From NCBI GenBank assembly GCA_029263395.1, contig JAJCXO010000176.1:1-64000 (forward strand): a stretch of DNA of 64,000 bases, written 5' to 3'. Of the stretch, positions 1 through 64,000 are shown piece by piece. A model generated the notes under the pieces. The model was given only the letters and a program-made list of their open reading frames with translations, had not been told where the DNA came from and made no database searches. Numbering within the stretch: the first letter of the stretch is position 1; each line of letters begins with the position of its first letter. Made by a program: the position numbers and the translations under genes. This stretch comes from Acidobacteriota bacterium. GTDB taxonomy: Bacteria; Acidobacteriota; Thermoanaerobaculia; Multivoradales; J023.

Positions 1-19
1 ATTAGATTGCATCCCGAAA

Positions 20-215
20 ACCGTTTTTCGCCTTCAGGGAGCCCCTGTGGAGCGAGCACGCGGCGAGTATGTATGAGCAGAGAGCAGATCATGGCTCTCC
101 AAACTGTTGTAACCAATAGAGTTCTCAGACACTAGGGCATCGGGGCGAGTTACGCAGCAGCGCGCAGTCCACAGGGGGCGACCGGACAACCGGCGTTCTT
201 GGACGGGATCTAAGT
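20..215 (+). repeat. MITE-like dispersed repeat, copy 1
   Basis: This non-coding stretch closely matches 50846-51046 (shared blocks include GTGGAGCGAGCACGCGGCGA and CCACAGGGGGCGACCGGACA). It is also related, in the other orientation, to 22692-22910. The right end reads GGACGGGATCTAA, the complement of the inverted end TTAGATCCCGTCC seen in the other copies. The left boundary is unclear because the window starts 19 bases before the similarity. I see no gene in 1-253. Confidence 0.75.
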
Positions 216-253
216 AGTGGCGCACGGCTGTGCGCCCTTGGTGCCACAGACTG

Positions 254-955
254 CTAGCCGCCTGAAACACCGGCGCGTCCAACCAGGGCGTCCTTGAGCT
301 TTTGCAGCGCTTCTTCCTTTTTCTCGAGCTCGCTTTTGGTTTCCGCCAGCTCGGACCGTGCTTTGCGCAGTTGAGCTTCGAGTGATTTGACGCGTCCATC
401 CGCGGCCTTGGTCTCGTCGGCAATATCGGCTTTTGATGCCTCAGCTTCCTGGAGCTGAGTGGCGAGTTCAGCACGTTCCTGATCGAGCTCGGTGGAGCAG
501 CTGAGGAGTTGCGACTCGGCGGTCCGTGCTTGGTTCACCAAGGCGCGGATGACGGCTAGCTCTGCCCGTCGAGCATGATTCGGGTTCGACGCCGCTAGTT
601 CCTCGAGATGCTGAAAGCCGTGATTCACGTTGTGGTGTGGGCTGGCTGGTGCCAGTTTCCGCAAACCGATGGCGTAGAGAGCATCACCTCGTCGCGCGTC
701 GCCTGCCGGCAAGCCATCGAGGATTTGTTGGTAGAGCTCATGGGCTTGATCGATCTGGCCGGCTGCTACCGCCTTCGAAGCCTGCCGTTCGATTTTCTTG
801 AGCTCCTTGGGACTCAGCTGTTGAGCGTCTGCCAGACTCGGTAAGCTGGTCGCGAGCACTAGAGCTGCCGCTGTCAGCCAAAGCCTGGGGGTTGAAAGCC
901 TGAGGGTTGAAGGCCATAGGGTTAAAGGCCTGAGGGTTGAGAGCCTGAGGGTCAT
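254..955 (-). CDS. Secreted protein with TPR-like and coiled-coil regions
   Basis: This is a 233-residue protein. I do not recognise the family. Residues 1-44 form a long signal peptide ending ADA, with a hydrophobic core LTAAALVLATSLPSLADA. Residues about 48-130 are helical and TPR-like (alternating A and Y, for example AHELYQQILDG). Residues about 140-225 are a charged coiled coil rich in E, K and L heptads. The start at 955 is preferred over the in-frame ATG at 1009 because AGAAGGA lies upstream of it and the signal peptide then begins at once. The leader is encoded by 15-bp DNA repeats, giving the odd TLRLSTLRPLTLWPSTLRL start. It is divergent from the peptidase at 1181. Likely periplasmic or envelope-associated scaffold; the role is unknown. 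Confidence 0.7.
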   Translation of the reverse strand: MTLRLSTLRPLTLWPSTLRLSTPRLWLTAAALVLATSLPSLADAQQLSPKELKKIERQASKAVAAGQIDQAHELYQQILDGLPAGDARRGDALYAIGLRKLAPASPHHNVNHGFQHLEELAASNPNHARRAELAVIRALVNQARTAESQLLSCSTELDQERAELATQLQEAEASKADIADETKAADGRVKSLEAQLRKARSELAETKSELEKKEEALQKLKDALVGRAGVSGG

Positions 956-959
956 AGAC
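885..959. repeat. 15-bp tandem repeat inside a signal-peptide coding region
   Basis: Five units of 15 bp (885-899, 900-914, 915-929, 930-944, 945-959) with consensus CTGAGGGTTGAAGGC. Each unit encodes five residues of the n-region of the secreted protein on the minus strand, so gain or loss of a unit keeps the frame. Confidence 0.8.
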
Positions 960-1180
960 GTCGATCCTTCTGGGGGGCTTGTGAAGTGAGGTCTTCTTGA
1001 AGCAGTCATGCGGGGAATGGAGATGTTGCACGAGGCCCTCTAGGGCGATAGGATACCTATCCCGCAGGACTATTCTATTTGATTCCCCTGCAGACCTTGA
1101 AACAACCGGTCAAAATCTCCAGGGATTTGACTAGCCCTTTCGACCCCGATCAGGCCCACCGTCTGCATAGGAGACCCTAC

Positions 1181-3565
1181 ATGCATCGTTTTGTTGCCAA
1201 AGCAGTTGCTTCGATTGCTGTCTGTGCCTTGCTGATGTCGACCGCGCCGGTCGGAGCAGTTGGCGAAGGCCCCATTCGCTTTTTGACAGGACCTCAAAAC
1301 GGTGACGCCTACGACATCGCTATGGCATATCTCACCGCCCATCGAGGGGAGCTCGGCCTGACGGCCGCCGACCTCGACGACATGGTGGTGAGCGACAAGT
1401 ATGTGAGCCGCCACAACGGCACCACCCACCTCTACCTCAAGCAGCGTTTCGAAGGTATTGAGGTGTTCAACGGCCTGATCAATATCAACGTGGCTCGCGA
1501 CGGCAGCATTATCAACCTCGGTAATTTGTTCGTTGCCAATCTGGCCGACAAGGTCAATACGCGTAGCGCTATCGTGAGTGATACTGAGGCTATCCAGCAG
1601 GCCGCGCAGCATTATGGACTGACTGCGACTAGCGAGTTGTCGTTGGTTGAATTCAAAGGCGGCGCGAATTTAGCCGCGACGTATTCGTCTGCTGGTCTGT
1701 CCCGCGACGAGATTCCTGCCAAATTGGTCTACATGCCACTCGCCGACGGTACTGTGCGCCTGGCCTGGGAGACGACGCTGCAACTAGTGAAGGGCACCGA
1801 CTGGTGGAACGTGCGGATTGATGCCGTCACGGGCGAGATGCTCTCCGAGCACAACTTCACCAGCAGCGATTCCTATCTGGTGATCCCCTTTCCGGACAAT
1901 GACAGCCCGGACGATTCCGGCGGCCAGCTTCTAGTCACCGATCCTGCTGACGCTCTGGCCTCGCCGTTCGGTTGGCACGATACCGATGGCGCTGCGGGTG
2001 CCGAGTCGATGTTGACGCGGGGTAACAACGTCAATGCGCAGGAAGATCTCGATGGCAACAACGCTGGCGGCTTTGCTCCCAGTGGTGGGGCCAGCCTCGA
2101 TTTCACCGAGGTTTTCAATCCAGCCTTGCAACCAGCCGTTGGGTCCAATCTGGGCGCGTCGATCATCAACCTGTTTTACGCCAACAACGTGATGCACGAT
2201 CTGACGTATCAATATGGTTTTGACGAGGCGGGCGGCAACTTTCAAACCAACACCTATGGCCGGGGCGGCATCGGCAATGACGCGGTCAGGGCTGACGCTC
2301 AGGACGGAGCCGAAGCGGCGCTGCCGAGCTTCAACAACGCCACCTTCGGCACACCCGGTGACGGTGCCTCGGGTGTCATGTCGATGTTCCAGTGGAAGCC
2401 GCCGGTGGATGCCATCGTGACGGTCAACACTCCGGCATCGATCGCGGGTGACTACGAAGCATCGAGCTCGAACTTTGGGCCGCAACTCGACGCCACCGGG
2501 CCTTTGACTGACGACGTTGAGTTGGCTGATGATGGTGGTGGCCCTGGCACAGCCAGCGATGGCTGCGAAGCGCTGATTGGCTTCACCGCCGGTAACATTG
2601 CTTTGATCGATCGTGGCACCTGCGACTTTTCGCTGAAGGTATTCAACGCGCAGTCAGTCGGCGCTACCGGTGTCATCATCGGCAACGATCGGCCAGGTAT
2701 TCTGCATCCGGGAGCGGGTGCCAATGCCGCCCAGGTCACGATCCCGTCGGTATTGGTCACCCAGGCCGGTTCTGACACCCTCAAGACAGGCTTGACGGGC
2801 CTCAATGCAACCATGGCTCTAGATCCTGCCGCTCCGCCTCGCCGTGACAGTGACTTCGACAACGGCATCATCGCTCATGAGTACGGACACGGCATCAGCA
2901 ATCGCTTGACGGGTGGCCCGGCTACCGCCTCCTGTCTCGGTGGCTCCGAGCAAGCCGGTGAAGGCTGGAGTGATTTCTGGGCGATGTTGTTGACGGCGGA
3001 GGCTTCCGACACGCCGGAGATGGCTCGCGGTGTTGGTAACTATGCCATTTTCGAACCGATTGATGGTCCCGGAATTCGTAACTTTCCGTACAGCACCGAT
3101 ATGGTGACCAATCCGCAGACCTATGCTGATATCGGCACCACCAACGTACCGCATGGTGTAGGCGAAATCTGGATGGCCACCGTTTGGGAGATGTATTGGG
3201 AGTTGGTCGCCAAACATGGCTTTGACAGCGACTTTTACACTGGTACCGGTGGTAACAACCTCACCATCCAGTTGGTGGTTGACGGCATGAAACTACAGCC
3301 TTGTTTGCCTGACTTTGTCCAAGCGCGTGACGCGATCTTGCTTGCTGATATGAACAACAATGCGGGCGAGAATCAGTGCGAAATCTGGCGTGCTTTCGCC
3401 AAGCGCGGTGTAGGTGTCAGCGCAATTTCCGGGGATACAGGCACACCAATAGCACCAGTAGTCGGCAACGAAACCGAGGCCTTCGACATTCCGATGGAGT
3501 GTCCGGCGGTAGGGGGCTCGATTTTCGCCGATGGCTTCGAATCCGGAGACACGTCAGCCTGGTAG
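1181..3565 (+). CDS. Secreted fungalysin-like (M36) zinc metallopeptidase with PA domain
   Basis: A 794-residue extracellular protease. The signal peptide (about 1-26) is followed by an FTP-like propeptide (about 40-230). A PA (protease-associated) insert lies near 455-535, then the gluzincin zinc site HEYGH at 566-570, with downstream Glu in GEGWSDFW near 594 as the likely third ligand. The protein ends in IFADGFESGDTSAW, a tail shared with the second peptidase in this window. The start at 1181 is chosen because AGGAG sits 8 bases upstream and a signal peptide follows directly; the frame is open back to 1079. The M36 family cleaves proteins outside the cell after losing its propeptide. A strong hairpin follows. 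The family call is sure; the substrate is not known. Confidence 0.9.
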   Translation: MHRFVAKAVASIAVCALLMSTAPVGAVGEGPIRFLTGPQNGDAYDIAMAYLTAHRGELGLTAADLDDMVVSDKYVSRHNGTTHLYLKQRFEGIEVFNGLININVARDGSIINLGNLFVANLADKVNTRSAIVSDTEAIQQAAQHYGLTATSELSLVEFKGGANLAATYSSAGLSRDEIPAKLVYMPLADGTVRLAWETTLQLVKGTDWWNVRIDAVTGEMLSEHNFTSSDSYLVIPFPDNDSPDDSGGQLLVTDPADALASPFGWHDTDGAAGAESMLTRGNNVNAQEDLDGNNAGGFAPSGGASLDFTEVFNPALQPAVGSNLGASIINLFYANNVMHDLTYQYGFDEAGGNFQTNTYGRGGIGNDAVRADAQDGAEAALPSFNNATFGTPGDGASGVMSMFQWKPPVDAIVTVNTPASIAGDYEASSSNFGPQLDATGPLTDDVELADDGGGPGTASDGCEALIGFTAGNIALIDRGTCDFSLKVFNAQSVGATGVIIGNDRPGILHPGAGANAAQVTIPSVLVTQAGSDTLKTGLTGLNATMALDPAAPPRRDSDFDNGIIAHEYGHGISNRLTGGPATASCLGGSEQAGEGWSDFWAMLLTAEASDTPEMARGVGNYAIFEPIDGPGIRNFPYSTDMVTNPQTYADIGTTNVPHGVGEIWMATVWEMYWELVAKHGFDSDFYTGTGGNNLTIQLVVDGMKLQPCLPDFVQARDAILLADMNNNAGENQCEIWRAFAKRGVGVSAISGDTGTPIAPVVGNETEAFDIPMECPAVGGSIFADGFESGDTSAW

Positions 3566-3621
3566 CTGATTAGAGCTCTCCAGACGACGTTCTTCGGGCT
3601 GCTGCTGCCTGGACAACGCTC

Positions 3622-3657
3622 AAAGGCCCGGCTCGTGCTTGTCACGACCGGGCCTTT
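3622..3657 (+). terminator. Strong stem-loop after the M36 peptidase
   Basis: AAAGGCCCGG (3622-3631) pairs perfectly with CCGGGCCTTT (3648-3657). Inside it TCGTG (3633-3637) pairs with CACGA (3643-3647), leaving a five-base loop and one bulged C. There is no long T-run, so this may be a terminator or an mRNA-end stabiliser. Confidence 0.7.
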
Positions 3658-3679
3658 CGGGTTGTAGAGCCCCTGCACG

Positions 3680-5533
3680 ATGGCCAAGAAACGTTCCAAA
3701 GCGCGCTCCATTGTTCGGCGTGACCCTCCGAAACCAGGGTCTGTGTCGAAGCAAGGTGCGCCAGCGAAGCGAGCGAAGGTTTCGCGCCGAGAGCCCAGCG
3801 AGCTACCGCTCTGGAAGAAGCTTCTGTTCTCCTTGCTGGCGGTTGGCCTCTTTTTTGGTGCGATCGAGTTGGGACTGGCCGCTTTGGGTATCGAGCCGGT
3901 GCTCTACGATGATGATCCCTATGTCGGCTTCTCGTCGTTGGTGCCGCATTTTGTCCCCGGAACGTCGACCGATGGTAACTCGGTCCTGACGACCGCCCAG
4001 AACAAGCTGCGATTGTTCAACGCGCAGAGCTTCGCCCAGCACAAATCCAACAACACGGTGCGGGTGTTTTGCCTCGGCGGATCGACAACTTATGGTCGGC
4101 CCTATGGTGATGCCACGTCGTTTTGCGGTTGGTTGCGCGAGCTACTGCCGGTGGCTGATCCGTCCCGACAGTGGGAAGTCGTCAATGCTGGTGGCATCAG
4201 TTATGCCAGCTATCGAGTGGCACTGCTGATGGAAGAGCTGTTGGCCCACCAGCCTGATCTTTTTGTCATCTATACCGGCCACAACGAATTCTTGGAGCAG
4301 CGGACCTACGGTAACCTCATCGCCTACCCGCGAGCGGTTCGTGGCCTCGGTGCTCTGGCCAGTCGCACTCGATTGTTTACCGCCGCTCGGCAGGCCTTGT
4401 TCAAGCCTACCGAGGCACAAGCCGAAACCGCGACCACTCTTGGTGACGACGTCCGGACGCTGCTGGATGCATCGATTGGCCCCAGCGAGTACCACCGCGA
4501 CGACGCACTACATGAGCAAGTGTTGAGGCATTTCCAGTTCAGCCTGACAAGAATGGTGGATATGGCTCGTTCTGCCGATGCCGAGGTTGTCCTGGTAACG
4601 CCAGCCTCCAACCTGCGCCACTGCTCACCGTTCAAGAGTGAGAACTTGGCCATGGATCCGGCGGAATTGAAACGCTGGCAGGCGTTGTACGATCAGGCTG
4701 AGGAAGCTGAGCGCACGGGACGTGCGGATGAGGCCTTGGGCTTGATCGAGGCCGCGCTGGCGATCGACGACCGGCATGCACATTCGCATTATCTGCAGGG
4801 CCGGGTGCTGGATGCACTCGGCCGTTCCGCTGAAGCCAAGGCAGCGTTCGAGCGCGCGCGCGACGAAGACGTCTGCCCCTTGCGCGCTCTTGGGCCGGTC
4901 CCCGGTATCGTGGCGGACGTCGCCGAACAACGCAGCGTACCCTGGGTCGATTTCGCTCGGTTGATTGATGCTCGATCCCACGAGGGAATTCCAGGAGAGG
5001 ATCTTTTTCTCGATCACGTCCATCCAACAATCGAAGGGCATCGGTTGCTGGCGCTCGAGCTGATCGAGACGTTGAGCCGCGAAGGCTTAGTACAACTGAC
5101 GGCGAGTTGGGGCGACGTGGCGATCGAGCGGGTTGCCGCTCAGATCCATGGGCGTCTCGATCCCGAAGCTCACGGCTTAGCATTGTCTCAGCTGTCGCGG
5201 GTCCTGGGGTGGGCAGGTAAGTTGGAGGAGGCCCGCAAGCTGTCTCTACAGGCAGCAGAGCTCGCTCCGAACTTGGCCGCGATCCAGCACCAGGCGGCGC
5301 TCAGCGCCCACCTTACCGACCATATTCCCGAGGCGATAATGCTCTATCGCAGAGCACTCGAACTCGATCCATCGATTGCGACCGCTCACAGCAACCTGGC
5401 GGTGATTCTCGACGAGGCTGATCGTGACCAAGAGGCTGCGATCCACTACCGTCAGGCTATCTCACTCCTAGGGGATAAGAATGCTGCCTATCGCGAGCGC
5501 TTACAAGAGGCGCTTGCCAAGCTCGAGATCTAA
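3680..5533 (+). CDS. Membrane-anchored SGNH/GDSL hydrolase with TPR repeats
   Basis: 617 residues. A basic N-terminus (1-46) precedes one membrane helix at about 47-70. The SGNH blocks follow in order: GGST at 133-136 with the nucleophile Ser135, NAGG at 169-172, GHNEF with Asn202, and DHVH with Asp445 and His448. TPR motifs are inserted at about 330-400, between blocks III and V, and a second TPR set fills about 490-610. The family hydrolyses or transfers acyl esters; here the active site would face the periplasm. The gene starts 22 bases past the terminator and is followed after 4 bases by the sulfatase-like gene, so the two are probably co-transcribed. The TPR insertion within the hydrolase fold is unusual. 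The substrate is unknown. Confidence 0.85.
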   Translation: MAKKRSKARSIVRRDPPKPGSVSKQGAPAKRAKVSRREPSELPLWKKLLFSLLAVGLFFGAIELGLAALGIEPVLYDDDPYVGFSSLVPHFVPGTSTDGNSVLTTAQNKLRLFNAQSFAQHKSNNTVRVFCLGGSTTYGRPYGDATSFCGWLRELLPVADPSRQWEVVNAGGISYASYRVALLMEELLAHQPDLFVIYTGHNEFLEQRTYGNLIAYPRAVRGLGALASRTRLFTAARQALFKPTEAQAETATTLGDDVRTLLDASIGPSEYHRDDALHEQVLRHFQFSLTRMVDMARSADAEVVLVTPASNLRHCSPFKSENLAMDPAELKRWQALYDQAEEAERTGRADEALGLIEAALAIDDRHAHSHYLQGRVLDALGRSAEAKAAFERARDEDVCPLRALGPVPGIVADVAEQRSVPWVDFARLIDARSHEGIPGEDLFLDHVHPTIEGHRLLALELIETLSREGLVQLTASWGDVAIERVAAQIHGRLDPEAHGLALSQLSRVLGWAGKLEEARKLSLQAAELAPNLAAIQHQAALSAHLTDHIPEAIMLYRRALELDPSIATAHSNLAVILDEADRDQEAAIHYRQAISLLGDKNAAYRERLQEALAKLEI

Positions 5534-5537
5534 ACTC

Positions 5538-7634
5538 ATGGTGATTCAAAACGAGAATCCGTCACGAGGGCTACTGTCGATTCCACCGAAGATGGGTGTT
5601 GGCACAGGGTGGCCTCGCCAAGTGAGAAGGTGGAGACCGCACTTTCTAGCCAGCTTATGCCTGTTTGCTACCCTGCAATGCCTCGCAGTGTCGGCAGTTT
5701 TGGGGTCGGACGTGCCCGCCAACCCCAAGACGCTGGCGCCGCCGAATTTGATCCTGATCACCCTCGACACTACCCGAAACGATGCGGTGGGGGCACTCGC
5801 AGGGCGACCCAGTCGTACGCCGGTGTTGGATGAGCTGGCAACCCAGGGGGTACGTTTTCTGCACGCTCTTGCGCCAACTCCCTTGACGTTGCCGTCTCAC
5901 GCTTCGTTACTGACCGGCCTCGATCCACCGGAGCACGGGTTACGGGACAACGGATCCTTTGCCCTGCCAAAAGAACTGCCGACGCTCGCCACGGTGTTGG
6001 CGGATCGGGGTTATCTGACGGCTGCCTTTGTCGCGACTCGGGTGTTGGATCGTCGGTTCGGTTTGGCGCGAGGGTTTGCGACCTATGACGATCGGATGGT
6101 GGCGGAGGTGACCGGTGAATACGGTTATCCAGAGCGAGATGCTGCTGCTGTCGTCACCGCGGCGCTCGACTGGCTATCGAAACAACGCACCTCGCAACCT
6201 ACCTTCATCTGGCTTCACTTTTACGATCCCCACGCGCCGTATGCGGCTCCCGGTTCGGACCCACGACGACCCCTCGCCGAGCGTTACGGTGACGAAGTCG
6301 CCTTTGTAGATCAGCAGATCGGCCGTTTACTGGCGGAGGTCCCAGAGCCGTCCTCTGGACGGATCGTTGCGGTCGTCGGTGACCACGGTGAGGCCCTCGG
6401 CGAACACGGCGAGCGGACTCATGGCATCTTCGTCTATCGCTCGACCCTCGAAGTCCCGTTGATCATCGCTGGTCAGGGCCTCTCGCACGGTTACAGGCTC
6501 CCCCGCGGTCAGCAGGAGGCTGAACCGGTTGCCGCACGCCGCTTGGCTCCAACCCTGCTCCGCCTGTTGACGCCAAAACACAAGGCTGTACTTCCCGGCA
6601 CCCCGCTGCCCGGCCTGGGGATCGGCGAGCCTGAGCCTGAGCCGATATACAGCGAGTCGCAAATGCCGGCACGGACCTACGGCTGGAGTCCCTTGACCGC
6701 CTTGTGGGATGGGCAGTACCGGCTGATTGTTGCGCCTAGGCCAGAGCTTTATGACACCAGCGCCGACCCTTCGGAAAGTCGCAACGTGGTGCGAGAACAG
6801 CGCGCGGCTGCAGGCCGTTTACGGGATCGGCTGGCGGAGATCGAGGCAAGTTTCGAAGCTCGTCAGGCAGTTCCATTGGCGGCGGACAGCCGCCTCGCTG
6901 CCGATCTTCGGGCTTTGGGTTACCTTTCGGGAGGAGGCGATCGAATCTCTGGGCTCGATCCCAAAGACGGGATCGTTTTGCTCGACCGATTGGAGCAAGC
7001 CAACGGAATGCTGGCCAACGGCCAGACGGCAGCAGCATTGAAAGCTCTCGAAGAGCTCAATGCCAGCAGCCCCGACAACGTACCGTTTCTGACGCGCCTG
7101 GCAGCTGCTCAGGAGCGTGCTGGCAAAGTCGAACAAGCCATCTCGACGTTCCGTCGGGCGATTGAGCTCGACCCTGATCTCGAGTTTCTGCATCATCATC
7201 TCGGCCGAACACTATTGGGGGCCCGGCGGTATGACGAGGCGGAAAAGGCCTTTGAGGCGGCACTCGCGATCGATTCGAGGTTCTCTCAGGCATGGCTCAG
7301 CCTGGCTGAGCTCGCATTACATCGTCGCCAGCCGGCGGAAGAACGGGCCGTGTTGGAACGGGCCGCAGCGCACGAGGTCGAAAGCGTCGCGGTACACATC
7401 CGGTTGGCTCAGCTCCAGATGGCAGCTGGCGAGCCGGGTGCCGAGAGACACTTGGCTACGGCATGTAACTTATTGCCAAACCTACCTTTACCTTGGTTCT
7501 TACGCGGCCAGATTGCACTGGATCAGGGGCGTCGCGACGATGCTCGAAAGTTCCTCGAACGTGCGATCGAGAACGCTCCGGGGTCAGCTATTGCTGGCCA
7601 AGCGCAAGCCCTCATGGTGCAACTCGACCGCTGA
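5538..7634 (+). CDS. Sulfatase-like alkaline-phosphatase-superfamily protein with TPR repeats
   Basis: 698 residues. An uncleaved or long signal sequence is followed by the metal motif LITLDTTRND near 75-85. The nucleophile segment reads TLPSHASLLTG with Thr117 where sulfatases have the Cys that becomes formylglycine, and His121 in place of the usual Arg. The GDHGEALGEHG metal motif follows. Residues about 470-690 carry TPR repeats. A Thr nucleophile is known for phosphodiesterases and phosphotransferases of this superfamily, so the protein is unlikely to be a true sulfatase. The start at 5538 lies 4 bases after the previous stop; the ATG at 5592 is an alternative that puts the signal peptide nearer the N-terminus. 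It is paralogous to the gene at 11344. Confidence 0.85.
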   Translation: MVIQNENPSRGLLSIPPKMGVGTGWPRQVRRWRPHFLASLCLFATLQCLAVSAVLGSDVPANPKTLAPPNLILITLDTTRNDAVGALAGRPSRTPVLDELATQGVRFLHALAPTPLTLPSHASLLTGLDPPEHGLRDNGSFALPKELPTLATVLADRGYLTAAFVATRVLDRRFGLARGFATYDDRMVAEVTGEYGYPERDAAAVVTAALDWLSKQRTSQPTFIWLHFYDPHAPYAAPGSDPRRPLAERYGDEVAFVDQQIGRLLAEVPEPSSGRIVAVVGDHGEALGEHGERTHGIFVYRSTLEVPLIIAGQGLSHGYRLPRGQQEAEPVAARRLAPTLLRLLTPKHKAVLPGTPLPGLGIGEPEPEPIYSESQMPARTYGWSPLTALWDGQYRLIVAPRPELYDTSADPSESRNVVREQRAAAGRLRDRLAEIEASFEARQAVPLAADSRLAADLRALGYLSGGGDRISGLDPKDGIVLLDRLEQANGMLANGQTAAALKALEELNASSPDNVPFLTRLAAAQERAGKVEQAISTFRRAIELDPDLEFLHHHLGRTLLGARRYDEAEKAFEAALAIDSRFSQAWLSLAELALHRRQPAEERAVLERAAAHEVESVAVHIRLAQLQMAAGEPGAERHLATACNLLPNLPLPWFLRGQIALDQGRRDDARKFLERAIENAPGSAIAGQAQALMVQLDR

Positions 7635-7826
7635 GCCGGTGCCGCGATAAACCGTAGGCAGCTAGTTATTGCTGAGTCGCGAGCTGCCTGGTAACATAGA
7701 TCCCTTCCGTCTATTGCCGGTCATTCCTAGACAACTAACTCGGGCCTATATCTGCTCGACTTTTGATTTCTCGGCCAGAGGCCTGTCCGGTCCTTGGTCC
7801 GTTCTCCGTGATCGTGAAACCCCAAC

Positions 7827-7849
7827 GGCACGACCTCATCGGTCGTGCC
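7827..7849 (+). promoter_or_regulatory. Perfect hairpin in the leader of the second peptidase
   Basis: GGCACGACC (7827-7835) and GGTCGTGCC (7841-7849) form a 9-bp stem with a TCATC loop. It lies just upstream of a strong GAGGAGG ribosome site (7856-7862) and the ATG at 7867. It may end transcription from the upstream gene or protect the peptidase mRNA 5' end. The rest of 7635-7866 shows only a weaker inverted pair, GGCAGCT/AGCTGCC (7657-7663/7682-7688). Confidence 0.55.
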
Positions 7850-7866
7850 TGTCCTGAGGAGGATAG

Positions 7867-10800
7867 ATGCACCAAGCTAGTCCTAGTCGTCGCTTCGAGA
7901 TTGTTGTCATTGCATTGGCCCTGGTCGCGGCGCTGCCGCTGATCGCCCTCGTCGAGCCGGAAGTCACCGAGCTCCGCGCCAAGTCCTTCAGTCATCCAGA
8001 CCTCTACATCGGGAATATCTATCAGCCGGCTCCTGAAGTCGATAGCAATCGTTCGGCGCAAGATCTCGCCGATCTGGGGGTGGCTCCTAGTGCTGCCTAC
8101 ATGGATATCCGCGGTGGACGATGGGGTACCTTGATGCCAGCCCTTCCGTTGCTGCCTGGCGATGGCTTCGGTAACGAGTTGAGCTGGGACGGTTTGAACA
8201 AAGCGGCACCGACAGGTCGCGCCGAGCTCCGTACTTTGGCCTGGGATGCGTTTGTTGCATGGGTGGCTCAGCATCAATCTCAACTGGGTGTCGATATCGC
8301 CGAGTTGCAGAATCCCGGCGTGGTGACGGTGACCCGTGATGGCGACATGGTGCAGATCCACGCGCCGCGCCGGATCGATGGTGTGCCGGTGCGCGATACC
8401 TACCTCAACGCGGTGATCAGCCACGGGAACCTGAGCCTGATGGGTTTTCGGAATTGGGGCGACATCACGATTTCGCCGGTGCCGTCGATCAATACTGAAG
8501 CGGCGATCGCCGCCGTTAATGTCCACCTCGGAGACTTGGCTCAGTTGGCCACCTGGAGCAAGAACAGCCTGGCTATCATCCCGATGGCGAAAGGCACCGA
8601 TCTTGCCCAGATTGCGGTCGGTACAGGTTATGACTACCGCTTGGTCTGGGAACTGCGCCCTGCCTTCGAAGGCGACCCGGTCGGCGAGTGGGAAGCTTTG
8701 GTCGATGCTCACACCGGTGAGGTCCTTGCCCTACAAGACAAGGCGAACTACGCCAGCACCCGCGAGATCGAGGGCGGCGTTTATCCGGTTTCCAACGATG
8801 GCGTACCTCCCGATGGTGTCGAGGTGGTTTATCCGATGCCGTTCGCTGATCTCACCAATGCTGGGAATACGTTCTTCTCCGACAGTGGTGGCAACCTTCT
8901 GGCCTGCGTTGACGGTGAGATCTCGACGACGCTGACCGGGCGGTATCTCCGCATGATCGACACCTGCGGTGCGGTCTCTGAGTCGACCGCTGGTGATGTG
9001 TTGAGCCTGGGCACCAGCGGCGGCATCGACTGCACGACGCCTCCCGGTGGTTCACCCGGCAACACCCACGCTACGCGCTCCGGTTTTTACGAGATCAACC
9101 GTTCCATCGAATGGGGTCGCAGTCATCTTCCGGACAACATTTGGCTGCAAGATCAGCTGCCGGCAACGATGAACATCAACTCCAATTGCAACGCATCCGG
9201 TGGCCCTGGCGGAGTGAACTTCTTCACCTCCGGTGGTGGTTGCAGCAACACCGGCGAGATCGCGGGTGTGTTCGTTCACGAGTGGGGCCATGGTATGGAT
9301 GGCGCCGATGCCACGCCGGGTATTTCAAGTCCGGGTGAAGGTATCGCCGACATTTACGCCTCGCTGCGCCTCAATACCTCTTGCATTGGGCGCAACTTCC
9401 GTCCCGGCTCGCCTTGCGGCGGTTACGGTGACCCTTGCACCGAGTGCACCGGCGTACGCGACATCGACTTCGCGAAGCGTTCTTCGGGCAATCCCCATGA
9501 CATCGCTTTTATCGACACCTGTGGTCCCGGTAACACCAATGGACCTTGCGGTGGCTCAGTACACTGTGAAGGTGCCGTCTACGGTGAAGCTGTGTGGGAC
9601 CTCTGGCATCGCGACCTGACCGTTGCTCCCTACAACATGGACACCGATACCGCTCGTGAGGTGGCGACCCGCCTGACGTTTATTGGTTCTGGTGCGGTTG
9701 GCAATTGGTTCAACTGTAATGCCGGCTCCGGCACCGGTGACGGCTGTAACGCTGATGGTGGTTACCTGAACTACCTTGCAGCGGATGATGACGATGGCAA
9801 TCTAGCCAACGGTACGCCGCACATGACGGCAATCAACGCCGCCTTCGCACGTCACGGGATCGCTTGTCCGACACCGGCTGTGCTTGATGGTGGTTGTGCT
9901 ACCACACCGACCACGGCGCCGGTCGTCACTGCGACGGCGCGGGATCGCGGCGCCGAACTCACCTGGGGCGCGGTAGCAGGAGCTACCAGCTACCGAATCT
10001 TCCGTGGTGAGGGCGTCCACAGCTGCGACTTCGGTAAGGTTTGGGTCGCTGAGATCACCGGAACCTCCTATGTCGACTCCGGTCTCAGAAATGGCCAGGA
10101 GTACTATTACTCGGTGTTTGCGATGGGTCCCGGCGACACCTGTTACGGTCCGTCCAGCAGCTGTACTGCCGTCACACCGGTTGTTGGTTCCAACATTGGC
10201 CTCGACGCGTTGGCCAGCGGTATGGTGACGATCGTCACAGGTGACGGCGACATCTTCCTCGACAACTGCGAGGAAGCGTTGGTTGCGGTCAGCGTCTCAA
10301 ACCTTGGCAACGGTACTCAAACCAACGTGCGAATTGCCGATGTTCGGGCTCCGGACCATCCGGATGTGGTGTTCACCAGTGCTTTCCCGGTGACTGTGTC
10401 AGCGTCTTTGGCAGCCTGTGATCTGGCGGCGGGGGAAATTAGTTTCCAAGCTGATGGTCTGGCTCTGGGTGACTCGGTGTCGTTCGAGGTCGACTTCACC
10501 AGTGATCAGCTCAGCCCAGCGGTCAAGACGTTGATCCTGCCGCTCACGATTGCGGGTACTGAGGGTGATCTGATGAACTTTGCCACTCGGACCTACAGTT
10601 TCGAGGCTGATGCCGAGGACTGGGCGATAGAACAGGGTACGTTCGCTCGCACGTCGACCGGCGCTGGCAGTGGCGGTAACGGCTCTGACTTCTACACCGC
10701 TTCTTCTGGATTCCTAGCGGGGCAGTGTGATCACATCCGTTCGCCAGTGATGGTGTTGAACTCGGATTCCACCATGAGCATGTGGACCAACTTCAATATC

Positions 10801-11235
10801 GAAGATGATGCGGGTGGGACTGGGCCTTGGTACGACCGCGCCAACGTGGGGATCTACGACCCTGTTGCTGGCAGTCGCACCTTGGTCGAGCCCAGTAGTG
10901 GTCGGGACTACAACGCCTCCGGTGCCAATGGCAATTGTGGTACCAACGGGCAGCGTGGTTGGGCCGGTACGATGCAGTCTTGGGCCTCGACGACCTTTAA
11001 TGCTGCTGCGCTCGGTTCGCCGACGATCGCTGGCGATCCGGTCCAGTTAGACATCCGATATGGCACCGATGGTGGTTTACATCTGGATGGTTTCTGGTAC
11101 GACGAGGTCACTGTGACCAATGCTGACCATCAAGTGGACGACACCCAGTCCGACACGTGTGGCCCTCCGAGTGCCATCTTCTTCGATGGCTTCGAGTCCG
11201 GTGACGCGAGTTCGTGGTCGAGCGTGACCCCTTGA
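7867..11235 (+). CDS. Large secreted HExxH metallopeptidase with fibronectin III domain
   Basis: 1122 residues. An N-terminal membrane or signal segment lies at about 9-30. An FTP-like pro-region follows to about 290. The zinc motif HEWGH is at 471-475, with Glu491 and Asp495 in GEGIADIYASL giving the gluzincin third ligand. A fibronectin type III domain occupies about 682-768, then a further beta-rich region to the end. The C-terminus IFFDGFESGDASSW resembles that of the M36 enzyme at 1181. The zinc-site layout fits a fungalysin/thermolysin relative, though the pro-region and spacing differ from classical M36. A GAGGAGG ribosome site supports the start. It sits between two sulfatase-like TPR genes, which suggests a shared role in handling extracellular protein. 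Confidence 0.85.
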   Translation: MHQASPSRRFEIVVIALALVAALPLIALVEPEVTELRAKSFSHPDLYIGNIYQPAPEVDSNRSAQDLADLGVAPSAAYMDIRGGRWGTLMPALPLLPGDGFGNELSWDGLNKAAPTGRAELRTLAWDAFVAWVAQHQSQLGVDIAELQNPGVVTVTRDGDMVQIHAPRRIDGVPVRDTYLNAVISHGNLSLMGFRNWGDITISPVPSINTEAAIAAVNVHLGDLAQLATWSKNSLAIIPMAKGTDLAQIAVGTGYDYRLVWELRPAFEGDPVGEWEALVDAHTGEVLALQDKANYASTREIEGGVYPVSNDGVPPDGVEVVYPMPFADLTNAGNTFFSDSGGNLLACVDGEISTTLTGRYLRMIDTCGAVSESTAGDVLSLGTSGGIDCTTPPGGSPGNTHATRSGFYEINRSIEWGRSHLPDNIWLQDQLPATMNINSNCNASGGPGGVNFFTSGGGCSNTGEIAGVFVHEWGHGMDGADATPGISSPGEGIADIYASLRLNTSCIGRNFRPGSPCGGYGDPCTECTGVRDIDFAKRSSGNPHDIAFIDTCGPGNTNGPCGGSVHCEGAVYGEAVWDLWHRDLTVAPYNMDTDTAREVATRLTFIGSGAVGNWFNCNAGSGTGDGCNADGGYLNYLAADDDDGNLANGTPHMTAINAAFARHGIACPTPAVLDGGCATTPTTAPVVTATARDRGAELTWGAVAGATSYRIFRGEGVHSCDFGKVWVAEITGTSYVDSGLRNGQEYYYSVFAMGPGDTCYGPSSSCTAVTPVVGSNIGLDALASGMVTIVTGDGDIFLDNCEEALVAVSVSNLGNGTQTNVRIADVRAPDHPDVVFTSAFPVTVSASLAACDLAAGEISFQADGLALGDSVSFEVDFTSDQLSPAVKTLILPLTIAGTEGDLMNFATRTYSFEADAEDWAIEQGTFARTSTGAGSGGNGSDFYTASSGFLAGQCDHIRSPVMVLNSDSTMSMWTNFNIEDDAGGTGPWYDRANVGIYDPVAGSRTLVEPSSGRDYNASGANGNCGTNGQRGWAGTMQSWASTTFNAAALGSPTIAGDPVQLDIRYGTDGGLHLDGFWYDEVTVTNADHQVDDTQSDTCGPPSAIFFDGFESGDASSWSSVTP

Positions 11236-11269
11236 TCCGTTGCCGTTCAGTGTAACGAGCCTTGTTAGA

Positions 11270-11326
11270 TCGGCGCCCTCTGGGCGCCGACGAGTTTGTT
11301 GGATCGGCGCCCAAAGGGCGCCGATC
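11270..11326 (+). terminator. Two tandem near-identical hairpins
   Basis: TCGGCGCCC (11270-11278) pairs with GGGCGCCGA (11282-11290). GATCGGCGCCC (11302-11312) pairs perfectly with GGGCGCCGATC (11316-11326) around an AAA loop. Both are preceded by GTTRGATCGG, so the pair looks like a duplication. They end about 8 bases before the ribosome site of the next gene, and may act as terminator or as leader structure. Confidence 0.65.
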
Positions 11327-11343
11327 GTGTTTCAGGAGCTGTC

Positions 11344-13458
11344 ATGAAGTGGTATCGGAGAACGGGAACGATCCAATGGAAGGTGTTCCTTACCGCAGCC
11401 GTCACAGTTTGTTTGCCGGTGGCGGTCAAGGCCTTGCCTGCGGCTCAGAGCCCGGGACAACCACCGAGCCCGTCGACCAATGTGCTGCTGATTACGGTCG
11501 ATACCTTACGTCCTGATGCGCTCGGTTGGGTTGCGGGTGAACCTTCTACCCCGGTCATAGACCGGTTGGCTGCCGAAGGATTCAGGTTTCCTGCCGCGGT
11601 CTCGCCGGCACCGGTGACGCAGCCGTCCCACGCCTCGATCCTCACCGGTTGGATACCTCGGCGCCATGGCGTGCGGGACAATGGCCAAGTCTTGGGTAGT
11701 AGCCCAGCAACTCTGGGCGAGCATCTACGCCAGCATGGTTACCGGACCGCGGCGTTCGTCAGCGGTTATCCGCTGGTGGCTGAATTTGGGCTCGATCGTG
11801 GCTTTGACCACTACGACGATCGCCTCGACTCGGGAAGCGGCGGCCGTCTGGAACGCACAGCCGGTGAGACTACGGATGCGGCCCTAGCCTGGTTGGCGTC
11901 GGCGCCGACTCCGACCCCAGCTCCATGGTTTCTTTGGGTTCACTACTACGACCCGCACGATCCCTATGTACCCCCCAAGCCTTTCGGCGGTTCCGATCTG
12001 CGAGCGGCCTATGAGGGAGAGGTTGCCTACGTCGATCAAGAGATCGGGCGATTGCGGGACCAACTCAGGTCGACGGTTCCGGTGCTGACCGTGCTCACCG
12101 CCGACCATGGCGAGAGTCTGGGGGAACACGGCGAGCAGACCCACGGTTTCTTCATTTACGACAGTACCCAGGTGGTGCCGCTGGTGTTTCATTATCCGGG
12201 TCACCTCGAGCCCGCCGAATCGGCTGCCGGCGCCCGCTTGGTAGACGTGGCACCGACCATTTTGGATCTGCTCAGGCTGCCACCCTTGCCAGGTGAGCTC
12301 GACGGGGTGAGCTTGGGGCCTCTCTTGGCTGGAGAGACACAGACCGTTCCTGGCGCCTATCTAGAAACCCGCAGGCCCTGGTTGTCGTACGGTTGGGCCC
12401 CGCTGCGAGCGATCCGGGAGGGCGGCTGGAAGTTGATCGCGGCTCCTACGCCAGAGCTCTACGATTTAGCTAACGATCCAAGTGAGTCGGTGAACCTTGT
12501 CCAGCGCGAACGCCGTCGTGCCCGTGAACTACAGGCGACGTTTCGTCGAGCTGAAGCGCGACCGGCTGTTCATGCCCACTCGCTAGCCGATCCCGATGCG
12601 ATGACACGGCTCGCGGCCCTTGGCTACACTGGAGCGGGGGCAGAACCAGGAGAGCCTCCGCCCGGTCTGGCTGATCCTAAAGACCGCGTCGAACAATGGA
12701 ATCTCTTGTCCGAAGCCATGCTCCTCGTCGAGCAGGAGCAACACGCGGCTGCGGTTATAGTCTTCGATAAAGTGCTGGAACAGGAGCCTGAAAACCCCTT
12801 CGCGCTGTCCCGCTCAGGTGCGGCGCTGAACGCTGCGGGGCAGCCTAAGGATGCTGTGGTGCGCTTGCTGCGAGCGGTTGAGTTTACTCCCGGTGATCCC
12901 GAGACGCGCAGTGTTTTGGCCGGCGCTCTATCGCGCCTCGGTCGAAATGCCGAGGCGACCGAGCACTGGCTGGAACTTGTACGATTGCGCCCCCGCAAAG
13001 TCTCTGCGTGGGTCAACCTGGCTACCAGTCTAGGTCGGGGTGGCAAGTCGGATGAGGCACTTCGAGCGCTCGAGCATGCGGCGGACCTGGCTCCCGATCG
13101 AACTGATCTGCGTGTCCGCCTGGCGTTTCTCCAGCATGCTGCTGGTCGTCCAGCCGATGCCGTTCGCCATTTTGAACTCGCCGCCGAGAGTACCGGACCG
13201 GATGCCTTCCCGCACCCTAGTGCTTTAGGGCTCGTGCTCCTGCAACTCGGTCGGGGCGACGCAGCAGCCGCTTGGCTGGCTCGCAGCCGCCCGGATGAGG
13301 GCGAGTATGCGGAGGCGCGTTATCAGCTCGCACGGTTGCAAGTGCAGGCAGGAGATCTCGAGTCTGCCCGAAAAAACCTCGGAAGAGCGCTGAACGTCGC
13401 GCCCGAGCTACGGTCTCGGGCCGAAGCCGATCCCGAGCTCGAACACGTCGTAGATTGA
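11344..13458 (+). CDS. Sulfatase-like alkaline-phosphatase-superfamily protein with TPR repeats, second paralog
   Basis: 704 residues with a signal peptide (about 1-36), the metal motif LITVDTLRPDA, and the nucleophile segment TQPSHASILTG in which Thr92 replaces the formylglycine Cys and His96 the Arg. ADHGESLGEHGE gives the second metal motif. TPR repeats fill about 470-700. The design and many motifs match the gene at 5538, so this is a paralog and a likely phosphodiesterase or phosphotransferase rather than a sulfatase. The start is set by AGGAG 5 bases upstream of the ATG at 11344; the frame is open back to 11296, but that stretch overlaps the hairpin. Its end lies 4 bases from the convergent gene at 13463. 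Confidence 0.85.
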   Translation: MKWYRRTGTIQWKVFLTAAVTVCLPVAVKALPAAQSPGQPPSPSTNVLLITVDTLRPDALGWVAGEPSTPVIDRLAAEGFRFPAAVSPAPVTQPSHASILTGWIPRRHGVRDNGQVLGSSPATLGEHLRQHGYRTAAFVSGYPLVAEFGLDRGFDHYDDRLDSGSGGRLERTAGETTDAALAWLASAPTPTPAPWFLWVHYYDPHDPYVPPKPFGGSDLRAAYEGEVAYVDQEIGRLRDQLRSTVPVLTVLTADHGESLGEHGEQTHGFFIYDSTQVVPLVFHYPGHLEPAESAAGARLVDVAPTILDLLRLPPLPGELDGVSLGPLLAGETQTVPGAYLETRRPWLSYGWAPLRAIREGGWKLIAAPTPELYDLANDPSESVNLVQRERRRARELQATFRRAEARPAVHAHSLADPDAMTRLAALGYTGAGAEPGEPPPGLADPKDRVEQWNLLSEAMLLVEQEQHAAAVIVFDKVLEQEPENPFALSRSGAALNAAGQPKDAVVRLLRAVEFTPGDPETRSVLAGALSRLGRNAEATEHWLELVRLRPRKVSAWVNLATSLGRGGKSDEALRALEHAADLAPDRTDLRVRLAFLQHAAGRPADAVRHFELAAESTGPDAFPHPSALGLVLLQLGRGDAAAAWLARSRPDEGEYAEARYQLARLQVQAGDLESARKNLGRALNVAPELRSRAEADPELEHVVD

Positions 13459-13462
13459 GTTG

Positions 13463-14602
13463 TCAGAGGCTGAGATTCTTCTCGATCGATGACAGCTGGT
13501 GGCGGGCCATACCGAGGTTGCCCTTGTCTCGGGAGATAGCCAAGTAGAGGAAAAGATTGCCCTCCTTGGCCAGCGGCCGGATCAGATGATACTGATCACT
13601 CAAGGTAATGAGGATGTCTTCGATAGCACCTTCAAGACCAAGCGATCTCATGACCTTCATCTTGGCGCGCATAACCTCGGTGTTGCCCGACGCTGCGATA
13701 TCGACATCGAAGGCACTGCCTTGGGTACCGAGGGTCATACCGCTTTCGAAGTCGACCAACGCGACTACCAAGGCTCCATCGATACTCATTGCGCTACTCA
13801 GTGATTCATTGACGTTTCCCATGTCTTTCTCCTTTAGTTTTTCTGGGGGGGGCTGCAACATGAAGTCTGCTTCGTCGGGATCCGGCCAGAGCTCGTCGAT
13901 CACGTTGATTGCGGCGGATGACACCGCTTTCTTCTGGGCCGTCGGGAGACCGAGCAGCAAGTCGTCGAGGAACGACTCGACTCGGTGTCGGCATTTTGGA
14001 TGGATCTCACGCAGCTCGAGGCCAGTGGCCTGCCAGCGGAAGATCTCGAGTGCTGCCGTATCGCCCACTCGATCACCAGCAACCGCGTCGATCAGAACTC
14101 CTTGGTCGAAGACAAGTTCCCCACGCAGGTCACCGTTGGCCATCGTGAGGATCCCGGACCGCTGTTCTCGAGCTAACAGGCGACTGAAGCCTGCAGGGCT
14201 GAGCAGGCCGACTTCCACCCTGGGATGGGTCGCAAGCTCCTCGATACGGTTGAGCATTTCGGTGACGTCCACTGGCTTTTCGATAATCTCTAGAGCGCCG
14301 AGGGTACGAACGATTTCTTCGGACTCCGGAGTCGAAAAAGCGGTGGCTACGATGATGGGTGCGCGGAACCGTCGTGTGCTGAGCTCGGCCAGCAGGTGAA
14401 AGCCATCCATTACCGGCATGCTGAGGTCGGTCAGCAGCAGGTCCACGGTTGACGCGTCGACATGGTCTAGCGCCTGTTGACCGTTGGCTGCTGTCAGGCA
14501 GACGATGCCTGGAAATCGGTCTCTGATCGCGTCTCTAACACTACTGACGAAGAGTGACTCATCATCCACGATAAGGACAGTTTTGGTGCTCCAGTCGGTC
14601 AT
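13463..14602 (-). CDS. Response regulator: REC, DUF4388 and roadblock/LC7 domains fused
   Basis: 379 residues. REC domain 1-120 has acidic residues 13-14, phospho-acceptor Asp59 in LLLTDLSMP and the conserved Lys in EKPVD. Residues about 125-225 match DUF4388 (SGILTMANGDLRGELVFDQG). Residues about 260-379 form a roadblock/LC7 domain of the type that regulates small GTPases such as MglA. The protein therefore probably links phosphorelay input to GTPase or polarity control. An AAAGGAG box and ATG lie exactly at the start of the roadblock part (start codon 13820-13822), so a separate 119-residue roadblock protein may also be made. It lies beside the kinase and NtrC genes on the same strand but is separated from them by 325 bases. 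Confidence 0.85.
   Translation of the reverse strand: MTDWSTKTVLIVDDESLFVSSVRDAIRDRFPGIVCLTAANGQQALDHVDASTVDLLLTDLSMPVMDGFHLLAELSTRRFRAPIIVATAFSTPESEEIVRTLGALEIIEKPVDVTEMLNRIEELATHPRVEVGLLSPAGFSRLLAREQRSGILTMANGDLRGELVFDQGVLIDAVAGDRVGDTAALEIFRWQATGLELREIHPKCRHRVESFLDDLLLGLPTAQKKAVSSAAINVIDELWPDPDEADFMLQPPPEKLKEKDMGNVNESLSSAMSIDGALVVALVDFESGMTLGTQGSAFDVDIAASGNTEVMRAKMKVMRSLGLEGAIEDILITLSDQYHLIRPLAKEGNLFLYLAISRDKGNLGMARHQLSSIEKNLSL
13823..13837 (-). promoter_or_regulatory. Internal ribosome binding site before the roadblock domain
   Basis: Read on the minus strand this is CTAAAGGAG, then six bases, then ATG (13822-13820), in frame within the REC-DUF4388-roadblock gene. It is a better ribosome site than most starts in this window. 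It would give a free roadblock protein (13463-13822) from the same mRNA. Confidence 0.6.
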
Positions 14603-14873
14603 GCCTAGCTATAGAGCGAAGATCGTGCCAGGTGATGAACCGCAAGAAAAAATTGTAGGCGATCGATTCAAACAACGTTTTCGGACGGATCTAGTTTGTC
14701 CCCACCGAATAGAGAGTGGGTCGGTAACTGCTTTATTAAGAGCTACTTGAGAGCGGCATGCCGTGGTATGAGAGTGGCTCTGGGGGACGTCAGCGTGCAG
14801 GTTCCGCCATCCCGCTGGGCTGTTCGAGCTTGCTGGCCCAAGGGTGAGACACTGGGAGGCAACACTCGAAGAG

Positions 14874-14909
14874 AGCGCTCAAATTGAGCGCTGCGCTCAA
14901 ATTGAGCGC
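14874..14909. terminator. Tandem palindromes after the kinase/regulator operon
   Basis: AGCGCTCAA, A, TTGAGCGCT (14874-14892) is a perfect palindrome and is followed directly by GCGCTCAA, A, TTGAGCGC (14893-14909). They lie 18 bases beyond the stop of the leftward NtrC-type gene. This is likely a terminator; a repeated operator is the alternative. The rest of 14603-14927 shows no gene. Confidence 0.55.
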
Positions 14910-14927
14910 TCTAAATAGCGCTGGCGA

Positions 14928-16322
14928 TCAGGCGGTCGGTTGGTGATCCGCCGACTGATGATGTGTGGCCTGGCCAATCCGGGTGCCGTCTTCGGACCGA
15001 TATTGCGTCAGCTTTCGACGTAGGGTGGCGACGCCGATACCGAGGCGTCGAGCAGCCTCGATCTGCGTGTCGCAGACCGTGATGGCATGCAGCAAGTGCT
15101 GCCTTTCGAGTTCTGCAAGCGTCAGAATCTCAGTCTTTACCAATGGTGCACAGGGGTGATCGGTCGAAATAGACTCGTCTCGAACCAGCAGCTCCGCCGG
15201 GCGAAGGTCCCCCTCTTCCTGCAAAATCAGCGCACGTTCGAGGACGTTTCTGAGTTCTCTGATGTTGCCTGGCCAAGAGTACTTGGCGAGCGTTTCTAGC
15301 TGTCCCGGAGCCAAGGATCGATCGCCGGAACCCTCCATATTATCTAGCAGTGACTCGACCAAGGGGTTCAAGTCACCGATTCGATCGCGTAGTGGCGGGA
15401 CTTCGATGCGCAAGACGTTCAAGCGGAAAAATAAATCACGCCGAAAGGATCCTTCTAGAGTGGCTTGCTCAGGATCGATGTTGGTTGCGGCAATCACCCG
15501 CACGTCTACTTCCGTGGCCTCGGAGCCACCGACGCGTCGCACCTTGCGATCATCCAGTACGCCCAAGAGTTTGGCCTGCAGTTCGAGCGGCAGCTCACCG
15601 ATCTCGTCCAAGAAGATTGTGCCGCCGTCCGCGAGCTCGAACAGACCTCGTCGATCTTCGTCAGCTCCGGTGTACGAGCCTTTGACGGCGCCGAACAGCT
15701 CGGCTTCGATCAAGGTCGCTGGCAAGGCAGCGCAGTTGACCGCGACAAAAGCGGAGTCGGGTCGGCCGTGGTAGTGAATGGCTCGGGCGATGTGGCTCTT
15801 CCCTGTCCCTGTCTCGCCGGTCAAAAGGACGGGCGAACTGCTTCGACTGGCTCGCTCGACCAAGGCTCGCACCGCTTCGAAGTCCGCACCGCCTATCAAT
15901 TCCACCTGCCGTTGCTCGCTGGATCGTCGGCGCTGCTCGAGATCCTCTACCCGCTCTAAATCGAGCATTCTGAAGCAGCGGTGAACCGCAAGCTGTAACT
16001 GACTGATGTCAATCGGCTTCATGAGGTAGTCCGCGATGCCTTGTCGGAGGGCGTCTATAGCATTGTCGAGATCTGGGTTGGCCGTCACCAACAAGACTTT
16101 CGGGTACCAGCCTTGGTCGTGCAGTTCCTCAAGCAGCGTTAGACCTTCGCCGTCCGGCAGGTGGTTGTCGAGCACCATGATGTCGATCCCGGGGGCCGCC
16201 CGGCGTGCCTCCGCCAAGGAACCAGCTTGTATGGCGTCGATCCCGTCGAGTCGCAGAAGATCAACGATCGAGCGGGTGAATAGGCGATCGTCGTCGACGA
16301 CAAGGACACGATGAGAAGACAT
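14928..16322 (-). CDS. NtrC-type sigma54-dependent response regulator
   Basis: 464 residues. REC domain with acidic pair 10-12 and Asp52 in IMVLDNHLPDGE. An AAA+ domain has Walker A GETGTGKS near 167-175, a Walker B region GGTIFLDEIGELP, and arginine-rich sensor segments. A Fis-type helix-turn-helix ends the protein (AARRLGIGVATLRRKL). The sigma54 contact loop reads GSYTGA instead of the usual GAFTGA. The family uses ATP to open sigma54 promoters after phosphorylation. It starts 12 bases after the stop of the kinase gene at 16335, so the two form a two-component operon. No sigma54-type site was found in front of the operon, so its targets are probably elsewhere. Confidence 0.9.
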   Translation of the reverse strand: MSSHRVLVVDDDRLFTRSIVDLLRLDGIDAIQAGSLAEARRAAPGIDIMVLDNHLPDGEGLTLLEELHDQGWYPKVLLVTANPDLDNAIDALRQGIADYLMKPIDISQLQLAVHRCFRMLDLERVEDLEQRRRSSEQRQVELIGGADFEAVRALVERASRSSSPVLLTGETGTGKSHIARAIHYHGRPDSAFVAVNCAALPATLIEAELFGAVKGSYTGADEDRRGLFELADGGTIFLDEIGELPLELQAKLLGVLDDRKVRRVGGSEATEVDVRVIAATNIDPEQATLEGSFRRDLFFRLNVLRIEVPPLRDRIGDLNPLVESLLDNMEGSGDRSLAPGQLETLAKYSWPGNIRELRNVLERALILQEEGDLRPAELLVRDESISTDHPCAPLVKTEILTLAELERQHLLHAITVCDTQIEAARRLGIGVATLRRKLTQYRSEDGTRIGQATHHQSADHQPTA

Positions 16323-16334
16323 ATAGAGTCTCGA

Positions 16335-17915
16335 TCAGCGCCCGGCGATTTCTAGAAGGACGGTCGCACGGCAGCCTTGATTGGGTGCCCCGGACAGCTC
16401 CAAACTGCCGTTCATGCGAGAAATCAGCTTTTGGCTGATACTCAATCCCAGCCCGTTGCCGTCTTTCTTGGTGGTGTAGAAAGGTTGCAACAGACGCCCC
16501 ATGTCGCCAGCCTCGAGACCGATGCCATTGTCGACTACTTCGATCAGCCCACGCAGACTGTGGTAAGCGCTGACTCGAAGTTTTATGTTCGGCCGGTCGC
16601 GACCGCGAACCGCATCGACCGAATTGCTGACTAGATTGAGTAGTACCTGGTGCAGAGCCCGGGGATCAGCGGAGAGGAAGAGAGTCTCAGCAGGAGTATC
16701 GATTTCCAGGTTGATCCCTTGCTGCCTCAGAGAGGGGCCTACCAACTGAGAGAATCGCTGCAAGAATCGGTTGGCATCCATCGACTCGACACTGGGGCGT
16801 TCGAACGCTGTAAAGCTGCGCAATGATCTCAGTAGATATTCGACACGCCCAATTTCCAACAAAACACTGTCGAGGTAGTCTTTTACCTTGTCGGAATCGA
16901 AGCGGTCGATCCCGCTTCGCAGCACGCTCAGCGCAGCCTTGATCGAGTTGATTGGATTGCCGAGTTCGTGTCGGATGCCGGAAAACACGTAACCCAAGCT
17001 TTCGGACATGTTGAGCGCCTCGGTCACCGATTCCAGGCGGCGCTGTTCAGTGACATCCGAGCAACGAGCAATATAAGCGGCGACCTCTCCGTTCTCGCGG
17101 ATAGAGGTGATCGTGAGCTCCAGGAGTTTGGGCATACCCGACACGTTGGAATGCTCGAAGGTCAACTCTGCCGTCCCTTTGGCTTCGAGTGAAGCCGCCA
17201 GCTGTTTCCATTGTTCGCGGCGGCGAGGCCGGATGGGCAGTCGCCAGACGGGTTGGTCTCGAGCCTCCGCCGAGGTCACTCCCGCCAACTCCACAAACGC
17301 TGGGTTGACGAGCTGTACCCGAAGGTGTTTGTCATACACCACCACGGCAACTTCGCTGCCTTCTATCGCAACTTCCAGCCACTTTCTAACGGTTTCGTTT
17401 TGACGCTGGCCGGTCACATCCCGAAACACTGTAAGAAAGTGACTGATCCGGCCTCTGAGGTCGGTCAGAGGCACCACACTCCAGCTCATACAAAATGGCG
17501 TGCCGTCTTTGCGGTAGTGGGTGGATTCGCCTTGGAACGGATTGCCAGTCTTCAGGGCGCGCAAGGTCTGATCCATGACTTGGAGGTCGGTGAGCGGCCC
17601 GCGCAAAAATGCTGGCGTTTTGCCGATAACCTCCGAGTGCTCGTAGCCGGTGATCTGCGTGAAGGCGGGATTGACGTAGATGATCCGTCCCCCATTCGAA
17701 AGATCGGCGTCTGTGATGGAGTAACCATCAAGGGACGCTTCGACCGCCGAGCCCAACAGCCAAAGGGCAACCTCTTGCGTTGAGCCGGCGTCCGGCTGAG
17801 CTGTGGATACCTTCTTGAGGGAGTTCTTACCCGAACTGAAAGGGTCGTCTCCGGGCCAGTTCGAATTCACGCGATCTCCGTCGCCATGGGTCCGTCGGTT
17901 GCTGGATCGTTGCAT
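16335..17915 (-). CDS. PAS-domain sensor histidine kinase
   Basis: 526 residues, no membrane helix, so probably cytoplasmic. PAS1 is at about 55-170 (DGYSITDADLSNGGRIIYVN, close to LOV-like PAS, but the LOV cysteine motif NCRFLQ is replaced by TPAFLRG, so no flavin photochemistry is expected). PAS2 is at about 178-292. The H-box is IRHELGNPINS with His316. The HATPase domain shows VVDNGIGLEAGD and GNGLGLSIS. It phosphorylates the downstream NtrC-type regulator, judged by the 12-base spacing. The signal sensed is unknown. Confidence 0.9.
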   Translation of the reverse strand: MQRSSNRRTHGDGDRVNSNWPGDDPFSSGKNSLKKVSTAQPDAGSTQEVALWLLGSAVEASLDGYSITDADLSNGGRIIYVNPAFTQITGYEHSEVIGKTPAFLRGPLTDLQVMDQTLRALKTGNPFQGESTHYRKDGTPFCMSWSVVPLTDLRGRISHFLTVFRDVTGQRQNETVRKWLEVAIEGSEVAVVVYDKHLRVQLVNPAFVELAGVTSAEARDQPVWRLPIRPRRREQWKQLAASLEAKGTAELTFEHSNVSGMPKLLELTITSIRENGEVAAYIARCSDVTEQRRLESVTEALNMSESLGYVFSGIRHELGNPINSIKAALSVLRSGIDRFDSDKVKDYLDSVLLEIGRVEYLLRSLRSFTAFERPSVESMDANRFLQRFSQLVGPSLRQQGINLEIDTPAETLFLSADPRALHQVLLNLVSNSVDAVRGRDRPNIKLRVSAYHSLRGLIEVVDNGIGLEAGDMGRLLQPFYTTKKDGNGLGLSISQKLISRMNGSLELSGAPNQGCRATVLLEIAGR

Positions 17916-18069
17916 GGATGATGAACTCAGGGCCGAGGGTTTACCTTCGTCAGGAGTGAAGACTCACTGACTGAACAGACGAGCTGCAGGTGTGCTCCGC
18001 GTGCTGCCGAACCCAGTTTTACAGTAGATCTCATTCCCTTGTCAGGCTTCGCGTGCCAGGTCGCAGAGT

Positions 18070-18149
18070 ATTGAGACTCTGCTTGGACAGTACACCCGTC
18101 TTGAGGATTCAGTCCAGCATTAAAGTGAAAAAAATAAAAGAGTCTCAAT
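18070..18149. promoter_or_regulatory. Inverted pair with A/T tract upstream of the kinase operon
   Basis: ATTGAGACTC (18070-18079) and GAGTCTCAAT (18140-18149) are exact complements 60 bases apart, with an AAAAAAATAAAA tract beside the second arm. They lie in the 550-base gap 17916-18467 between the kinase and tesA. The spacing suits paired operator sites better than a terminator. I see no gene in this gap. Confidence 0.35.
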
Positions 18150-18467
18150 TGCGTCTCGAAACTTTGGTGAGGCTGGTGCGGTTCTCGTCAGCGTTGTAGA
18201 GTTGACGACAGCGTGGAGGATTACGGTCAACTATCAGTGTAAGTCTCTTTTTTGTAGATTTTATGGGCGAACAATCGATCTGGTTTTTGGCTCCCAGAGG
18301 GGGTGGGGACGTCTCGCTTTCGATCGAATTCTTGGCGTTGGCAGAGTTGGCAGGAAAGCTGTGATGTGAGCTGTCATGAAGTCGGAAAGCAGTCATTTTC
18401 TGTTAAAGAGTGGCTCATTTTCGTAATGTCACTCGTAACAAAGCCGAGGTTGGCTGCGCTCGGTTGG

Positions 18468-19217
18468 CTATTGTGTTGAAATCGATTCCACAAGCGGGGC
18501 GAGAAAGGGCAATACGGTTTCAGCGACGATCCGTTGACCTTCGGCGGTGGGATGAATGCCGTCCGGCAGGTTGAGCTCGGGGTGGGCAGCGACGCCTTCG
18601 AGCAGGAAGGGGATCAGTGGGACATCGAACTCTTTTGCCAGCCTTGGATAGATCGCGGCAAAACGTTCGGCATAGTCGGGCCCGTAGTTGGGTGGAATGA
18701 GCATGCCGGCGAGGAGCACTTGGATGTCCTGAGCTTGGGCTTGCTCAACGATCGAGCGTAGATTGACTTCTGAGGAGTCGAGGGGGACACCGCGTAAACC
18801 GTCGTTGGCACCGAGGCAAACCACCAGGATATCCGGCTGTTGACGCAGCAGCCAATCGAGGCGAGCGAGACCACCAGCGGTGGTGTCGCCGCTGATGCCA
18901 GCATTGACAACTCGGACCTGCTGCCCGGTTTCGTTGAGGTACGCCTCGATCAGTGCCGGATAGGCCTGCTCGGCACTGAGACCGTAGCCGGCGGTCAGAC
19001 TATCTCCCAGGAAGATAACCAAAGGCCCACGTTCCTCGATCAATGGCGGCGATACTGTCTCTTTCGCCGGAGCTGAGGCTGAAGGGGGCTCGAGGCGTTC
19101 ACTACAAGCCGTACTGCAGAGCCACAGTGAGCCCAGGAACAATGGGCCTAGCAACAACGCGGATGACAGTCTAAAAACGGATGACAAACCAAAACGGTTC
19201 AGAATGCGAATCATCAT
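18468..19217 (-). CDS. tesA: TesA-type arylesterase / lysophospholipase (SGNH hydrolase)
   Basis: 249 residues. The N-terminal hydrophobic segment (about 14-38) ends in STAC, a weak lipobox, so the enzyme is exported and perhaps lipid-anchored. SGNH blocks: GDSLTAGYG with Ser73, NAGISGDTTAGG, LGANDG, and DGIHP carrying the catalytic Asp and His. Length and motifs match E. coli TesA, a periplasmic thioesterase, protease I and lysophospholipase L1. It is divergent from ybbA and ybbP across 147 bases, the same arrangement as in E. coli, which strengthens the name. Confidence 0.9.
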   Translation of the reverse strand: MMIRILNRFGLSSVFRLSSALLLGPLFLGSLWLCSTACSERLEPPSASAPAKETVSPPLIEERGPLVIFLGDSLTAGYGLSAEQAYPALIEAYLNETGQQVRVVNAGISGDTTAGGLARLDWLLRQQPDILVVCLGANDGLRGVPLDSSEVNLRSIVEQAQAQDIQVLLAGMLIPPNYGPDYAERFAAIYPRLAKEFDVPLIPFLLEGVAAHPELNLPDGIHPTAEGQRIVAETVLPFLAPLVESISTQ

Positions 19218-19364
19218 GAGGGGAGTCTATCGAAGCCGACGACCGTTAGTGGTGTGGGCTGATGTTAGGCTGCGCCAAGATCTCCGGTAGCCCTTTGCTG
19301 ATGACGGATGAACGCGCCTTCTCCCTACCCAGAACATGGCCTATCCCACGACAACAGAACAAAG

Positions 19365-20072
19365 ATGACAATTCCCAGTATCGAGATTCGTCACCTGAGT
19401 CATCGTCTTCCCTCGGGCGGACGTATGTTGACGATTCTCGATGACATCAATTTGGCGATTGCAGCCGGTGAATCGGTTGCGATTCTTGGCCCGTCCGGCA
19501 GCGGCAAGTCGACGCTGCTGGCAATGATGGCTGGTCTCGATCGCCCAACGGCGGGTGAGGTTCTGCTCAACGGCGAGCCAATCCACAATTTGTCCGAAGA
19601 TCGTCTGGCGATCTTGCGGCGACGTAACGTCGGCTTCGTATTTCAGAACTTCCAGCTTTTGGCTAACCAAACCGCCCGCGAGAATATCTTGCTGCCCTTG
19701 GAGTTGGCTGGTGAATCGTCGCCGGGCGATCGTGCCGACGAACTGCTCGAGCAGGTTGGCCTGATGGCTCGTGGGCACCACTATCCAGTCCAGCTTTCTG
19801 GTGGTGAACAACAGCGGATTGCACTCGCTCGGGCATTTGCTACCCGCCCGCGGATCCTGTTGGCTGATGAGCCAACCGGCAACCTGGACGGCGCCACCGG
19901 TGAACGTATCCTCGAGTTGTTAGCGGACCTGCGACGGCGAGAAGGGACGACGGTGGTTTTGGTAACCCATGATGTGTCAGTGGCGGAGCTCACTGATCGA
20001 GCCGTGCATCTGCGCGACGGTCGCATCGAACGAGAAGACAACCATCCGGCATCGGGAGTCATCACGGGATGA
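19365..20072 (+). CDS. ybbA: ABC transporter ATP-binding protein, YbbA/LolD type
   Basis: 235 residues. Walker A GPSGSGKST at 42-50, Q-loop in FVFQNFQLL, signature LSGGEQQRIALARA, Walker B ILLADEPTGNLD and H-loop VTHD. These are typical of the MacB/LolD subgroup that powers FtsX-type permeases. The start at 19365 follows AAAGATG-type purines and removes a 19-residue extension that does not fit the family. It overlaps ybbP by 4 bases (ATGA), so the two are translationally coupled. The YbbA-YbbP pair is thought to act with TesA in envelope lipid handling. Confidence 0.9.
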   Translation: MTIPSIEIRHLSHRLPSGGRMLTILDDINLAIAAGESVAILGPSGSGKSTLLAMMAGLDRPTAGEVLLNGEPIHNLSEDRLAILRRRNVGFVFQNFQLLANQTARENILLPLELAGESSPGDRADELLEQVGLMARGHHYPVQLSGGEQQRIALARAFATRPRILLADEPTGNLDGATGERILELLADLRRREGTTVVLVTHDVSVAELTDRAVHLRDGRIEREDNHPASGVITG

Positions 20073-22687
20073 CACCGAGCGTCTTCTTGCGGCATCTGCA
20101 TCGCGAGTCGCGAGGCAGTCGCGGGCGTCTGGTCTTCTTTGTCGCCTGCCTTGCGGCGGGAGTGGCCTCGGTGGTTGCGGTCGCGGGCTTCTCCGAGGGA
20201 CTGGATCGAGGTATCCGCAGTGAAGCCAAGACCTTGTTGGCAGCGGATCTGGCGGTCCGTGGACGTCAGCCGATACCCGAGGTGATCGAAGCTGAAATCG
20301 ACCGCATCGCCGGCGCCGAGCGCACCGGCGTGCGGGAGATGTTGACATTGGTGGCAGCAGAGGTGGCAGCGGAGAAGCCCCTGAGTGCGACTGAGACAAC
20401 CTCGTTGGTTGAGGGATTCGACGATGAAACGCCCGGCCGCAGCCTGTTGGTCGAGCTCAAAAGTATCGACGGTGTCTACCCCTTTTATGGCGATTTGGAG
20501 CTCGAGCCCACCGGTCATCTCAGCGCTCTACTCGATGATCGCAGCGTTGTCGTCGCGCCGGAGGTCCTCACTCGACTCGGGCTCACGGTTGGTGACGGAT
20601 TGAGGGTTGGCGGAGAGCGCTTCGAGATTGTCGGGGTGGTGCTTCGTGAGCCTGATCGCATCACCGGTGCGATGAGCTTGGGGCCGCGGGTGTTTGTGTC
20701 CGCAGCTGGCCTGGCTCGGGCTAATCTCGAACAACTTGGCAGCCGGGTCAACTACCGGATGTTGGTGCGTCTCCCGGCCGAGCGCGAAGCCGAGATCGGC
20801 AGCTTGATGGAACAACTTGGCGCGTTGTTGGAAACCGACGGTCGACACCGCATCGAGTCTTTCACTGAGGCGCAGCCTTCGTTGCGTAAAGGTTTGCAGC
20901 GAGTGGGCAGTTACCTGGGGCTGGTTGCTTTGCTGTCTCTGCTGATCGGTGGCTTAGGGGTTGCACAAACGGTGCGTGCCTGGCTGGCCGGCCGAATGGA
21001 CTCGATCGCCGTTCTCAAATGCCTGGGGTACCGGCCGCGGGAGATTCTGTGGCTCTACTTAGGGCAGACGGCCGTCCTAGGAGCCCTTGGTAGTCTGGTT
21101 GGTGTCGGTCTTGGAATTGGCCTCCAGGCCAGCTTCACCCGATTGTTGGCTGGAGCGTTGCCGGTTGAGCATCTCGAGATGTGGCAGCCGTGGTCTTGGA
21201 GCCGTGGCTTGATCCTCGGAGTTGGCGTGGCGTTGCTCGCCAGCTTGCCGCCACTGGTCGCCGCCATGAGAGTGCCGCCGATTCGGGTGTTGCGTCGCGA
21301 TGCCGATCCTTTGCCACCTAGCCGAACCGCTCTTGGCGGCGCGGCGCTGATTCTGTTGGCGAGTCTGATTGGCCTCGCCGCGTGGCAGGCAAGCTCGATC
21401 TGGATTGGTTTGTTGTTCACGTTGGGGCTGATCGTAGTTGGGGTTGTGCTCGGCCTGGCTGCTTTGGCGCTTGTCCGGGCTGCTGCTCGACCGCGCGAGC
21501 GGTCGCGACTGTGGTTTCGCCAAGGCTTGGCGGCGCTCGATCGTCCAGGAGCATCAACGGTTGCTGGCATCGTCGCCTTGGGACTCGGAGTGCTGGCGTT
21601 GCTGACCATGTTCCTAGTCGAGTTCGGGTTGAGCTCTGAGCTGGCAAGAGATCTTCCCAAGGATGCGCCGACCGCGTTTTTGGTCGACATCCAGAAAGAC
21701 CAATGGCCAGGTGTCGAGGAATTGCTGCACGACGAGCGTGCCGATCAGATCGATTCCGTGCCGATGGTGATGGCGCGGATTACCGCGATCGATGGCCGCC
21801 AAGCTGCCGAGCTAAGGGAAGAAGTTGAGGCCGAGGAGGCCGATCAGCGCCCGGGAGCGGGTGGGCGAGAGGCTTGGGCGCTGCGGCGTGAACAGCGACT
21901 GACCTACCTCGATCAACTACCGGAAGACAACCAGCTCATCAGCGGCGAGCTTTGGGGGCAACCGGAATTGGCCGAAATCAGCGTCGAGGAAGAGTTTGCC
22001 CGTGAGCTTGGTGTCGAGCTCGGTTCAATCGTCACCCTCGACATCCAAGGGGTAGCGCTGGATCTCACGGTGACCAGCCTGCGTGAGGTCGACTGGGGCT
22101 CTTTCGGTATCAATTTTTTCTTGGTGGCTGAGCCGGGAGTTTTGGAGGATGCGCCTCAGACCCGCGTTGCTGCTGCCCGTCTGCCCGAAGGCCGTGAGCA
22201 GCATATCCAAGACGTGCTGGCCGCAAGATTCCCCAATGTCACGATGATCCGCACCCGTGAGGTGCTGGAGAAAGTTGCGACGATGCTGACGCAACTAGCC
22301 CTCGGTGTGCGGCTACTCGGTGGCCTCACTGTGCTGGCTGGCCTTGCCATTCTGGCCGGTGCCGTCAGTGCCGGTTCGATTCGACGTGGGGCCGAGGTGG
22401 CGTTGCTCAAGACGTTGGGCATGACTCGCCGGCAGGTGATGGCGAGTTTTGCAACCGAATACGCTCTGGTTGGCTTTGTTGCGGGATGCATCGGTACCGT
22501 TGGAGGGACAGTCCTAGCCTATGTCGTCTTGACCCAAGGTATGGAGGTGACCTGGGAGCTTCACCCCTGGTGGTTGGTTGGGGCGGTCGCCGCGACCGTA
22601 GTCCTGGCAGTTGTTTCGGGGCTCCTCGCCAGTGTCAATGCTTTGCGTCGAAGGCCGGTGGAGGTGTTGCGGAGTGTGACAGGTTAG
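20069..22687 (+). CDS. ybbP: ABC transporter permease, YbbP/FtsX-like
   Basis: 872 residues with about ten membrane helices in the double-FtsX layout: one helix near 25-45, a large periplasmic domain (about 50-270), a cluster of helices (about 285-510), a second periplasmic domain (about 530-750) and three to four helices near 755-870. The RRGAEVALLKTLGMTRRQV segment before the last helices is typical of FtsX-type permeases. Overlap with ybbA gives a dedicated transporter. Length matches the family. Confidence 0.9.
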   Translation: MTPSVFLRHLHRESRGSRGRLVFFVACLAAGVASVVAVAGFSEGLDRGIRSEAKTLLAADLAVRGRQPIPEVIEAEIDRIAGAERTGVREMLTLVAAEVAAEKPLSATETTSLVEGFDDETPGRSLLVELKSIDGVYPFYGDLELEPTGHLSALLDDRSVVVAPEVLTRLGLTVGDGLRVGGERFEIVGVVLREPDRITGAMSLGPRVFVSAAGLARANLEQLGSRVNYRMLVRLPAEREAEIGSLMEQLGALLETDGRHRIESFTEAQPSLRKGLQRVGSYLGLVALLSLLIGGLGVAQTVRAWLAGRMDSIAVLKCLGYRPREILWLYLGQTAVLGALGSLVGVGLGIGLQASFTRLLAGALPVEHLEMWQPWSWSRGLILGVGVALLASLPPLVAAMRVPPIRVLRRDADPLPPSRTALGGAALILLASLIGLAAWQASSIWIGLLFTLGLIVVGVVLGLAALALVRAAARPRERSRLWFRQGLAALDRPGASTVAGIVALGLGVLALLTMFLVEFGLSSELARDLPKDAPTAFLVDIQKDQWPGVEELLHDERADQIDSVPMVMARITAIDGRQAAELREEVEAEEADQRPGAGGREAWALRREQRLTYLDQLPEDNQLISGELWGQPELAEISVEEEFARELGVELGSIVTLDIQGVALDLTVTSLREVDWGSFGINFFLVAEPGVLEDAPQTRVAAARLPEGREQHIQDVLAARFPNVTMIRTREVLEKVATMLTQLALGVRLLGGLTVLAGLAILAGAVSAGSIRRGAEVALLKTLGMTRRQVMASFATEYALVGFVAGCIGTVGGTVLAYVVLTQGMEVTWELHPWWLVGAVAATVVLAVVSGLLASVNALRRRPVEVLRSVTG

Positions 22688-22691
22688 ATAG

Positions 22692-22910
22692 CTAGAGCCC
22701 AGCCAAGAACGTCGAGAGCTCGGTCGGCCTTGTGGGCTGCGCCGCAGCTCCGGAAACTCGCCGGATCTTTTGCGAGATGCCCTAAGTCCTGCTGGTGTAA
22801 TACGGATACGAGATCCCGACAGGTACGCAGCTCAAACACGCTCGCTGCTTACTCGCTCCACAAGGCTTCCCTCCCCGAGCCGGAAATTGCAAAAAAGGGA
22901 CGAGTTCTAG
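22692..22910 (-). repeat. MITE-like dispersed repeat, copy 2
   Basis: Starts and ends with CTAG. It is the same sequence as 51042-51264 (shared blocks CGGTCGGCCTTGTGGGCTGC and CTCGCTCCACAAG) and the reverse complement of 24104-24323. It fills almost the whole gap between ybbP and the YceI-like gene. No coding capacity is evident. Confidence 0.85.
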
Positions 22911-23003
22911 ATAGCAAGGTCTGACGTGTCATCAGAGGCGGTAAACTACACAAGCTCCGCCACAGGACCAAAACTCGATCCATCCAAGGACAGGAGATCA
23001 TCA

Positions 23004-23750
23004 ATGAACAACACCTCATCACGATTCGGGCGCTGGCTCGCGGTCGGTTCGATCATCTCATTGATGCCCACGTTATGGGTGTCAGAGTTGGCGGCTGCCG
23101 AGGTTGATGTGGATGACTCACGGTCGGTGTTTGCTGTTGTGACCCACAAAAGTGGGTTCGCCTCCGGCATGGCTCACAACCATCTGATCAGCGCCGCAAC
23201 TTACCAGGTTGAGCTGGACTTTGATCCCGCCGCACCGCTGCAAGCCAGCTTTGAGTTACGGACTAACGCTGCCGCGCTGGAAGTCGACCGCGGTGATCTC
23301 CAGCAGGCTTGGTATCCACGGTTCGAGGCGCTCGGTGTTCTGAACGAAGCCTTCGGTGACGTCCCCGACAAGGATCGCCAGAAGATCCACAAGTCTATGA
23401 TCGGTAAGAGTCAGCTCGATGCCGCGGGCTTTCCGCAGATTGTCGCCACGGTCGTTGGCGTGACCGAAAAGACAGCGACGGTTGGGAAGGTCGAGTTTCC
23501 GTATCAGGTGACGTTGCGGCTCGAAGTGCGTGGGCAGGCGGTGGAGAAGCCGATAGCTGGCCGCTTTGAAGTGGATGGTGCCTCAGTCACCATCGAAGCC
23601 GTAGGGGCATTCAACTTCTCTGACTTCGGGATCAAACCGTTTTCGGCTTTTCTCGGCGCAGTCAAGAATGAAGACGAGTTCCACGTCTATTTGAGCTTGG
23701 CCGGCACGTTGCCAGAGCCCGGCGATGTTGATGCCACCGCGGGCGACTGA
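23004..23750 (+). CDS. YceI-like secreted lipid-binding protein
   Basis: 248 residues with a signal peptide (about 1-33, ending LAAA). The mature part starts VDVDDSRSVFAVVTHKSGFASGMAHNH and continues in the alternating strand pattern of YceI lipocalin-like barrels, ending with FGIKPFSAFLGAVKNEDEF. The family binds isoprenoid or fatty-acid-like molecules in the periplasm. AGGAG 7 bases before the ATG at 23004 sets the start; an in-frame upstream ATG at 22926 would precede the signal peptide by 26 residues. It stands alone between two copies of the dispersed repeat. Confidence 0.85.
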   Translation: MNNTSSRFGRWLAVGSIISLMPTLWVSELAAAEVDVDDSRSVFAVVTHKSGFASGMAHNHLISAATYQVELDFDPAAPLQASFELRTNAAALEVDRGDLQQAWYPRFEALGVLNEAFGDVPDKDRQKIHKSMIGKSQLDAAGFPQIVATVVGVTEKTATVGKVEFPYQVTLRLEVRGQAVEKPIAGRFEVDGASVTIEAVGAFNFSDFGIKPFSAFLGAVKNEDEFHVYLSLAGTLPEPGDVDATAGD

Positions 23751-23761
23751 TCACCCCGTGT

Positions 23762-23812
23762 CGATGATTGCCGGGCTCCAATAATTACCGGGCTTCGATG
23801 ATTACCGGACCC
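23762..23812. repeat. Three 17-bp tandem repeats
   Basis: 23762-23778, 23779-23795 and 23796-23812 share the consensus CGATGATTACCGGGCTC. They lie just after the YceI-like gene. The remainder of 23813-24103 shows no gene I can support. Confidence 0.6.
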
Positions 23813-24103
23813 CAAGTACCGCTGTGGACTCCGTGGTGGGCGGACTTGTGGAGGACGGACTGTCGATCCGTTACGGCGTGGTTGTCGTAGAGCTTCGATC
23901 GCATAAAGCACCTTTTGAGGCTGGTCGTCAGGTTCGAGATGGGTTTCCTCAAGGGTGAATGCGAGAACGGGGATCGAAACGGACCAGCGGATCAGAAAAA
24001 ACTCCAAATTGTTTAGCGCTGTCATATCAAGGGGCGCCAAACGTATCAGGAATCGATCAATCTGGACCGAGATAGTCGCCTGGGGCCCCTCGCGCAATGC
24101 ACG

Positions 24104-24323
24104 CTAGCCCAGGTCTTGTCTAGTTGTTGCCGGCGGCTCCAGGGAGGGAGGCCTTGTCGAGCGAGCAAGCAGCGAGCGTGTTTGAGCTTCGTATCTGTTG
24201 GAATCTCGGATCCGTTTACACCAGCAGGACTTAGGCATCTCGTAAAAGATCCGGCGAGTTTCCGGAGCTGCTGCGCAGCCCACAAGACCGACCGAGCTCT
24301 CGACGCGTTCCTAGATGGATCTC
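24104..24323 (+). repeat. MITE-like dispersed repeat, copy 3
   Basis: Begins CTAG and runs to about GGATCT. It is the reverse complement of copy 2, with shared blocks AAGCAGCGAGCGTGTTTGAGC (split by few changes) and GATCCGGCGAGTTTCCGGAG. Copies 2 and 3 therefore bracket the YceI-like gene as an inverted pair. It ends about 8 bases before the stop of the B2-like gene. Confidence 0.85.
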
Positions 24324-24331
24324 GCCTAACC

Positions 24332-24763
24332 CTAATGCGACCAGACCTCAGCGTATTCCGAGGTGTTGGATTGTTGTGGGTCGCTCCCCAACACGGTGAC
24401 CCAGGCATGAAACTTCATTTCGCCATCAACTCGCATCGTGCCGATGTGGATGCGGGGTTCGAGACCGCAGCGCGACCATAGGTCGAGCAGGAGGAACGAA
24501 TGTTTCAGGCAGGGGCCGAAATTGCGTGGCGGTAGCCAGCGCAACAGACGCCAGGCGCTGCCCCCGAGGTACCGCGGATTGGTCAGGTAAGACGGCTTCC
24601 AGGGGCTGACCGCGCGCAAGCGGTCCGCAAGTTGTTCGAGGTCGTAACGCCGGTTGAGCCAACTCAGACGGATAGCAGCCCACAGCACGACCGGCAGCGC
24701 GGCGACCAGAAACACAGCTTTGGTAGCCAGCTCACCGAGGGTGGGGCGTGAGGGATTCATCAC
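24332..24763 (-). CDS. Lasso-peptide B2-like transglutaminase-fold protein
   Basis: 143 residues. A hydrophobic N-terminal segment (about 14-32) is followed by a B2-type (McjB C-terminal, transglutaminase-like) core: Cys in GPCLKHSFLL, His in FHAWVTV, and conserved R(I/H)G in the middle strand. In lasso peptide clusters this Cys protease removes the leader peptide. It overlaps the radical SAM gene by 32 bases and is last in the leftward set. Role inferred: proteolytic step on a modified peptide or protein. No lasso cyclase gene is present, so the product is not a normal lasso peptide. Confidence 0.75.
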   Translation of the reverse strand: MMNPSRPTLGELATKAVFLVAALPVVLWAAIRLSWLNRRYDLEQLADRLRAVSPWKPSYLTNPRYLGGSAWRLLRWLPPRNFGPCLKHSFLLLDLWSRCGLEPRIHIGTMRVDGEMKFHAWVTVLGSDPQQSNTSEYAEVWSH

Positions 24764-25784
24764 CGCTCGTCAATTGCTCGAAGATCGCAGCTCGCTCCTG
24801 GGCGTAGGACGATGGGCCGTAGAGATCACCATCCTCGACCAGCGCCTGCGCGTGACATCGTCCGCAGGTGGATAACTTCGAGCAGCTCTTGCAAGTGTGG
24901 AGGTTGTTGCGCCGGATGTTGCGCACTTGATTCAGCCATGGGGAATTCTCCCACACATCGCGGAACGATCGCTCACGGACGTTGCCATCGGCCCCGGGCA
25001 GGATATTGCAAGCCATCACGTCGCCTGAAGACGTGATATTGCAATAGCGGTTAGCGGCGGCGCACAGCGGGCCGTCGTGACGCGGGTCGTTGTTGTCAGG
25101 TTCCGGAACGTGGCAGCCCAAGTGAGGCCCACCGTAGTGGGGTATCAGCTCCTCCTGGGGTACCCGTAACGCTAGGGTGGAACGGTCACCGTCCTTCTTG
25201 GCCATGATGGTTGGCGAGGCTTGAAAGCCGGCTCCGATCTGTTCGGCGTAGGCCGCGATCGCATCCAACTGACGGAAGTTGTGGGTCATCATCGGTGCCT
25301 TGAGCAGGACCTCGACGTTTCGGTCCCGCAATCGTTCGATTCCAGCGAGGGTCTTGGCGAACGAGCCCGGGCGCTGCGAAATTAGCTCGAAGGTTGCCTC
25401 GTCCATCGAATAAAGGCTGATCTCGACCGCCGCAGCCAGATCGACAATGTCATCCGCAACTTGGTCCTCGATCAGAGTACCGTTCGAGAACAACCGCAAC
25501 GCGAATCCGAGTTGCCGCGCCCGCTTCGCAACGGTCAACCAATCGCGGCGCAGAAAAAGCTCACCGCCAGTGAGGGTGAGGAACATCGTACCCATGTCGG
25601 CCAGCTCTTCGAGCAAGGTCAGCAGGCGCTCGGTGGAGAGCAGATCCGGGGCTGAGAAGTCTGGGATATAGCAGTGCTGGCAGCGGAAGTTGCAATGGTG
25701 AGTGAGCTCGATCGAAACATCCATTGGGATGTTGTATTTCGCCGCCTGCACAATCAGACGGTGTTGATGCACCGGCAAGCTCAT
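24732..25784 (-). CDS. Radical SAM/SPASM peptide-modifying protein
   Basis: 350 residues. The [4Fe-4S] SAM motif is CNFRCQHC near 30-37, followed by the TGGE motif in LTLTGGELFLR. The C-terminal SPASM region has Cys-rich clusters (CAAANRYC, MACNILPG, CKSCSKLSTCGRC) for auxiliary clusters. SPASM enzymes of this kind modify ribosomal peptides. The start is placed at the ATG overlapping the kinase stop (ATGA, 25784-25781); a longer open frame reaches 26012 but lies over the kinase gene. The substrate peptide is not identified. Confidence 0.85.
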   Translation of the reverse strand: MSLPVHQHRLIVQAAKYNIPMDVSIELTHHCNFRCQHCYIPDFSAPDLLSTERLLTLLEELADMGTMFLTLTGGELFLRRDWLTVAKRARQLGFALRLFSNGTLIEDQVADDIVDLAAAVEISLYSMDEATFELISQRPGSFAKTLAGIERLRDRNVEVLLKAPMMTHNFRQLDAIAAYAEQIGAGFQASPTIMAKKDGDRSTLALRVPQEELIPHYGGPHLGCHVPEPDNNDPRHDGPLCAAANRYCNITSSGDVMACNILPGADGNVRERSFRDVWENSPWLNQVRNIRRNNLHTCKSCSKLSTCGRCHAQALVEDGDLYGPSSYAQERAAIFEQLTSGDESLTPHPR

Positions 25785-26605
25785 GCCGCGTCTCGGCTGA
25801 TGACCGGCCACACCGCTTGAGTGGGCCGAAACGCAAGCTCCCAGATGGGTACCTTGGCGAGGAGCTCGGCCAGCGATTCGAAGGTCCGCCGCATCGCCTC
25901 GGCATCGTAGGTTGGCCACAGAACTTCTTTGCGTAGACGGGCGAAGGCTTCGCCCGGATCCAGTCGCCGTCGTTGGTCCCGGGTACCGTGGCGCAGCATG
26001 TAAACGCCACAAAGCGCGGCCTTCCCTGGGCGGCTATGCCAGAAGGGAAGGGCGCCAAGGCGGGGCTCGATGCCATCGAGCCGCACTGCGGTGAGCTCGT
26101 CACACAGGGCTTCGTTGGGGAACAAGCCGGCAAGGGTAGACTTGCCACTGCCGGAGGGCCCGCTGGCCAGCCAGCCACGGTTGCCGTCGACGAAAGCCGC
26201 GCCGTGCACGATCAAGCCGTGCTCCCAGGTGGCAGACCATACTGCCTGGATCATGCGGTCGATAGGAAATGTTGCTAGCGGTCCGTCGAGTGTGCCGGTC
26301 CGTTGCCGGTGATCGAGCTCGAGCAGGAATGTGGGCGTGCTCAGATATTGCCGATGACCATCACGCGTCGAGCTCATCGGCTGTTTACGCCCGTCCATCA
26401 GCTCTTGCGGGCACAGTGATCGCGTATCCCTGAGCCGATAGACGATGTCCCACGTAATGTCCCCCGTGGCTGGCTTGGTTATCCTGAAGGCATCGTAGCG
26501 CAACGTTAACAGCTGGCGAAGTGGGTGACTGTCGCAGGTGATAGCCACCGAAATACCGCCGAAGTCATAACGATGTGTCGTCACGAAAACGGTACCTGGG
26601 AACAC
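25781..26605 (-). CDS. HPr kinase-related protein
   Basis: 274 residues. The P-loop GPSGSGKST lies near 168-176 and is preceded by LIVHGAAFVDG, the usual start of the HprK-like kinase core. The N-terminal half is not HprK and is typical of the HprK-related kinases found next to PqqD-like proteins. Such kinases sit in peptide-modification loci; phosphorylation of a precursor is known for some lasso peptides. It overlaps the PqqD-like gene upstream by 25 bases and the radical SAM gene downstream by 4 bases. Confidence 0.75.
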   Translation of the reverse strand: MFPGTVFVTTHRYDFGGISVAITCDSHPLRQLLTLRYDAFRITKPATGDITWDIVYRLRDTRSLCPQELMDGRKQPMSSTRDGHRQYLSTPTFLLELDHRQRTGTLDGPLATFPIDRMIQAVWSATWEHGLIVHGAAFVDGNRGWLASGPSGSGKSTLAGLFPNEALCDELTAVRLDGIEPRLGALPFWHSRPGKAALCGVYMLRHGTRDQRRRLDPGEAFARLRKEVLWPTYDAEAMRRTFESLAELLAKVPIWELAFRPTQAVWPVISRDAA

Positions 26606-27006
26606 AGAGGGTTTTGAGCCGGAAAGAATGCGCAGGTGGCGGCGACCTGTTCCACGGTCTCTTGCCAGAGGATCCGGGGTGGCTTGAGCTCGGCGGGCGG
26701 ATCGATGGCGATACGTTGTGGCTCCGTTGGCTCGGCACGTTGGACCAGCCCAAGCTCGACAAGCTCTTCCAAGAAAGTCTCGACCTCGGCGGGTGTTAAG
26801 GACAGCTGGTCTTCGGCATCAAGCCGCTGGTTTTTGGCACCAAGTGCGTGCACCACGGCATCGACGTCGGTCATCGTTTCGAAAGTTTGCCAGATGAAGG
26901 CGGCGGTCGGGTTGAGACCCAACATTCGTTTTTCCGCGAGGTCGAGGAGGATCGTTTCCTCGCCGATAGTTCGCCAAGCCGTCTGCTTGGCGCGTCGATA
27001 CTTCAC
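26581..27006 (-). CDS. PqqD-like peptide chaperone (RRE domain)
   Basis: 141 residues. The N-terminal 95 residues match PqqD: WRTIGEETILLDLAEKRMLGLNPTAAFIW, then a winged-helix portion ending in FLEELVELGLV. PqqD-type RRE domains hold the leader of a ribosomal peptide for the modifying enzymes. About 45 extra residues follow, which may be a linker. First gene of the compact four-gene set PqqD, HprK-like, radical SAM, B2-like. The 151-base gap upstream (27007-27157) was searched for a precursor; see rejected items. Confidence 0.8.
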   Translation of the reverse strand: MKYRRAKQTAWRTIGEETILLDLAEKRMLGLNPTAAFIWQTFETMTDVDAVVHALGAKNQRLDAEDQLSLTPAEVETFLEELVELGLVQRAEPTEPQRIAIDPPAELKPPRILWQETVEQVAATCAFFPAQNPLCSQVPFS

Positions 27007-27157
27007 CCACAGATCCCCTTGATAAGCGGTCAGTCTAGCAGGCTTGCGTCGCTCGAATGATGCGGAAAGCTCTGGGCCCCGACCAACCGTGGTGGCGGCA
27101 GCTCGATAGAAACAGGGTTCGACCGCCCATCACCAAATGAGCTGTGATGGACGATAG

Positions 27158-29023
27158 TTACTCGCGACCCGCAGATGTGACCTGAAGCCTTCGCTCGACA
27201 TGGCGATCGACCGGCCATGGATCGCGAGCTCCAGCTTCGACCCCATCGAGGGTGAGAGTGGGCTGGCTGATGGTGCGGGCACCTTCAACAACGATCAGTG
27301 TCAATGCCAGCACAATCGGGATTGCTCGCCAACGCTGTGAGGTCTTCGCCGAGTCCGTCTGGGTCGTCTCCAGCCAGCGAATGACCGACACCACGGCCAG
27401 CGCAACCAATAAGGCCAGGACCGGAATGACACTGGCTCCGTGGCGGGCATAACCGAAGAATAGGCCAACAGCGACTACTTTGCTGGCCGCGAAACACAGC
27501 CAAGGCGTCAGGTTGTGTGCTGTGCTTTGTGGGTTGCCCTGGCGGTTGAATCCGCTCAGACCGAAGACCAACCCCCATGAGACGACTGCAAGGAACAGCA
27601 CCTGCCACACGACGAGCCCGGGACTGGCTGTCGGTACCGTCAAATCGACTGGCCGGCGTACCCCGGAGAGCCCCAACGGTAAGTTGTATCCGCCGATCCC
27701 GAGGGTGGCGCCATCCCAGAACCGACTGAGCTTACTCGCCAGTAACTGAGTGAAGACCCCGGGGTTCGCCCAAATCCACTGCAAGCCCAGGCGATAACCA
27801 TGATTGACGATCTGCAGATGCGCCGGGTAGGTGAGGGCCAAGTCCGGCGGTGGCAGACCACCGATCAGTGGTGCGGGATAACGGGAGGGTCCACCGTCAA
27901 GGGGAGGTTTCACCTCCAGGATCGAGCGGTCGAAGCCGCCCGTTGCCCGCGGATTATTGGCGAGGTAGAAGTTGAGGCCACCATAAAGCGTCACGAACGG
28001 GTGACTGGCTACCGGTTCGGGGCGATACCCGAAAGCTTCCTCCAGGATCACAAAATCATCCCCGGAGACTTCTTGTCCGCCGCGCACCAGCACCGTAGCG
28101 GCGACAAAATTCGAAGCCGTGCGACGGATGAACGCAGGTAACTGCTGACGTTCGGCTATGGCACGATCGTCCCAACTCAGCGGTGCGAGCGCAGCTTCAA
28201 CCTGTTGCCAGGCGGCTTCGGTCGCCGGATTCGGCTTCGGTTCTTCGGAGTTGAATCGCTGGATGTCACGCCAAGCTTCGAGGTGCCAGGGCAGCAGCAC
28301 CAAAGTGAAGACCCCGGCAATTGTTGCCAGGCGTCGCCAACCCTGGTTCGATCTATCCGATCGCCAGGCGATCGCCAGAAACGCCGTGGCCAGCGCGAAA
28401 TACAACACATGTTCAACCCGGGTCAAACAAGCCAGGGCATGCAGCAGGCTCCATGAACCCAGGCGTCCAACCGTTGGATGCTGACGCAGGGGCTGCCACA
28501 AGGTGAAGGTCGCGACCACCAGCAACAAGTAAGGCGTTTCGTTGTCGAGTGACGTCGAGAGCATCATCAGACCGGTGGACGCGGCGCACAGCAAGCCAGT
28601 GATCAGCGCCACGGTCGCGCCGAAAGCCTTTCGCGCCGCGACGAACACCAGCGGTGCGATCAGTGCCCCCATCACACACCACAACAACCGTAAGGTCGCG
28701 ATGCCCTTGGCCTGTCCATCCCACAACCAGGAGACTAGATACCCCGCCGCTGGCGGCCGCAGCGGAATATCGAGCTCGAATGGTTGATCATTCTGGAGTG
28801 CGTCGGCGTACTCCAGCCAAATGGCGGCATCACCCTTGTAATAGGCCGAGTAGGGCCAGGCTGCATCCGGCGTAGCCTGCCAGAACAACACCCGGAGCGC
28901 CAACGCAAGAAGGAACAGCCCAGCTGTGATGCTGTGCTCGGTTCGCCATCTCGAGCCAGCAGTGGCGCTAGAGTCTTGGCGTTTAGACCGCGGAGGTCGC
29001 GACTTTGATTTGGAGCTGCCCAT
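27158..29023 (-). CDS. GT-C family membrane glycosyltransferase (PMT/ArnT-like)
   Basis: 621 residues with 10-12 membrane helices. After a basic N-terminus and the first helix comes a first periplasmic loop with YKGDAAIWLEYADAL and LDIPLRPPAAGYLVS, the acidic loop arrangement of GT-C transferases that use polyprenyl-phosphate sugars. A long soluble loop is present near 280-420. It precedes the PqqD-like gene on the same strand and may share its transcript. An in-frame ATG at 29077 is an alternative start. The acceptor is unknown. Confidence 0.7.
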   Translation of the reverse strand: MGSSKSKSRPPRSKRQDSSATAGSRWRTEHSITAGLFLLALALRVLFWQATPDAAWPYSAYYKGDAAIWLEYADALQNDQPFELDIPLRPPAAGYLVSWLWDGQAKGIATLRLLWCVMGALIAPLVFVAARKAFGATVALITGLLCAASTGLMMLSTSLDNETPYLLLVVATFTLWQPLRQHPTVGRLGSWSLLHALACLTRVEHVLYFALATAFLAIAWRSDRSNQGWRRLATIAGVFTLVLLPWHLEAWRDIQRFNSEEPKPNPATEAAWQQVEAALAPLSWDDRAIAERQQLPAFIRRTASNFVAATVLVRGGQEVSGDDFVILEEAFGYRPEPVASHPFVTLYGGLNFYLANNPRATGGFDRSILEVKPPLDGGPSRYPAPLIGGLPPPDLALTYPAHLQIVNHGYRLGLQWIWANPGVFTQLLASKLSRFWDGATLGIGGYNLPLGLSGVRRPVDLTVPTASPGLVVWQVLFLAVVSWGLVFGLSGFNRQGNPQSTAHNLTPWLCFAASKVVAVGLFFGYARHGASVIPVLALLVALAVVSVIRWLETTQTDSAKTSQRWRAIPIVLALTLIVVEGARTISQPTLTLDGVEAGARDPWPVDRHVERRLQVTSAGRE

Positions 29024-29378
29024 GTTGATTGGCCCGCGAGGGAAGGGCCATTCTACGTTCGATCGCCGCTGAGGCAATCAGGGGCCTTTGCCGACAGCGA
29101 TGGCATGCGGCGTTGTGTTGGTGGCATAACAGCGTGTTACCATTCGAGAGTCAGAATTCTAAGTGCACAGATTTTTCGGGCGGTGGGTGAGGAGTCGACG
29201 AGCCCCACCTCGCGTCGGGGTGCAAGAGCTACAGTCTCTAAATTGGACGACAGTGTCTTTGGACTACAGTGTCTTCGATAGACTTGTTGGCCTGCTTCCC
29301 CCGAACCCGCTATCCGATAGCTGGCACATCGTCGGTCGATTGCCGGCATCCATCCCCGGACCGTATTGAATTGACCCG
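29024..29378. other. Divergent intergenic region
   Basis: About 355 bases between the leftward GT-C gene and the rightward sulfotransferase. It should hold promoters for both. I see no clear -35/-10 pair, repeat or gene. Confidence 0.4.
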
Positions 29379-30410
29379 GTGGCACCCAGCCTGGTCGTAA
29401 CTAGACGGTTTCATCTCAAAACTAAAGGACACGTGGTTCTCTTGAGACAACAAACGCCTATTTTCGTCGTCAGTTCGGGCCGTGCCGGCTCAACTCTGCT
29501 TGCCAAAATGATTCAGCGCCACCCTCGCCTTTTGTGCGTCTCGGATATCTTCGAGCCAGTTGGCGAAATTCCATATTTCGATCGTCAGCGCCTGGTGGAT
29601 GGTAAAGCCTTCTTCGCAGTCCTCAGCAGCCCGTCGTTCAAGCAACGCATCAAGTACTGGCGGGAGCAACCTACCGGCGAGCTGCTCTTCTTACCGGAAG
29701 ACGATGACCAGGTGTCGTTGCTGCTCAGTTATGCCCTGCCGTTTCTCGTCGGGGGCGATCCGATGCCACTCTACGAAGAGCTCGAGCAAGCGTTCGGCAA
29801 CCGAGGTGACGCCTCCATGGCCGACCACTTGATCTACTGCTTCGATTGGCTGCGTGAGCGGTTCGGTCGTGATCTTTGGGTCGAGCGCACCGGCGGATCG
29901 CTGCCACACATGCGGAAGATCATCGAGACCTGGCCCGACGCCAAAATCATCCACAACTTCCGAGACACCCGCGAGACCGCCATCTCGATGATGACCGGCT
30001 CCTTCTTCCGGCTCTATTTGGAGCTCGAAAAGAACCCAAATCTCGGGGATTGGGACTCGACCTACATGCCACCGGTCGAAGAAATGGGCGCCATGCTCAA
30101 CCGTTGGATCGTCGACGCGGTTGATGCCCTCGAAGCCGTTCCCGAAGATCGCAAGCTCGATCTCTCCTTCGAGCAACTCATCACCGACACCTCAGCCACC
30201 CTGCAGCGTTTCTCCGAATTTGTCTTCGACAGCGAGCCCACCGCTGAAGAGATCGCCTGGGCCGAGGCCGAATGTGCCGTGATCCGTCCTCCCAAGCTCA
30301 AGTTCCCGGCCTTACCCGAAGAGCAGCAGGACACCCTAGAGGAAGCCTGCGCCGCCGGTTTAGAAGCGTTGGGCTATCCTTTGGCTGAAATACTCGCCCA
30401 CCAGAGATAG
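29379..30410 (+). CDS. Sulfotransferase family protein
   Basis: 343 residues. The 5'-phosphosulfate loop is SSGRAGSTLLAKM near 32-44 and the 3'-phosphate region is HNFRDTRETAISM, so it should bind PAPS and transfer sulfate to an unknown acceptor. The listed GTG start gives 18 residues before the core; a GTG at 29433, preceded by AAAGGA, is also possible. It lies divergent from the GT-C gene and next to tRNA-Leu. Confidence 0.8.
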   Translation: MAPSLVVTRRFHLKTKGHVVLLRQQTPIFVVSSGRAGSTLLAKMIQRHPRLLCVSDIFEPVGEIPYFDRQRLVDGKAFFAVLSSPSFKQRIKYWREQPTGELLFLPEDDDQVSLLLSYALPFLVGGDPMPLYEELEQAFGNRGDASMADHLIYCFDWLRERFGRDLWVERTGGSLPHMRKIIETWPDAKIIHNFRDTRETAISMMTGSFFRLYLELEKNPNLGDWDSTYMPPVEEMGAMLNRWIVDAVDALEAVPEDRKLDLSFEQLITDTSATLQRFSEFVFDSEPTAEEIAWAEAECAVIRPPKLKFPALPEEQQDTLEEACAAGLEALGYPLAEILAHQR

Positions 30411-30469
30411 AATCCAAGGCGTCGAGGCACCCAGTCGGCGACAGAGCCTGCAGGAAAGCCAAGACCCAT

Positions 30470-30552
30470 GCCGGAGTGGCGGAATCGGTAGACGCAGCGG
30501 ACTTAAAATCCGCCGGCCATAGGTCGTAGGGGTTCGAGTCCCCTCTCCGGCA
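30470..30552 (+). tRNA. tRNA-Leu (anticodon UAA)
   Basis: Acceptor strands GCCGGAG (30470-30476) and CTCCGGC (30545-30551) pair fully. Anticodon stem GCGGA/TCCGC encloses the loop CTTAAAA with anticodon TAA at 30504-30506. A long variable arm and the GGTTCGAGTCCC T-arm fit a class II leucine tRNA. CCA is not encoded. The hypervariable island begins directly after it. Confidence 0.95.
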
Positions 30553-31071
30553 TCATCGTTCGAGCCATTGGTTTGTAGGGCGCGGTCCGTCAGCCATTCT
30601 CTGCTGCTCTGTTCGACTGCTTTCTAGACGGGATACCGTCTTTAGGTATGAAACCTCTGTGCGATGTCGCATGGCCGGACTCGTCGCGATGTCGGTTGAT
30701 CGCGGACCGCAATGCATTGGCGCTTGCGCCAGCCCCCTGCATCCTCATGTTGCCCTTCCCAATGCTGCGACGTTCGATTGCCCTCATAACCAGCATCGGC
30801 TTGTTGCTCACGGGTGCCCGTCCTCCTTGGCCGCTCTGAACCTGATCGTCAACCCGATTCGACACCGATGTCAGCGCCTGGAGCGTACCGGCTAGTTCGG
30901 CTTTATCCTGCGTCACGATCGGACAGACGGTGGCACTATCTCGGAGGCGGCAGAAATCGAAGGTGCTGCCGAGAACGGACTCAGCAGTCCCTTCATCGCA
31001 TTTCAACACTGTGTTGATCTGACTCCCGTTGCCAACAAGCCGCGCCTCCTTGCGGGTTGCGCTAGGAGTGG

Positions 31072-31200
31072 AGATTACGACTGTCAAGAGCGAGCAAAAG
31101 GTCGCTAGATTGGTAGCGATCCCGGATGAGCTTCGTTGGCCTGGGGCGAGTCGAAGGCAAGATCGTATACCGGACGACTTTGAACCTGCGCTGCGAGTCC
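31072..31200 (+). pseudogene. Remnant of a Phd/YefM antitoxin
   Basis: The frame reads VEITTVKS, KVARLVAIPDELRWPG and, after a frame change, a DRIPDDFEPAL segment. It matches EITIAKSG, VARLVAIPDEPRRPG and RMADDFDAPL of the intact antitoxin at 38471. The N-terminus is missing and the linker is shifted. The surrounding stretch 30553-31375 otherwise shows no gene I can support; a long minus-strand frame (30590-31222) was rejected. Confidence 0.65.
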
Positions 31201-31375
31201 ATCGCAGGTTTTTCGAGAACAATAGGCGCCAAAGCGTGCGGCTGTAGCAGTTGAAGTGGTCCCGGACGGTTTGGACGTCAGAGAAGTGGTCGAAGTCGAC
31301 CTCACGACAAAAAGCAATTCAGATTTCATCGTAGGTCTTGGTTCAGCGTTAGAGGCGGTCTCAATGACAGTTCCG

Positions 31376-32140
31376 TCAACGACCGTTTTCCCAAAATAGG
31401 AAGAGAAACGAGCCAATGCTTGCGATGATGCTAGCGAGCGTAAAACCCGCGTAGTATCGAGAATCTGGGGTCAAGGTCGAGATTGCCAATCCGACTACTA
31501 GCAGGAAAAGTGTGACGACGACTAAGAATCGAGAGCCGGCAGACCATCTCTTGATGCGAGTTAAACTGGCTTTGACGGTGCTGCCGTCGGTCAGGTTTCG
31601 AAACGTGAAGTCTCGGTCCCTGAGATTGTGATAGAGATCCTTCTCGTCAAACGATAGTTTTCTGAACGAGTCAAAGGTGTACAGCTCGCTAAAATGGAAT
31701 GAGAGTGAATTTGCGACGACATCGATCAGCAAGTTGTTTTTTAGAGCAGTTACATCGAGAATACTATGCCTATCCTTTATTATACTAGTGAGTCTCTGGT
31801 CAAGGTCTGTTTTTGGAATCTCAAGTGGGCCGGAATTTCCAGACGAATTCAAGACATCTAGAGCCGCCCGATATACATCGAACGCTGAGTCCGAAGGTTT
31901 TCCAATGGGCCTTGGTTGAAAATTTTCGTTTGGCGAGTAAGTTGCTCTTGAAAGGGCTGTCAGCAACCTAACGATGTTGGCGTAGATCGTAGCTGGACGG
32001 ATCTGATTGGTCCCTGCCTCGGGTTCTCGGACTACTACTACTTTGTAGGACTTCACGCGTTTGTGTAGTACGCAATAACAGAGCGCGTTGACATAGGGTT
32101 CGGGTCGATCAGAGGTCGCAAATGCATAGAGCGTATACAT
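31376..32140 (-). CDS. Putative CARF-like two-helix membrane effector of an mCpol system
   Basis: 254 residues. The N-terminal half starts TLYAFATS, a helix, then YKVVVVRE, a Rossmann-like beginning. Residues 128-134 read LDVTALK, like the D-x-T-x-x-K motif of CARF-type sensors of cyclic nucleotides. Two membrane helices end the protein (about 204-221 and 229-250). The gene follows the mCpol gene by 7 bases, so the nucleotide made by mCpol is its likely ligand. Membrane permeabilisation on activation is the inferred output, as for other nucleotide-gated 2TM effectors. Base composition is visibly richer in A/T than the flanks. Fold and function are inferred; the gene itself is secure. Confidence 0.7.
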   Translation of the reverse strand: MYTLYAFATSDRPEPYVNALCYCVLHKRVKSYKVVVVREPEAGTNQIRPATIYANIVRLLTALSRATYSPNENFQPRPIGKPSDSAFDVYRAALDVLNSSGNSGPLEIPKTDLDQRLTSIIKDRHSILDVTALKNNLLIDVVANSLSFHFSELYTFDSFRKLSFDEKDLYHNLRDRDFTFRNLTDGSTVKASLTRIKRWSAGSRFLVVVTLFLLVVGLAISTLTPDSRYYAGFTLASIIASIGSFLFLFWENGR

Positions 32141-32147
32141 GGCTGGC

Positions 32148-32513
32148 TTAGACTCTTGGTGGTGAAACTACTTTGTTTTTTCCAGATAGTTTGGCCCGTC
32201 TCAGATTCTCGCTTGCCTGTGCGAGGGAGTCTCCCACCCCTCCCGATAAGGTGTGTCCGGTTGAAATAAGAAACTCTTTGATGGATGAGTCTAGGGCGCC
32301 TGATGTGATCAGTTCATCTGGAATGGTCGCAAGGACGTCATCCCCAGCAGCGATATGGATTGATGCTCCTTGAGCTTCAAGGGTGACCGCGAGACGAGAG
32401 ATTGCATCGCTAATAGAACGACTCAGCGTGACTGCGCTCTCTATCTTTTCGTCTAGATAGAGGAGCTCAAAACTGTCGCCGATCGAGTCGCCGTCTAGAA
32501 GAAGATATACCAT
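32148..32513 (-). CDS. Minimal CRISPR polymerase (mCpol) nucleotide cyclase
   Basis: 121 residues, the size of a bare Cas10-Palm/GGDEF-type catalytic domain. The first metal motif is LLLDGDSIGD with Asp7 and Asp9. The second is AAGDDVLA with Asp58 and Asp59, the equivalent of the Cas10 GGDD. The C-terminus SGGVGDSLAQAS plus RAKLSGKN (90-113) matches the end of Palm/GGDEF domains. No HD, zinc or CRISPR accessory domain is present, which defines mCpol. Known mCpol proteins make cyclic dinucleotides in anti-phage operons (Panoptes type) with a membrane effector. The next gene, 7 bases on, encodes such a candidate effector. No cas gene is nearby. Confidence 0.85.
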   Translation of the reverse strand: MVYLLLDGDSIGDSFELLYLDEKIESAVTLSRSISDAISRLAVTLEAQGASIHIAAGDDVLATIPDELITSGALDSSIKEFLISTGHTLSGGVGDSLAQASENLRRAKLSGKNKVVSPPRV

Positions 32514-32849
32514 CGCGTCTATGCTGTCTTTTGTTCGACTTTCTAGAACCTTGGATCAGCAAGGTTAGATGACGAGTGATTCTCTGAGATCCGCTATCCG
32601 AGTTGATTGAGAAGAAGATTCGAGTGAAGTAGAAAAGAGGGCAGCTCTGAGAGCTACTTCCTTGAGTGGCTTCCGACGAGCCTGTTCCACCGAGTATACA
32701 AGTTGGACTCCCCGATCATATGGATTCGGAGGCTAGTAGTTGTCGCCGACTGTTTGTTTGCTACTCCTCCGCGGCGTTGGCTCGGCCAAGTCGATGGTGC
32801 CGGGGAATGGATGAATTGCTGGCCACACGAAGTTCCTGTGGTCGTTTGT

Positions 32850-32960
32850 CGAAATCGATCGCCTCCTCTTCGGGGGATCGAGACACCAGGGCTTGCGCTG
32901 TTGGGGAGCATCCAGGAATTGGGTCGCACTCGTTCGTTGCCTCTTCGGGAGATTGATCCA
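32850..32960 (+). CRISPR. Decayed CRISPR-like repeats
   Basis: CTCTTCGGGGGATCGAGAC (32866-32884) differs by one or two bases from the end of the CRISPR repeat at 36026 (CCTTCGGGGGATTGAGAC). About 74 bases later, GCCTCTTCGGGAGATTGATC (32939-32958) is a second, more decayed match. The 74-base spacing fits one repeat plus one spacer. The wider gap 32514-33272 has no gene; CCCCTCCAGGGCC occurs twice in it (about 33039 and 33134). Confidence 0.45.
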
Positions 32961-33272
32961 GATGGAAATGACTGTCGTCAGGCTTGCGATCAAGGTCGGG
33001 TAGTCGGTCTTTAGATCAGCACCGAAATCAAGGGGTAGGCCCCTCCAGGGCCAAGACTTCGGTGGTGGTTTGTCCCGGGGCTCATGTCGCGTCGCTGCGC
33101 TTCTTGACGCCAGCAACGGGCTGTACGATTTGACCCCTCCAGGGCCGGGATAACAAAGAAGAAAGTCCGGTGGAATCAGTCGCTGCCTCTCTGGCCAACT
33201 GCTGACTTTCGGCATGTAGCCTTGATCGACACTGAGGGACAGGCAGAAAGTCCGTCGTGCTAGGATCCCGCT

Positions 33273-33470
33273 ATGGGACTCCTTGACCTTCAGATCCACA
33301 GCACCCCTGGCACCGACGTTCCGTCATCGGACCAAGATCCCGCCGAGGTGGATCATGACGACCGCTTGATCCATTGGATGCTGAGAATGACGCCGGTCCA
33401 GCGCCTGGAAGCGTTACAGAACTTCGTCGACGGAGTGACGGCGTTGCAGCATGCAAGAAAAGTCAGCTAG
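33273..33470 (+). CDS. Small conserved partner of a nucleotidyltransferase
   Basis: 65 residues, family not recognised. The core HWMLRMTPVQRLEALQNFVDG recurs in a decayed form on the other strand at 34348-34485 (LRMTPTQRLRWLEDAVEEL). It overlaps the following nucleotidyltransferase fragment by 20 bases, so the two were an operon, probably of toxin-antitoxin or similar type. Confidence 0.55.
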   Translation: MGLLDLQIHSTPGTDVPSSDQDPAEVDHDDRLIHWMLRMTPVQRLEALQNFVDGVTALQHARKVS

Positions 33471-33750
33471 CAGGTTTCTGGACCAGCTGCGTATCCTGAT
33501 CCGCCAGAGATCGAGTTCATCGTCGTTGGAGGGATTGCGGCGGTTTTCGAAGGTGCGCCGGTTGTGACGTTGGACCTCGACATCGTCTATGAGCGGACGT
33601 CCGAGAATATCGGCAGGCTGGCCGAAGCTCTACGGGAGCTCAATGCGGTTTACCACGATCCAGCAGGGCGCAAGATCGTGCCCGACGCATCGAAGCTCGA
33701 GACGATCAGACTGCATCTGGGGTCCCCGGCAGATACCTGCGCGCGCCGAC
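33451..33750 (+). pseudogene. Frameshifted, truncated nucleotidyltransferase
   Basis: The frame from 33451 reads MQEKSASRFLDQLRILIRQ and then loses sense near 33503. The next frame continues EIEFIVVGGIAAVFEGAPV and VTLDLDIVYERT, the GG...DxD core of AbiEii/MNT-type nucleotidyltransferases. One missing base around CCAGAGATC would restore it. The similarity stops near 33740, before the rest of the domain. Pseudogene. Confidence 0.65.
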
Positions 33751-33815
33751 GTATCGGTTCGTTGGGTATACTTGTGTTTCGAACTCTGGATTTTTCCGGA
33801 GTCTTGGAGGAAATC

Positions 33816-34073
33816 TTGGAGAACCCTACATTCGCTCAGAAGCTGAGTTTTGTGGTTAGCCAGCGTGGTCAAGATGAGACTGCCCTACTGGCTCAGGCCG
33901 TCCATACTGGTGTCGAAGCTCTCTATCGAGAGGCCTTGATCGAAGCCTATCTCGCGGAAAGCGTGAGTCGTGATGAGGCACTGCAGACCCTGGGGCCAGA
34001 GTCCCTAGTGGAGATCGAGTACCAACGTGACTGCCTCCGGCGGGATCTGGCATGGGGTCTGGAAGAGGCATGA
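33816..34073 (+). CDS. Antitoxin-like protein upstream of a PIN-type toxin fragment
   Basis: 85 residues from a TTG start with GGAGG 5 bases upstream. The C-terminal part YREALIEAYLAESVSRDEALQ and LGPESLVEIEYQRDCL is of the kind found beside DUF3368/PIN toxins. A TATACT box lies at 33766-33771. The same frame is open back to 33564, but that part is the decayed nucleotidyltransferase. It is followed directly by a toxin fragment. Confidence 0.55.
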   Translation: MENPTFAQKLSFVVSQRGQDETALLAQAVHTGVEALYREALIEAYLAESVSRDEALQTLGPESLVEIEYQRDCLRRDLAWGLEEA

Positions 34074-34322
34074 ATGGCTGCCTCTTCAGGTTCTCGGACT
34101 GAGTCGTCTGGAAATGTGCGGGATTCACTGAAGCGGGTCGGGGCGGCGGCCTCCGACACCGGGCCGATCCTTCATCTCCACGAGATAGGCTGCCTCGATT
34201 CACTCGAGATCTTTTCGCAGATCGAGAGACCACCTTTGGTCGAGCAGGAACTGAGCCATTGCGAGCTCGGACGCCCCTGGATGGCGCCGGGCACTGCACC
34301 GGAACCGGCCGGCCGTGCCTAG
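34074..34322 (+). pseudogene. Truncated DUF3368 / PIN-like toxin
   Basis: SDTGPILHLHEIGCLDSL and PPLVEQEL match the first third of DUF3368 PIN-like toxins such as the intact one at 36538 (CDTGPLICLREADLLSTL). The later acidic residues are absent and the frame ends after about 82 residues. Likely inactive. Confidence 0.65.
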
Positions 34323-34347
34323 CAGCGTGGCGGTGAGCTGCCGGCAG

Positions 34348-34485
34348 CTAGCTGCGTTCGGACTCGCTCACGGATCGTGAAGCCGAACCGGTCCACGGCA
34401 GCAGTTCTTCGACGGCATCTTCCAACCATCGCAGGCGCTGGGTTGGGGTCATTCGGAGCCCCATGGCAAGCAGCTCGTGATCGAC
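34348..34485 (-). pseudogene. Fragment similar to the small protein at 33273
   Basis: The minus-strand frame ends with VDHELLAMGLRMTPTQRL and RWLEDAVEELLPW, related to the 65-residue protein at 33273. The frame continues upstream into the tandem array at 34634, so the original start is lost. Confidence 0.4.
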
Positions 34486-34633
34486 TTGCGGGCCGTTCGT
34501 TGGCTTACCCTCGTTCACTCGTTTCGACGGTGCTTTCAAGTCGGACTCCCGGGGTCGGGCTGAAGATGTTCCAGAGCTTGGATATCTGCGAGATCCTGAG
34601 GGCGATAGTGTATCTGGCCTTGGTTGAGCGCAG

Positions 34634-35203
34634 TCCTCACCCCTGAGGACAGCCATCTCAGAAGCTCCGGGCCACGTCTTCACCACTGAGGAGCCGTCGT
34701 CTCGGTCTTGGGCCACGCCCACAACGGTGAGGACGGCGACCCAAGGCGCTTGGTTGCCCTCCTCAGCGGTTAGGACAGTGACCCGAGACGCTCGGGTGAT
34801 CTTCCTCACGGTTAGGCGAGTGACCTGAGAGCGTCGGGTCGCCTGCCTCACCACTGAGGTGGACCTTCTGCTTTGGCGCGAGAGGTGTCCTCACCCCTGA
34901 GACGGGCATCCCAGAGACTCCGGGACCCCTCCTCAGCGCTGAGGGACCCTTGGCCGGGATCTCGGGAGGTGTCCTCACCGGTGAGGACGGCGACTTGAGA
35001 CGCTCAGGTGACCGTCTTGGCCGCGAGGCGAGCGACCCGAGACCGTTGGGTCGTTCACATTTCCTCCGAAGGAGACAATTTGTCCGGCTCGGAAAGCCTT
35101 CCTCACCACTGAGGACGCCCAAATCGGACTTCCAAATAGCGTTCCTCACCGTTGAGGAAGCCACTTCGAGAATCTGAAATCGTTGTCCTCACCATTGAGG
35201 AAA
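34634..35203. repeat. Tandem array of about 14 dyad units, period about 43 bp
   Basis: Cores of the form TCCTCACCNNTGAGGA recur at about 34634, 34677, 34728, 34759, 34801, 34845, 34888, 34929, 34972, 35014, 35061, 35098, 35142 and 35185. Most steps are 41-44 bases. Each core is a palindrome. Many linkers contain a second dyad such as GACCCGAGACGCTCGGGT. The units diverge by several substitutions each. No credible gene covers the array. Confidence 0.85.
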
Positions 35204-35325
35204 CGCCGGGATGTCGCGGCCTGCGAAAACTCTGCTGCAAGATCTGGTGCGACGGGCACGTACTTGCCAGGGGGTCGAAACTGCGCCTGTGACGTGCGTT
35301 CTACTATGCTAGTTTTGACCGGTAC

Positions 35326-35338
35326 CTAGACGGTCTAG
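35326..35338 (+). promoter_or_regulatory. Possible operator before the phd-type antitoxin
   Basis: CTAGA, CGG, TCTAG is a short palindrome just upstream of the AAGGAGG ribosome site (35343-35349) and ATG at 35355. Phd-family antitoxins repress their own operon at such palindromes; that this is the site is inference. Confidence 0.4.
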
Positions 35339-35354
35339 CCAGAAGGAGGCGAGT

Positions 35355-35603
35355 ATGCAGGTTTGGCAGCTTCAAGAAGCCAAGAACCGTCTAAGCGAGG
35401 TGGTTGAGAAGGCTCTCCATCAGGGGCCTCAGGTCATCACACGTCGTGGTGCCGAAACCGCAGTGGTACTGTCGATGGACGACTACCGGAAGATGCGCCA
35501 GCCGGAAACTGATCTCGTCAGCTTCTTTCAGGAATCACCGCTCTCCGGCGTCGATCTCGACCTCGACCGTGTTAGGGAAACCGGCCGCGATATCGATCTG
35601 TGA
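35355..35603 (+). CDS. Phd/YefM-family antitoxin
   Basis: 82 residues. WQLQEAKNRLSEVVEKAL and PQVITRRGAETAVVLSMDDY are the standard Phd/YefM DNA-binding and dimer part. The C-terminal tail DLDLDRVRETGRDIDL would wrap the toxin. AAGGAGG precedes the start. It overlaps the toxin frame by 4 bases (GTGA). Complete, but the toxin next to it is broken. Confidence 0.9.
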   Translation: MQVWQLQEAKNRLSEVVEKALHQGPQVITRRGAETAVVLSMDDYRKMRQPETDLVSFFQESPLSGVDLDLDRVRETGRDIDL

Positions 35604-35899
35604 ACTATCTGGTCGATACGTGCCTGATCTCGGAGTTGACGGCGTCGCGCACCAGCAGCTTGCAAGATCCCTTGCGATTCCAAAGCGGCTCCGACTTCGG
35701 ATGTCAGCACGATCCGGACGGCCGAAATGGCTCTGACATCAGAGCTCGAGCGACCGACGAGCGAGGTGCGGAGGGGTTGGTGATCGCTTCGAGCACGAAT
35801 CATCGGGCACCGCACAAGGTGTGGTATCGCGGACCTGAAGTGGACATGAAAACCCCGGGAGGTTCGCGATTTCTTGTTGGTGGTTGGAAGTGGTTTTAG
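35600..35899 (+). pseudogene. Broken VapC-type PIN toxin
   Basis: From a GTG overlapping the antitoxin stop it reads MNYLVDTCLISELTASR, a typical VapC N-terminus with the first catalytic Asp. After about 20 residues the PIN pattern is lost; the Asp and Glu residues of the rest of the active site are absent and the frame ends at 99 residues with unrelated sequence. Likely inactive. Confidence 0.7.
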
Positions 35900-36025
35900 A
35901 TTCAGAAGATAGGACGGGCTGGTGGATTTACCTGGTGGTATAGTGGCCGCGAAGTTGCCAGGATCGAGGAGGTTCGCGAAAATGGCGTTGTAACTGTTGT
36001 GATAAAAAGTGGTTGAGCGGCCGCA
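35900..36025 (+). promoter_or_regulatory. Probable CRISPR leader
   Basis: The stretch directly before the first intact repeat has no gene. It carries GGAGGTTCGCGA at about 35970, repeating the same word at about 35850. The intact repeats lie nearest to it and the degenerate one farthest, which fits transcription left to right. Confidence 0.4.
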
Positions 36026-36194
36026 GTTGCATCCCGCGCCCCTTCGGGGGATTGAGACCAACCTCTTCACAGAGCGATGCGCAGGGCCTATGTCGTTGCA
36101 TCCCGCGCCCCTTCGGGGGATTGAGACCCGTCAGCTTCCACTGCTTGTCGGCGAGGTCTACGTTGCATCCCGCGCCCTGCTTGGGGTTGAGCTT
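36026..36194 (+). CRISPR. CRISPR mini-array: three repeats, two spacers
   Basis: 33-bp repeats at 36026-36058, 36095-36127 and 36162-36194. They begin GTTGCATCCCGCGCC and end CGGGGGATTGAGAC, with a CCCC-TTCG-GGGG hairpin. The first two are identical and the third is degenerate in its last 17 bases. Spacers are 36059-36094 (36 bases) and 36128-36161 (34 bases). No cas genes occur in the window. I found no match to either spacer in the window. Confidence 0.9.
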
Positions 36195-36337
36195 CTCGGG
36201 AGGCCCCGGATCAACACGGCCAAGGTGCGGGTGTCTTCGATCCGCGGTGATGTTTCAGATATGCTGTGGATGTTGGATTGTGATACGCCGCGTGGTACTC
36301 GCATTGCTTTGTTTGACGCCCACCTGAGGATCAGCCG

Positions 36338-36541
36338 ATGAAGAAACTCGAGCTTAGACTCCCCGACCGCTTGGCCCACCAGGTGAAGTCTTTGGTGGAG
36401 GAAGGGTGGTTCGTCAGCGAAGCAGAGCTTGCTCGCCAAGCTCTCAGTGAGTTTGTTCACAGGCATCGCTTTCAGCTTCAAGAGCAGTTTCAACAAGACG
36501 ATATCGATTGGGCGTTGAGCCTCAAGGAAAGCGAGGCTTGA
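36338..36541 (+). CDS. Ribbon-helix-helix type antitoxin
   Basis: 67 residues. MKKLELRLPDRLAHQVKSLV then GWFVSEAELARQALSEFV is a ribbon-helix-helix DNA-binding domain; the C-terminal LQEQFQQDDIDWAL would bind the toxin. It overlaps the DUF3368 gene by 4 bases. It sits between the CRISPR mini-array and the solitary repeat. Confidence 0.8.
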   Translation: MKKLELRLPDRLAHQVKSLVEEGWFVSEAELARQALSEFVHRHRFQLQEQFQQDDIDWALSLKESEA

Positions 36542-37029
36542 GGCGGATCGTCTGCGACACTGGGCCTCTGATCTGCCTTCGAGAAGCCGATCTACTATCG
36601 ACCTTGAGAGCGGCTGGCAGGCTCTGTGTCCCACCGGCGGTCGCTGAAGAGCTGAAGACCTTTGACGGTATGCCCGACTGGATCCAAGTCATTCCAGTTG
36701 ATGACGCCTGTTTGCAGCAGGCACGTGCGTGGGCTCGTTCAGGTATCTTGGATCGCGGCGAGGCGCATGCGATCGCCTTGGGTAACCAGCTAGGAACAGA
36801 TTGGTTTCTAACGGATGATGCGGCTGCGAGGCTCATTGCCCAACAGGAGGGGTTGGAAGTCCACGGTTCTCTTGGTGTCGTGCTTTGGGCAGCGGCTACC
36901 GGGAGATTTGATCTCGAAGCTGCGCGAGCGGCTCTGGATGCTCTCGAGCGATCTTCGCTTTGGCTGTCTACCCGAATCTTGGAGAAGGCGAGGGCCGCTC
37001 TTCCAGTTCTCTGTGATGATCAACGTTGA
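36538..37029 (+). CDS. DUF3368 PIN-like toxin
   Basis: 163 residues from a TTG overlapping the antitoxin stop. RRIVCDTGPLICLREADLL carries the first catalytic Asp, VPPAVAEEL the Glu region, LDRGEAHAIALG the GE(A) motif and DWFLTDDAAARLIA the DD motif. All acidic positions of a PIN nuclease are present. Expected activity is RNA cleavage held off by the RHH protein. Length matches the family. Confidence 0.8.
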   Translation: MRRIVCDTGPLICLREADLLSTLRAAGRLCVPPAVAEELKTFDGMPDWIQVIPVDDACLQQARAWARSGILDRGEAHAIALGNQLGTDWFLTDDAAARLIAQQEGLEVHGSLGVVLWAAATGRFDLEAARAALDALERSSLWLSTRILEKARAALPVLCDDQR

Positions 37030-37175
37030 GGCTAGGCGTCAACGGCGGGCTGAGCGCGTGCTTGTCGAGGGCCGGATCAGGGGCTTTGACCGACGGCGAG
37101 CGGCGAGCGATGATGGTGGCGAGCGATGATGGTGCCGGGCACGTATCCGGCGGGCAGCACCACCACTGCCACCAT

Positions 37176-37208
37176 GTTGCATCCCGCGCCCCTTCGGGGG
37201 ATTGAGAC
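37176..37208 (+). CRISPR. Solitary CRISPR repeat
   Basis: Identical to the intact repeats at 36026 and 36095 over all 33 bases, but 982 bases beyond the mini-array and with no partner. The RHH/DUF3368 module lies between. The stretch 37030-37334 holds nothing else except a TACAAT box at 37239-37244 that may serve the higA-like gene. Confidence 0.9.
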
Positions 37209-37334
37209 TCTGGTCGTGCGTCGCAGGCGTCGCCGCGATACAATCTTTTAAAGAGCCCTCGTAAGAGCGGTACCCATCGTAGTCAGGCGATCGGCACCGA
37301 TGGCAAGCGACTAACAATCAACGCTGGAGATCCG

Positions 37335-37817
37335 ATGTCGGCGGCAATGCAGCACCCCGGGGCGATTCTGCTAGAGCGATATCTTCAGCCTCTGGGCATT
37401 ACAAAGTCGCAACTGGCCGACTCGATTGGCGTGGCTGTTCGTCGGGTTTCCGACTTGATCGCCGGACGCCAGGCCATGACACTGGATATGGCGGCCCGTT
37501 TGGCTTTGTTCTTCGACGTGCCTTCGGAGTGGTGGCTGGCTCATCAAGCGCGCTACGATGCAAAACACGTTGCTCCACTGGATGCGCTTCGTAGCGTCGT
37601 CACTCCGTATGAAAAGCTGTCCGATGTTCTGGTGACACCACACGGAGTGGAGCTTCTGGCGCCAGCCGAAGCCGTTCGGGAGGAGATTTCGACCGCGACT
37701 TTTTCAGCGGACTTCGTGACCCGCCTGCGTAGCCAAGTCGGGCCGGCTGAAGACAGTGTGCGAACCGTCTCCGAAATGACCTTGGCTGACGGTACCGTTG
37801 CGTTGGTAGGAGAATAA
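37335..37817 (+). CDS. higA: HigA-family antitoxin / XRE regulator
   Basis: 160 residues. MQHPGAILLERYLQPLGITKSQ and LADSIGVAVRRVSDLIAGRQ form the HigA helix-turn-helix, followed by TLDMAARLALFFDVPSEWWL. The tail to residue 160 is longer than in typical HigA (about 100). No higB is adjacent; the next gene 3 bases on is a nucleotidyltransferase. Confidence 0.8.
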   Translation: MSAAMQHPGAILLERYLQPLGITKSQLADSIGVAVRRVSDLIAGRQAMTLDMAARLALFFDVPSEWWLAHQARYDAKHVAPLDALRSVVTPYEKLSDVLVTPHGVELLAPAEAVREEISTATFSADFVTRLRSQVGPAEDSVRTVSEMTLADGTVALVGE

Positions 37818-37820
37818 GCG

Positions 37821-38339
37821 GTGGCCAGCCGATTCGAGAGGCTGGCCGACTCTGTTGCGGCAAGGGTTTTACTCAACGCGATCGACGCCTCGCGGCGGCT
37901 TTCGGAGCTCGAGGTACCGCATGCGTTGATCGGTGGTTTGGCGGTTGGTGTTCACGGGCATCCCCGTGCGACGAAGGATGTCGATTTCCTCGTCGGCACA
38001 GAGGCCTTTGAGCATACGTCACCGCTCCTGGTCTATCGTGAGGAGCTGCGCGATCTCGTCCGCCTTGGAGCTATCGATTTTCTAGCTGTACCAAAGGCTT
38101 ATCCATCGCTTGTGGAGCATCTAGCTCCTTCGGCAGCGGGCGGAGAAGTGCCGGTAGTGCCGGTAGAAGCTTTGATTCTTCTCAAACTGCATGCTAATCG
38201 TCCACAGGACCAAGCTGACGTCGTGGCCCTACTCCAAGCCGGTGTCGACACCGCTACAGTGACACACTACCTTAGAGACCACGCTCCAGAGCTGTTGACT
38301 AGATTTGCAGAGCTCGTGCCGGTCTCGAATGGCGATTGA
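37821..38339 (+). CDS. Nucleotidyltransferase (MNT/AbiEii-like), possible toxin
   Basis: 172 residues from a GTG with AGGAG 9 bases upstream. GGLAVGVHGHPRATKDVDFLV carries the GG...DxD metal and nucleotide site. The C-terminal VEALILLKLHANRPQDQADV is typical of stand-alone nucleotidyltransferases that act as toxins or antitoxin enzymes. Coupled to the HigA-like gene by a 3-base gap, which suggests a non-standard pair. Confidence 0.75.
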   Translation: MASRFERLADSVAARVLLNAIDASRRLSELEVPHALIGGLAVGVHGHPRATKDVDFLVGTEAFEHTSPLLVYREELRDLVRLGAIDFLAVPKAYPSLVEHLAPSAAGGEVPVVPVEALILLKLHANRPQDQADVVALLQAGVDTATVTHYLRDHAPELLTRFAELVPVSNGD

Positions 38340-38470
38340 GACCGCTTGAAGAGGTGCCCGGCATCACTCCAGGTGAGGGGCACTTGGCTTGTCCGAGACG
38401 GGCAACTCTTGCAAATCATCCGCACGCTTGAACATGAGCCGTCGTTTTGTAAGATCTCGTCGACTAAGTC

Positions 38471-38725
38471 ATGGAGACTGTTGTGCCGACGGAAACGGTC
38501 AATGTAGATCAAGCCAAATTGCATCTCTTGCGCCTTCTCGAGCGGGTCGCGCAAGGAGAAGAGATTACGATTGCCAAAAGCGGGCGGCCGGTCGCCAGGC
38601 TGGTGGCGATCCCCGACGAGCCGCGTCGGCCGGGGCGACTCAAAGGCAAGATCCGTATGGCGGATGACTTCGATGCTCCGCTGCCCGAACCTATCGCGAG
38701 GGCTTGTCGAGGAGAAGATCGATAG
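38471..38725 (+). CDS. Phd/YefM-family antitoxin
   Basis: 84 residues. TVNVDQAKLHLLRLLERVAQGEE, AKSGRPVARLVAIPDE and the tail KGKIRMADDFDAPLPEP are the classic antitoxin of VapC-type PIN modules. The relic at 31072 is a diverged copy. The toxin that should follow is decayed. Confidence 0.85.
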   Translation: METVVPTETVNVDQAKLHLLRLLERVAQGEEITIAKSGRPVARLVAIPDEPRRPGRLKGKIRMADDFDAPLPEPIARACRGEDR

Positions 38726-38815
38726 ATCTACTCCTCGATACTCACACCACCTGTGGTGGCTAGGTGACAATTCCAGATTGAGATCTGAGGCGCGGGCGTC
38801 GATCGGGTGTATCGA
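38722..38815 (+). pseudogene. Decayed VapC toxin
   Basis: The stretch encodes DLLLDTHT and, after a frame change, LWWLGDNSRLRSEARASI, the start of VapC toxins paired with this antitoxin type. The expected ATG reads ATA (38722-38724), a frameshift follows and the remaining two thirds of the gene are missing. Confidence 0.7.
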
Positions 38816-38836
38816 GCTTGTACTAAAATTCGACCT

Positions 38837-39061
38837 GTGAATTACGACAAAATCATCACTCTTGAACCAGGCAAGCGCGGTGGGCAACCGTGCATCCGAG
38901 GCTTGAGGATGACGGTGTACGACGTGCTGTCCTATCTGGCGTCCGGCATGACTCCAGAGGAGATCTTGCAGGATTTCCCGAACTTGACCCAGGATGACAT
39001 CCTGGCTTGCCTGAGTTATGCGGCGGACCGCGAACGCCACACGTTGGTCGTTTCCGCGTGA
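38837..39061 (+). CDS. DUF433 antitoxin-like protein
   Basis: 74 residues from a GTG. KIITLEPGKRGGQPCIRGLRMTV and VLSYLASGMTPEEILQDFPNL are the DUF433 signature, a winged-helix type antitoxin usually paired with DUF5615 PIN-like toxins. It overlaps the DUF5615 remnant by 4 bases (GTGA). Confidence 0.85.
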   Translation: MNYDKIITLEPGKRGGQPCIRGLRMTVYDVLSYLASGMTPEEILQDFPNLTQDDILACLSYAADRERHTLVVSA

Positions 39062-39168
39062 AGCTTCTGTTTGATCAGAACCTGTCTCCCCGGTTGGAAG
39101 CTCGGCGGGAGACCCTGTCTTCTCCTGTGGTTCAGCGCCTCGCCCTTGATGCGAAAAAGCGGGATTGA
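39058..39168 (+). pseudogene. Truncated DUF5615 PIN-like toxin
   Basis: MKLLFDQNLSPRLEARRETL is the standard N-terminus of DUF5615 with its first Asp. The frame stops after 36 residues of the usual 110-120, exactly where the 42-bp tandem array begins (39161). Confidence 0.75.
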
Positions 39169-39394
39169 TCGCCGATCGTACGCTCCTCGAGGTCAGGAGA
39201 GTGCGATTTACCGTCGATTGCACTCTCCTCGAGGTGCCGAACGTACGATTTACCGTCGATTGCACGATCTGCACGGCCAGGAGACCACGATCGAGCGTTG
39301 ATCGCACGGTCTGCACCGTTGGGAGACCACGATCGAGCGTCAAATGCACGGTCGGTAGCGCTGGGAACCCTCGATTTAGCGTCAACTGGGCTCG
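39161..39394. repeat. Tandem array of six 42-bp units
   Basis: Units 39161-39202, 39203-39244, 39245-39286, 39287-39328, 39329-39370 and a partial 39371-39394. Each begins like ACGATTTACCGTCGATTGCAC and continues with a variable half. The period is exactly 42 bases, so all frames repeat every 14 codons. The array cuts the DUF5615 toxin. No start or ribosome site supports translation. Confidence 0.9.
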
Positions 39395-39565
39395 TTCGAG
39401 CCATTTGCCTGGGCTTTCTTCTCGTCATCATCCGTTCTGACTTCAACGGAGCGGGTTTTGAACGATATATCGATGAATTGACATATCTTGGGCTCATGGT
39501 TATGGTTGTATTGTCTGGTTCAATTGACCGTGCATGCTGATGCACAAAACCGTGGAGACAAGAAC

Positions 39566-39928
39566 ATGCTGCATCGTCTGAGTCTTCTGGCCCTCGTGTT
39601 GATCTTCGTGACCCTTCCGGTGGCCGCTGGAGTGACCGGATCTGAACCGATGCCCGAGGCTTCTAGGTCCGCCATCGAGGCACTTGGTGCCGAAGTCCCC
39701 CAGAGTGTCAACAACTTTGAGTCAACGAGTGAACAGCCCGCAGTGACACCGGGCGTCGAGACGGAGCGGGGATTCAACGACATGGCGTTCGAGGACTGGA
39801 CGGCGGCCTTCAGCGGTTGTGTTGACCCCACCTGTGCCATCGACTTCCTGTGTTACGAGACCTGCGCCGCTGGCCCTGAAGACGAATTCTGCCGCTGCGT
39901 CCAGCGCTGCATCCTGTTCTGCGCTTGA
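39566..39928 (+). CDS. Small secreted cysteine-rich protein
   Basis: 120 residues. Signal peptide about 1-21 (LSLLALVLIFVTLPVAAG), a low-complexity middle, and a C-terminal 40-residue module with eight Cys (GCVDPTCAIDFLCYETCA, then FCRCVQRCILFC). Eight closely spaced Cys suggest four disulphides or metal binding. GGAGA upstream supports the start. Family not recognised. Stands alone at the right edge of the island. Confidence 0.6.
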   Translation: MLHRLSLLALVLIFVTLPVAAGVTGSEPMPEASRSAIEALGAEVPQSVNNFESTSEQPAVTPGVETERGFNDMAFEDWTAAFSGCVDPTCAIDFLCYETCAAGPEDEFCRCVQRCILFCA

Positions 39929-40024
39929 GACCCAGCTTGCCCGCGACCTCGAGCTTGCGCCTCTGGAGGGGCGTGAGCCTTCGGATTGTTGACCCTCGAG
40001 TTCGTGCCGGGTTAGTCGACCCAC

Positions 40025-42367
40025 TCAGTCGAGCGGTGCCAACGACGCGGAGAGGTCGTGGTAGCAGATCGCGTCGCGGGCGAAGTAGTGGCAGACGATG
40101 GAGCGGCGGGATGGCTCGGGGTCCCGCCGCGGGCTGCCGCCGTGGAGGAGGTTGGCGTGCCACAGCAGGAGGTCACCTTGCTTGGGAGTGTGCTCGACGC
40201 GTTCGAGGTTGGAGCGGCGAATGAGATCCTGGATGAACGGCTCGTAGAGGTTGTGGTACCCGCCGTAGAAGTCGATCAACGCCTGGCGTGGACTGATGCC
40301 GACTTCGGCGCCGAGGTAATACGGCAGGCGGTGGCTGCCGGGGTAGTAGACGAGGGGACCGGAGTCGGGGTGGATGTCTTCGGCGGCGGTCCAGGCGCCG
40401 ACCAGGTAACCCTCGGGGTAGGTCGCCATGTGGACGGAGTCGGAGTGTTCGGCCTGTTCGCTGCCGAGGTAAAAAGCGATGGTCTGGAAAGGGTGGATGG
40501 CGCGATCAAGCAGCAGGGCGATCAGGTCGACGGTGGGCTGGTGGCGCAGGATGGCGGCGAGCTCGGGGACGTGCTGATGGAGGTTCTGGAAGCGTCCTTC
40601 GTAGTCGCCGCCTTCGGTCATCAGATCCGGGCTGACGGGGATGACGCCGCTGCGTACCGCCTCGTCGACGGCGCTCCAAGCACGGTTGATGGCGTCGAGG
40701 TCGTGAAAACCTTCGAGATGGAGGTACCCGTGCTCGATCCAGTGGCGGCACCATTGACTTTCCTGCTCGGTGAGGTCACCGCGTTCGAGGCGCTGGTCCA
40801 CTTGCTCGGCGGCGTCGGGGCGGTCGAGCCAGGGCAACGGGCCGCTGCTCGGGAAGGCCTCGCGGCGAAACTGTGGCAAGGAGTACAGGTCCACCGGCTG
40901 ATCGCACGCCAGGGCGATGCCGGCGAGCAGCCAGGCGGCACCGGGCATGGCGAGTCGTCGTCGCGTGGTGGCGGCAGCGAGGTCGAGATATATCGGCAGT
41001 CGTTGCTCGTAGATTGCGAGCGGACGGGGTAGCAGGCCACGGTCATGGAGGGCCTCGAGACCGGCGAGAGCGGTGGATTCGGCCACCGGACGAGCGGCGG
41101 GCACCGACGGGGCGGCGCCGAGGATCAGCAGACTGCCACCGAGTGCCGCAACCACCGCCGCCAATCGAGGTCGAGGTCGAGCGGCCACCAGCATCAAGGC
41201 GGGACCGGCCGCTACCGCACCGAACAGCACAAAGCCGACCGCACGATAGGTCGGTAAGGTGAGGTTGAAGATGGGCAGTTTGCCGACCAGTACCTCGACG
41301 AGAGGAGGGCACCAGGAAAGCACCAGAGCCACCCAGCCGACCATCAATCCGCGACGGAACGCTGGCGGCAGCTGGTGGCCGACCAGGATCAGCGCCAACA
41401 ACACAACGCCCCCGAGAAAGGCGCCGTTGCGCATCTGATAGCCGGCTTCGCTGGCGGCCATCCGCGACAGGTCGATTTCGCCCGCCAGCGGCCCCCCGAG
41501 ACTGCCGGGCAAGATCTGGGCGGCGGCTGCCACGGTGCGAAACTCATGAGCGGTAGCGTCTCCTCGCCAGTGCGCGGCTTCGCTGTCGACCATCAACAGC
41601 AAGAAGGGAACGGTGACCGATGCCAGCATCAGGAAGCCGGTGGCGGCTGCCGCCGTGCTCCAGCCCAGGCGGCGATATCCAGACCTTGGTGTATGCCACA
41701 ACATCATGGCAGCAATCGCCAATACCGCCATCGCCAGGGATTCTGGATGGCCACCCGCGGTGGCTCCAACGGCTGCCAGTATGGTCAAGACCATGGCACC
41801 GGGAGCAGGCCTTCGAGCCAGTTGCAGGGCCGCCGCCGCCAACCAGGGCAGACAGGCAGTGACGTTGGCGAGGGGGTGCATCGCCCAGACGATGGAGTAG
41901 GCGGAGGCCAGATAGACGAAGCCCGACAGGCAAGATGCCTGGTGATTCGCCCCCATGGTGCGGGTCAGAAAGTAAGCACCGAGGCCCGCGCACGCCAGGC
42001 GCAGGAAGACACAGAAGGCCCAGCCGCGCTCGCCCCACAGCAGGCGTGGCCATGTGAAGGGCGAAAATAGAGCGGTTTGCGGATTGGCGAAGAGCGGCAT
42101 GCCGTCGCCCGCGTAACGATCAACCCAGGGCATGTCGCCGCGGCTGAGGTGGCGTCGAATCTCCGTGTCCCAGGGCACGAACTGTGTTGTGACGTCCGAC
42201 AGCGAGCGGTTCCAGACCGGACGCCGTTGGTCAGGATCGAGCTTCCACAGGCCAAACTCCGCCACCAGGTCGAGGGGAAGTAACACATGACCCGGTAGGA
42301 ATCCCCGCCAGGTGAAACTCAGTGCGATCAACGCAAACAAGAGAAGAGCCCATATTCGACGCGACAT
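40025..42367 (-). CDS. Fusion of YfhO/GT-C-like membrane protein and phytanoyl-CoA dioxygenase-like domain
   Basis: 780 residues. Residues about 5-440 have 10-12 membrane helices with YfhO-like sequence (PLDLVAEFGLWK, DVTTQFVPWDTEI, YAGDGMPLFANPQ). Residues about 510-780 are a PhyH-like Fe(II)/2-oxoglutarate oxygenase: HSDSVHM gives the HxD pair, TAAEDIHPDSGPLVYYPGSH the conserved middle, and LLLWHANLLHGGSP plus R in SRRSI the distal His and 2-oxoglutarate Arg. Membrane part and oxygenase are not usually joined. The oxygenase would be cytoplasmic if the helix count is even. An ATG at 42385 adds six residues. Confidence 0.75.
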   Translation of the reverse strand: MSRRIWALLLFALIALSFTWRGFLPGHVLLPLDLVAEFGLWKLDPDQRRPVWNRSLSDVTTQFVPWDTEIRRHLSRGDMPWVDRYAGDGMPLFANPQTALFSPFTWPRLLWGERGWAFCVFLRLACAGLGAYFLTRTMGANHQASCLSGFVYLASAYSIVWAMHPLANVTACLPWLAAAALQLARRPAPGAMVLTILAAVGATAGGHPESLAMAVLAIAAMMLWHTPRSGYRRLGWSTAAAATGFLMLASVTVPFLLLMVDSEAAHWRGDATAHEFRTVAAAAQILPGSLGGPLAGEIDLSRMAASEAGYQMRNGAFLGGVVLLALILVGHQLPPAFRRGLMVGWVALVLSWCPPLVEVLVGKLPIFNLTLPTYRAVGFVLFGAVAAGPALMLVAARPRPRLAAVVAALGGSLLILGAAPSVPAARPVAESTALAGLEALHDRGLLPRPLAIYEQRLPIYLDLAAATTRRRLAMPGAAWLLAGIALACDQPVDLYSLPQFRREAFPSSGPLPWLDRPDAAEQVDQRLERGDLTEQESQWCRHWIEHGYLHLEGFHDLDAINRAWSAVDEAVRSGVIPVSPDLMTEGGDYEGRFQNLHQHVPELAAILRHQPTVDLIALLLDRAIHPFQTIAFYLGSEQAEHSDSVHMATYPEGYLVGAWTAAEDIHPDSGPLVYYPGSHRLPYYLGAEVGISPRQALIDFYGGYHNLYEPFIQDLIRRSNLERVEHTPKQGDLLLWHANLLHGGSPRRDPEPSRRSIVCHYFARDAICYHDLSASLAPLD

Positions 42368-42468
42368 ATAATGCCATGATAACATTAATTGTCGTTGGTT
42401 TCATCCACCTTCTATCCGCACGGAACCTTGTTCCCCGAGCGTCTCGAGTTTCTCCTTGCATGTGTTGA

Positions 42469-42696
<228 letters not shown>

Positions 42697-42880
42697 AGCG
42701 TCGTCCAGGGGAGGTCGCCGTGAGGAGCGCACGGCGGCCTCTCTGATATCCGGATCAACCAGCCTGACGGCTTCGGTGCGTCAGCGTCGATTGCTGGGGT
42801 CGTCAGAAGCTGAGGCCTGGTGGTGTCCTAGCCCCGGTGTGGATTTTCATCCGGTCCGGCATCTGTTGTAATCTGCGGGG

Positions 42881-43465
42881 ATGAAACTGTTCAACGGACT
42901 GTATGCCAACGGAGTGTTTACCAGCGGATTGTGTGCCAAGCGTGCGGTGTGGTTCCGGCCAGGGTTGGGACTTACACTGATGCTGCTGGTGGCGGGGCTG
43001 CCGGTGACGGCCGACGAGGAGACTGCGATGACAACGACGGAATCTTCGCTGGAGGAGCGCTGTCGCCGTGAGGTGGTGGAGCTGCATCAGTTTTTTCAGG
43101 ATTGGTTCAACGCTGAGCTGCCCGAAGATGCGGCGAGTTTTGGGCGGTTTGAGCAGGTGTTGGCGTCGGATTTCGAGATTATCGGCCCCAACGGTCTCAA
43201 GACGTCTCGGGCAAAGGTGGTGCCTGGGTTACGGGCGGCACATGGCCAGCATACGGGCAAGGCGTTTTCGATTATGGTGCGTGAGGTCGAGAGCCGGACG
43301 CTGGTTGACGGGTTGGTGCTGGTGACCTACGAGGAGCATCAGGTTGCGGACGACAAACCCCGCGGCTGGCAGAGCTCGGCGTTGTTTCGGGCGCGCGACG
43401 GGTTGCCGAATGAGGTCGAGTGGCTACATGTCCAAGAGACGTATTTACCGGGTCTGGGTGAATGA
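42881..43465 (+). CDS. Secreted NTF2-like (SnoaL/DUF4440-type) protein
   Basis: 194 residues. A leader with a hydrophobic core (about 27-44, ending VTADEE) is followed by a cone-shaped NTF2-like pattern: helix with FFQDWFNAELP, then FEQVLASDFEIIGPNGLKTSR and long strands ending WLHVQETYLPG. The stop overlaps the start of the amidohydrolase by 4 bases, so the two are coupled. Function unknown. Confidence 0.65.
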   Translation: MKLFNGLYANGVFTSGLCAKRAVWFRPGLGLTLMLLVAGLPVTADEETAMTTTESSLEERCRREVVELHQFFQDWFNAELPEDAASFGRFEQVLASDFEIIGPNGLKTSRAKVVPGLRAAHGQHTGKAFSIMVREVESRTLVDGLVLVTYEEHQVADDKPRGWQSSALFRARDGLPNEVEWLHVQETYLPGLGE

Positions 43466-44934
43466 TGCGGAAATCACAGATGATGCGAGATCGGCTTCGA
43501 GGACTGACCGGGTGGATGTCGACTGGGCTGATGTTGCTCAGCCTGGTGGCCTGCCAAGCCCCTTCGACGGATTCGTCAGTTGCCGCCGAAGCACCTGGTG
43601 CGGCTGCTGAGTCACAGGCCACCGATGGCCCGTTGTTGATCACCGACGGTACGGTGGTGACGATGGACGCCACTGACACGATCATCGAAGACGGTGCAGT
43701 GGCGGTGGCGGACGGCCGAATCGTTGCGGTCGGCACAGCGAGCGAGCTACAAGCGGAGTATGCCTCGGCACGGCGGGTGTCGGCGGGTGGAGGCATCATT
43801 ATGCCGGGGCTGATCAACACCCACACCCATGTGCCGATGGTGCTGTTTCGTGGCTTGGCCGACGATCTCAAGCTGATGGACTGGTTGGAGAATCACATCT
43901 TCCCGGCCGAGGCCAAACATGTGGATGAAGAGTTTGTACGGTGGGGCACGCGGTTGGCCTGTCTCGAGATGCTGCGGGGTGGCACGACCACCTTCGTCGA
44001 CATGTACTTTTTCGAAGATGCGATCGCTGAGGAGGCGGATCGTTGCGGCATGCGGGCGGTGGTCGGCGAGTCGCTGATCGATTTTCCGACCCCCGACCAC
44101 AAAACCTGGGACGCCGCGGTGGCCTATACCCGCAACTTTGTGGCGCGCTGGAAGGGCCATCCACGGATCACTCCGGCGGTGGCGCCGCATGCTCCTTACA
44201 CAGTGTCCGCCGATCATCTGAAGGAAGCCCACGCCTTGGCCGCCGAGCTCGAAGTGCCGTTGGTGATCCATTTGGCGGAGGACCGGACCGCGATCGAACG
44301 GGTGACGAAGGCAACCGGGTTTTCGCCGGTGAACTATTTGGATTCTTTGGGAATTCTCGACGACCGGGTGCTGGCGGCCCACATGGTGTGGCCTAGCCCC
44401 GAGGAGATTGCGCTGCTGGTCGAGCGTGATGTTGGGGTGGCACACAATCCGCAGTCGAATATGAAAATCTCCGCTGGAGTGGCGCCGGTACCGGCCATGC
44501 TGGCGGCTGGGGTGGCGGTGGGCCTTGGCACCGACGGCGCCGCCAGCAACAACGATCTCGATATGTGGGAAGAGATCGACACCGCTGCCAAGCTGCACAA
44601 AGTGACCAGTGCCGACGCCACCGTGGTCTCGGCTCGTGAAGCGTTGCGGATGGCAACAATCGACGGCGCCCGCGCACTCGATATGGAGGCCGAAATCGGC
44701 TCCCTCGAAGTTGGCAAACGGGCGGACGTGATCCTCGTCGGGACCGACGGTTTCCATCAGCAACCGTCATACAACGCCTATTCGTTACTCACTTATTCGA
44801 CCAAGTCGTCGGACGTCGAGACGGTGATCATCGAAGGTCGGGTGGTGATGGAGCAGGGGCAGGTGCTGACCGTTGACGCAGCGGGAGTTTTGGCCAAGGC
44901 AGCAGAGTATCGCGACCGCATCGCGGCTGAGTGA
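43462..44934 (+). CDS. Lipoprotein amidohydrolase, MTA/SAH-deaminase-like
   Basis: 490 residues. The N-terminus has the lipobox LVAC (Cys31), so it is probably a membrane-tethered lipoprotein. Metal site: THTH (His121, His123), APHAPYT, VIHLAED, and the Asp in GTDGAASNNDLDM. The sequence follows the methylthioadenosine / S-adenosylhomocysteine and TRZ/ATZ chlorohydrolase deaminase family, whose members are normally cytosolic. Substrate unproven. Coupled to the NTF2-like gene upstream (ATGA). Confidence 0.85.
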   Translation: MMRKSQMMRDRLRGLTGWMSTGLMLLSLVACQAPSTDSSVAAEAPGAAAESQATDGPLLITDGTVVTMDATDTIIEDGAVAVADGRIVAVGTASELQAEYASARRVSAGGGIIMPGLINTHTHVPMVLFRGLADDLKLMDWLENHIFPAEAKHVDEEFVRWGTRLACLEMLRGGTTTFVDMYFFEDAIAEEADRCGMRAVVGESLIDFPTPDHKTWDAAVAYTRNFVARWKGHPRITPAVAPHAPYTVSADHLKEAHALAAELEVPLVIHLAEDRTAIERVTKATGFSPVNYLDSLGILDDRVLAAHMVWPSPEEIALLVERDVGVAHNPQSNMKISAGVAPVPAMLAAGVAVGLGTDGAASNNDLDMWEEIDTAAKLHKVTSADATVVSAREALRMATIDGARALDMEAEIGSLEVGKRADVILVGTDGFHQQPSYNAYSLLTYSTKSSDVETVIIEGRVVMEQGQVLTVDAAGVLAKAAEYRDRIAAE

Positions 44935-44943
44935 GGTTGGGCC

Positions 44944-45013
44944 GGTTCGCTCGAGCCGCCTCGCTCGAGCCGTCTTAAGCGAACCGTCTTAAGCGAATCG
45001 CCTCGAGCGAACC
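44944..45013. repeat. Cluster of short direct and inverted repeats
   Basis: GGTTCGCTCGAG (44944-44955) is the exact complement of CTCGAGCGAACC (45002-45013). Between them TCGCTCGAGCCG recurs and CGTCTTAAGCGAA occurs twice. Placed right after the amidohydrolase stop, it may act as a terminator. The remainder up to 45246 shows no gene. Confidence 0.6.
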
Positions 45014-45246
45014 GTTATGTTGCGACAGAGTGCCGTAATGTTGTGGCGTAGTGTTACGCGCCTTTGCGTGAGCAATATCCCTGTCGTGGCAGCAATTTTT
45101 CGCCCGAAGATGGCTGCTCCAGACTGGTTTCCATCCTTCTTCTGGCGATCTAAACCACTTATTAACAGTGGTTAAGGGTTGAGGTGCAACCATCGATGGC
45201 GGCGGCTGGCCAATGGCGTGGCGGTGGGCTGATCACACCCGCAGAT

Positions 45247-45354
45247 TTACGGCTGTCATGTAATCTGTAATATAGGCCGTAAGGTATACGTCCTATCCTG
45301 TACAACATGAGGCGGAACACTCTCCACATTGCTTGTGTTGGCCAGAGCCAACAC
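45247..45354 (+). promoter_or_regulatory. Structured leader of the exopolysaccharide genes
   Basis: TTACGGC (45247-45253) pairs with GCCGTAA (45276-45282). A second hairpin, GTGTTGGC, CAGA, GCCAACAC (45335-45354), lies 35 bases before the first start codon. I cannot match it to a known riboswitch class. A leader or attenuator role is inferred from position only. Confidence 0.4.
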
Positions 45355-45389
45355 GAGATTTCTGCCAGGTGGATTCCAGGAGAATGACG

Positions 45390-45524
45390 ATGATCGAGTT
45401 GCCGCTGTTGGTGGGTGCCCTCTTAATGCTGATCGTGTGGCCCGATAGTCGAAGCCAACAACTGCGACCGGCTTATGAGATGGACTGTCAGCTGTCTGAA
45501 GACCACGGACGGGAAAGTAAGTGA
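45390..45524 (+). CDS. 44-residue membrane microprotein
   Basis: MIELPLLVGALLMLIVWPDS forms one membrane helix, followed by a polar tail of about 25 residues. AGGAG lies 7 bases before the ATG at 45390, and its stop overlaps the GTG of the glycosylphosphotransferase gene (GTGA). The coupling argues that it is translated. It could be a small partner of the membrane transferase. Family unknown. Confidence 0.55.
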   Translation: MIELPLLVGALLMLIVWPDSRSQQLRPAYEMDCQLSEDHGRESK

Positions 45525-47008
45525 TTCCTCCTCACCGACATCTGCTGCACGAGTCCTTCAAATTGGTGGACTTGTTCATCATGTCGGTGGCGTTGGTGGC
45601 GGCCTATTGGTTGTCGTCGACAACCGATCTAGCGACGGTGATCGGCCAGCGGGCCAGGCTCGAAAATATCCCAGTGCTGATGGTGCTGTGGATCGCTTGG
45701 CATTTGGTGTTCTATCGCATGGGGTTGTATGGCTCGCGGCGTTTGGTGCCGCGGCACCGCGAAGCGTTGGACATCTTCTGGGCGACGACCCTCGGTAGTC
45801 TGCTGATCTCGAGTGCGGCGTCAATCCTCAACATCCCGCTGCGTAATCCCGAATTCCTGCTGTCGTTCTGGACCCTCAGTACCCTGTTGACCATCATCGG
45901 TCGATTGTCGGTTCGTTTTGCGCTCGAATGGGCGCGGGTGCGCGGGCGCAACTTGCGGAGCGTGTTGGTGGTCGGCACCAACTCCCGGGCGTTGCACTTC
46001 GCGAGTACCCTGCAGCGCAACCCGGAGCTGGGTTACGAGATCCTCGGTTTTGTCGACGAGGAATGGGCTGGTACCGCTGAGCTGTTGCGTCAGGGTGGCG
46101 AGATCGTGGCCGACTTCGACAACCTGAGCCAGTACCTGTCCGACCACGTGATCGACGAGGTAGTGGTGGCGCTGCCGTTCAGCAAGTCGTACGAGCAGTC
46201 CTCTCGTATTCTCAGCATCTGCGAAGTGCAGGGCATCACGGTGCGTTTCCTGTGGCAGTTCTTCGAACCCAAACTGGCGAAGGCGAAGCTCGAGTCGTTC
46301 CAGGAGATGCCGGTACTGACGCTCGAGAGTGGCTCGACTAGCAATGGCCAGCAATTGGCCAAACGGTTGATCGATGTCTTCGTATCGGTCTCGCTGCTTA
46401 TCCTCTTGACACCGGTGGTTCTGTTGGTGGCGGCGGCGGTCAAACTGACGTCCAAAGGCCCAGTCTTCTTCGTGCAAGAACGTGTGGGTTACCGCAAACG
46501 CACCTTCAAGCTGTTCAAGTTTCGCACCATGGTGCCAGATGCCGAGCAGAAATTGGCCGATATTGAGCACCTCAACGAAGTCAGTGGTCCGGTGTTCAAG
46601 ATCAAGAACGATCCACGGGTCACGCGCCTCGGTGCTTTCCTGCGCCAGACCAGTATCGATGAGCTGCCCCAGCTGCTGAATGTTTTCAAAGGCGATATGA
46701 GCTTGGTGGGGCCACGTCCCTTGCCGATCCGTGACTTCAAGGGTTTCGAAGAAGATCAACATCGCCGTCGTTTCAGTGTGCCGCCCGGATTGACGTGCCT
46801 ATGGCAGGTCCGCGGTCGAAACTCGATTCCGTTCGAGCAGTGGATGGAGCTCGATCTGCAGTACATCGACAACTGGTCTCTGTGGCTGGACTTCAAGCTG
46901 TTGCTGTCGACGATCCCGGTCGTGCTGGCCGGTTGGCGCAGGCGCTCCAACGCCGAGTTCTCGGGCACCGCCATCAAGCGACCGGAAAGCGTCCGCACCA
47001 AGGCCTAG
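45521..47008 (+). CDS. Polyprenyl-phosphate glycosylphosphotransferase (WcaJ-type)
   Basis: 495 residues from a GTG. Four N-terminal helices (about 12-125), a Rossmann-like CoA-binding domain (about 140-260), one more helix (about 283-305) and the bacterial sugar transferase domain with KLTSKGPVFFVQERVGY, KLFKFRTMVPDA and DELPQLLNVFKGDMSLVGPR. It loads the first sugar phosphate onto undecaprenyl phosphate and so starts exopolysaccharide repeat units. It heads the row epimerase, GT4, flippase. Confidence 0.92.
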   Translation: MIPPHRHLLHESFKLVDLFIMSVALVAAYWLSSTTDLATVIGQRARLENIPVLMVLWIAWHLVFYRMGLYGSRRLVPRHREALDIFWATTLGSLLISSAASILNIPLRNPEFLLSFWTLSTLLTIIGRLSVRFALEWARVRGRNLRSVLVVGTNSRALHFASTLQRNPELGYEILGFVDEEWAGTAELLRQGGEIVADFDNLSQYLSDHVIDEVVVALPFSKSYEQSSRILSICEVQGITVRFLWQFFEPKLAKAKLESFQEMPVLTLESGSTSNGQQLAKRLIDVFVSVSLLILLTPVVLLVAAAVKLTSKGPVFFVQERVGYRKRTFKLFKFRTMVPDAEQKLADIEHLNEVSGPVFKIKNDPRVTRLGAFLRQTSIDELPQLLNVFKGDMSLVGPRPLPIRDFKGFEEDQHRRRFSVPPGLTCLWQVRGRNSIPFEQWMELDLQYIDNWSLWLDFKLLLSTIPVVLAGWRRRSNAEFSGTAIKRPESVRTKA

Positions 47009-47175
47009 CCGCCCCTTTCGACGCTGGCAGCAACATCCTCTTGGTGAGGAGCGCGTGGTGGGTTTTTCGATAGCCCAACCGTGAGTTTCCAGCGAGCTTG
47101 CGGTTATCATTCGAGCATGTTTTATCTTCTGACCGATGGATCGCGGCAAGTCGCTCTCGCGATAGGATTCTGAGG

Positions 47176-48135
47176 ATGCCGCTACCTGAGCTCGACGGTG
47201 TCGGTGTCCTGATCACCGGCGGAGCTGGTTTTATCGGCTCGCATCTGGCGGACGCGGCGGTGGCGGGTGGTGCCCGGGTGCGTGTATTCGACAATCTGGT
47301 TACCGGACGGCGCGAGAACCTCGCCCATCTAGCGGACGAGATCGAGCTGATCGAAGACGATTTGCGGGATGTTGACGCCTGTCGGCGGGCGTGTGAGGGC
47401 GTCGAGTTGGTGTTCCACCAGGCAGCGTTGGGTTCGGTGCCGAGGTCGCTCAAGGATCCTGCAAGCTCGTTGGCGGTCAACGTCTCGGGTACCGCCAACG
47501 TATTTACCGCTGCGCGAGATGCCGGCTGCCGGCGGGTCGTGTATGCCTCGTCCTCGTCGGTGTATGGCGATAGCCCGGAGCTCCCCAAACAGGTTGGGGT
47601 GGAGGGTGAGCCGTTATCGCCTTATGCCCTGAGCAAGAAGATGAACGAAGACTTGGCACGGGTCTTCCAGCGTTGTTTCGACATGGAGCTGGTGGGCTTG
47701 CGCTACTTCAATGTCTTCGGACCACGCCAACGCCACGATGGGCCCTATGCGGCGGTGATTCCGCGCTTTTTTGCGGCTTACGCCGAAGGCCAGGCGCCGC
47801 TGATTTACGGTGATGGTGAGCAGAGTCGTGACTTTACGTTTGTCGCCGATGCGGTGCGGGCCAATTTATTGGCTGCCGGCACGGCGTCGGCGTCGGCGCA
47901 CGGGGCTTACAACGTAGCGTCGGGCCGGCGAGCGACGGTCAATGAGCTCGCCGCGCTGATCCGTCGGCTGAGTGGTGGCGGCCCGGAGCCGAATCACGCG
48001 CCACCGCGCTCCGGCGACGTGCGACATTCTCTCGCCGATTTAGCCGCGACCACCGCGGGTCTTGGCTATCTACCGGACTTCGACGTCGAGTCGGGTTTGG
48101 CAAAGCTTGCCGAATCGTTGCGGCTTGCGGAGTAG
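47176..48135 (+). CDS. NAD-dependent sugar-nucleotide epimerase
   Basis: 319 residues, extended SDR fold: GGAGFIGSHLAD for NAD, ASSSSVYGD, the YALSK catalytic pair, and RYFNVFGPRQ. Closest in pattern to UDP-GlcNAc/UDP-Glc 4-epimerases (GalE, WbpP). It supplies a nucleotide sugar to the neighbouring glycosyltransferases. The ATG at 47176 places the NAD motif in its usual position near residue 15. Confidence 0.88.
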   Translation: MPLPELDGVGVLITGGAGFIGSHLADAAVAGGARVRVFDNLVTGRRENLAHLADEIELIEDDLRDVDACRRACEGVELVFHQAALGSVPRSLKDPASSLAVNVSGTANVFTAARDAGCRRVVYASSSSVYGDSPELPKQVGVEGEPLSPYALSKKMNEDLARVFQRCFDMELVGLRYFNVFGPRQRHDGPYAAVIPRFFAAYAEGQAPLIYGDGEQSRDFTFVADAVRANLLAAGTASASAHGAYNVASGRRATVNELAALIRRLSGGGPEPNHAPPRSGDVRHSLADLAATTAGLGYLPDFDVESGLAKLAESLRLAE

Positions 48136-48213
48136 GACCCCACTGAACTTGCCGCCTCGGTACAATAGGCGGATGTCGTTCGAAGCCGTCGCTAGTCTCT
48201 TGGAAGTCTGCTG

Positions 48214-49365
48214 TTGCCTGCCGAAAAGCTAAACATCGCTTTTCTCGGGGCACGCGGGGTGATCGGCACCTATAGTGGCATCGAGACGTATTATGAAGAG
48301 GTGGGGTCGCGACTCGCCGAGCGCGGTCATGAGGTGACTGCCTACTGTCGCAACTACTTCACCCCGGATGTACCAACTTACCGAGGAATCAAGGTACGTC
48401 GGTTGCCGTCGTTGCGCGGTAAACATCTGGAAACCCTGTCTCACAGCCTGTTGGCGACGTTCGACTGCCTCGGCCGGGGCTTCGACATTGTGCAATACCA
48501 TGCGATCGGCTCGGCGCCGCTGGCGATTTTGCCGCGATTGTTCGGTCGCAAAACCGTGGTGTCGGTGCGCGGGCTCGATTGGCAACGTGCTAAGTGGGGT
48601 TGGTTCGCTCGCAACTCGTTGCGCTTTGGCGAGTGGGCTTCGGCGCGCTGTCCGACAGCCACTGCCGTGGTGTCGAAGACCTTACAACGGCATTACGAGC
48701 AGGCCCACGGCTGCAAACCTACCATGATCCCCAACGCGGTTGTGCTCGGTGAGCCGCGGCCGATCAAGCTCTTGGCCGAGCACGGCCTGAAGAAAGACGG
48801 CTTCTTGCTGTTTGCCGGACGGATCTCGCCAGAGAAGGGGATCCACACGTTGCTCGAAGCGTTGCGCCCGTTACCGCGCCACAAAACGCTGGTGTTGGCC
48901 GGTGGAACCAGCTATTCCGACGACTACATTCGGCAAGTCCAGGACGCGGCCTGGGACGAGGTAGTGTTTCTTGGGCGTGTGGGTCGTGAGGAGATGGAAG
49001 AGCTTTATAGCGCCTGTTACGCTTTCATCTTGCCGTCGGTCATGGAAGGGTTGTCGATTGCGTTGCTCGAGGCCTTGAGTTACGGCAATTGTATTGTCAC
49101 CACTGATATCCCGGAGAATCTTGAAGTGATCGGCTCGGCGGGGCTGTCGTTTCCGCCCGGCGATGTCGAGGCGCTGCGGGGCGTGCTGGCCAAAATTCTC
49201 GACGATCCGGCGGTGGTGGAGGATTACCGTCGCCAAGCGATCGATCGAGCGCGCTCGCAGCCGGATTGGGACGAGGTGGCGCGTCTCACCGAAGAGTTCT
49301 ATCTGCGGCTGCATCGTGGGGACGCGGTCGGCGCCGACGAGCTGACGAGCTCGGCGGATCGATGA
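48214..49365 (+). CDS. GT4 family glycosyltransferase
   Basis: 383 residues from a TTG. N-terminal FLGARGVIGTYSGIETYYEEV is the start of GT4 enzymes of the WbnK/rhamnosyl type; the C-terminal half has FAGRISPEKGIHTLLEAL and the donor-site EGLSIALLEALSYG. Cytoplasmic. It overlaps the flippase gene by 4 bases. Confidence 0.88.
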   Translation: MPAEKLNIAFLGARGVIGTYSGIETYYEEVGSRLAERGHEVTAYCRNYFTPDVPTYRGIKVRRLPSLRGKHLETLSHSLLATFDCLGRGFDIVQYHAIGSAPLAILPRLFGRKTVVSVRGLDWQRAKWGWFARNSLRFGEWASARCPTATAVVSKTLQRHYEQAHGCKPTMIPNAVVLGEPRPIKLLAEHGLKKDGFLLFAGRISPEKGIHTLLEALRPLPRHKTLVLAGGTSYSDDYIRQVQDAAWDEVVFLGRVGREEMEELYSACYAFILPSVMEGLSIALLEALSYGNCIVTTDIPENLEVIGSAGLSFPPGDVEALRGVLAKILDDPAVVEDYRRQAIDRARSQPDWDEVARLTEEFYLRLHRGDAVGADELTSSADR

Positions 49366-50831
49366 GCCAGACGGTCGCGGACCTCAAACGGCTGGGCGGT
49401 TCGAGCGGGCTGTATGCCATCGGCGAGTTGGCACGCCGCGGCATGGCCTTTTTCCTGCTACCGGTCTACACCCACTATCTCGATCCGGCGGAGTATGGGG
49501 TGCTCGAGCTGTTGAGCGCGCTGTCAGGCATCCTCTTCGCTTGCCTGTTGCTCGGCCTGCCGTCGGCGCTCACCAAGTGTTACCACCGCGACTGCGATAG
49601 CGATCACGACCGAGCCAGCATTCTGCCGACGACCCTGTTGCTCGATTTGCCGGTGTTGTTGGTGGTGGGTTCGTTGGTGGCCGTGTTTGCCGAACCGATC
49701 GGGGTGCTCGTGATCGGTGAGGCTGGCCGTGGACCGTTGATTCAACTCTCGGTGGCAACGGCGGTGGTGCTGAGCATCATGGCGATCATCTTGGCCAGTT
49801 TTCGCGCCAAGGAGCAGGCACTAGCGTTCGTGTGGCTCAACCTGACGCAATTTGTGCCGGCGATGGCGCTCAACATCCTCTTCGTGGTGCGGTTCGAGAT
49901 GGGGATCCTCGGCGTGTTGTGGGGCAATCTGATCTCGAGTGTACTGGCTCTGATCTTTGGCTTGTGGATGGTGCGCCGGGGCACGGTGCTCGAGTTCAAT
50001 CGTCGCCTGGTGCGGCCACTGCTGCACTTTGGGATCCTGCTGGTGCCGGTGATGTTGGCGAGTTGGGCGATCGACATGTCGGATCGTTACGTGCTGCGGA
50101 TCTACCGCAGTTTGGAAGAGGTGGCGGTGTATGGCGTCGGCTACAAGATCGCCATGGTCTTACAGATGGCGATTGTCTGGCCCTTCCAGCTAGCCTGGCC
50201 GGCAGTGTCGTTTTCGATCAGTAAACGTGACGATCACAAGGCGTCCTACGCCCGCGTGTTGACCTATCTGCTGTTGGCGTTGGTGTGGGGCTGGCTTGGT
50301 CTATCGCTGATGGCGCGGGCGGTGCTGACTCCGTTTGTCGGTGAGGCTTACGGCCTGGCTTATCAAGTGGTGGTGCCGGTGGCGCTGGGTTACGTCTTCA
50401 ACGGCATCCACTTCTGTCTCAGCCCCGGTGTCCACATCGCCGGTCGCACCCGTTATTTGACCGTGATTTCAGGCGTAGCGGCGGTGCTCAACCTGGGACT
50501 CAATCTGTGGATTGTGCCACGGTATGGCACCTTGGGTGCCGCCTGGACCACCACCGCAACCTTCCTCTTTATCGCCGGCGCAACCTCAGTGGTGAGCCAG
50601 GCGGCGCATCCGGTGCGTTACGAAACCTTGCGGCTGCTGTCGCTGCTGGCTGCCGGTGGCGTGATCTACGTCGCGGCGGTGGTGTTCGAGCCGTCCGGCA
50701 TGATGGCGCAGATTGCTTGGCATCTGGCGGCGTCATGTGTCGGCTTTCCGACGCTGTTGTTGGCGCTCGGTTTCCTCGACGTGGGTGAGCGTGCGACGGT
50801 GGTGTCCTGGTGGAGACGCTGGCGAGGTTAG
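49362..50831 (+). CDS. Polysaccharide flippase (Wzx/MATE-like)
   Basis: 489 residues with about 12-14 membrane helices. The start SSGLYAIGELARRGMAFFLLPVYTHYLDPAEYG is the usual opening of Wzx-type exporters. It moves lipid-linked repeat units across the inner membrane. Start chosen at the ATG overlapping the GT4 stop (ATGA); a longer frame from 49266 lies within the GT4 gene. Last gene of the rightward exopolysaccharide set. Confidence 0.9.
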   Translation: MSQTVADLKRLGGSSGLYAIGELARRGMAFFLLPVYTHYLDPAEYGVLELLSALSGILFACLLLGLPSALTKCYHRDCDSDHDRASILPTTLLLDLPVLLVVGSLVAVFAEPIGVLVIGEAGRGPLIQLSVATAVVLSIMAIILASFRAKEQALAFVWLNLTQFVPAMALNILFVVRFEMGILGVLWGNLISSVLALIFGLWMVRRGTVLEFNRRLVRPLLHFGILLVPVMLASWAIDMSDRYVLRIYRSLEEVAVYGVGYKIAMVLQMAIVWPFQLAWPAVSFSISKRDDHKASYARVLTYLLLALVWGWLGLSLMARAVLTPFVGEAYGLAYQVVVPVALGYVFNGIHFCLSPGVHIAGRTRYLTVISGVAAVLNLGLNLWIVPRYGTLGAAWTTTATFLFIAGATSVVSQAAHPVRYETLRLLSLLAAGGVIYVAAVVFEPSGMMAQIAWHLAASCVGFPTLLLALGFLDVGERATVVSWWRRWRG

Positions 50832-50845
50832 GAGGGCTTCCAGCT

Positions 50846-51264
50846 ACCCGTTTCTCGCCTCCCAGGGAGGCCTCTGTGGAGCGAGCACGCGGCGAGTATG
50901 TATGAGCAAGAGAACAGGCTTTAGCTCTCCAAACAATTGTAACCAGTAGGGTTGGCAGACGTTAGAGCGCCGAGGCGAGTTACGCAGCCGCGCGCGCAGT
51001 CCACAGGGGGCGACCGGACAACCCACGTTCTTGGACGGGATCTAATTAGGTCCCATTCAAAGAACACGTCGAGAGTTCGGTCGGCCTTGTGGGCTGCGCC
51101 GCAGCTCCAGAACTCGCCGGATCTCTTACAGTAGGCCTAAGTTTTTTGTGGTGCCAACGGAAACGAGATGCCAACAGGTGCGAAGCTCAAACAAGATCGC
51201 TGCTTGCTCGCTCCACAAGACCTCCCTCACCGAGCCGAAAATGGCGAAACGGGACGGGGTCTAG
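50846..51264. repeat. Palindromic pair of MITE-like repeats
   Basis: The left half (50846-51049) is the same as copy 1 at 20-215. The right half (51042-51264) is the same as copy 2 at 22692-22910. The halves face each other and share CTAATTAG (51042-51049) at the centre. Around it GTTCTTGGACGGGATCTA faces TAGGTCCCATTCAAAGAAC. The outer right end reads GGACGGGGTCTAG. The block separates the rightward and leftward exopolysaccharide genes. Confidence 0.85.
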
Positions 51265-51282
51265 TTTGGGGGGATTGGGGGC

Positions 51283-52440
51283 CTACTCCAACAACCGCTC
51301 GTAGAGCGCTTCGTGTTTGGCAACCATCCGTTCCAGCGTAAGCTCCTGTTCGACGTGCTGGCGGGCAGCGTCGCCTAGCCGTCGCCTGAGGTCGGCGTCT
51401 TGCGCCAGACATTCGAGCGCATCGGCGAGGACGGTGGGATCGGCGGCGGGTACGAGCAGCCCCGAGTGGCCATCGTCGAGCAGTTCGGGGACGCCGCCGA
51501 CCCGGGTAGCGACGACGGCGACACCACAGGCCATGGCTTCGAGGACCACGTTGGGGGAACCTTCCTGCAGTGACGATAGAACAAAGACGTCGAACGCTGG
51601 GTAGATGTGCTCGAGCTCGCTGCGTCGGCCTAGGAAGTGAACATGATCGTCGATCTCGAGCTGGTGAGCGTGGGCGGCGAGATCGTCAGCTAACGGGCCG
51701 TCGCCGACCAGAGCAAGTTCGAGCCGGCTGCCTCGACTTCGCGCCAGGGCGGTGGCCTCCAAGAGGTGGTCGAATCCTTTGGAGTTGCTCAGTCGACCGA
51801 CGGCGCCGACCCATACGGTGTTTGGCGCGGTGTGGGTGGCAAGGCCGAGATTGTGACGGGCAGTTGGCCGGTCTGCAGGGCGAAAGCGATCAGGATCGAC
51901 GGCGTTGCCGATGACGGTCACGCGCTCGGGATCAACCCCGTCGTTGCGGACGACGGTGTCGCGTACCGCTTCGGATACCGCCACGGTGTGGTCTGCCAAG
52001 CGTCGCGTCCAACGTACGCCGAGGGTAGCCCGGTGGCCGGTCATCGCGGTCAGGCTGCGCTGGCCAGCAAGGATCCGAACGTTGCGATGGGCCAGACGGC
52101 CACTGATCGACGCCATCATGTTGGCGCGATAGAGCAACGCTTGTACCAGGTCGATCTCCTGGCGGTCGATCAAGCGGGCCAGGCGACGGGCGCCGCGGAC
52201 CATCTCTCCGAGCCTTGCCTGCGGAGCCATGTCGAGCGAGACGACAGGAATACCGCTGTCCGCGATACCACGACCGATCGCGCCGGTTGGGCACAAGCTG
52301 CACACCATCGGATCGAATCGTTGGCGATCAAGGCCGGCGACGAGGTAGGCGAGAAAACTTTCGGTGCCGCCAACATCGCTGGTGGTGATGATGAACAGGA
52401 CTCGCCGCGGTTTGGTCAGCTGGAGGGTGTTGTGGGTCAT
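51283..52440 (-). CDS. GT4 family glycosyltransferase
   Basis: 385 residues. FIITTSDVGGTESFLAYL at the start, VGAVGRLSNSKGFDHLLEAT and EGSPNVVLEAMACGVAVVAT with the donor-binding Glu are standard GT4 features. Last of four leftward genes coupled by short overlaps (52440/52437 with the CapK-like gene). Confidence 0.9.
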   Translation of the reverse strand: MTHNTLQLTKPRRVLFIITTSDVGGTESFLAYLVAGLDRQRFDPMVCSLCPTGAIGRGIADSGIPVVSLDMAPQARLGEMVRGARRLARLIDRQEIDLVQALLYRANMMASISGRLAHRNVRILAGQRSLTAMTGHRATLGVRWTRRLADHTVAVSEAVRDTVVRNDGVDPERVTVIGNAVDPDRFRPADRPTARHNLGLATHTAPNTVWVGAVGRLSNSKGFDHLLEATALARSRGSRLELALVGDGPLADDLAAHAHQLEIDDHVHFLGRRSELEHIYPAFDVFVLSSLQEGSPNVVLEAMACGVAVVATRVGGVPELLDDGHSGLLVPAADPTVLADALECLAQDADLRRRLGDAARQHVEQELTLERMVAKHEALYERLLE

Positions 52441-53822
52441 TGGGCTCTGGGTTGTTGCCCTTGTTGCCGTCGTTGACTGACGTCGGAAATCACCAAGCGG
52501 CGTTTGCCAGCACCGGACAACGGAATGTCGTCGACCCAGTCGAATTCGGGCTGAATCAGTTGGCGGGTGGCTGTTGTTACCTCGCGGCGCACCACCGCTT
52601 CAACCTCGGACCGTGGACAGCCGGTATGACCGACCAGGCGGACTCGCATGTGATCCGGCGCTTGTTGGTAGATCTGGTAACGATAGATGCTCTGCAAGCC
52701 CTTGAACAGCACGACAAAAAAATGCGGTACCAGATAGGTGCCGTCCGAGACGACGATCAGGTCGGGTACCCGACCTTCGAGGCGCTCGAGCATCGGTAGG
52801 GTGCGGCCGCAAGTACAGCGTGCGTCCGGTGGCGCTGGCACCGCCAGATCGCCGAGTTCGTAACGCACCAGGGGCATCACTGAGTTGTGGAATTGGGTGA
52901 CGACGATGCGGCCGGTTTTGCCAGGGGCGACCGGCCCCTCGTCGTCGAGCAGCTCGGTGATCGCGTTCTCCGGGAGTAGGTGATAGCGCGAGCCGCTGTC
53001 CGGGCATTGGCTGGCCAAATGCACACCTTCGCCGCCAGCTCCGTAGTAGTCGAGCACCCGCACTCCAAAGGCTTGTTCGATGGTCTCACGGTAAACCGGA
53101 AAGAGGGTGTCGCCGGTGGCCGTGATGCCGGTCACGCTCGGGGCTTGTAAGCCGCGATCGAGCATGTGTTGGGCGAGTACAAAAAGTGACGACGAGAAGC
53201 CGTTGAGGTGGCGGATGTTGCGGCGCTGGAGCGTTGTAGCGATGCGCTCGGCGTCGAGGTTGTCGGCATTGAAGGTTAGGTAGGCACAGCGGAAGAGACG
53301 ATCCTGGAGCTTCTTCTTCCACGCTAGGCGTGGATTCAGGTTGACGGTCAAGTACGGATCGCCGGGCTGGTAGCCGGCCCATCGCCAGATACGGAAACGC
53401 AATGCCCAGAACCAGCTGTCTTGGTCCAATGACCGGTGAAAGGTCATCGGCTTGCCGGTCGAGCCACTGGTGACGCAGGTGATGATCTTTGGATTCGAAC
53501 CTGATTCGTCGGGTAGTGGAAACTGGTTACCGGCTGCCGCGAGGTCGCTCTTGGTGACCACCGGCAGGCCGTCCAGAGCTGGGATCTCGGACGGCAGCCC
53601 TGGGCGCTCAGTCCACAGCTGGCGATAGAACGCGGACCGGGTTCTGGTGTGGTCCACGACGCGTTGGGCGTGCTTGTGTTGCCGACGCTGGATCTCTGCT
53701 GGATCGTCGTGTTCGGCGTCGAGCAACTCACTGAGAGTACGGCGGATGTGGGTGCCGTTGAGCCGGTCGAGGAAAGGAAAAACCTGGCGCTCGAAGACCC
53801 GGCTGTAAAGGTCGGAAGCCAT
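52437..53822 (-). CDS. CapK / phenylacetate-CoA ligase-like adenylate-forming protein
   Basis: 461 residues. The AMP-loop is CVTSGSTGKPMTF, followed by YYGAGGEGVHLASQC and the hinge region MPLVRYELGDLA. CapK-type proteins occur in capsule clusters and are thought to activate an acyl group for polysaccharide modification. Start at 53822 follows the deacetylase stop by 7 bases. Function inferred from context. Confidence 0.82.
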   Translation of the reverse strand: MASDLYSRVFERQVFPFLDRLNGTHIRRTLSELLDAEHDDPAEIQRRQHKHAQRVVDHTRTRSAFYRQLWTERPGLPSEIPALDGLPVVTKSDLAAAGNQFPLPDESGSNPKIITCVTSGSTGKPMTFHRSLDQDSWFWALRFRIWRWAGYQPGDPYLTVNLNPRLAWKKKLQDRLFRCAYLTFNADNLDAERIATTLQRRNIRHLNGFSSSLFVLAQHMLDRGLQAPSVTGITATGDTLFPVYRETIEQAFGVRVLDYYGAGGEGVHLASQCPDSGSRYHLLPENAITELLDDEGPVAPGKTGRIVVTQFHNSVMPLVRYELGDLAVPAPPDARCTCGRTLPMLERLEGRVPDLIVVSDGTYLVPHFFVVLFKGLQSIYRYQIYQQAPDHMRVRLVGHTGCPRSEVEAVVRREVTTATRQLIQPEFDWVDDIPLSGAGKRRLVISDVSQRRQQGQQPRAQ

Positions 53823-53829
53823 CGTGGCC

Positions 53830-54858
53830 CTATTGTGTTCCAGGTCGGAAGCGATTGCGGACTTCCTGATCAAAAAGGCCGGCGAGGCGGGCATCGAGGA
53901 GGCTGAGGGAGTCGCTGCCGATCCCCAGGCGTTTGAGAGTCAGTGGATGGCAACCGGGCTGATTGGAGCCACGCTGGGTCGAGCAAGCGGCATCGAAACC
54001 CAACCGCTGAAGTATGTTGACGGTGTGCTGATCGTAGTCGCGGGCCGAGCCGTTAGGGAAGGCAAACGATGTCGGTTGGGTTCCAGTGGCTTCGGTGATG
54101 CGCTGGCGCGAACGGACTATCTCGTCCTCTTGAGCGGCAGGTGCGAGGGTCGAGAGGATCGGGTGGGAGACGGTGTGGGCACCAAATTCGATGCCGCCAG
54201 CCATCATCTCGTCCACTTGCTGCCAGCTCATGGGCCGGGCCGCGGGAGTCAGGTCGAGACCGAGCTGACTCAGGGTCGCCAGGGCCTGCTGGCGTCGCTG
54301 TGGTGGCAAGTATTTGAGACGACGGACGATGGGTTCGATCGAGCTCGCGGGGGTGATAGGCCAAACTCCCAACCCGTCTCGCAGCACAGCTCGCAGATCG
54401 GGTTCGACCTCAGGCGGCGATTGCTGGATCGCCGCGAGCGTTCGTCGGGCAACGTCGAACCACAGCTCGTCACCGTCGAGAAAGCCGGTGGTGAGGAAGA
54501 TGGTTGCGGGTACACCTTCGTCACGCAGGACCGGCCAGGCAGCTTCGTAGTTGCCGGCATATCCGTCGTCGAAGGTGACGACCGCCAAGTCTCGGTCGAG
54601 CTTGCCTGCCTGCAGCTGTTGGTGGGCTGGCGTCAAGGGCGCGAAGCGGAAGCGGCGCTGGAGATGGCACAGGTGGCGACGGAAACGTGCCGCCGAGACG
54701 GTGCCTTCGTGCTCGTGATCTTCGTGGACGTCGTGGTATTCGAGGATGTAGAGGCGAAAATCGCCGCGGCGATGCCGTTGCCGTCGAACGATGTGTAGCC
54801 AACCGCTAGCCGCGGCGGCCGCCGCCACCAGATTGGCGGCCAACCGTCGCAGCCGCAT
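53830..54858 (-). CDS. Polysaccharide deacetylase (NodB homology)
   Basis: 342 residues with one N-terminal membrane anchor. The NodB catalytic motif TFDDGYAGNY is present, with the metal motif HTVSHP and FAFPNG. Acts on N-acetylated sugars in the periplasm or on lipid-linked units. One base from the aminotransferase gene upstream. Confidence 0.87.
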   Translation of the reverse strand: MRLRRLAANLVAAAAAASGWLHIVRRQRHRRGDFRLYILEYHDVHEDHEHEGTVSAARFRRHLCHLQRRFRFAPLTPAHQQLQAGKLDRDLAVVTFDDGYAGNYEAAWPVLRDEGVPATIFLTTGFLDGDELWFDVARRTLAAIQQSPPEVEPDLRAVLRDGLGVWPITPASSIEPIVRRLKYLPPQRRQQALATLSQLGLDLTPAARPMSWQQVDEMMAGGIEFGAHTVSHPILSTLAPAAQEDEIVRSRQRITEATGTQPTSFAFPNGSARDYDQHTVNILQRLGFDAACSTQRGSNQPGCHPLTLKRLGIGSDSLSLLDARLAGLFDQEVRNRFRPGTQ

Positions 54859-54859
54859 T

Positions 54860-56005
54860 TCAGGCTTGGCCAGTCGGCCGGTGATCTACCAGAGGGGTGA
54901 GGACGTCCGCGGCGTGCTCGGCGTCGGCGATCGTGTTGTAGATGTGGGATCCAAATCGAATCCGGCCGGCCCGCATCGAAGCCTTGATCGAGGCGTCGCG
55001 CAGCGCCTGGGCGGCACGTTGGTCGTCGATGACCGGTACCGACAAGATCGAGCTGTCCGGGGCCGGCAGTCCGAGGCGCTGCGCCAGGTGCCGGACCGGT
55101 GCACAAGCGAGGCGAAATCGATGGTCATCGTCGAGGGCACACAGGGTTTCCAGAGACGGTCGAGCGCCAACCCATGGATGCCAGGCGAGCGAGACATCGA
55201 AGCGGGCGGCGGTGGATGCCAGAGCAAGAGGCAGGCCGTAAAAACGACCGTAGGGATCATCACCGCCGCGCCACGAGGCGACGATTGGCGATGGTTGCGA
55301 CCACAACGCCTCACGCACGTAGAGGAACGCGACACCGCGTGGACAACACAGCCATTTGTAGGCCCCGCAGGCCAGATAGTCGACGCCGGACGCAACCACA
55401 TCGAGCGGTACCACCCCAAGTGCCTGCGAGACGTCGAGGTACAGACGAGCATCCACTCGTCGCGTCGCCTGGTGTAGGGCTTCGAGATCGACCAGGCTGC
55501 CGTCCGCGGACTGGACATGACTGACGGCAACCAATGCGGTCTGGTCTTCGACGGCATCCGCCAGCATCGCGAGAGGGGCCTCGCGCACAGTGAGCTCGCC
55601 ACGCTCCGCCGCCGCCAAGAAGGGGTAACTGATCGACGTGAAGTCGCCTTCTGCCACCAGCACTTCACCGCCTCGAGGCACCGCCGAAGCGACGATCCCG
55701 GAGGCCACCGATACCGCCGGCATCAGCGAGACTTCTTCCGTCTTGGAATGGATCAAGCGAGCGAACAGTTGGCGACAGACTTCGGCTTCTTGATCCCAGT
55801 CGTCAATCCAATGGGCGGTGCCGCCTTGCCAGTAGACGAGAGCAGCCTGCAGCGCGTCGAGGGTGGGTTGCGGGGGCAGGCCATAGGTCGCCGAGTCGAG
55901 GTAGGTCAGGCCCGACGCAGGCGAGAACAGTTCGATGACGGCGTTGGTATCCACCGTGGAGGTGGATCCAGCGGCTGTCGTGATGTCGGCGTCGAGATTG
56001 GGCAT
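54860..56005 (-). CDS. Class V aminotransferase-like PLP enzyme
   Basis: 381 residues. YLDSATYGLPP at the start, SHVQSADGSLVDL, and ACGAYKWLCCPRG with the PLP lysine fit the class V (isopenicillin epimerase / cysteine desulfurase-like) family. Placed first in the leftward exopolysaccharide set, so it may modify an amino-acid or sugar substituent. Substrate unknown. Confidence 0.83.
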   Translation of the reverse strand: MPNLDADITTAAGSTSTVDTNAVIELFSPASGLTYLDSATYGLPPQPTLDALQAALVYWQGGTAHWIDDWDQEAEVCRQLFARLIHSKTEEVSLMPAVSVASGIVASAVPRGGEVLVAEGDFTSISYPFLAAAERGELTVREAPLAMLADAVEDQTALVAVSHVQSADGSLVDLEALHQATRRVDARLYLDVSQALGVVPLDVVASGVDYLACGAYKWLCCPRGVAFLYVREALWSQPSPIVASWRGGDDPYGRFYGLPLALASTAARFDVSLAWHPWVGARPSLETLCALDDDHRFRLACAPVRHLAQRLGLPAPDSSILSVPVIDDQRAAQALRDASIKASMRAGRIRFGSHIYNTIADAEHAADVLTPLVDHRPTGQA

Positions 56006-56067
56006 GGCGCTCCGCGGCTGAACGATTGTACGTGAATTACCGGGTCTGCTCTACACGCCGGGAGCAG

Positions 56068-57768
56068 ATGTTGTTCGCGAACGATCCGGGGTGGGGTACT
56101 CTGTCGAGAATCTTGGATCGAATCATGATTTTTTTCTTCGAACGATGTCTCGACCGCGACGGCCGCTGGCTGATCAGCGGCGTGATCGTCGGCTGTGTGG
56201 CGTTGGCGGTGAGCAACGCCTTCGTGATGGACGACGCGTTTATTTCGTTTCGGTACGCTCGAAATCTGGTCGAAACCGGCGAGCTGACGTGGAATCCGGG
56301 CGAGGCTGTGCCGGTGGAGGGGTATACCAACTTCCTGTGGACGCTTCTCCTGGCGGCGGCGTTGGCGGTTGGCTTCGAGCCCATCATCACTTCGCAGGTC
56401 CTCGGGTTGGCGGCATGTGTCGGCACCTTGTGGGTGACCTACCGACTTGCGCTCGGAGTGCTCGGGTCGCCTGGACGTGCGGCGTTGGCGGTGGGCCTGT
56501 TGGGAACCAACTACACCTTCAGTTGTTTTGCCACCGGCGGCCTGGAGACACAGCTGCAAACCTTGTTGATCACTGCCTGTGCCGGGCTGGCGTGGTGGAT
56601 AACCCAGCCGCGGCAGCAAATACCTGGGCCGAGGCCATATGTGGCCTATTCGGTGGTGGCCACTGCCGCGGTGATGACCCGGCTCGACTCTGCGTTGCCG
56701 TGTTCAATCTTCGCTGCCTGGGTGGGGGTGAGTCTGCTGCGCCAACAACCGACGAGCCCTGAGCTCCGCGTGCGCCTGCTGGGATTGGTGGGGCCGGCGG
56801 TACTGGGGTTGGGGCCTTGGCTGGGTTGGAAGCTGGCGTATTACGGCGAGCTCTTACCCAACACGTTTTACTCGAAGGTTTCTGGCGTCTCCGCGGCAAC
56901 TCTCGAGCAAGGCCTGGGTTATGGGGTGACTTTTTTAACCTCGTACCAGCTACTGCCCATGACGGTGTTGGCGATCGCCATGGGCAAGCGGCTGTGGCGT
57001 CGGGTCGATCTGCGAGTCCTGAGTGTTGTGGTGCTGAGTTGGTGGGCCTATCTCGTCCGGGTGGGCGGGGACTTCATGGAGTTTCGGATGGTGGTGCCCG
57101 TTTTGCCGCTGCTGTTCGTGCTCATCACGTTTTTGCTTTTCGAGTTGCAGCACCGCGGAGCGCGGGTTGTCCTCGTCACCCTGCTGGTCGTGGGCAGCGG
57201 GCTGCATGCATTGCGGTTCACCGACGGTGGAAATCTCGACTCGGTGGCCACTCTCGCGGGATATATCGAGAACGAGTGGGACCATTGGCCACGGGTGGGC
57301 GAGGTGTTGGGGGAGCTGTTCGGTGGCGCCCCGGAGCCGGTCATGATCGCGACCACCGCGGCCGGGGCAGTGCCTTATATGTCGCGGCTGCCGACGATCG
57401 ATATGTTGGGGCTCAATGATCTCTGGGTCGCCCGCCACGGGGTCCTCAGGGGTTCTCGTACCGGCCACGGACGGCATGCAGACTTTCAATATCTGCTGCG
57501 CCGCCGTGTCCACCTGGTGTTGGGGCATCCACGGGTTGGCCTGCGGACTGAAGTCATGGTAGGGGAGACGACGTTCCCGGTACACCGCTTGGCGTGGTTT
57601 TCTCTGGTTGGGGTTGAGCCGCAAGCGATCCCGCAGTCGTCCAGAGTCCTCGAGATCCCCATCGATGCCAACTATGCGATCCAAGTCCTTTACCTGGTAC
57701 GCCATCCCCGCGTTGATGAAGTGATCGAGCAGCAGGGACTCAGGACTTGGCCGCTCGATCAGGGGTAG
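56068..57768 (+). CDS. GT-C membrane glycosyltransferase (AftB-like)
   Basis: 566 residues, 9-11 helices in the first 400. The first loop DDAFISFRYARNLVETGEL and the following PVEGYTNFLWTL are the hallmark of the AftB-type arabinofuranosyltransferase relatives, with the catalytic Asp pair DD. The C-terminal 170 residues are soluble. GGGAG precedes the chosen ATG by three bases; starts at 56026 and 56125 are also open. Divergent from the aminotransferase gene. Confidence 0.75.
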   Translation: MLFANDPGWGTLSRILDRIMIFFFERCLDRDGRWLISGVIVGCVALAVSNAFVMDDAFISFRYARNLVETGELTWNPGEAVPVEGYTNFLWTLLLAAALAVGFEPIITSQVLGLAACVGTLWVTYRLALGVLGSPGRAALAVGLLGTNYTFSCFATGGLETQLQTLLITACAGLAWWITQPRQQIPGPRPYVAYSVVATAAVMTRLDSALPCSIFAAWVGVSLLRQQPTSPELRVRLLGLVGPAVLGLGPWLGWKLAYYGELLPNTFYSKVSGVSAATLEQGLGYGVTFLTSYQLLPMTVLAIAMGKRLWRRVDLRVLSVVVLSWWAYLVRVGGDFMEFRMVVPVLPLLFVLITFLLFELQHRGARVVLVTLLVVGSGLHALRFTDGGNLDSVATLAGYIENEWDHWPRVGEVLGELFGGAPEPVMIATTAAGAVPYMSRLPTIDMLGLNDLWVARHGVLRGSRTGHGRHADFQYLLRRRVHLVLGHPRVGLRTEVMVGETTFPVHRLAWFSLVGVEPQAIPQSSRVLEIPIDANYAIQVLYLVRHPRVDEVIEQQGLRTWPLDQG

Positions 57769-57777
57769 TCCGATACC

Positions 57778-57830
57778 TTCTAAGAACGCATCGCATCGAG
57801 AGCTCGGTCAGCCTTCGGAGTGGCCTGTTT
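57778..57830 (-). repeat. Fragment of the MITE-like repeat
   Basis: CGAGAGCTCGGTCAGCCTT matches copy 2 (CGAGAGCTCGGTCGGCCTT) with one change, and TCTAAGAACG upstream fits its terminal part. The similarity ends after about 50 bases. Confidence 0.5.
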
Positions 57831-57961
57831 TCCACCGCGTTGTTGCGACCTGTATAGGGGCATCATTCCGGGCTGGGAGATGGTACGCTCCGCGGAACTT
57901 GCCGTTGCAGACAGTGGTCTGCCACCCGCCACTTTAGATTGTCCAGGAGCGAGGTCGAGAC

Positions 57962-58936
57962 ATGAGTCGCAATCCTTTCGTCGATACGCTGTCGATCCCG
58001 GTGGTAGCCGCACCGATGTTTTTGATCTCAGGCCCCAAGCTGGTGGTCGAGTGCTGCAAACATGGGGTGATCGGTACCTTCCCGGCCCTCAATCAACGGT
58101 CCACGGAGGGTTTTGATCAATGGTTGACCGAGATCGAAGCCGATCTCGATGGGGCTCGCCAAGCGGATGGTCGAGGCCCAGCACCGTATGGCGTCAATTT
58201 GATCGTTCACCACTCCAATCCCCGCGTCCAGGCCGACTTGGAGGTGGTGGTGAAACACAAGGTGCCGGTGGTGATCACCTCCCTCGGCGCGGTGTCTGAG
58301 CTGGTTGATCAAGTCCATAGCTATGGTGGATTGGTATTCCATGACGTGACCAATCGTCGGCATGCGGAAAAGGCCGCCGCCGCCGGGGTCGACGGCTTGA
58401 TCTGTGTTGCAGCGGGCGCCGGTGGCCACGCTGGCACCCTCAACCCGATGCCGTTCATCGCTGAGATGCGGAGTTTCTTCGATGGCACAATTTTGCTTTC
58501 CGGCTGTATCAGCAGCGGACAGGATGTTGCCTCGGCGATGCAGATGGGTGCCGATCTGGCGTACCTGGGTACACGCTTCATCAATACCGAAGAAAGCCGC
58601 GCCAGCGATGACTACCGCCAAATGATCATCGATAGTCGGACAGCGGACATCGTCTACACCGCTGCGGTGTCGGGTGTGCCGGCCAACTTTCTGCGCGCCA
58701 GCCTCGAGTCGATGGGTATCACCAAGGAGATGTGGGCTCAGAAGGCGAAGGTCGACTTCGGCAAGGAACTCGACGCTGCTGAGGCCGAGGCCAAAGCTTG
58801 GAAGACGTTGTGGTCGGCGGGGCAAGGCGTCACGACGATTGCCGATGTCTTGCCGGTGAGCGGTCTGGTCGAGCGTCTGAAGGACGAATTCCGGACTGCG
58901 ATCCAGCAGCAAGCCGAGCTGCTGAATCGATATTGA
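57962..58936 (+). CDS. Nitronate monooxygenase / 2-nitropropane dioxygenase-like flavoprotein
   Basis: 324 residues. FMN-binding TIM barrel features: VVAAPMFLISGP at the start, YGVNLIVHHSN, VFHDVTNRRHAEKAAAAGVD, AGAGGHAG and ADLAYLGTRFINTEES. The family oxidises nitronates; FabK-type enoyl reductases are relatives but differ in spacing. Single gene with its own upstream gap. Confidence 0.87.
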   Translation: MSRNPFVDTLSIPVVAAPMFLISGPKLVVECCKHGVIGTFPALNQRSTEGFDQWLTEIEADLDGARQADGRGPAPYGVNLIVHHSNPRVQADLEVVVKHKVPVVITSLGAVSELVDQVHSYGGLVFHDVTNRRHAEKAAAAGVDGLICVAAGAGGHAGTLNPMPFIAEMRSFFDGTILLSGCISSGQDVASAMQMGADLAYLGTRFINTEESRASDDYRQMIIDSRTADIVYTAAVSGVPANFLRASLESMGITKEMWAQKAKVDFGKELDAAEAEAKAWKTLWSAGQGVTTIADVLPVSGLVERLKDEFRTAIQQQAELLNRY

Positions 58937-59010
58937 GGGCTGTGCTGCTGGCGAGGCGGCACTACTAACGGGCAGTGTTACTGAAGGGACCTGTGGTGCC
59001 AGTGGTGAGA

Positions 59011-59799
59011 TCAGTCGATGGTGAAGGACTGGAGCTCCACCGGCACGATGGTTTCGAAGTCGTAGATTGTGTCGAAGGCTCCGGTCGCGATACGAAAGTC
59101 GTCGACGTTGCCGTCGAAGGCTGGCCAGCCCGAGCCAGCCTTGAGGGAAATACCGGCCAACATGCCGCTCTGGATTGCGATGTTGGGATAGGTCGACTGG
59201 ATCAATGCCCAACTGCAGGGAGTGGCTTGGGGGCAGACGGCGGCCAGACTTGCGTCGCCGACCACCGGCGTGCCGGTTGACCACCAGCGGGACGATGCCG
59301 CGAGAGCATCCCAAGTCTGCCAGGTGTTGGTCATCACCGTTGCGCCGACCCCGTTGGCGGGTTCGAAGACCAGACGGCCTTGCCAGCTGGTGGTGGAGTC
59401 GGTGTTGTCGTAGTCGACGTTGAACTGCAGGGAAAGTGCCTGCGGGGTAATGTCTTGGTAGGTCGAGTAACTCAACATGGTGAAGTCAGCGAGAGGTGTT
59501 CCTGGATGATTCTGGGTGCCGATCAAGATGCCCTCGGCAGGACCCCCGACCACGATGTTGGCGCTGCCCGATCCACGGGGTGGAGTGGCTGGACCCAGAG
59601 TGAAGTTGTTGGGTAGCGGCATGCTGCCGATATCGTCGAAGAATACCCAGCCGTTGGGATTGCTTTCGTCCACTGTGACGACAGTCTGGGCAGACAGCAG
59701 TGGAGGGAACAATACCGTCGTCGCGACCAGAAGCGTCACCAGACCCCAGCGGATACCGACTGAGTGAGGGACAGGTGTCAGCGAAAGCCAAGTGCGCAT
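59011..59799 (-). CDS. Secreted beta-rich protein of unknown function
   Basis: 262 residues. Signal peptide about 1-38 ending LSA. The mature part is a jelly-roll-like exported domain with SLQFNVDYDNTD, WQGRLVFEPANG and FDGNVDDFRIAT, a pattern common in secreted calcium- or sugar-binding proteins of this type of bacterium. The end VPVELQSFTID is a short linker seen near the C-termini of exported proteins. No catalytic motif seen. Confidence 0.65.
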   Translation of the reverse strand: MRTWLSLTPVPHSVGIRWGLVTLLVATTVLFPPLLSAQTVVTVDESNPNGWVFFDDIGSMPLPNNFTLGPATPPRGSGSANIVVGGPAEGILIGTQNHPGTPLADFTMLSYSTYQDITPQALSLQFNVDYDNTDSTTSWQGRLVFEPANGVGATVMTNTWQTWDALAASSRWWSTGTPVVGDASLAAVCPQATPCSWALIQSTYPNIAIQSGMLAGISLKAGSGWPAFDGNVDDFRIATGAFDTIYDFETIVPVELQSFTID

Positions 59800-60040
59800 G
59801 ATGGACTCCTCGTCAGAGACAGCGTGGCGATGGACTAGGCCAACCGGACGATGGCTTGGCCGATCAGATCGAGAGTAATAACTCTCATATTTGCAGATGT
59901 CGGTCAGATCTTATCTGAAGGCTGTTTTGAGTGCTCGCTACGTGGTCTACTCATGAAGTGCCGAGCTCTGAGGACAGTCGCTTCAACTTGCCGAAGTCGA
60001 GGCTGTTCTACGCCAAATCCTGGTACATTCGACCTCGATC

Positions 60041-61279
60041 ATGTTGAGGTCCCTAGCCACGTTCTATATCGACGCGTTTCGCGGCCTACCGCCGATGGTG
60101 TGGCGGCTGGCGGCTGGTTTGTTGGTGAACCGGGCCGGCACCATGGTCCTGCCGTTTCTCGGCCTATACCTGGTGCGTGAGCTCGGATTCTCGACCGGGG
60201 CCACCAGTATGGTTTTGTTCGCGTTTGGTCTCGGATCGGTTGCCGGGTCCTATATCGGCGGTGTCGCCTCGGGGCGCTGGGGCACCACCAAAGTCCAGGT
60301 CGGGAGCCTGGGACTTGCCGGGGCAGGTTTTTTGGCCCTTGGGCAAGTGAGCTCGGCTGCAGCGATGACGGTGGGTGTGTTCCTCATTGGTGCGATTAGC
60401 GATGCTTATCGCCCCGCCTGCATGACGGCGGCCGTCGAGGCCGCACCGCCCGAAACCCAGGCGAGGTGTCTGGGGCTCATGCGGCTGGCGGCGAATAGCG
60501 GCATGGCCATCGGCCCGGCCTTGGGAGGCTGGCTGGCGACGATCGACTACGGTTTGATTTTTGTCGGTGAAGCAGTGACGTGCTGGGCAGCTGCCGTTTG
60601 GCTATACGGCAACCTGCGGGATCACACCAAGCCGTCTCGCGACGTAAGTGAGGAGCCAGTCGGCGTCGGAGGCTCGTTGTGGAGAGATGGCCAATTTCTG
60701 AGTTTGCTCGGGTTAATCTTTCTCGCGGCCCTGGTTCTGTTTCAAGTATTCAGTTCGCTGCCACTGTACCTCGCTACAGATTATGGGCTGAACGAAGGCC
60801 AGCTCGGCTTTGTATTTGCCTTCAATGCGTTACTTATCGTGGTGTTCGAAATGGTTTTGATCAAGGGGTTGGAGAAGCGAGATCCGGTGCTGGTGCTCGG
60901 TTTTGGCCTCTTCCTCATGTGTGCTGGATTTGGGCTTCTGCCCCTCGGCGACAGCTTACTGTTTGCTGCGGTGTCGGTAACAGTCTGGACCCTCGGTGAG
61001 ATGTTGGCTTTCCCCTTTTCCAACGTTCTCGTCGCCAAGATAGCTGGCCCCAACCGCATCGGCCAGGCGATGGGTATGTACATGGGCGTGTTCTCCATAG
61101 GCACGGTGGTGGCGCCGGTTGTCGGGCTCTACACCCTCGACCATTTTGGCGGAAACGTGCTGTGGGCTGGCGCTGGTTTGTTGGGTATACCGGTCTGGAT
61201 CCTCACCGTTGTCCTGGCCCGCAGCTTGCGCCGGTCTGCAGCCAAGACCCGGTCAGCCGACGAAAACCGGGTCAGCTGA
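60041..61279 (+). CDS. MFS transporter
   Basis: 412 residues with 12 helices. The loop 2-3 motif reads GGVASGRWGTTKV, and helix 4-5 GAISDAYRPACMTAAVEA is typical of drug/metabolite MFS exporters (MdtH-like). The last codons and the stop lie inside a 19-bp tandem repeat, so the C-terminal tail (RSADENRVS) is repeat-derived. Confidence 0.87.
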   Translation: MLRSLATFYIDAFRGLPPMVWRLAAGLLVNRAGTMVLPFLGLYLVRELGFSTGATSMVLFAFGLGSVAGSYIGGVASGRWGTTKVQVGSLGLAGAGFLALGQVSSAAAMTVGVFLIGAISDAYRPACMTAAVEAAPPETQARCLGLMRLAANSGMAIGPALGGWLATIDYGLIFVGEAVTCWAAAVWLYGNLRDHTKPSRDVSEEPVGVGGSLWRDGQFLSLLGLIFLAALVLFQVFSSLPLYLATDYGLNEGQLGFVFAFNALLIVVFEMVLIKGLEKRDPVLVLGFGLFLMCAGFGLLPLGDSLLFAAVSVTVWTLGEMLAFPFSNVLVAKIAGPNRIGQAMGMYMGVFSIGTVVAPVVGLYTLDHFGGNVLWAGAGLLGIPVWILTVVLARSLRRSAAKTRSADENRVS

Positions 61280-61356
61280 CGAAAACCGGGTCAGCTGACG
61301 AGGGCCGGGTTAGCTGACGAAAGCCGGGGCAGCTGACGAAAACCGGTCTGCTGCCG
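61247..61356. repeat. 19-bp tandem repeat across a stop codon
   Basis: Units at 61247, 61266, 61285, 61304 and 61323, plus a partial unit to 61356, consensus ACCGGGTCAGCTGACGAAA. GTCAGCTGAC inside each unit is itself a palindrome. The array spans the stop of the MFS gene. Confidence 0.9.
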
Positions 61357-61932
61357 AACAAGCGGCAGCAAAGTGATGTAAATAATATTTGCTTATTTCT
61401 ATGGGTGCGTGGTTCTTTAGGTTAGCGCCGAACAGTGTTGGTGCTGAGAAAATAGAGAAAATTTCCCAATGGAAAGAATCTGGCGGGCATGTGACCTGTA
61501 TGGCAAAGCTTCAGCAGCATCCCGGTTGGGATTTACAATTTTTCTGTGGTATAAACAGAAGGAAAGCTGAATAGCCGCAATCCCTGTCTTGAGCTCCGAC
61601 TCCGCACGCGTCGAAGAGGCTCATTATTCAGGTGCGACGCAGTCTCTTTAGAGGGGAGACATTGCAGGAAGATCGTCCGCGTTCAATGGCTGGACGCGAT
61701 GCTGGATGCTGGTCTGAACGATCGGCATCGGGCGCCGCTGCCAGCGTTCTCGTTCCCCGACTTGGGGCGGCGGGAAGCCTGTGCACGAGCGAGGCCTGCT
61801 CTGCCGAGGGTCATGGGCTCGGCTTTGATCCAAAGGTTAGAGGTCCACCAGTTGAGCGACGAGTTGCTCTGGCCCACGACAGATTGCACAAGCTCGCACC
61901 CAAGATTCTTTGAACGACTCAGGAGTAGTCAA
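61357..61932. other. Intergenic region before the di-heme gene
   Basis: About 575 bases. I see no gene with a credible ribosome site. 61380-61570 is visibly richer in A/T. The promoter of the di-heme gene should lie here but no clear -35/-10 pair is visible. Confidence 0.4.
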
Positions 61933-64000
61933 GTGCACGAGAAAAAGTTTTTGATCTTCGGCGGAGCCCTATTGTTGCTCGCCGGACTGTGGATGGTGTC
62001 ACCCGGTACTGCCTCGGCCCAGCTGGTCGAGTGTGATTTGGTAGATGCTAATGGCAACGTTAATGCGCCGGGCGGGTGTGTGGGGAGAACGCTGCAGGAT
62101 CAAGTCGGCCCAGGGCAGGGCGACATCAATACGTTTGGTTCTTCGATCTATCTTGTGAAGCGTGACCCAGCGCGCGCTATCCGCCGTGGTCGACAGTTGT
62201 TTCAGCGTAAGTTTTCGGTTGCCGAGGGCAGCGGTCCCCGGGGCAATGCCACGTCGAGTGGTGACATCACTCAGAACCGGGCACTCGGTGCAGGTCTGGC
62301 GGATAGTTGTGCCGCCTGTCACGGGCGGCCGCGTGGCTCTGCGGGTTTCGGCGGTGACGTCAATACCTTTCCGGATAGTCGCGACTCTCCCCATCTCTTT
62401 GGGCTCGGCCTGGCAGAGATGCTCGCTGATGAGATGACGACCGATCTGCGGGCTATTCGTCAAGCAGCGATCGACGATGCGGTGAATGGAACCGGTAGTG
62501 GTGCGACCGTGATCGACGAAAACTTCGATAACGGCACCGGTAGTTTTGCCTACGCCGATGACACGTTCAACAACACCAACAACCCAGCCTACGCTGACGG
62601 AGATCAGATTTTTGTAGGTGCGGACGGCGCGGTGAGAGTGACCCTCGGTGGCATCAACAATACGAATATCTTGGGGATGTCGGGCGGTTGGCAGACGACC
62701 TTCAATGTGCCGTCCGCAACCACGGGAACGCTGACGTTTCGCTTCGAGCTGGCTCAGGCTGCCAATTACGAGTCTGACGAATTCTCGCAGGCTCTCGCCA
62801 GCGTCGATGGCACCGTACACACCCTCGCGACAATCACCGGTAACGGCAACGGTGGGGGTACACAAACGACCGGCCAGACCAATGTCTCGCTCAACCTCAG
62901 TCTGACGGCGGGCACGCACACCTTGACCCTCGGGGGCTACAACAACAAGAAGACCTTTGCCGATGAGTCGACCGAGATCTTCTATAACAACGTGGTGCTG
63001 ACGACGGCTGGCGGAGGCCCGGGTCCGGTCACTCGTGATCTGATCACCAAGGGTGTCAACTTTGGTCAAATCACCGCGATGCCCGACGGCTCGGTGGATA
63101 CCTCGGCGGTGGACGGTGTCAACACGAATCTTCGAGTCTTACCGTTCTTCGCTCAAGGTGGCACGGCCAGCATGCGCGAGTTCTTGATCGGTGCCTTTAA
63201 TGCCGAGATGGGTTTGCAAGCAGTGGATCCGATCCTGTGTGCGGTCACTGATCCTGGAAGTCCACAGGCGATGGTCAGCACGGCCGGGTTCTCTTATGAC
63301 CCGGCGCTCGACACCTTCGAGCGGCCGCCGGCTTGTGACACTGCAGCCGATCCCGATGGTGACGGCGTCGCCAACGAGCTCGATGCTGCACTGGTCGATT
63401 TCATGGAGTTCTATCTGCTCAACTACTTCAAGCCCGGGCAGTACCTGGTGACTCAGCGTGCCGAGGGAGGTTTGCAGTTGATGGATCAGATCGGTTGCAC
63501 TACCTGCCACATCCAGAATCTCACGGTCGAGAGCGATCGGCGGGTAGCGGATGTCCAAACCGACTTTGATCCGGTGAAGGGTATCTTCAACGAGTTGTTT
63601 GCGACCGCTTCGACACGTTTTCAGGTGGTTGCAGACGGCGATACGTATCCGCAAGTGTTACCTCTCGAGGAGTCGTTTGTGGTCGAGAATATTTTCACCG
63701 ACTTCAAACGTCACGATCTCGGGCCCGACTTCGATGAACGGGACTTCGACGGTACTAAGCTCACCGAGCACATCACCGAACCGCTTTGGGGCGTTGGCAG
63801 TACTGCCCCCTACGGTCATGATGGGCGTAGCATCAATCTCGATGCGGTGATTCGGCGTCATGGTGGTGAAGCGGCGAACGTCACAGTGGCGTATGCCGCC
63901 CTGTCGGAAAACGACCAGCGCAAGATCATCGAGTATCTCGAGACCCTCGTGCTGTTCCCACCCGACGACACTGCGTCAAGCTTGAAGGCGGGTGTTCCGG
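61933..64000 (+). CDS. Di-heme oxidoreductase (DUF1111/DHOR type) with inserted beta domain, 3' end missing
   Basis: At least 689 residues; the frame runs off the window. GTG start with AGGAG 7 bases upstream. Signal peptide about 1-34 (ASAQ). First haem c site CAACH at 126-130 after ADS; second CTTCH at 522-526. THE region TEPLWGVGSTAPYGHDG near 614-630 gives the conserved distal segment of the family. Residues about 190-358 are a jelly-roll-like insert (FDNGTGSFAY, ADGDQIFVGADG) that normal family members lack. Periplasmic or extracellular electron-transfer enzyme; substrate unknown. Confidence 0.85.
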   Translation, partial: MHEKKFLIFGGALLLLAGLWMVSPGTASAQLVECDLVDANGNVNAPGGCVGRTLQDQVGPGQGDINTFGSSIYLVKRDPARAIRRGRQLFQRKFSVAEGSGPRGNATSSGDITQNRALGAGLADSCAACHGRPRGSAGFGGDVNTFPDSRDSPHLFGLGLAEMLADEMTTDLRAIRQAAIDDAVNGTGSGATVIDENFDNGTGSFAYADDTFNNTNNPAYADGDQIFVGADGAVRVTLGGINNTNILGMSGGWQTTFNVPSATTGTLTFRFELAQAANYESDEFSQALASVDGTVHTLATITGNGNGGGTQTTGQTNVSLNLSLTAGTHTLTLGGYNNKKTFADESTEIFYNNVVLTTAGGGPGPVTRDLITKGVNFGQITAMPDGSVDTSAVDGVNTNLRVLPFFAQGGTASMREFLIGAFNAEMGLQAVDPILCAVTDPGSPQAMVSTAGFSYDPALDTFERPPACDTAADPDGDGVANELDAALVDFMEFYLLNYFKPGQYLVTQRAEGGLQLMDQIGCTTCHIQNLTVESDRRVADVQTDFDPVKGIFNELFATASTRFQVVADGDTYPQVLPLEESFVVENIFTDFKRHDLGPDFDERDFDGTKLTEHITEPLWGVGSTAPYGHDGRSINLDAVIRRHGGEAANVTVAYAALSENDQRKIIEYLETLVLFPPDDTASSLKAGVP

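What the first reader, a model, noticed from the sequence alone, without database searches (positions are those of the whole stretch)
24332..27006. PqqD, HprK-like, radical SAM and B2-like genes without a precursor peptide
Four overlapping genes encode leader binding, phosphorylation, radical chemistry and leader cleavage. This is a full tool set for a ribosomal peptide, yet neither a lasso cyclase nor an obvious precursor is close. The product may be encoded elsewhere, or the target may be a larger protein. A GT-C transferase upstream and a sulfotransferase nearby could act in the same pathway.
Basis: partly seen in the sequence, partly recalled or inferred. Interest (0 to 1): 0.7.

Follow-up and report, generated by a model that had tools for sequence, protein, structure and literature searches.

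The report
Precursor peptide fused to its carrier
The peptide that this bacterial gene set seems to lack is most likely hidden as the tail of the protein that normally binds it, a layout I found no description of, and the gene set travels with very large, apparently secreted proteins, so it may make an accessory for them rather than an antibiotic.

Summary
The four overlapping genes are real: PqqD, HprK-like kinase, radical SAM/SPASM and lasso-type B2 peptidase. 'Without a precursor' is most likely wrong. The PqqD gene has a 34-residue tail, KPPRILWQETVEQVAATCAFFPAQNPLCSQVPFS, that looks like leader plus core fused behind the leader-binding domain. I found 21 such fusions (19 of 148 genomes of the class; 2 of 93 of a second class). 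In four species pairs the tail is more conserved than its domain. A model of 13 tails also finds 10 free-standing peptides beside HprK/radical SAM genes in sister cassettes, and no other ORF of 5964, though it misses nine further such peptides. AlphaFold2 gives the leader-like part a confident strand and leaves the core disordered. A small protein and a giant beta-propeller protein, both apparently secreted, are linked to the cassette in 18 and 17 of 21 loci; in the window's genome and two kin they are present but unlinked. Best reading: a self-presenting RiPP (ribosomally made, modified peptide), modified in cis, phosphorylated and cut free, serving that partner. Chemistry and function are inferred. 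New variant of a known kind.

The parts
26581..27006 (-). PqqD-type RiPP recognition element (RRE) with a leader+core-like tail fused at its C-terminus (141 aa)
   Evidence: PF05402 at residues 17-88; 20 homologues with the same fusion; AlphaFold2 model, mean pLDDT 83.8; Foldseek: lasso RREs TbiB1 5v1v/5v1u and 6jx3 with probability 1.00, best E-value 1.2e-3
26734..27006 (-). RRE domain (residues 1-91; boundary set by me)
26686..26733 (-). variable linker (residues 92-107)
   Evidence: lowest identity of the three parts in four species pairs
26635..26685 (-). leader-like segment KPPRILWQETVEQVAAT (residues 108-124): W114 and E116 invariant, P110 nearly so in 13 fusions; predicted strand 112-117
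26584..26634 (-). putative core CAFFPAQNPLCSQVPFS (residues 125-141): P129 and C135 invariant in 13 fusions; ends in Ser; cleavage site unknown
25781..26605 (-). HprK-like kinase (likely start GTG 26584)
   Evidence: invariant Walker A, H134, D169-E170 in 14 sequences; start codons
24732..25784 (-). radical SAM/SPASM enzyme (start ATG 25784; the 24732-26012 ORF is over-long)
   Evidence: PF04055 and PF13186; invariant cluster cysteines; closest solved sequence SkfB 6efn, 1.1e-30
24332..24763 (-). lasso-type B2 transglutaminase-like peptidase (likely start ATG 24760)
   Evidence: NCBIfam NF033537 above cut-off; PF13471; conserved Cys and His; next to the cassette in 14 of 21 fused loci
27158..29077 (-). 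GT-C type membrane transferase upstream of PqqD; membership uncertain
   Evidence: PMT_2; in this place only in G000, G003, G004 of 21 fused loci

Best explanation
The cassette makes a ribosomal peptide whose precursor is the tail of its own recognition protein. (1) A PqqD-type domain, a linker, a leader-like segment and a putative core of about 17 residues are one polypeptide [shown by sequence and homology]. (2) The leader-like segment folds back as an added strand on its own RRE [predicted; the strand is confident, its pairing partner is inferred], which presents the core in cis. (3) The radical SAM/SPASM enzyme, nearest in sequence to SkfB among solved structures, crosslinks or otherwise modifies the Cys-containing core [inferred]. 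(4) The HprK-like kinase phosphorylates a core Ser, probably the C-terminal one where B2 is present [inferred]. (5) The B2 cysteine peptidase releases the core from the RRE [inferred]. (6) The product works with a giant, apparently secreted beta-propeller protein and its small partner, encoded next door in most genomes and elsewhere in this one [association shown, function inferred].
For: 21 fused loci: 19 of 148 genomes of the class, 2 of 93 of a second class. A model of 13 tails found 10 free-standing peptides (E 1.7e-4 to 0.025) beside HprK/rSAM genes and no other non-member among 5964 ORFs at E<=10; each of 20 column-shuffled models gave 0 hits at E<=0.1. It also found 8 of 8 held-out tails. 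Tail identity exceeds RRE identity in 4 of 4 species pairs: 91 vs 69, 89 vs 52, 64 vs 40, 67 vs 55%. AlphaFold2: residues 101-110 and 111-120 at mean pLDDT 89 and 93 with strand 112-117; 131-140 at 55. In family f20 a free precursor-like ORF lies between the small protein and HprK in 5 of 7 loci, the slot that the fused gene fills in 16 of 21 loci. The 10 free peptides have the lasso-type [YW]xxPx[ILV] anchor in 10 of 10, fused tails in 1 of 21, as expected if tethering replaces it. B2-positive loci end in Ser in 13 of 14, B2-negative in 1 of 6. Small partner linked in 18 of 21 fused loci and present, unlinked, in the other 3; giant linked in 17 of 21.
Against: No chemistry is shown. The tail model listed none of nine other peptides that I take for precursors: L051 2585-2767, L054 2320-2490 and 7845-8051, the end of an L125 ORF, the two f20 peptides, and the third type in L050, L052 and L121. 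The shuffled models missed the 13 members too, so they test order, not specificity at equal strength. 7 of 21 tails do not end in Ser, and 3 of 21 (G007, G008, G012) have only one Cys, so neither a terminal phosphate nor a two-Cys product is universal. 6 of 21 fused loci have no adjacent B2 and G012 ends at a contig edge; B2 elsewhere in those genomes was not sought. No exporter was recognised in the window proteins scanned, but none was sought elsewhere. The third catalytic residue of B2 is not clearly conserved. Secretion of the partners is judged by eye from their N-termini.
Confidence: 0.77

Rival explanations
1. The tail is a structural or enzyme-docking extension of the PqqD protein, not a substrate; the true precursor lies elsewhere in the genome.
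For: 6 of 21 fused loci lack an adjacent B2; 3 of 21 tails have one Cys only. The window's genome has another cassette with a free-standing precursor-like ORF (G000 C285 = L050 10857-11150) that could supply peptides in trans.
Against: The tail resembles free-standing peptides in sister cassettes and the tail model hit nothing else. Its putative core is conserved although the model predicts it to be poorly ordered, which suits a substrate better than a scaffold. No other precursor-like ORF turned up in the fused loci with the tail model (12 relatives and the window; 8 held-out loci) or with a regular expression that does not need the aromatic anchor (window and 12 relatives); a precursor unlike these would be missed.
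Confidence: 0.13
2. The enzymes modify the giant beta-propeller protein or its small partner directly, and the tail only recruits or regulates them.
For: All 14 genomes with a close radical SAM (>400 bits) encode the small partner, which 19 of 396 genomes have. The partners are kept even when unlinked.
Against: Family f20 has the same kind of partners plus a free precursor-like peptide, so a peptide seems to be needed besides them. The giants differ in their other domains: of 12 scanned, Peptidase_S8 in 4, a beta-propeller (PQQ_2) above cut-off in 11. No search for a leader-like motif in them was made.
Confidence: 0.1
3. A lasso peptide cluster that lost, or keeps elsewhere, its cyclase; an ordinary member of the phosphorylated lasso class.
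For: B2 passes the lasso B2 model; the RRE matches lasso RREs; HprK-like kinases are known from lasso clusters (PMC10368454, passages). The genome has Asn_synthase genes elsewhere.
Against: No cyclase on the window's contig. In the maps of the window and 12 relative loci, read by eye without an Asn_synthase model, none was noticed. A radical SAM gene follows HprK in 20 of 21 fused loci, the 21st being cut by a contig end. The window's core does not fit the ring rule of lasso peptides (rule recalled).
Confidence: 0.04

Closest known systems
LPP family (RRE + HprK-like kinase + NTP transferase + SpI peptidase, Bacillota; Popov et al. 2026, PMC13381572: abstract, sections 8 and 12 and passages read)
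   Same: Kinase-containing RiPP cassette without a cyclase, with a lasso-like RRE; free-standing relatives here carry the same [Y/W]xxPx[ILV] leader anchor.
   Different: LPP has a free precursor, a signal-peptidase-like leader peptidase and a transporter; 'radical SAM' does not occur in its text. Here the precursor is fused to the RRE and a radical SAM enzyme is present.
Phosphorylated lasso peptides (paeninodin type; Bsf type, PMC10368454, passages read)
   Same: PqqD-like B1, B2 peptidase, HprK-like kinase; phosphorylation of C-terminal Ser (earlier reported cases) or Ser3 (BsfA).
   Different: No macrolactam cyclase on this contig; radical SAM/SPASM instead; fused precursor.
Sactipeptides such as SKF (SkfB, closest solved radical SAM by sequence)
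   Same: Radical SAM/SPASM enzyme acting, presumably, on Cys of a short core.
   Different: Free precursor, no kinase and no B2 in SKF (recalled); the similarity is at superfamily level.
SynChlorMet cassette (NCBIfam ScmD/ScmE/ScmF)
   Same: ScmD is the best NCBIfam hit of the PqqD protein.
   Different: Far below curated cut-offs: 22.2 vs 100 (ScmD), 90.1 vs 400 (ScmE), 76.1 vs 400 (ScmF).
Borosins (methyltransferase fused to its own core; recalled)
   Same: A RiPP core carried at the C-terminus of a protein of its own pathway and presented in cis.
   Different: There the enzyme carries the core; here the leader-binding adaptor does.

Membership tests
RRE-dependent RiPP cassette | RRE domain of PqqD type | tested here: met
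   PF05402 above cut-off; Foldseek to lasso RREs, probability 1.00
RRE-dependent RiPP cassette | precursor with leader and core | tested here: inconclusive
   conserved tail similar to free-standing peptides, fused to the RRE; substrate role not shown
RRE-dependent RiPP cassette | leader bound by the RRE as an added strand | tested here: inconclusive
   AlphaFold2 strand 112-117, block pLDDT 93; coordinates not visible
RRE-dependent RiPP cassette | modified peptide product | not testable with these tools
   needs mass spectrometry
Lasso peptide | macrolactam cyclase of asparagine synthetase type in the cluster | tested here: not met
   13 PF00733 matches in the genome, none on contig C176
Lasso peptide | B2 leader peptidase | tested here: met
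   NF033537 42.4 vs 33 bits
Lasso peptide | [YW]xxPx[ILV] leader anchor in the precursor | tested here: not met
   absent from the window's tail and from 20 of 21 fused tails
Sactipeptide | radical SAM/SPASM enzyme | tested here: met
   PF04055, PF13186; invariant cysteines
Sactipeptide | Cys-to-alpha-carbon thioether in the product | not testable with these tools
   two or more Cys in the last 25 residues of 18 of 21 tails only makes it possible
LPP family | HprK-like kinase | tested here: met
   conserved active-site residues, although no curated HprK model is passed
LPP family | SpI-like peptidase, NTP transferase and MsbA-like transporter in the cluster | not tested
   none was recognised among the eight window proteins scanned; no dedicated search was made
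SynChlorMet cassette | ScmD, ScmE and ScmF above curated cut-offs | tested here: not met
PQQ biosynthesis | PqqD and PqqE equivalogs above cut-off | tested here: not met
   PqqD 14.8 vs 46 bits, PqqE 85.1 vs 381.35 bits

The most novel reading that the evidence does not exclude
A family of self-presenting RiPPs in Acidobacteriota: the precursor became fused to its own recognition protein and lost the anchor residue that free precursors need, and the crosslinked, phosphorylated product is not a secreted weapon but a conserved accessory (cofactor, activator or inhibitor) of giant secreted beta-propeller proteins, several of which carry a protease domain.
Probability: 0.3. Interest if true: 0.85.

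Novelty: new variant of a known kind. Interest (0 to 1): 0.68.

Why it matters
RiPP mining commonly looks for short free precursor ORFs, and in one study PqqD-domain proteins were taken out of the lasso precursor set (PMC6511847, passages), so fused precursors would be missed. A 2025 survey notes that 21% of PF05402 proteins exceed the discrete RRE size without another Pfam annotation (PMC12710340, section 6); some may hide cores. The fusion also offers a natural test of what the leader anchor is for, and the tie to giant propeller proteins would give such a peptide a concrete partner to assay.

Tried and rejected
Precursor encoded elsewhere: not favoured after the tail was recognised; the tail model and an anchor-tolerant regular expression found no other precursor-like ORF in the fused loci that they were run on.

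FESGD-type C-terminal tag as the cassette's target: considered because the window proteins at 1079-3565 and 7867-11235 and the small proteins of G037 and G038 end in it. Not pursued: 9 of the 11 small-partner sequences aligned do not end in it.

GT-C and sulfotransferase as pathway members: GT-C found only in G000, G003 and G004, sulfotransferase only in G000 and G003, of 21 fused loci.

Window 7867-11235 as the giant partner: it resembles only part of the giants of some relatives; a giant with the small domain at its end is on contig C242.

Of 12 giants scanned, Pfam finds Peptidase_S8 in 4 (L042, L117, L119, L134) and no peptidase in 8, of which L043 and L135 are cut by contig ends; an HEWGHG stretch is visible in L043 and L044.

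How rows were chosen. The anchor count of 16 of 16 free peptides includes two f20 peptides picked by eye; the three third-type peptides were also picked by eye, and the f20-type peptides were found with a motif that requires the aromatic. I therefore use only the 10 found by the tail model; the Fisher value for 19 of 19 is not quoted. The co-occurrence probability ignores kinship and the fact that 9 of the 14 genomes supplied rows to the query alignments; it is not quoted.
Full report
What is there. The window lies in contig C176 of a 10.7-Mb genome. A genome of the same genus (G003) and one of the same family (G004) match, by contig number and length, the Acidobacteriota MAGs OFTM268 (JAJCXQ010000219.1) and OFTM328 (JAJCXR010000054.1). 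Minus strand, in order of transcription: GT-C (27158-29077), PqqD (26581-27006), HprK-like (25781-26605, likely start 26584), radical SAM/SPASM (24732-25784) and B2 (24332-24763). The PqqD/HprK and HprK/radical SAM junctions overlap by start and stop codons, radical SAM/B2 by about 30 bases, which suggests one operon (inference).

The tail. Pfam places PqqD at residues 17-88 of 141. The protein ends in KPPRILWQETVEQVAATCAFFPAQNPLCSQVPFS. Homologous cassettes in the same order have the same kind of tail. An alignment of 13 fused proteins, window included, gives W114, E116, P129 and C135 invariant and P110 nearly so. In a phylum sample, 44 of 396 genomes matched the first fusion model at E<=1e-8; seven (G000, G038, G350, G268, G259, G148, G422) reached positions 144-146 of 146, the others stopped earlier, mostly at the end of the domain. 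In the class, 19 of 148 genomes match the 13-row model at E<=1e-16, and in the class of G259, 2 of 93. Eight of the 19 were not in the model: all 8 have the tail, all 8 have the small protein just upstream and HprK and radical SAM downstream, and 7 of 8 have B2.

Why the tail looks like a precursor. A model of the 13 tails alone, run on 5964 ORFs of 36 sequences, hit the 13 fused proteins and 10 others, E 1.7e-4 to 0.025, all of them short peptides or ORFs ending in one, beside HprK/radical SAM genes in sister cassettes, for example YERPRILYREPLETIAALCAPSPPAKGSPGTCPRGPISS; nothing else appeared up to E=10. Twenty column-shuffled models gave 0 hits at E<=0.1, members included. Against this, the model did not list nine further peptides that I take for precursors by position and sequence: L051 2585-2767, L054 2320-2490 and 7845-8051, the end of an L125 ORF, the f20 peptides of L126 and L127, and the third type in L050, L052 and L121. 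No NCBIfam model matches the four free peptides tested. Family f20 has the same kind of partners, a close radical SAM enzyme, and a free precursor-like ORF such as MSATQNEKKKTWIRPAIEWEEDYEPVVFAASCTSEAFNCGGGAHS. It was found at 6 of 7 f20 radical SAM loci (not in G282, where HprK was not found in the stretch either); in 5 of these the order small protein, peptide, HprK, radical SAM is seen, and in G359 the stretch ends before the small protein. PqqD is a separate gene in the two f20 loci mapped, G116 and G290. In 16 of 21 fused loci the fused gene sits in that same slot between small protein and HprK; the exceptions are G259 and G422, where giant and small protein are divergent, and G000, G003 and G004, where they are unlinked.

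Selection. Between G000 and G003 the tail is 91% identical in protein and the RRE 69%, with synonymous difference 0.92 and 0.56; the other three pairs agree in direction of identity (89 vs 52, 64 vs 40, 67 vs 55%), and the linker has the lowest identity in all four. Tails are short (33-36 codons) and their synonymous sites near or at saturation, so I rest on identity and nonsynonymous difference, not on dN/dS.

Structure. AlphaFold2 on the 13-row alignment: mean pLDDT 83.8, pTM 0.76. The RRE elements are followed by strand 112-117 (blocks 101-110 and 111-120 at pLDDT 89 and 93) and helix 118-127; 121-130 is at 63, 131-140 at 55, residue 141 at 45. In solved lasso and LPP complexes the leader's residues at and after the PxL stretch extend the RRE sheet (PMC13381572, section 8). 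Foldseek's best matches are TbiB1 (5v1v, 5v1u) and another lasso B1 (6jx3), probability 1.00, best E-value 1.2e-3, none at E<=0.001.

Anchor. Lasso and LPP leaders are held by [Y/W]xxPx[LV]; Tyr and Pro replacements reduced complex formation (PMC13381572, section 8). All 10 free peptides found by the tail model have [YW]xxPx[ILV]; of 21 fused tails only that of G008 has the aromatic at that place. I read this as relaxed selection on the anchor after tethering, an inference.

Enzymes. The radical SAM cysteines and six SPASM cysteines are invariant in 10 sequences. The nearest solved sequence is SkfB, so a thioether is the first guess, not a result. The kinase keeps its Walker A, His and Asp-Glu. 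Lasso kinases are reported to phosphorylate a C-terminal Ser, or Ser3 in BsfA (PMC10368454, passages). Here 14 of 21 tails end in Ser: 13 of 14 loci with B2 and 1 of 6 without (Fisher p 0.002, kinship ignored); G012, cut by a contig end, ends in Pro.

Partners. A small protein (alignment A3) is linked to the fused gene in 18 of 21 loci, directly upstream in 16 and within 6 kb across a divergent giant gene in G259 and G422. A giant protein is linked in 17 of 21; in G458 the contig ends in the small gene. In G000, G003 and G004 the pair is elsewhere in the genome, and in G000 giant and small domain are one 1978-residue protein. Of 12 giants scanned with Pfam (L042-L045, L115-L119, L134-L136), 11 pass the PQQ_2 beta-propeller cut-off (L042 is just below), 4 carry Peptidase_S8, and no peptidase is recognised in the rest, though an HEWGHG stretch is visible in L043 and L044. 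That these proteins are secreted is my reading of their N-termini; no predictor was run. Among 396 genomes, 14 have a radical SAM match above 400 bits (the next is 314.8), and all 14 have the small protein, which 19 genomes have in all. Nine of the 14 supplied rows to the query alignments; the other five, all of family f20, also agree. The five with the small protein but no radical SAM above 400 bits are G238, G113 (251.5 bits), G126, G297 and G387.

What is known. Eight searches of the open PMC library listed no paper whose title or abstract start suggested an RRE fused to its precursor or this cassette; most listed papers were not opened, and subscription journals and preprint servers are not in it. 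I opened five: passages and section 10 of the RRE-Finder paper (PMC7470986) and passages and section 6 of its 2025 successor (PMC12710340), where the fusions I saw discussed are of RREs to enzymes or other domains; abstract, sections 8 and 12 and passages of PMC13381572; passages of PMC10368454 and PMC6511847. Borosins, recalled, are the nearest idea of a core carried by a protein of its own pathway.

Limits. All of this is sequence and prediction. 

Noticed in passing
window 1079-3565 and 7867-11235; 98 places in genome G000: Two window proteins end in an FESGDxxxW motif (...IFADGFESGDTSAW...IFFDGFESGDASSWSSVTP). A degenerate DNA pattern for it (which also admits FETGD and a few others) has 98 exact matches in the genome, the reversed control none. 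It looks like a C-terminal sorting or anchoring tag; the four papers listed for the string FESGD look unrelated. The other matches were not checked to be C-terminal.
   Followed up: partly
L005 735-1232 (G000 C138): Another PqqD fusion in the same genome: PqqD domain, then a signal-like stretch, then a Cys-rich knottin-like tail (...AQSCLANGIPCATSAQCCSGCCNSGSGKCVGMGNCLP).
   Followed up: no
L051 (2585-2767, 8026-8208), L054 (2320-2490, 7845-8051): In these sister cassettes each of two giant genes is followed by its own precursor-like peptide ending CSSGPISS. The giants end like Peptidase_C25 proteins, by eye; C25 was confirmed by Pfam only for the giant in L050.
   Followed up: partly
L050 10857-11150 (G000 C285), L052 7797-8138, L121 15280-15462: A third peptide type, YEKPQLRAINLAAEEVLAVGCKLDGGPGGPIGASCTSSSCFAAGS, between radical SAM and PqqD genes; so the window's genome also has a cassette with a free-standing precursor-like ORF.
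   Followed up: no
L053 9123-9338 (G000 C29): A lasso-precursor-like ORF (...YQKPHLIDFGDVRESTMGASPGIGDSANPALLRP) between an HprK-like gene and an ORF that overlaps an Asn_synthase match, beside an ORF of 2675 residues cut by the stretch.
   Followed up: no
L134 3310-5505 and 5839-8040: Two ORFs downstream of the giant partner gene end in tandem ANPWTD repeats; the first is a Peptidase_S8 by Pfam, the second was not scanned.
   Followed up: no
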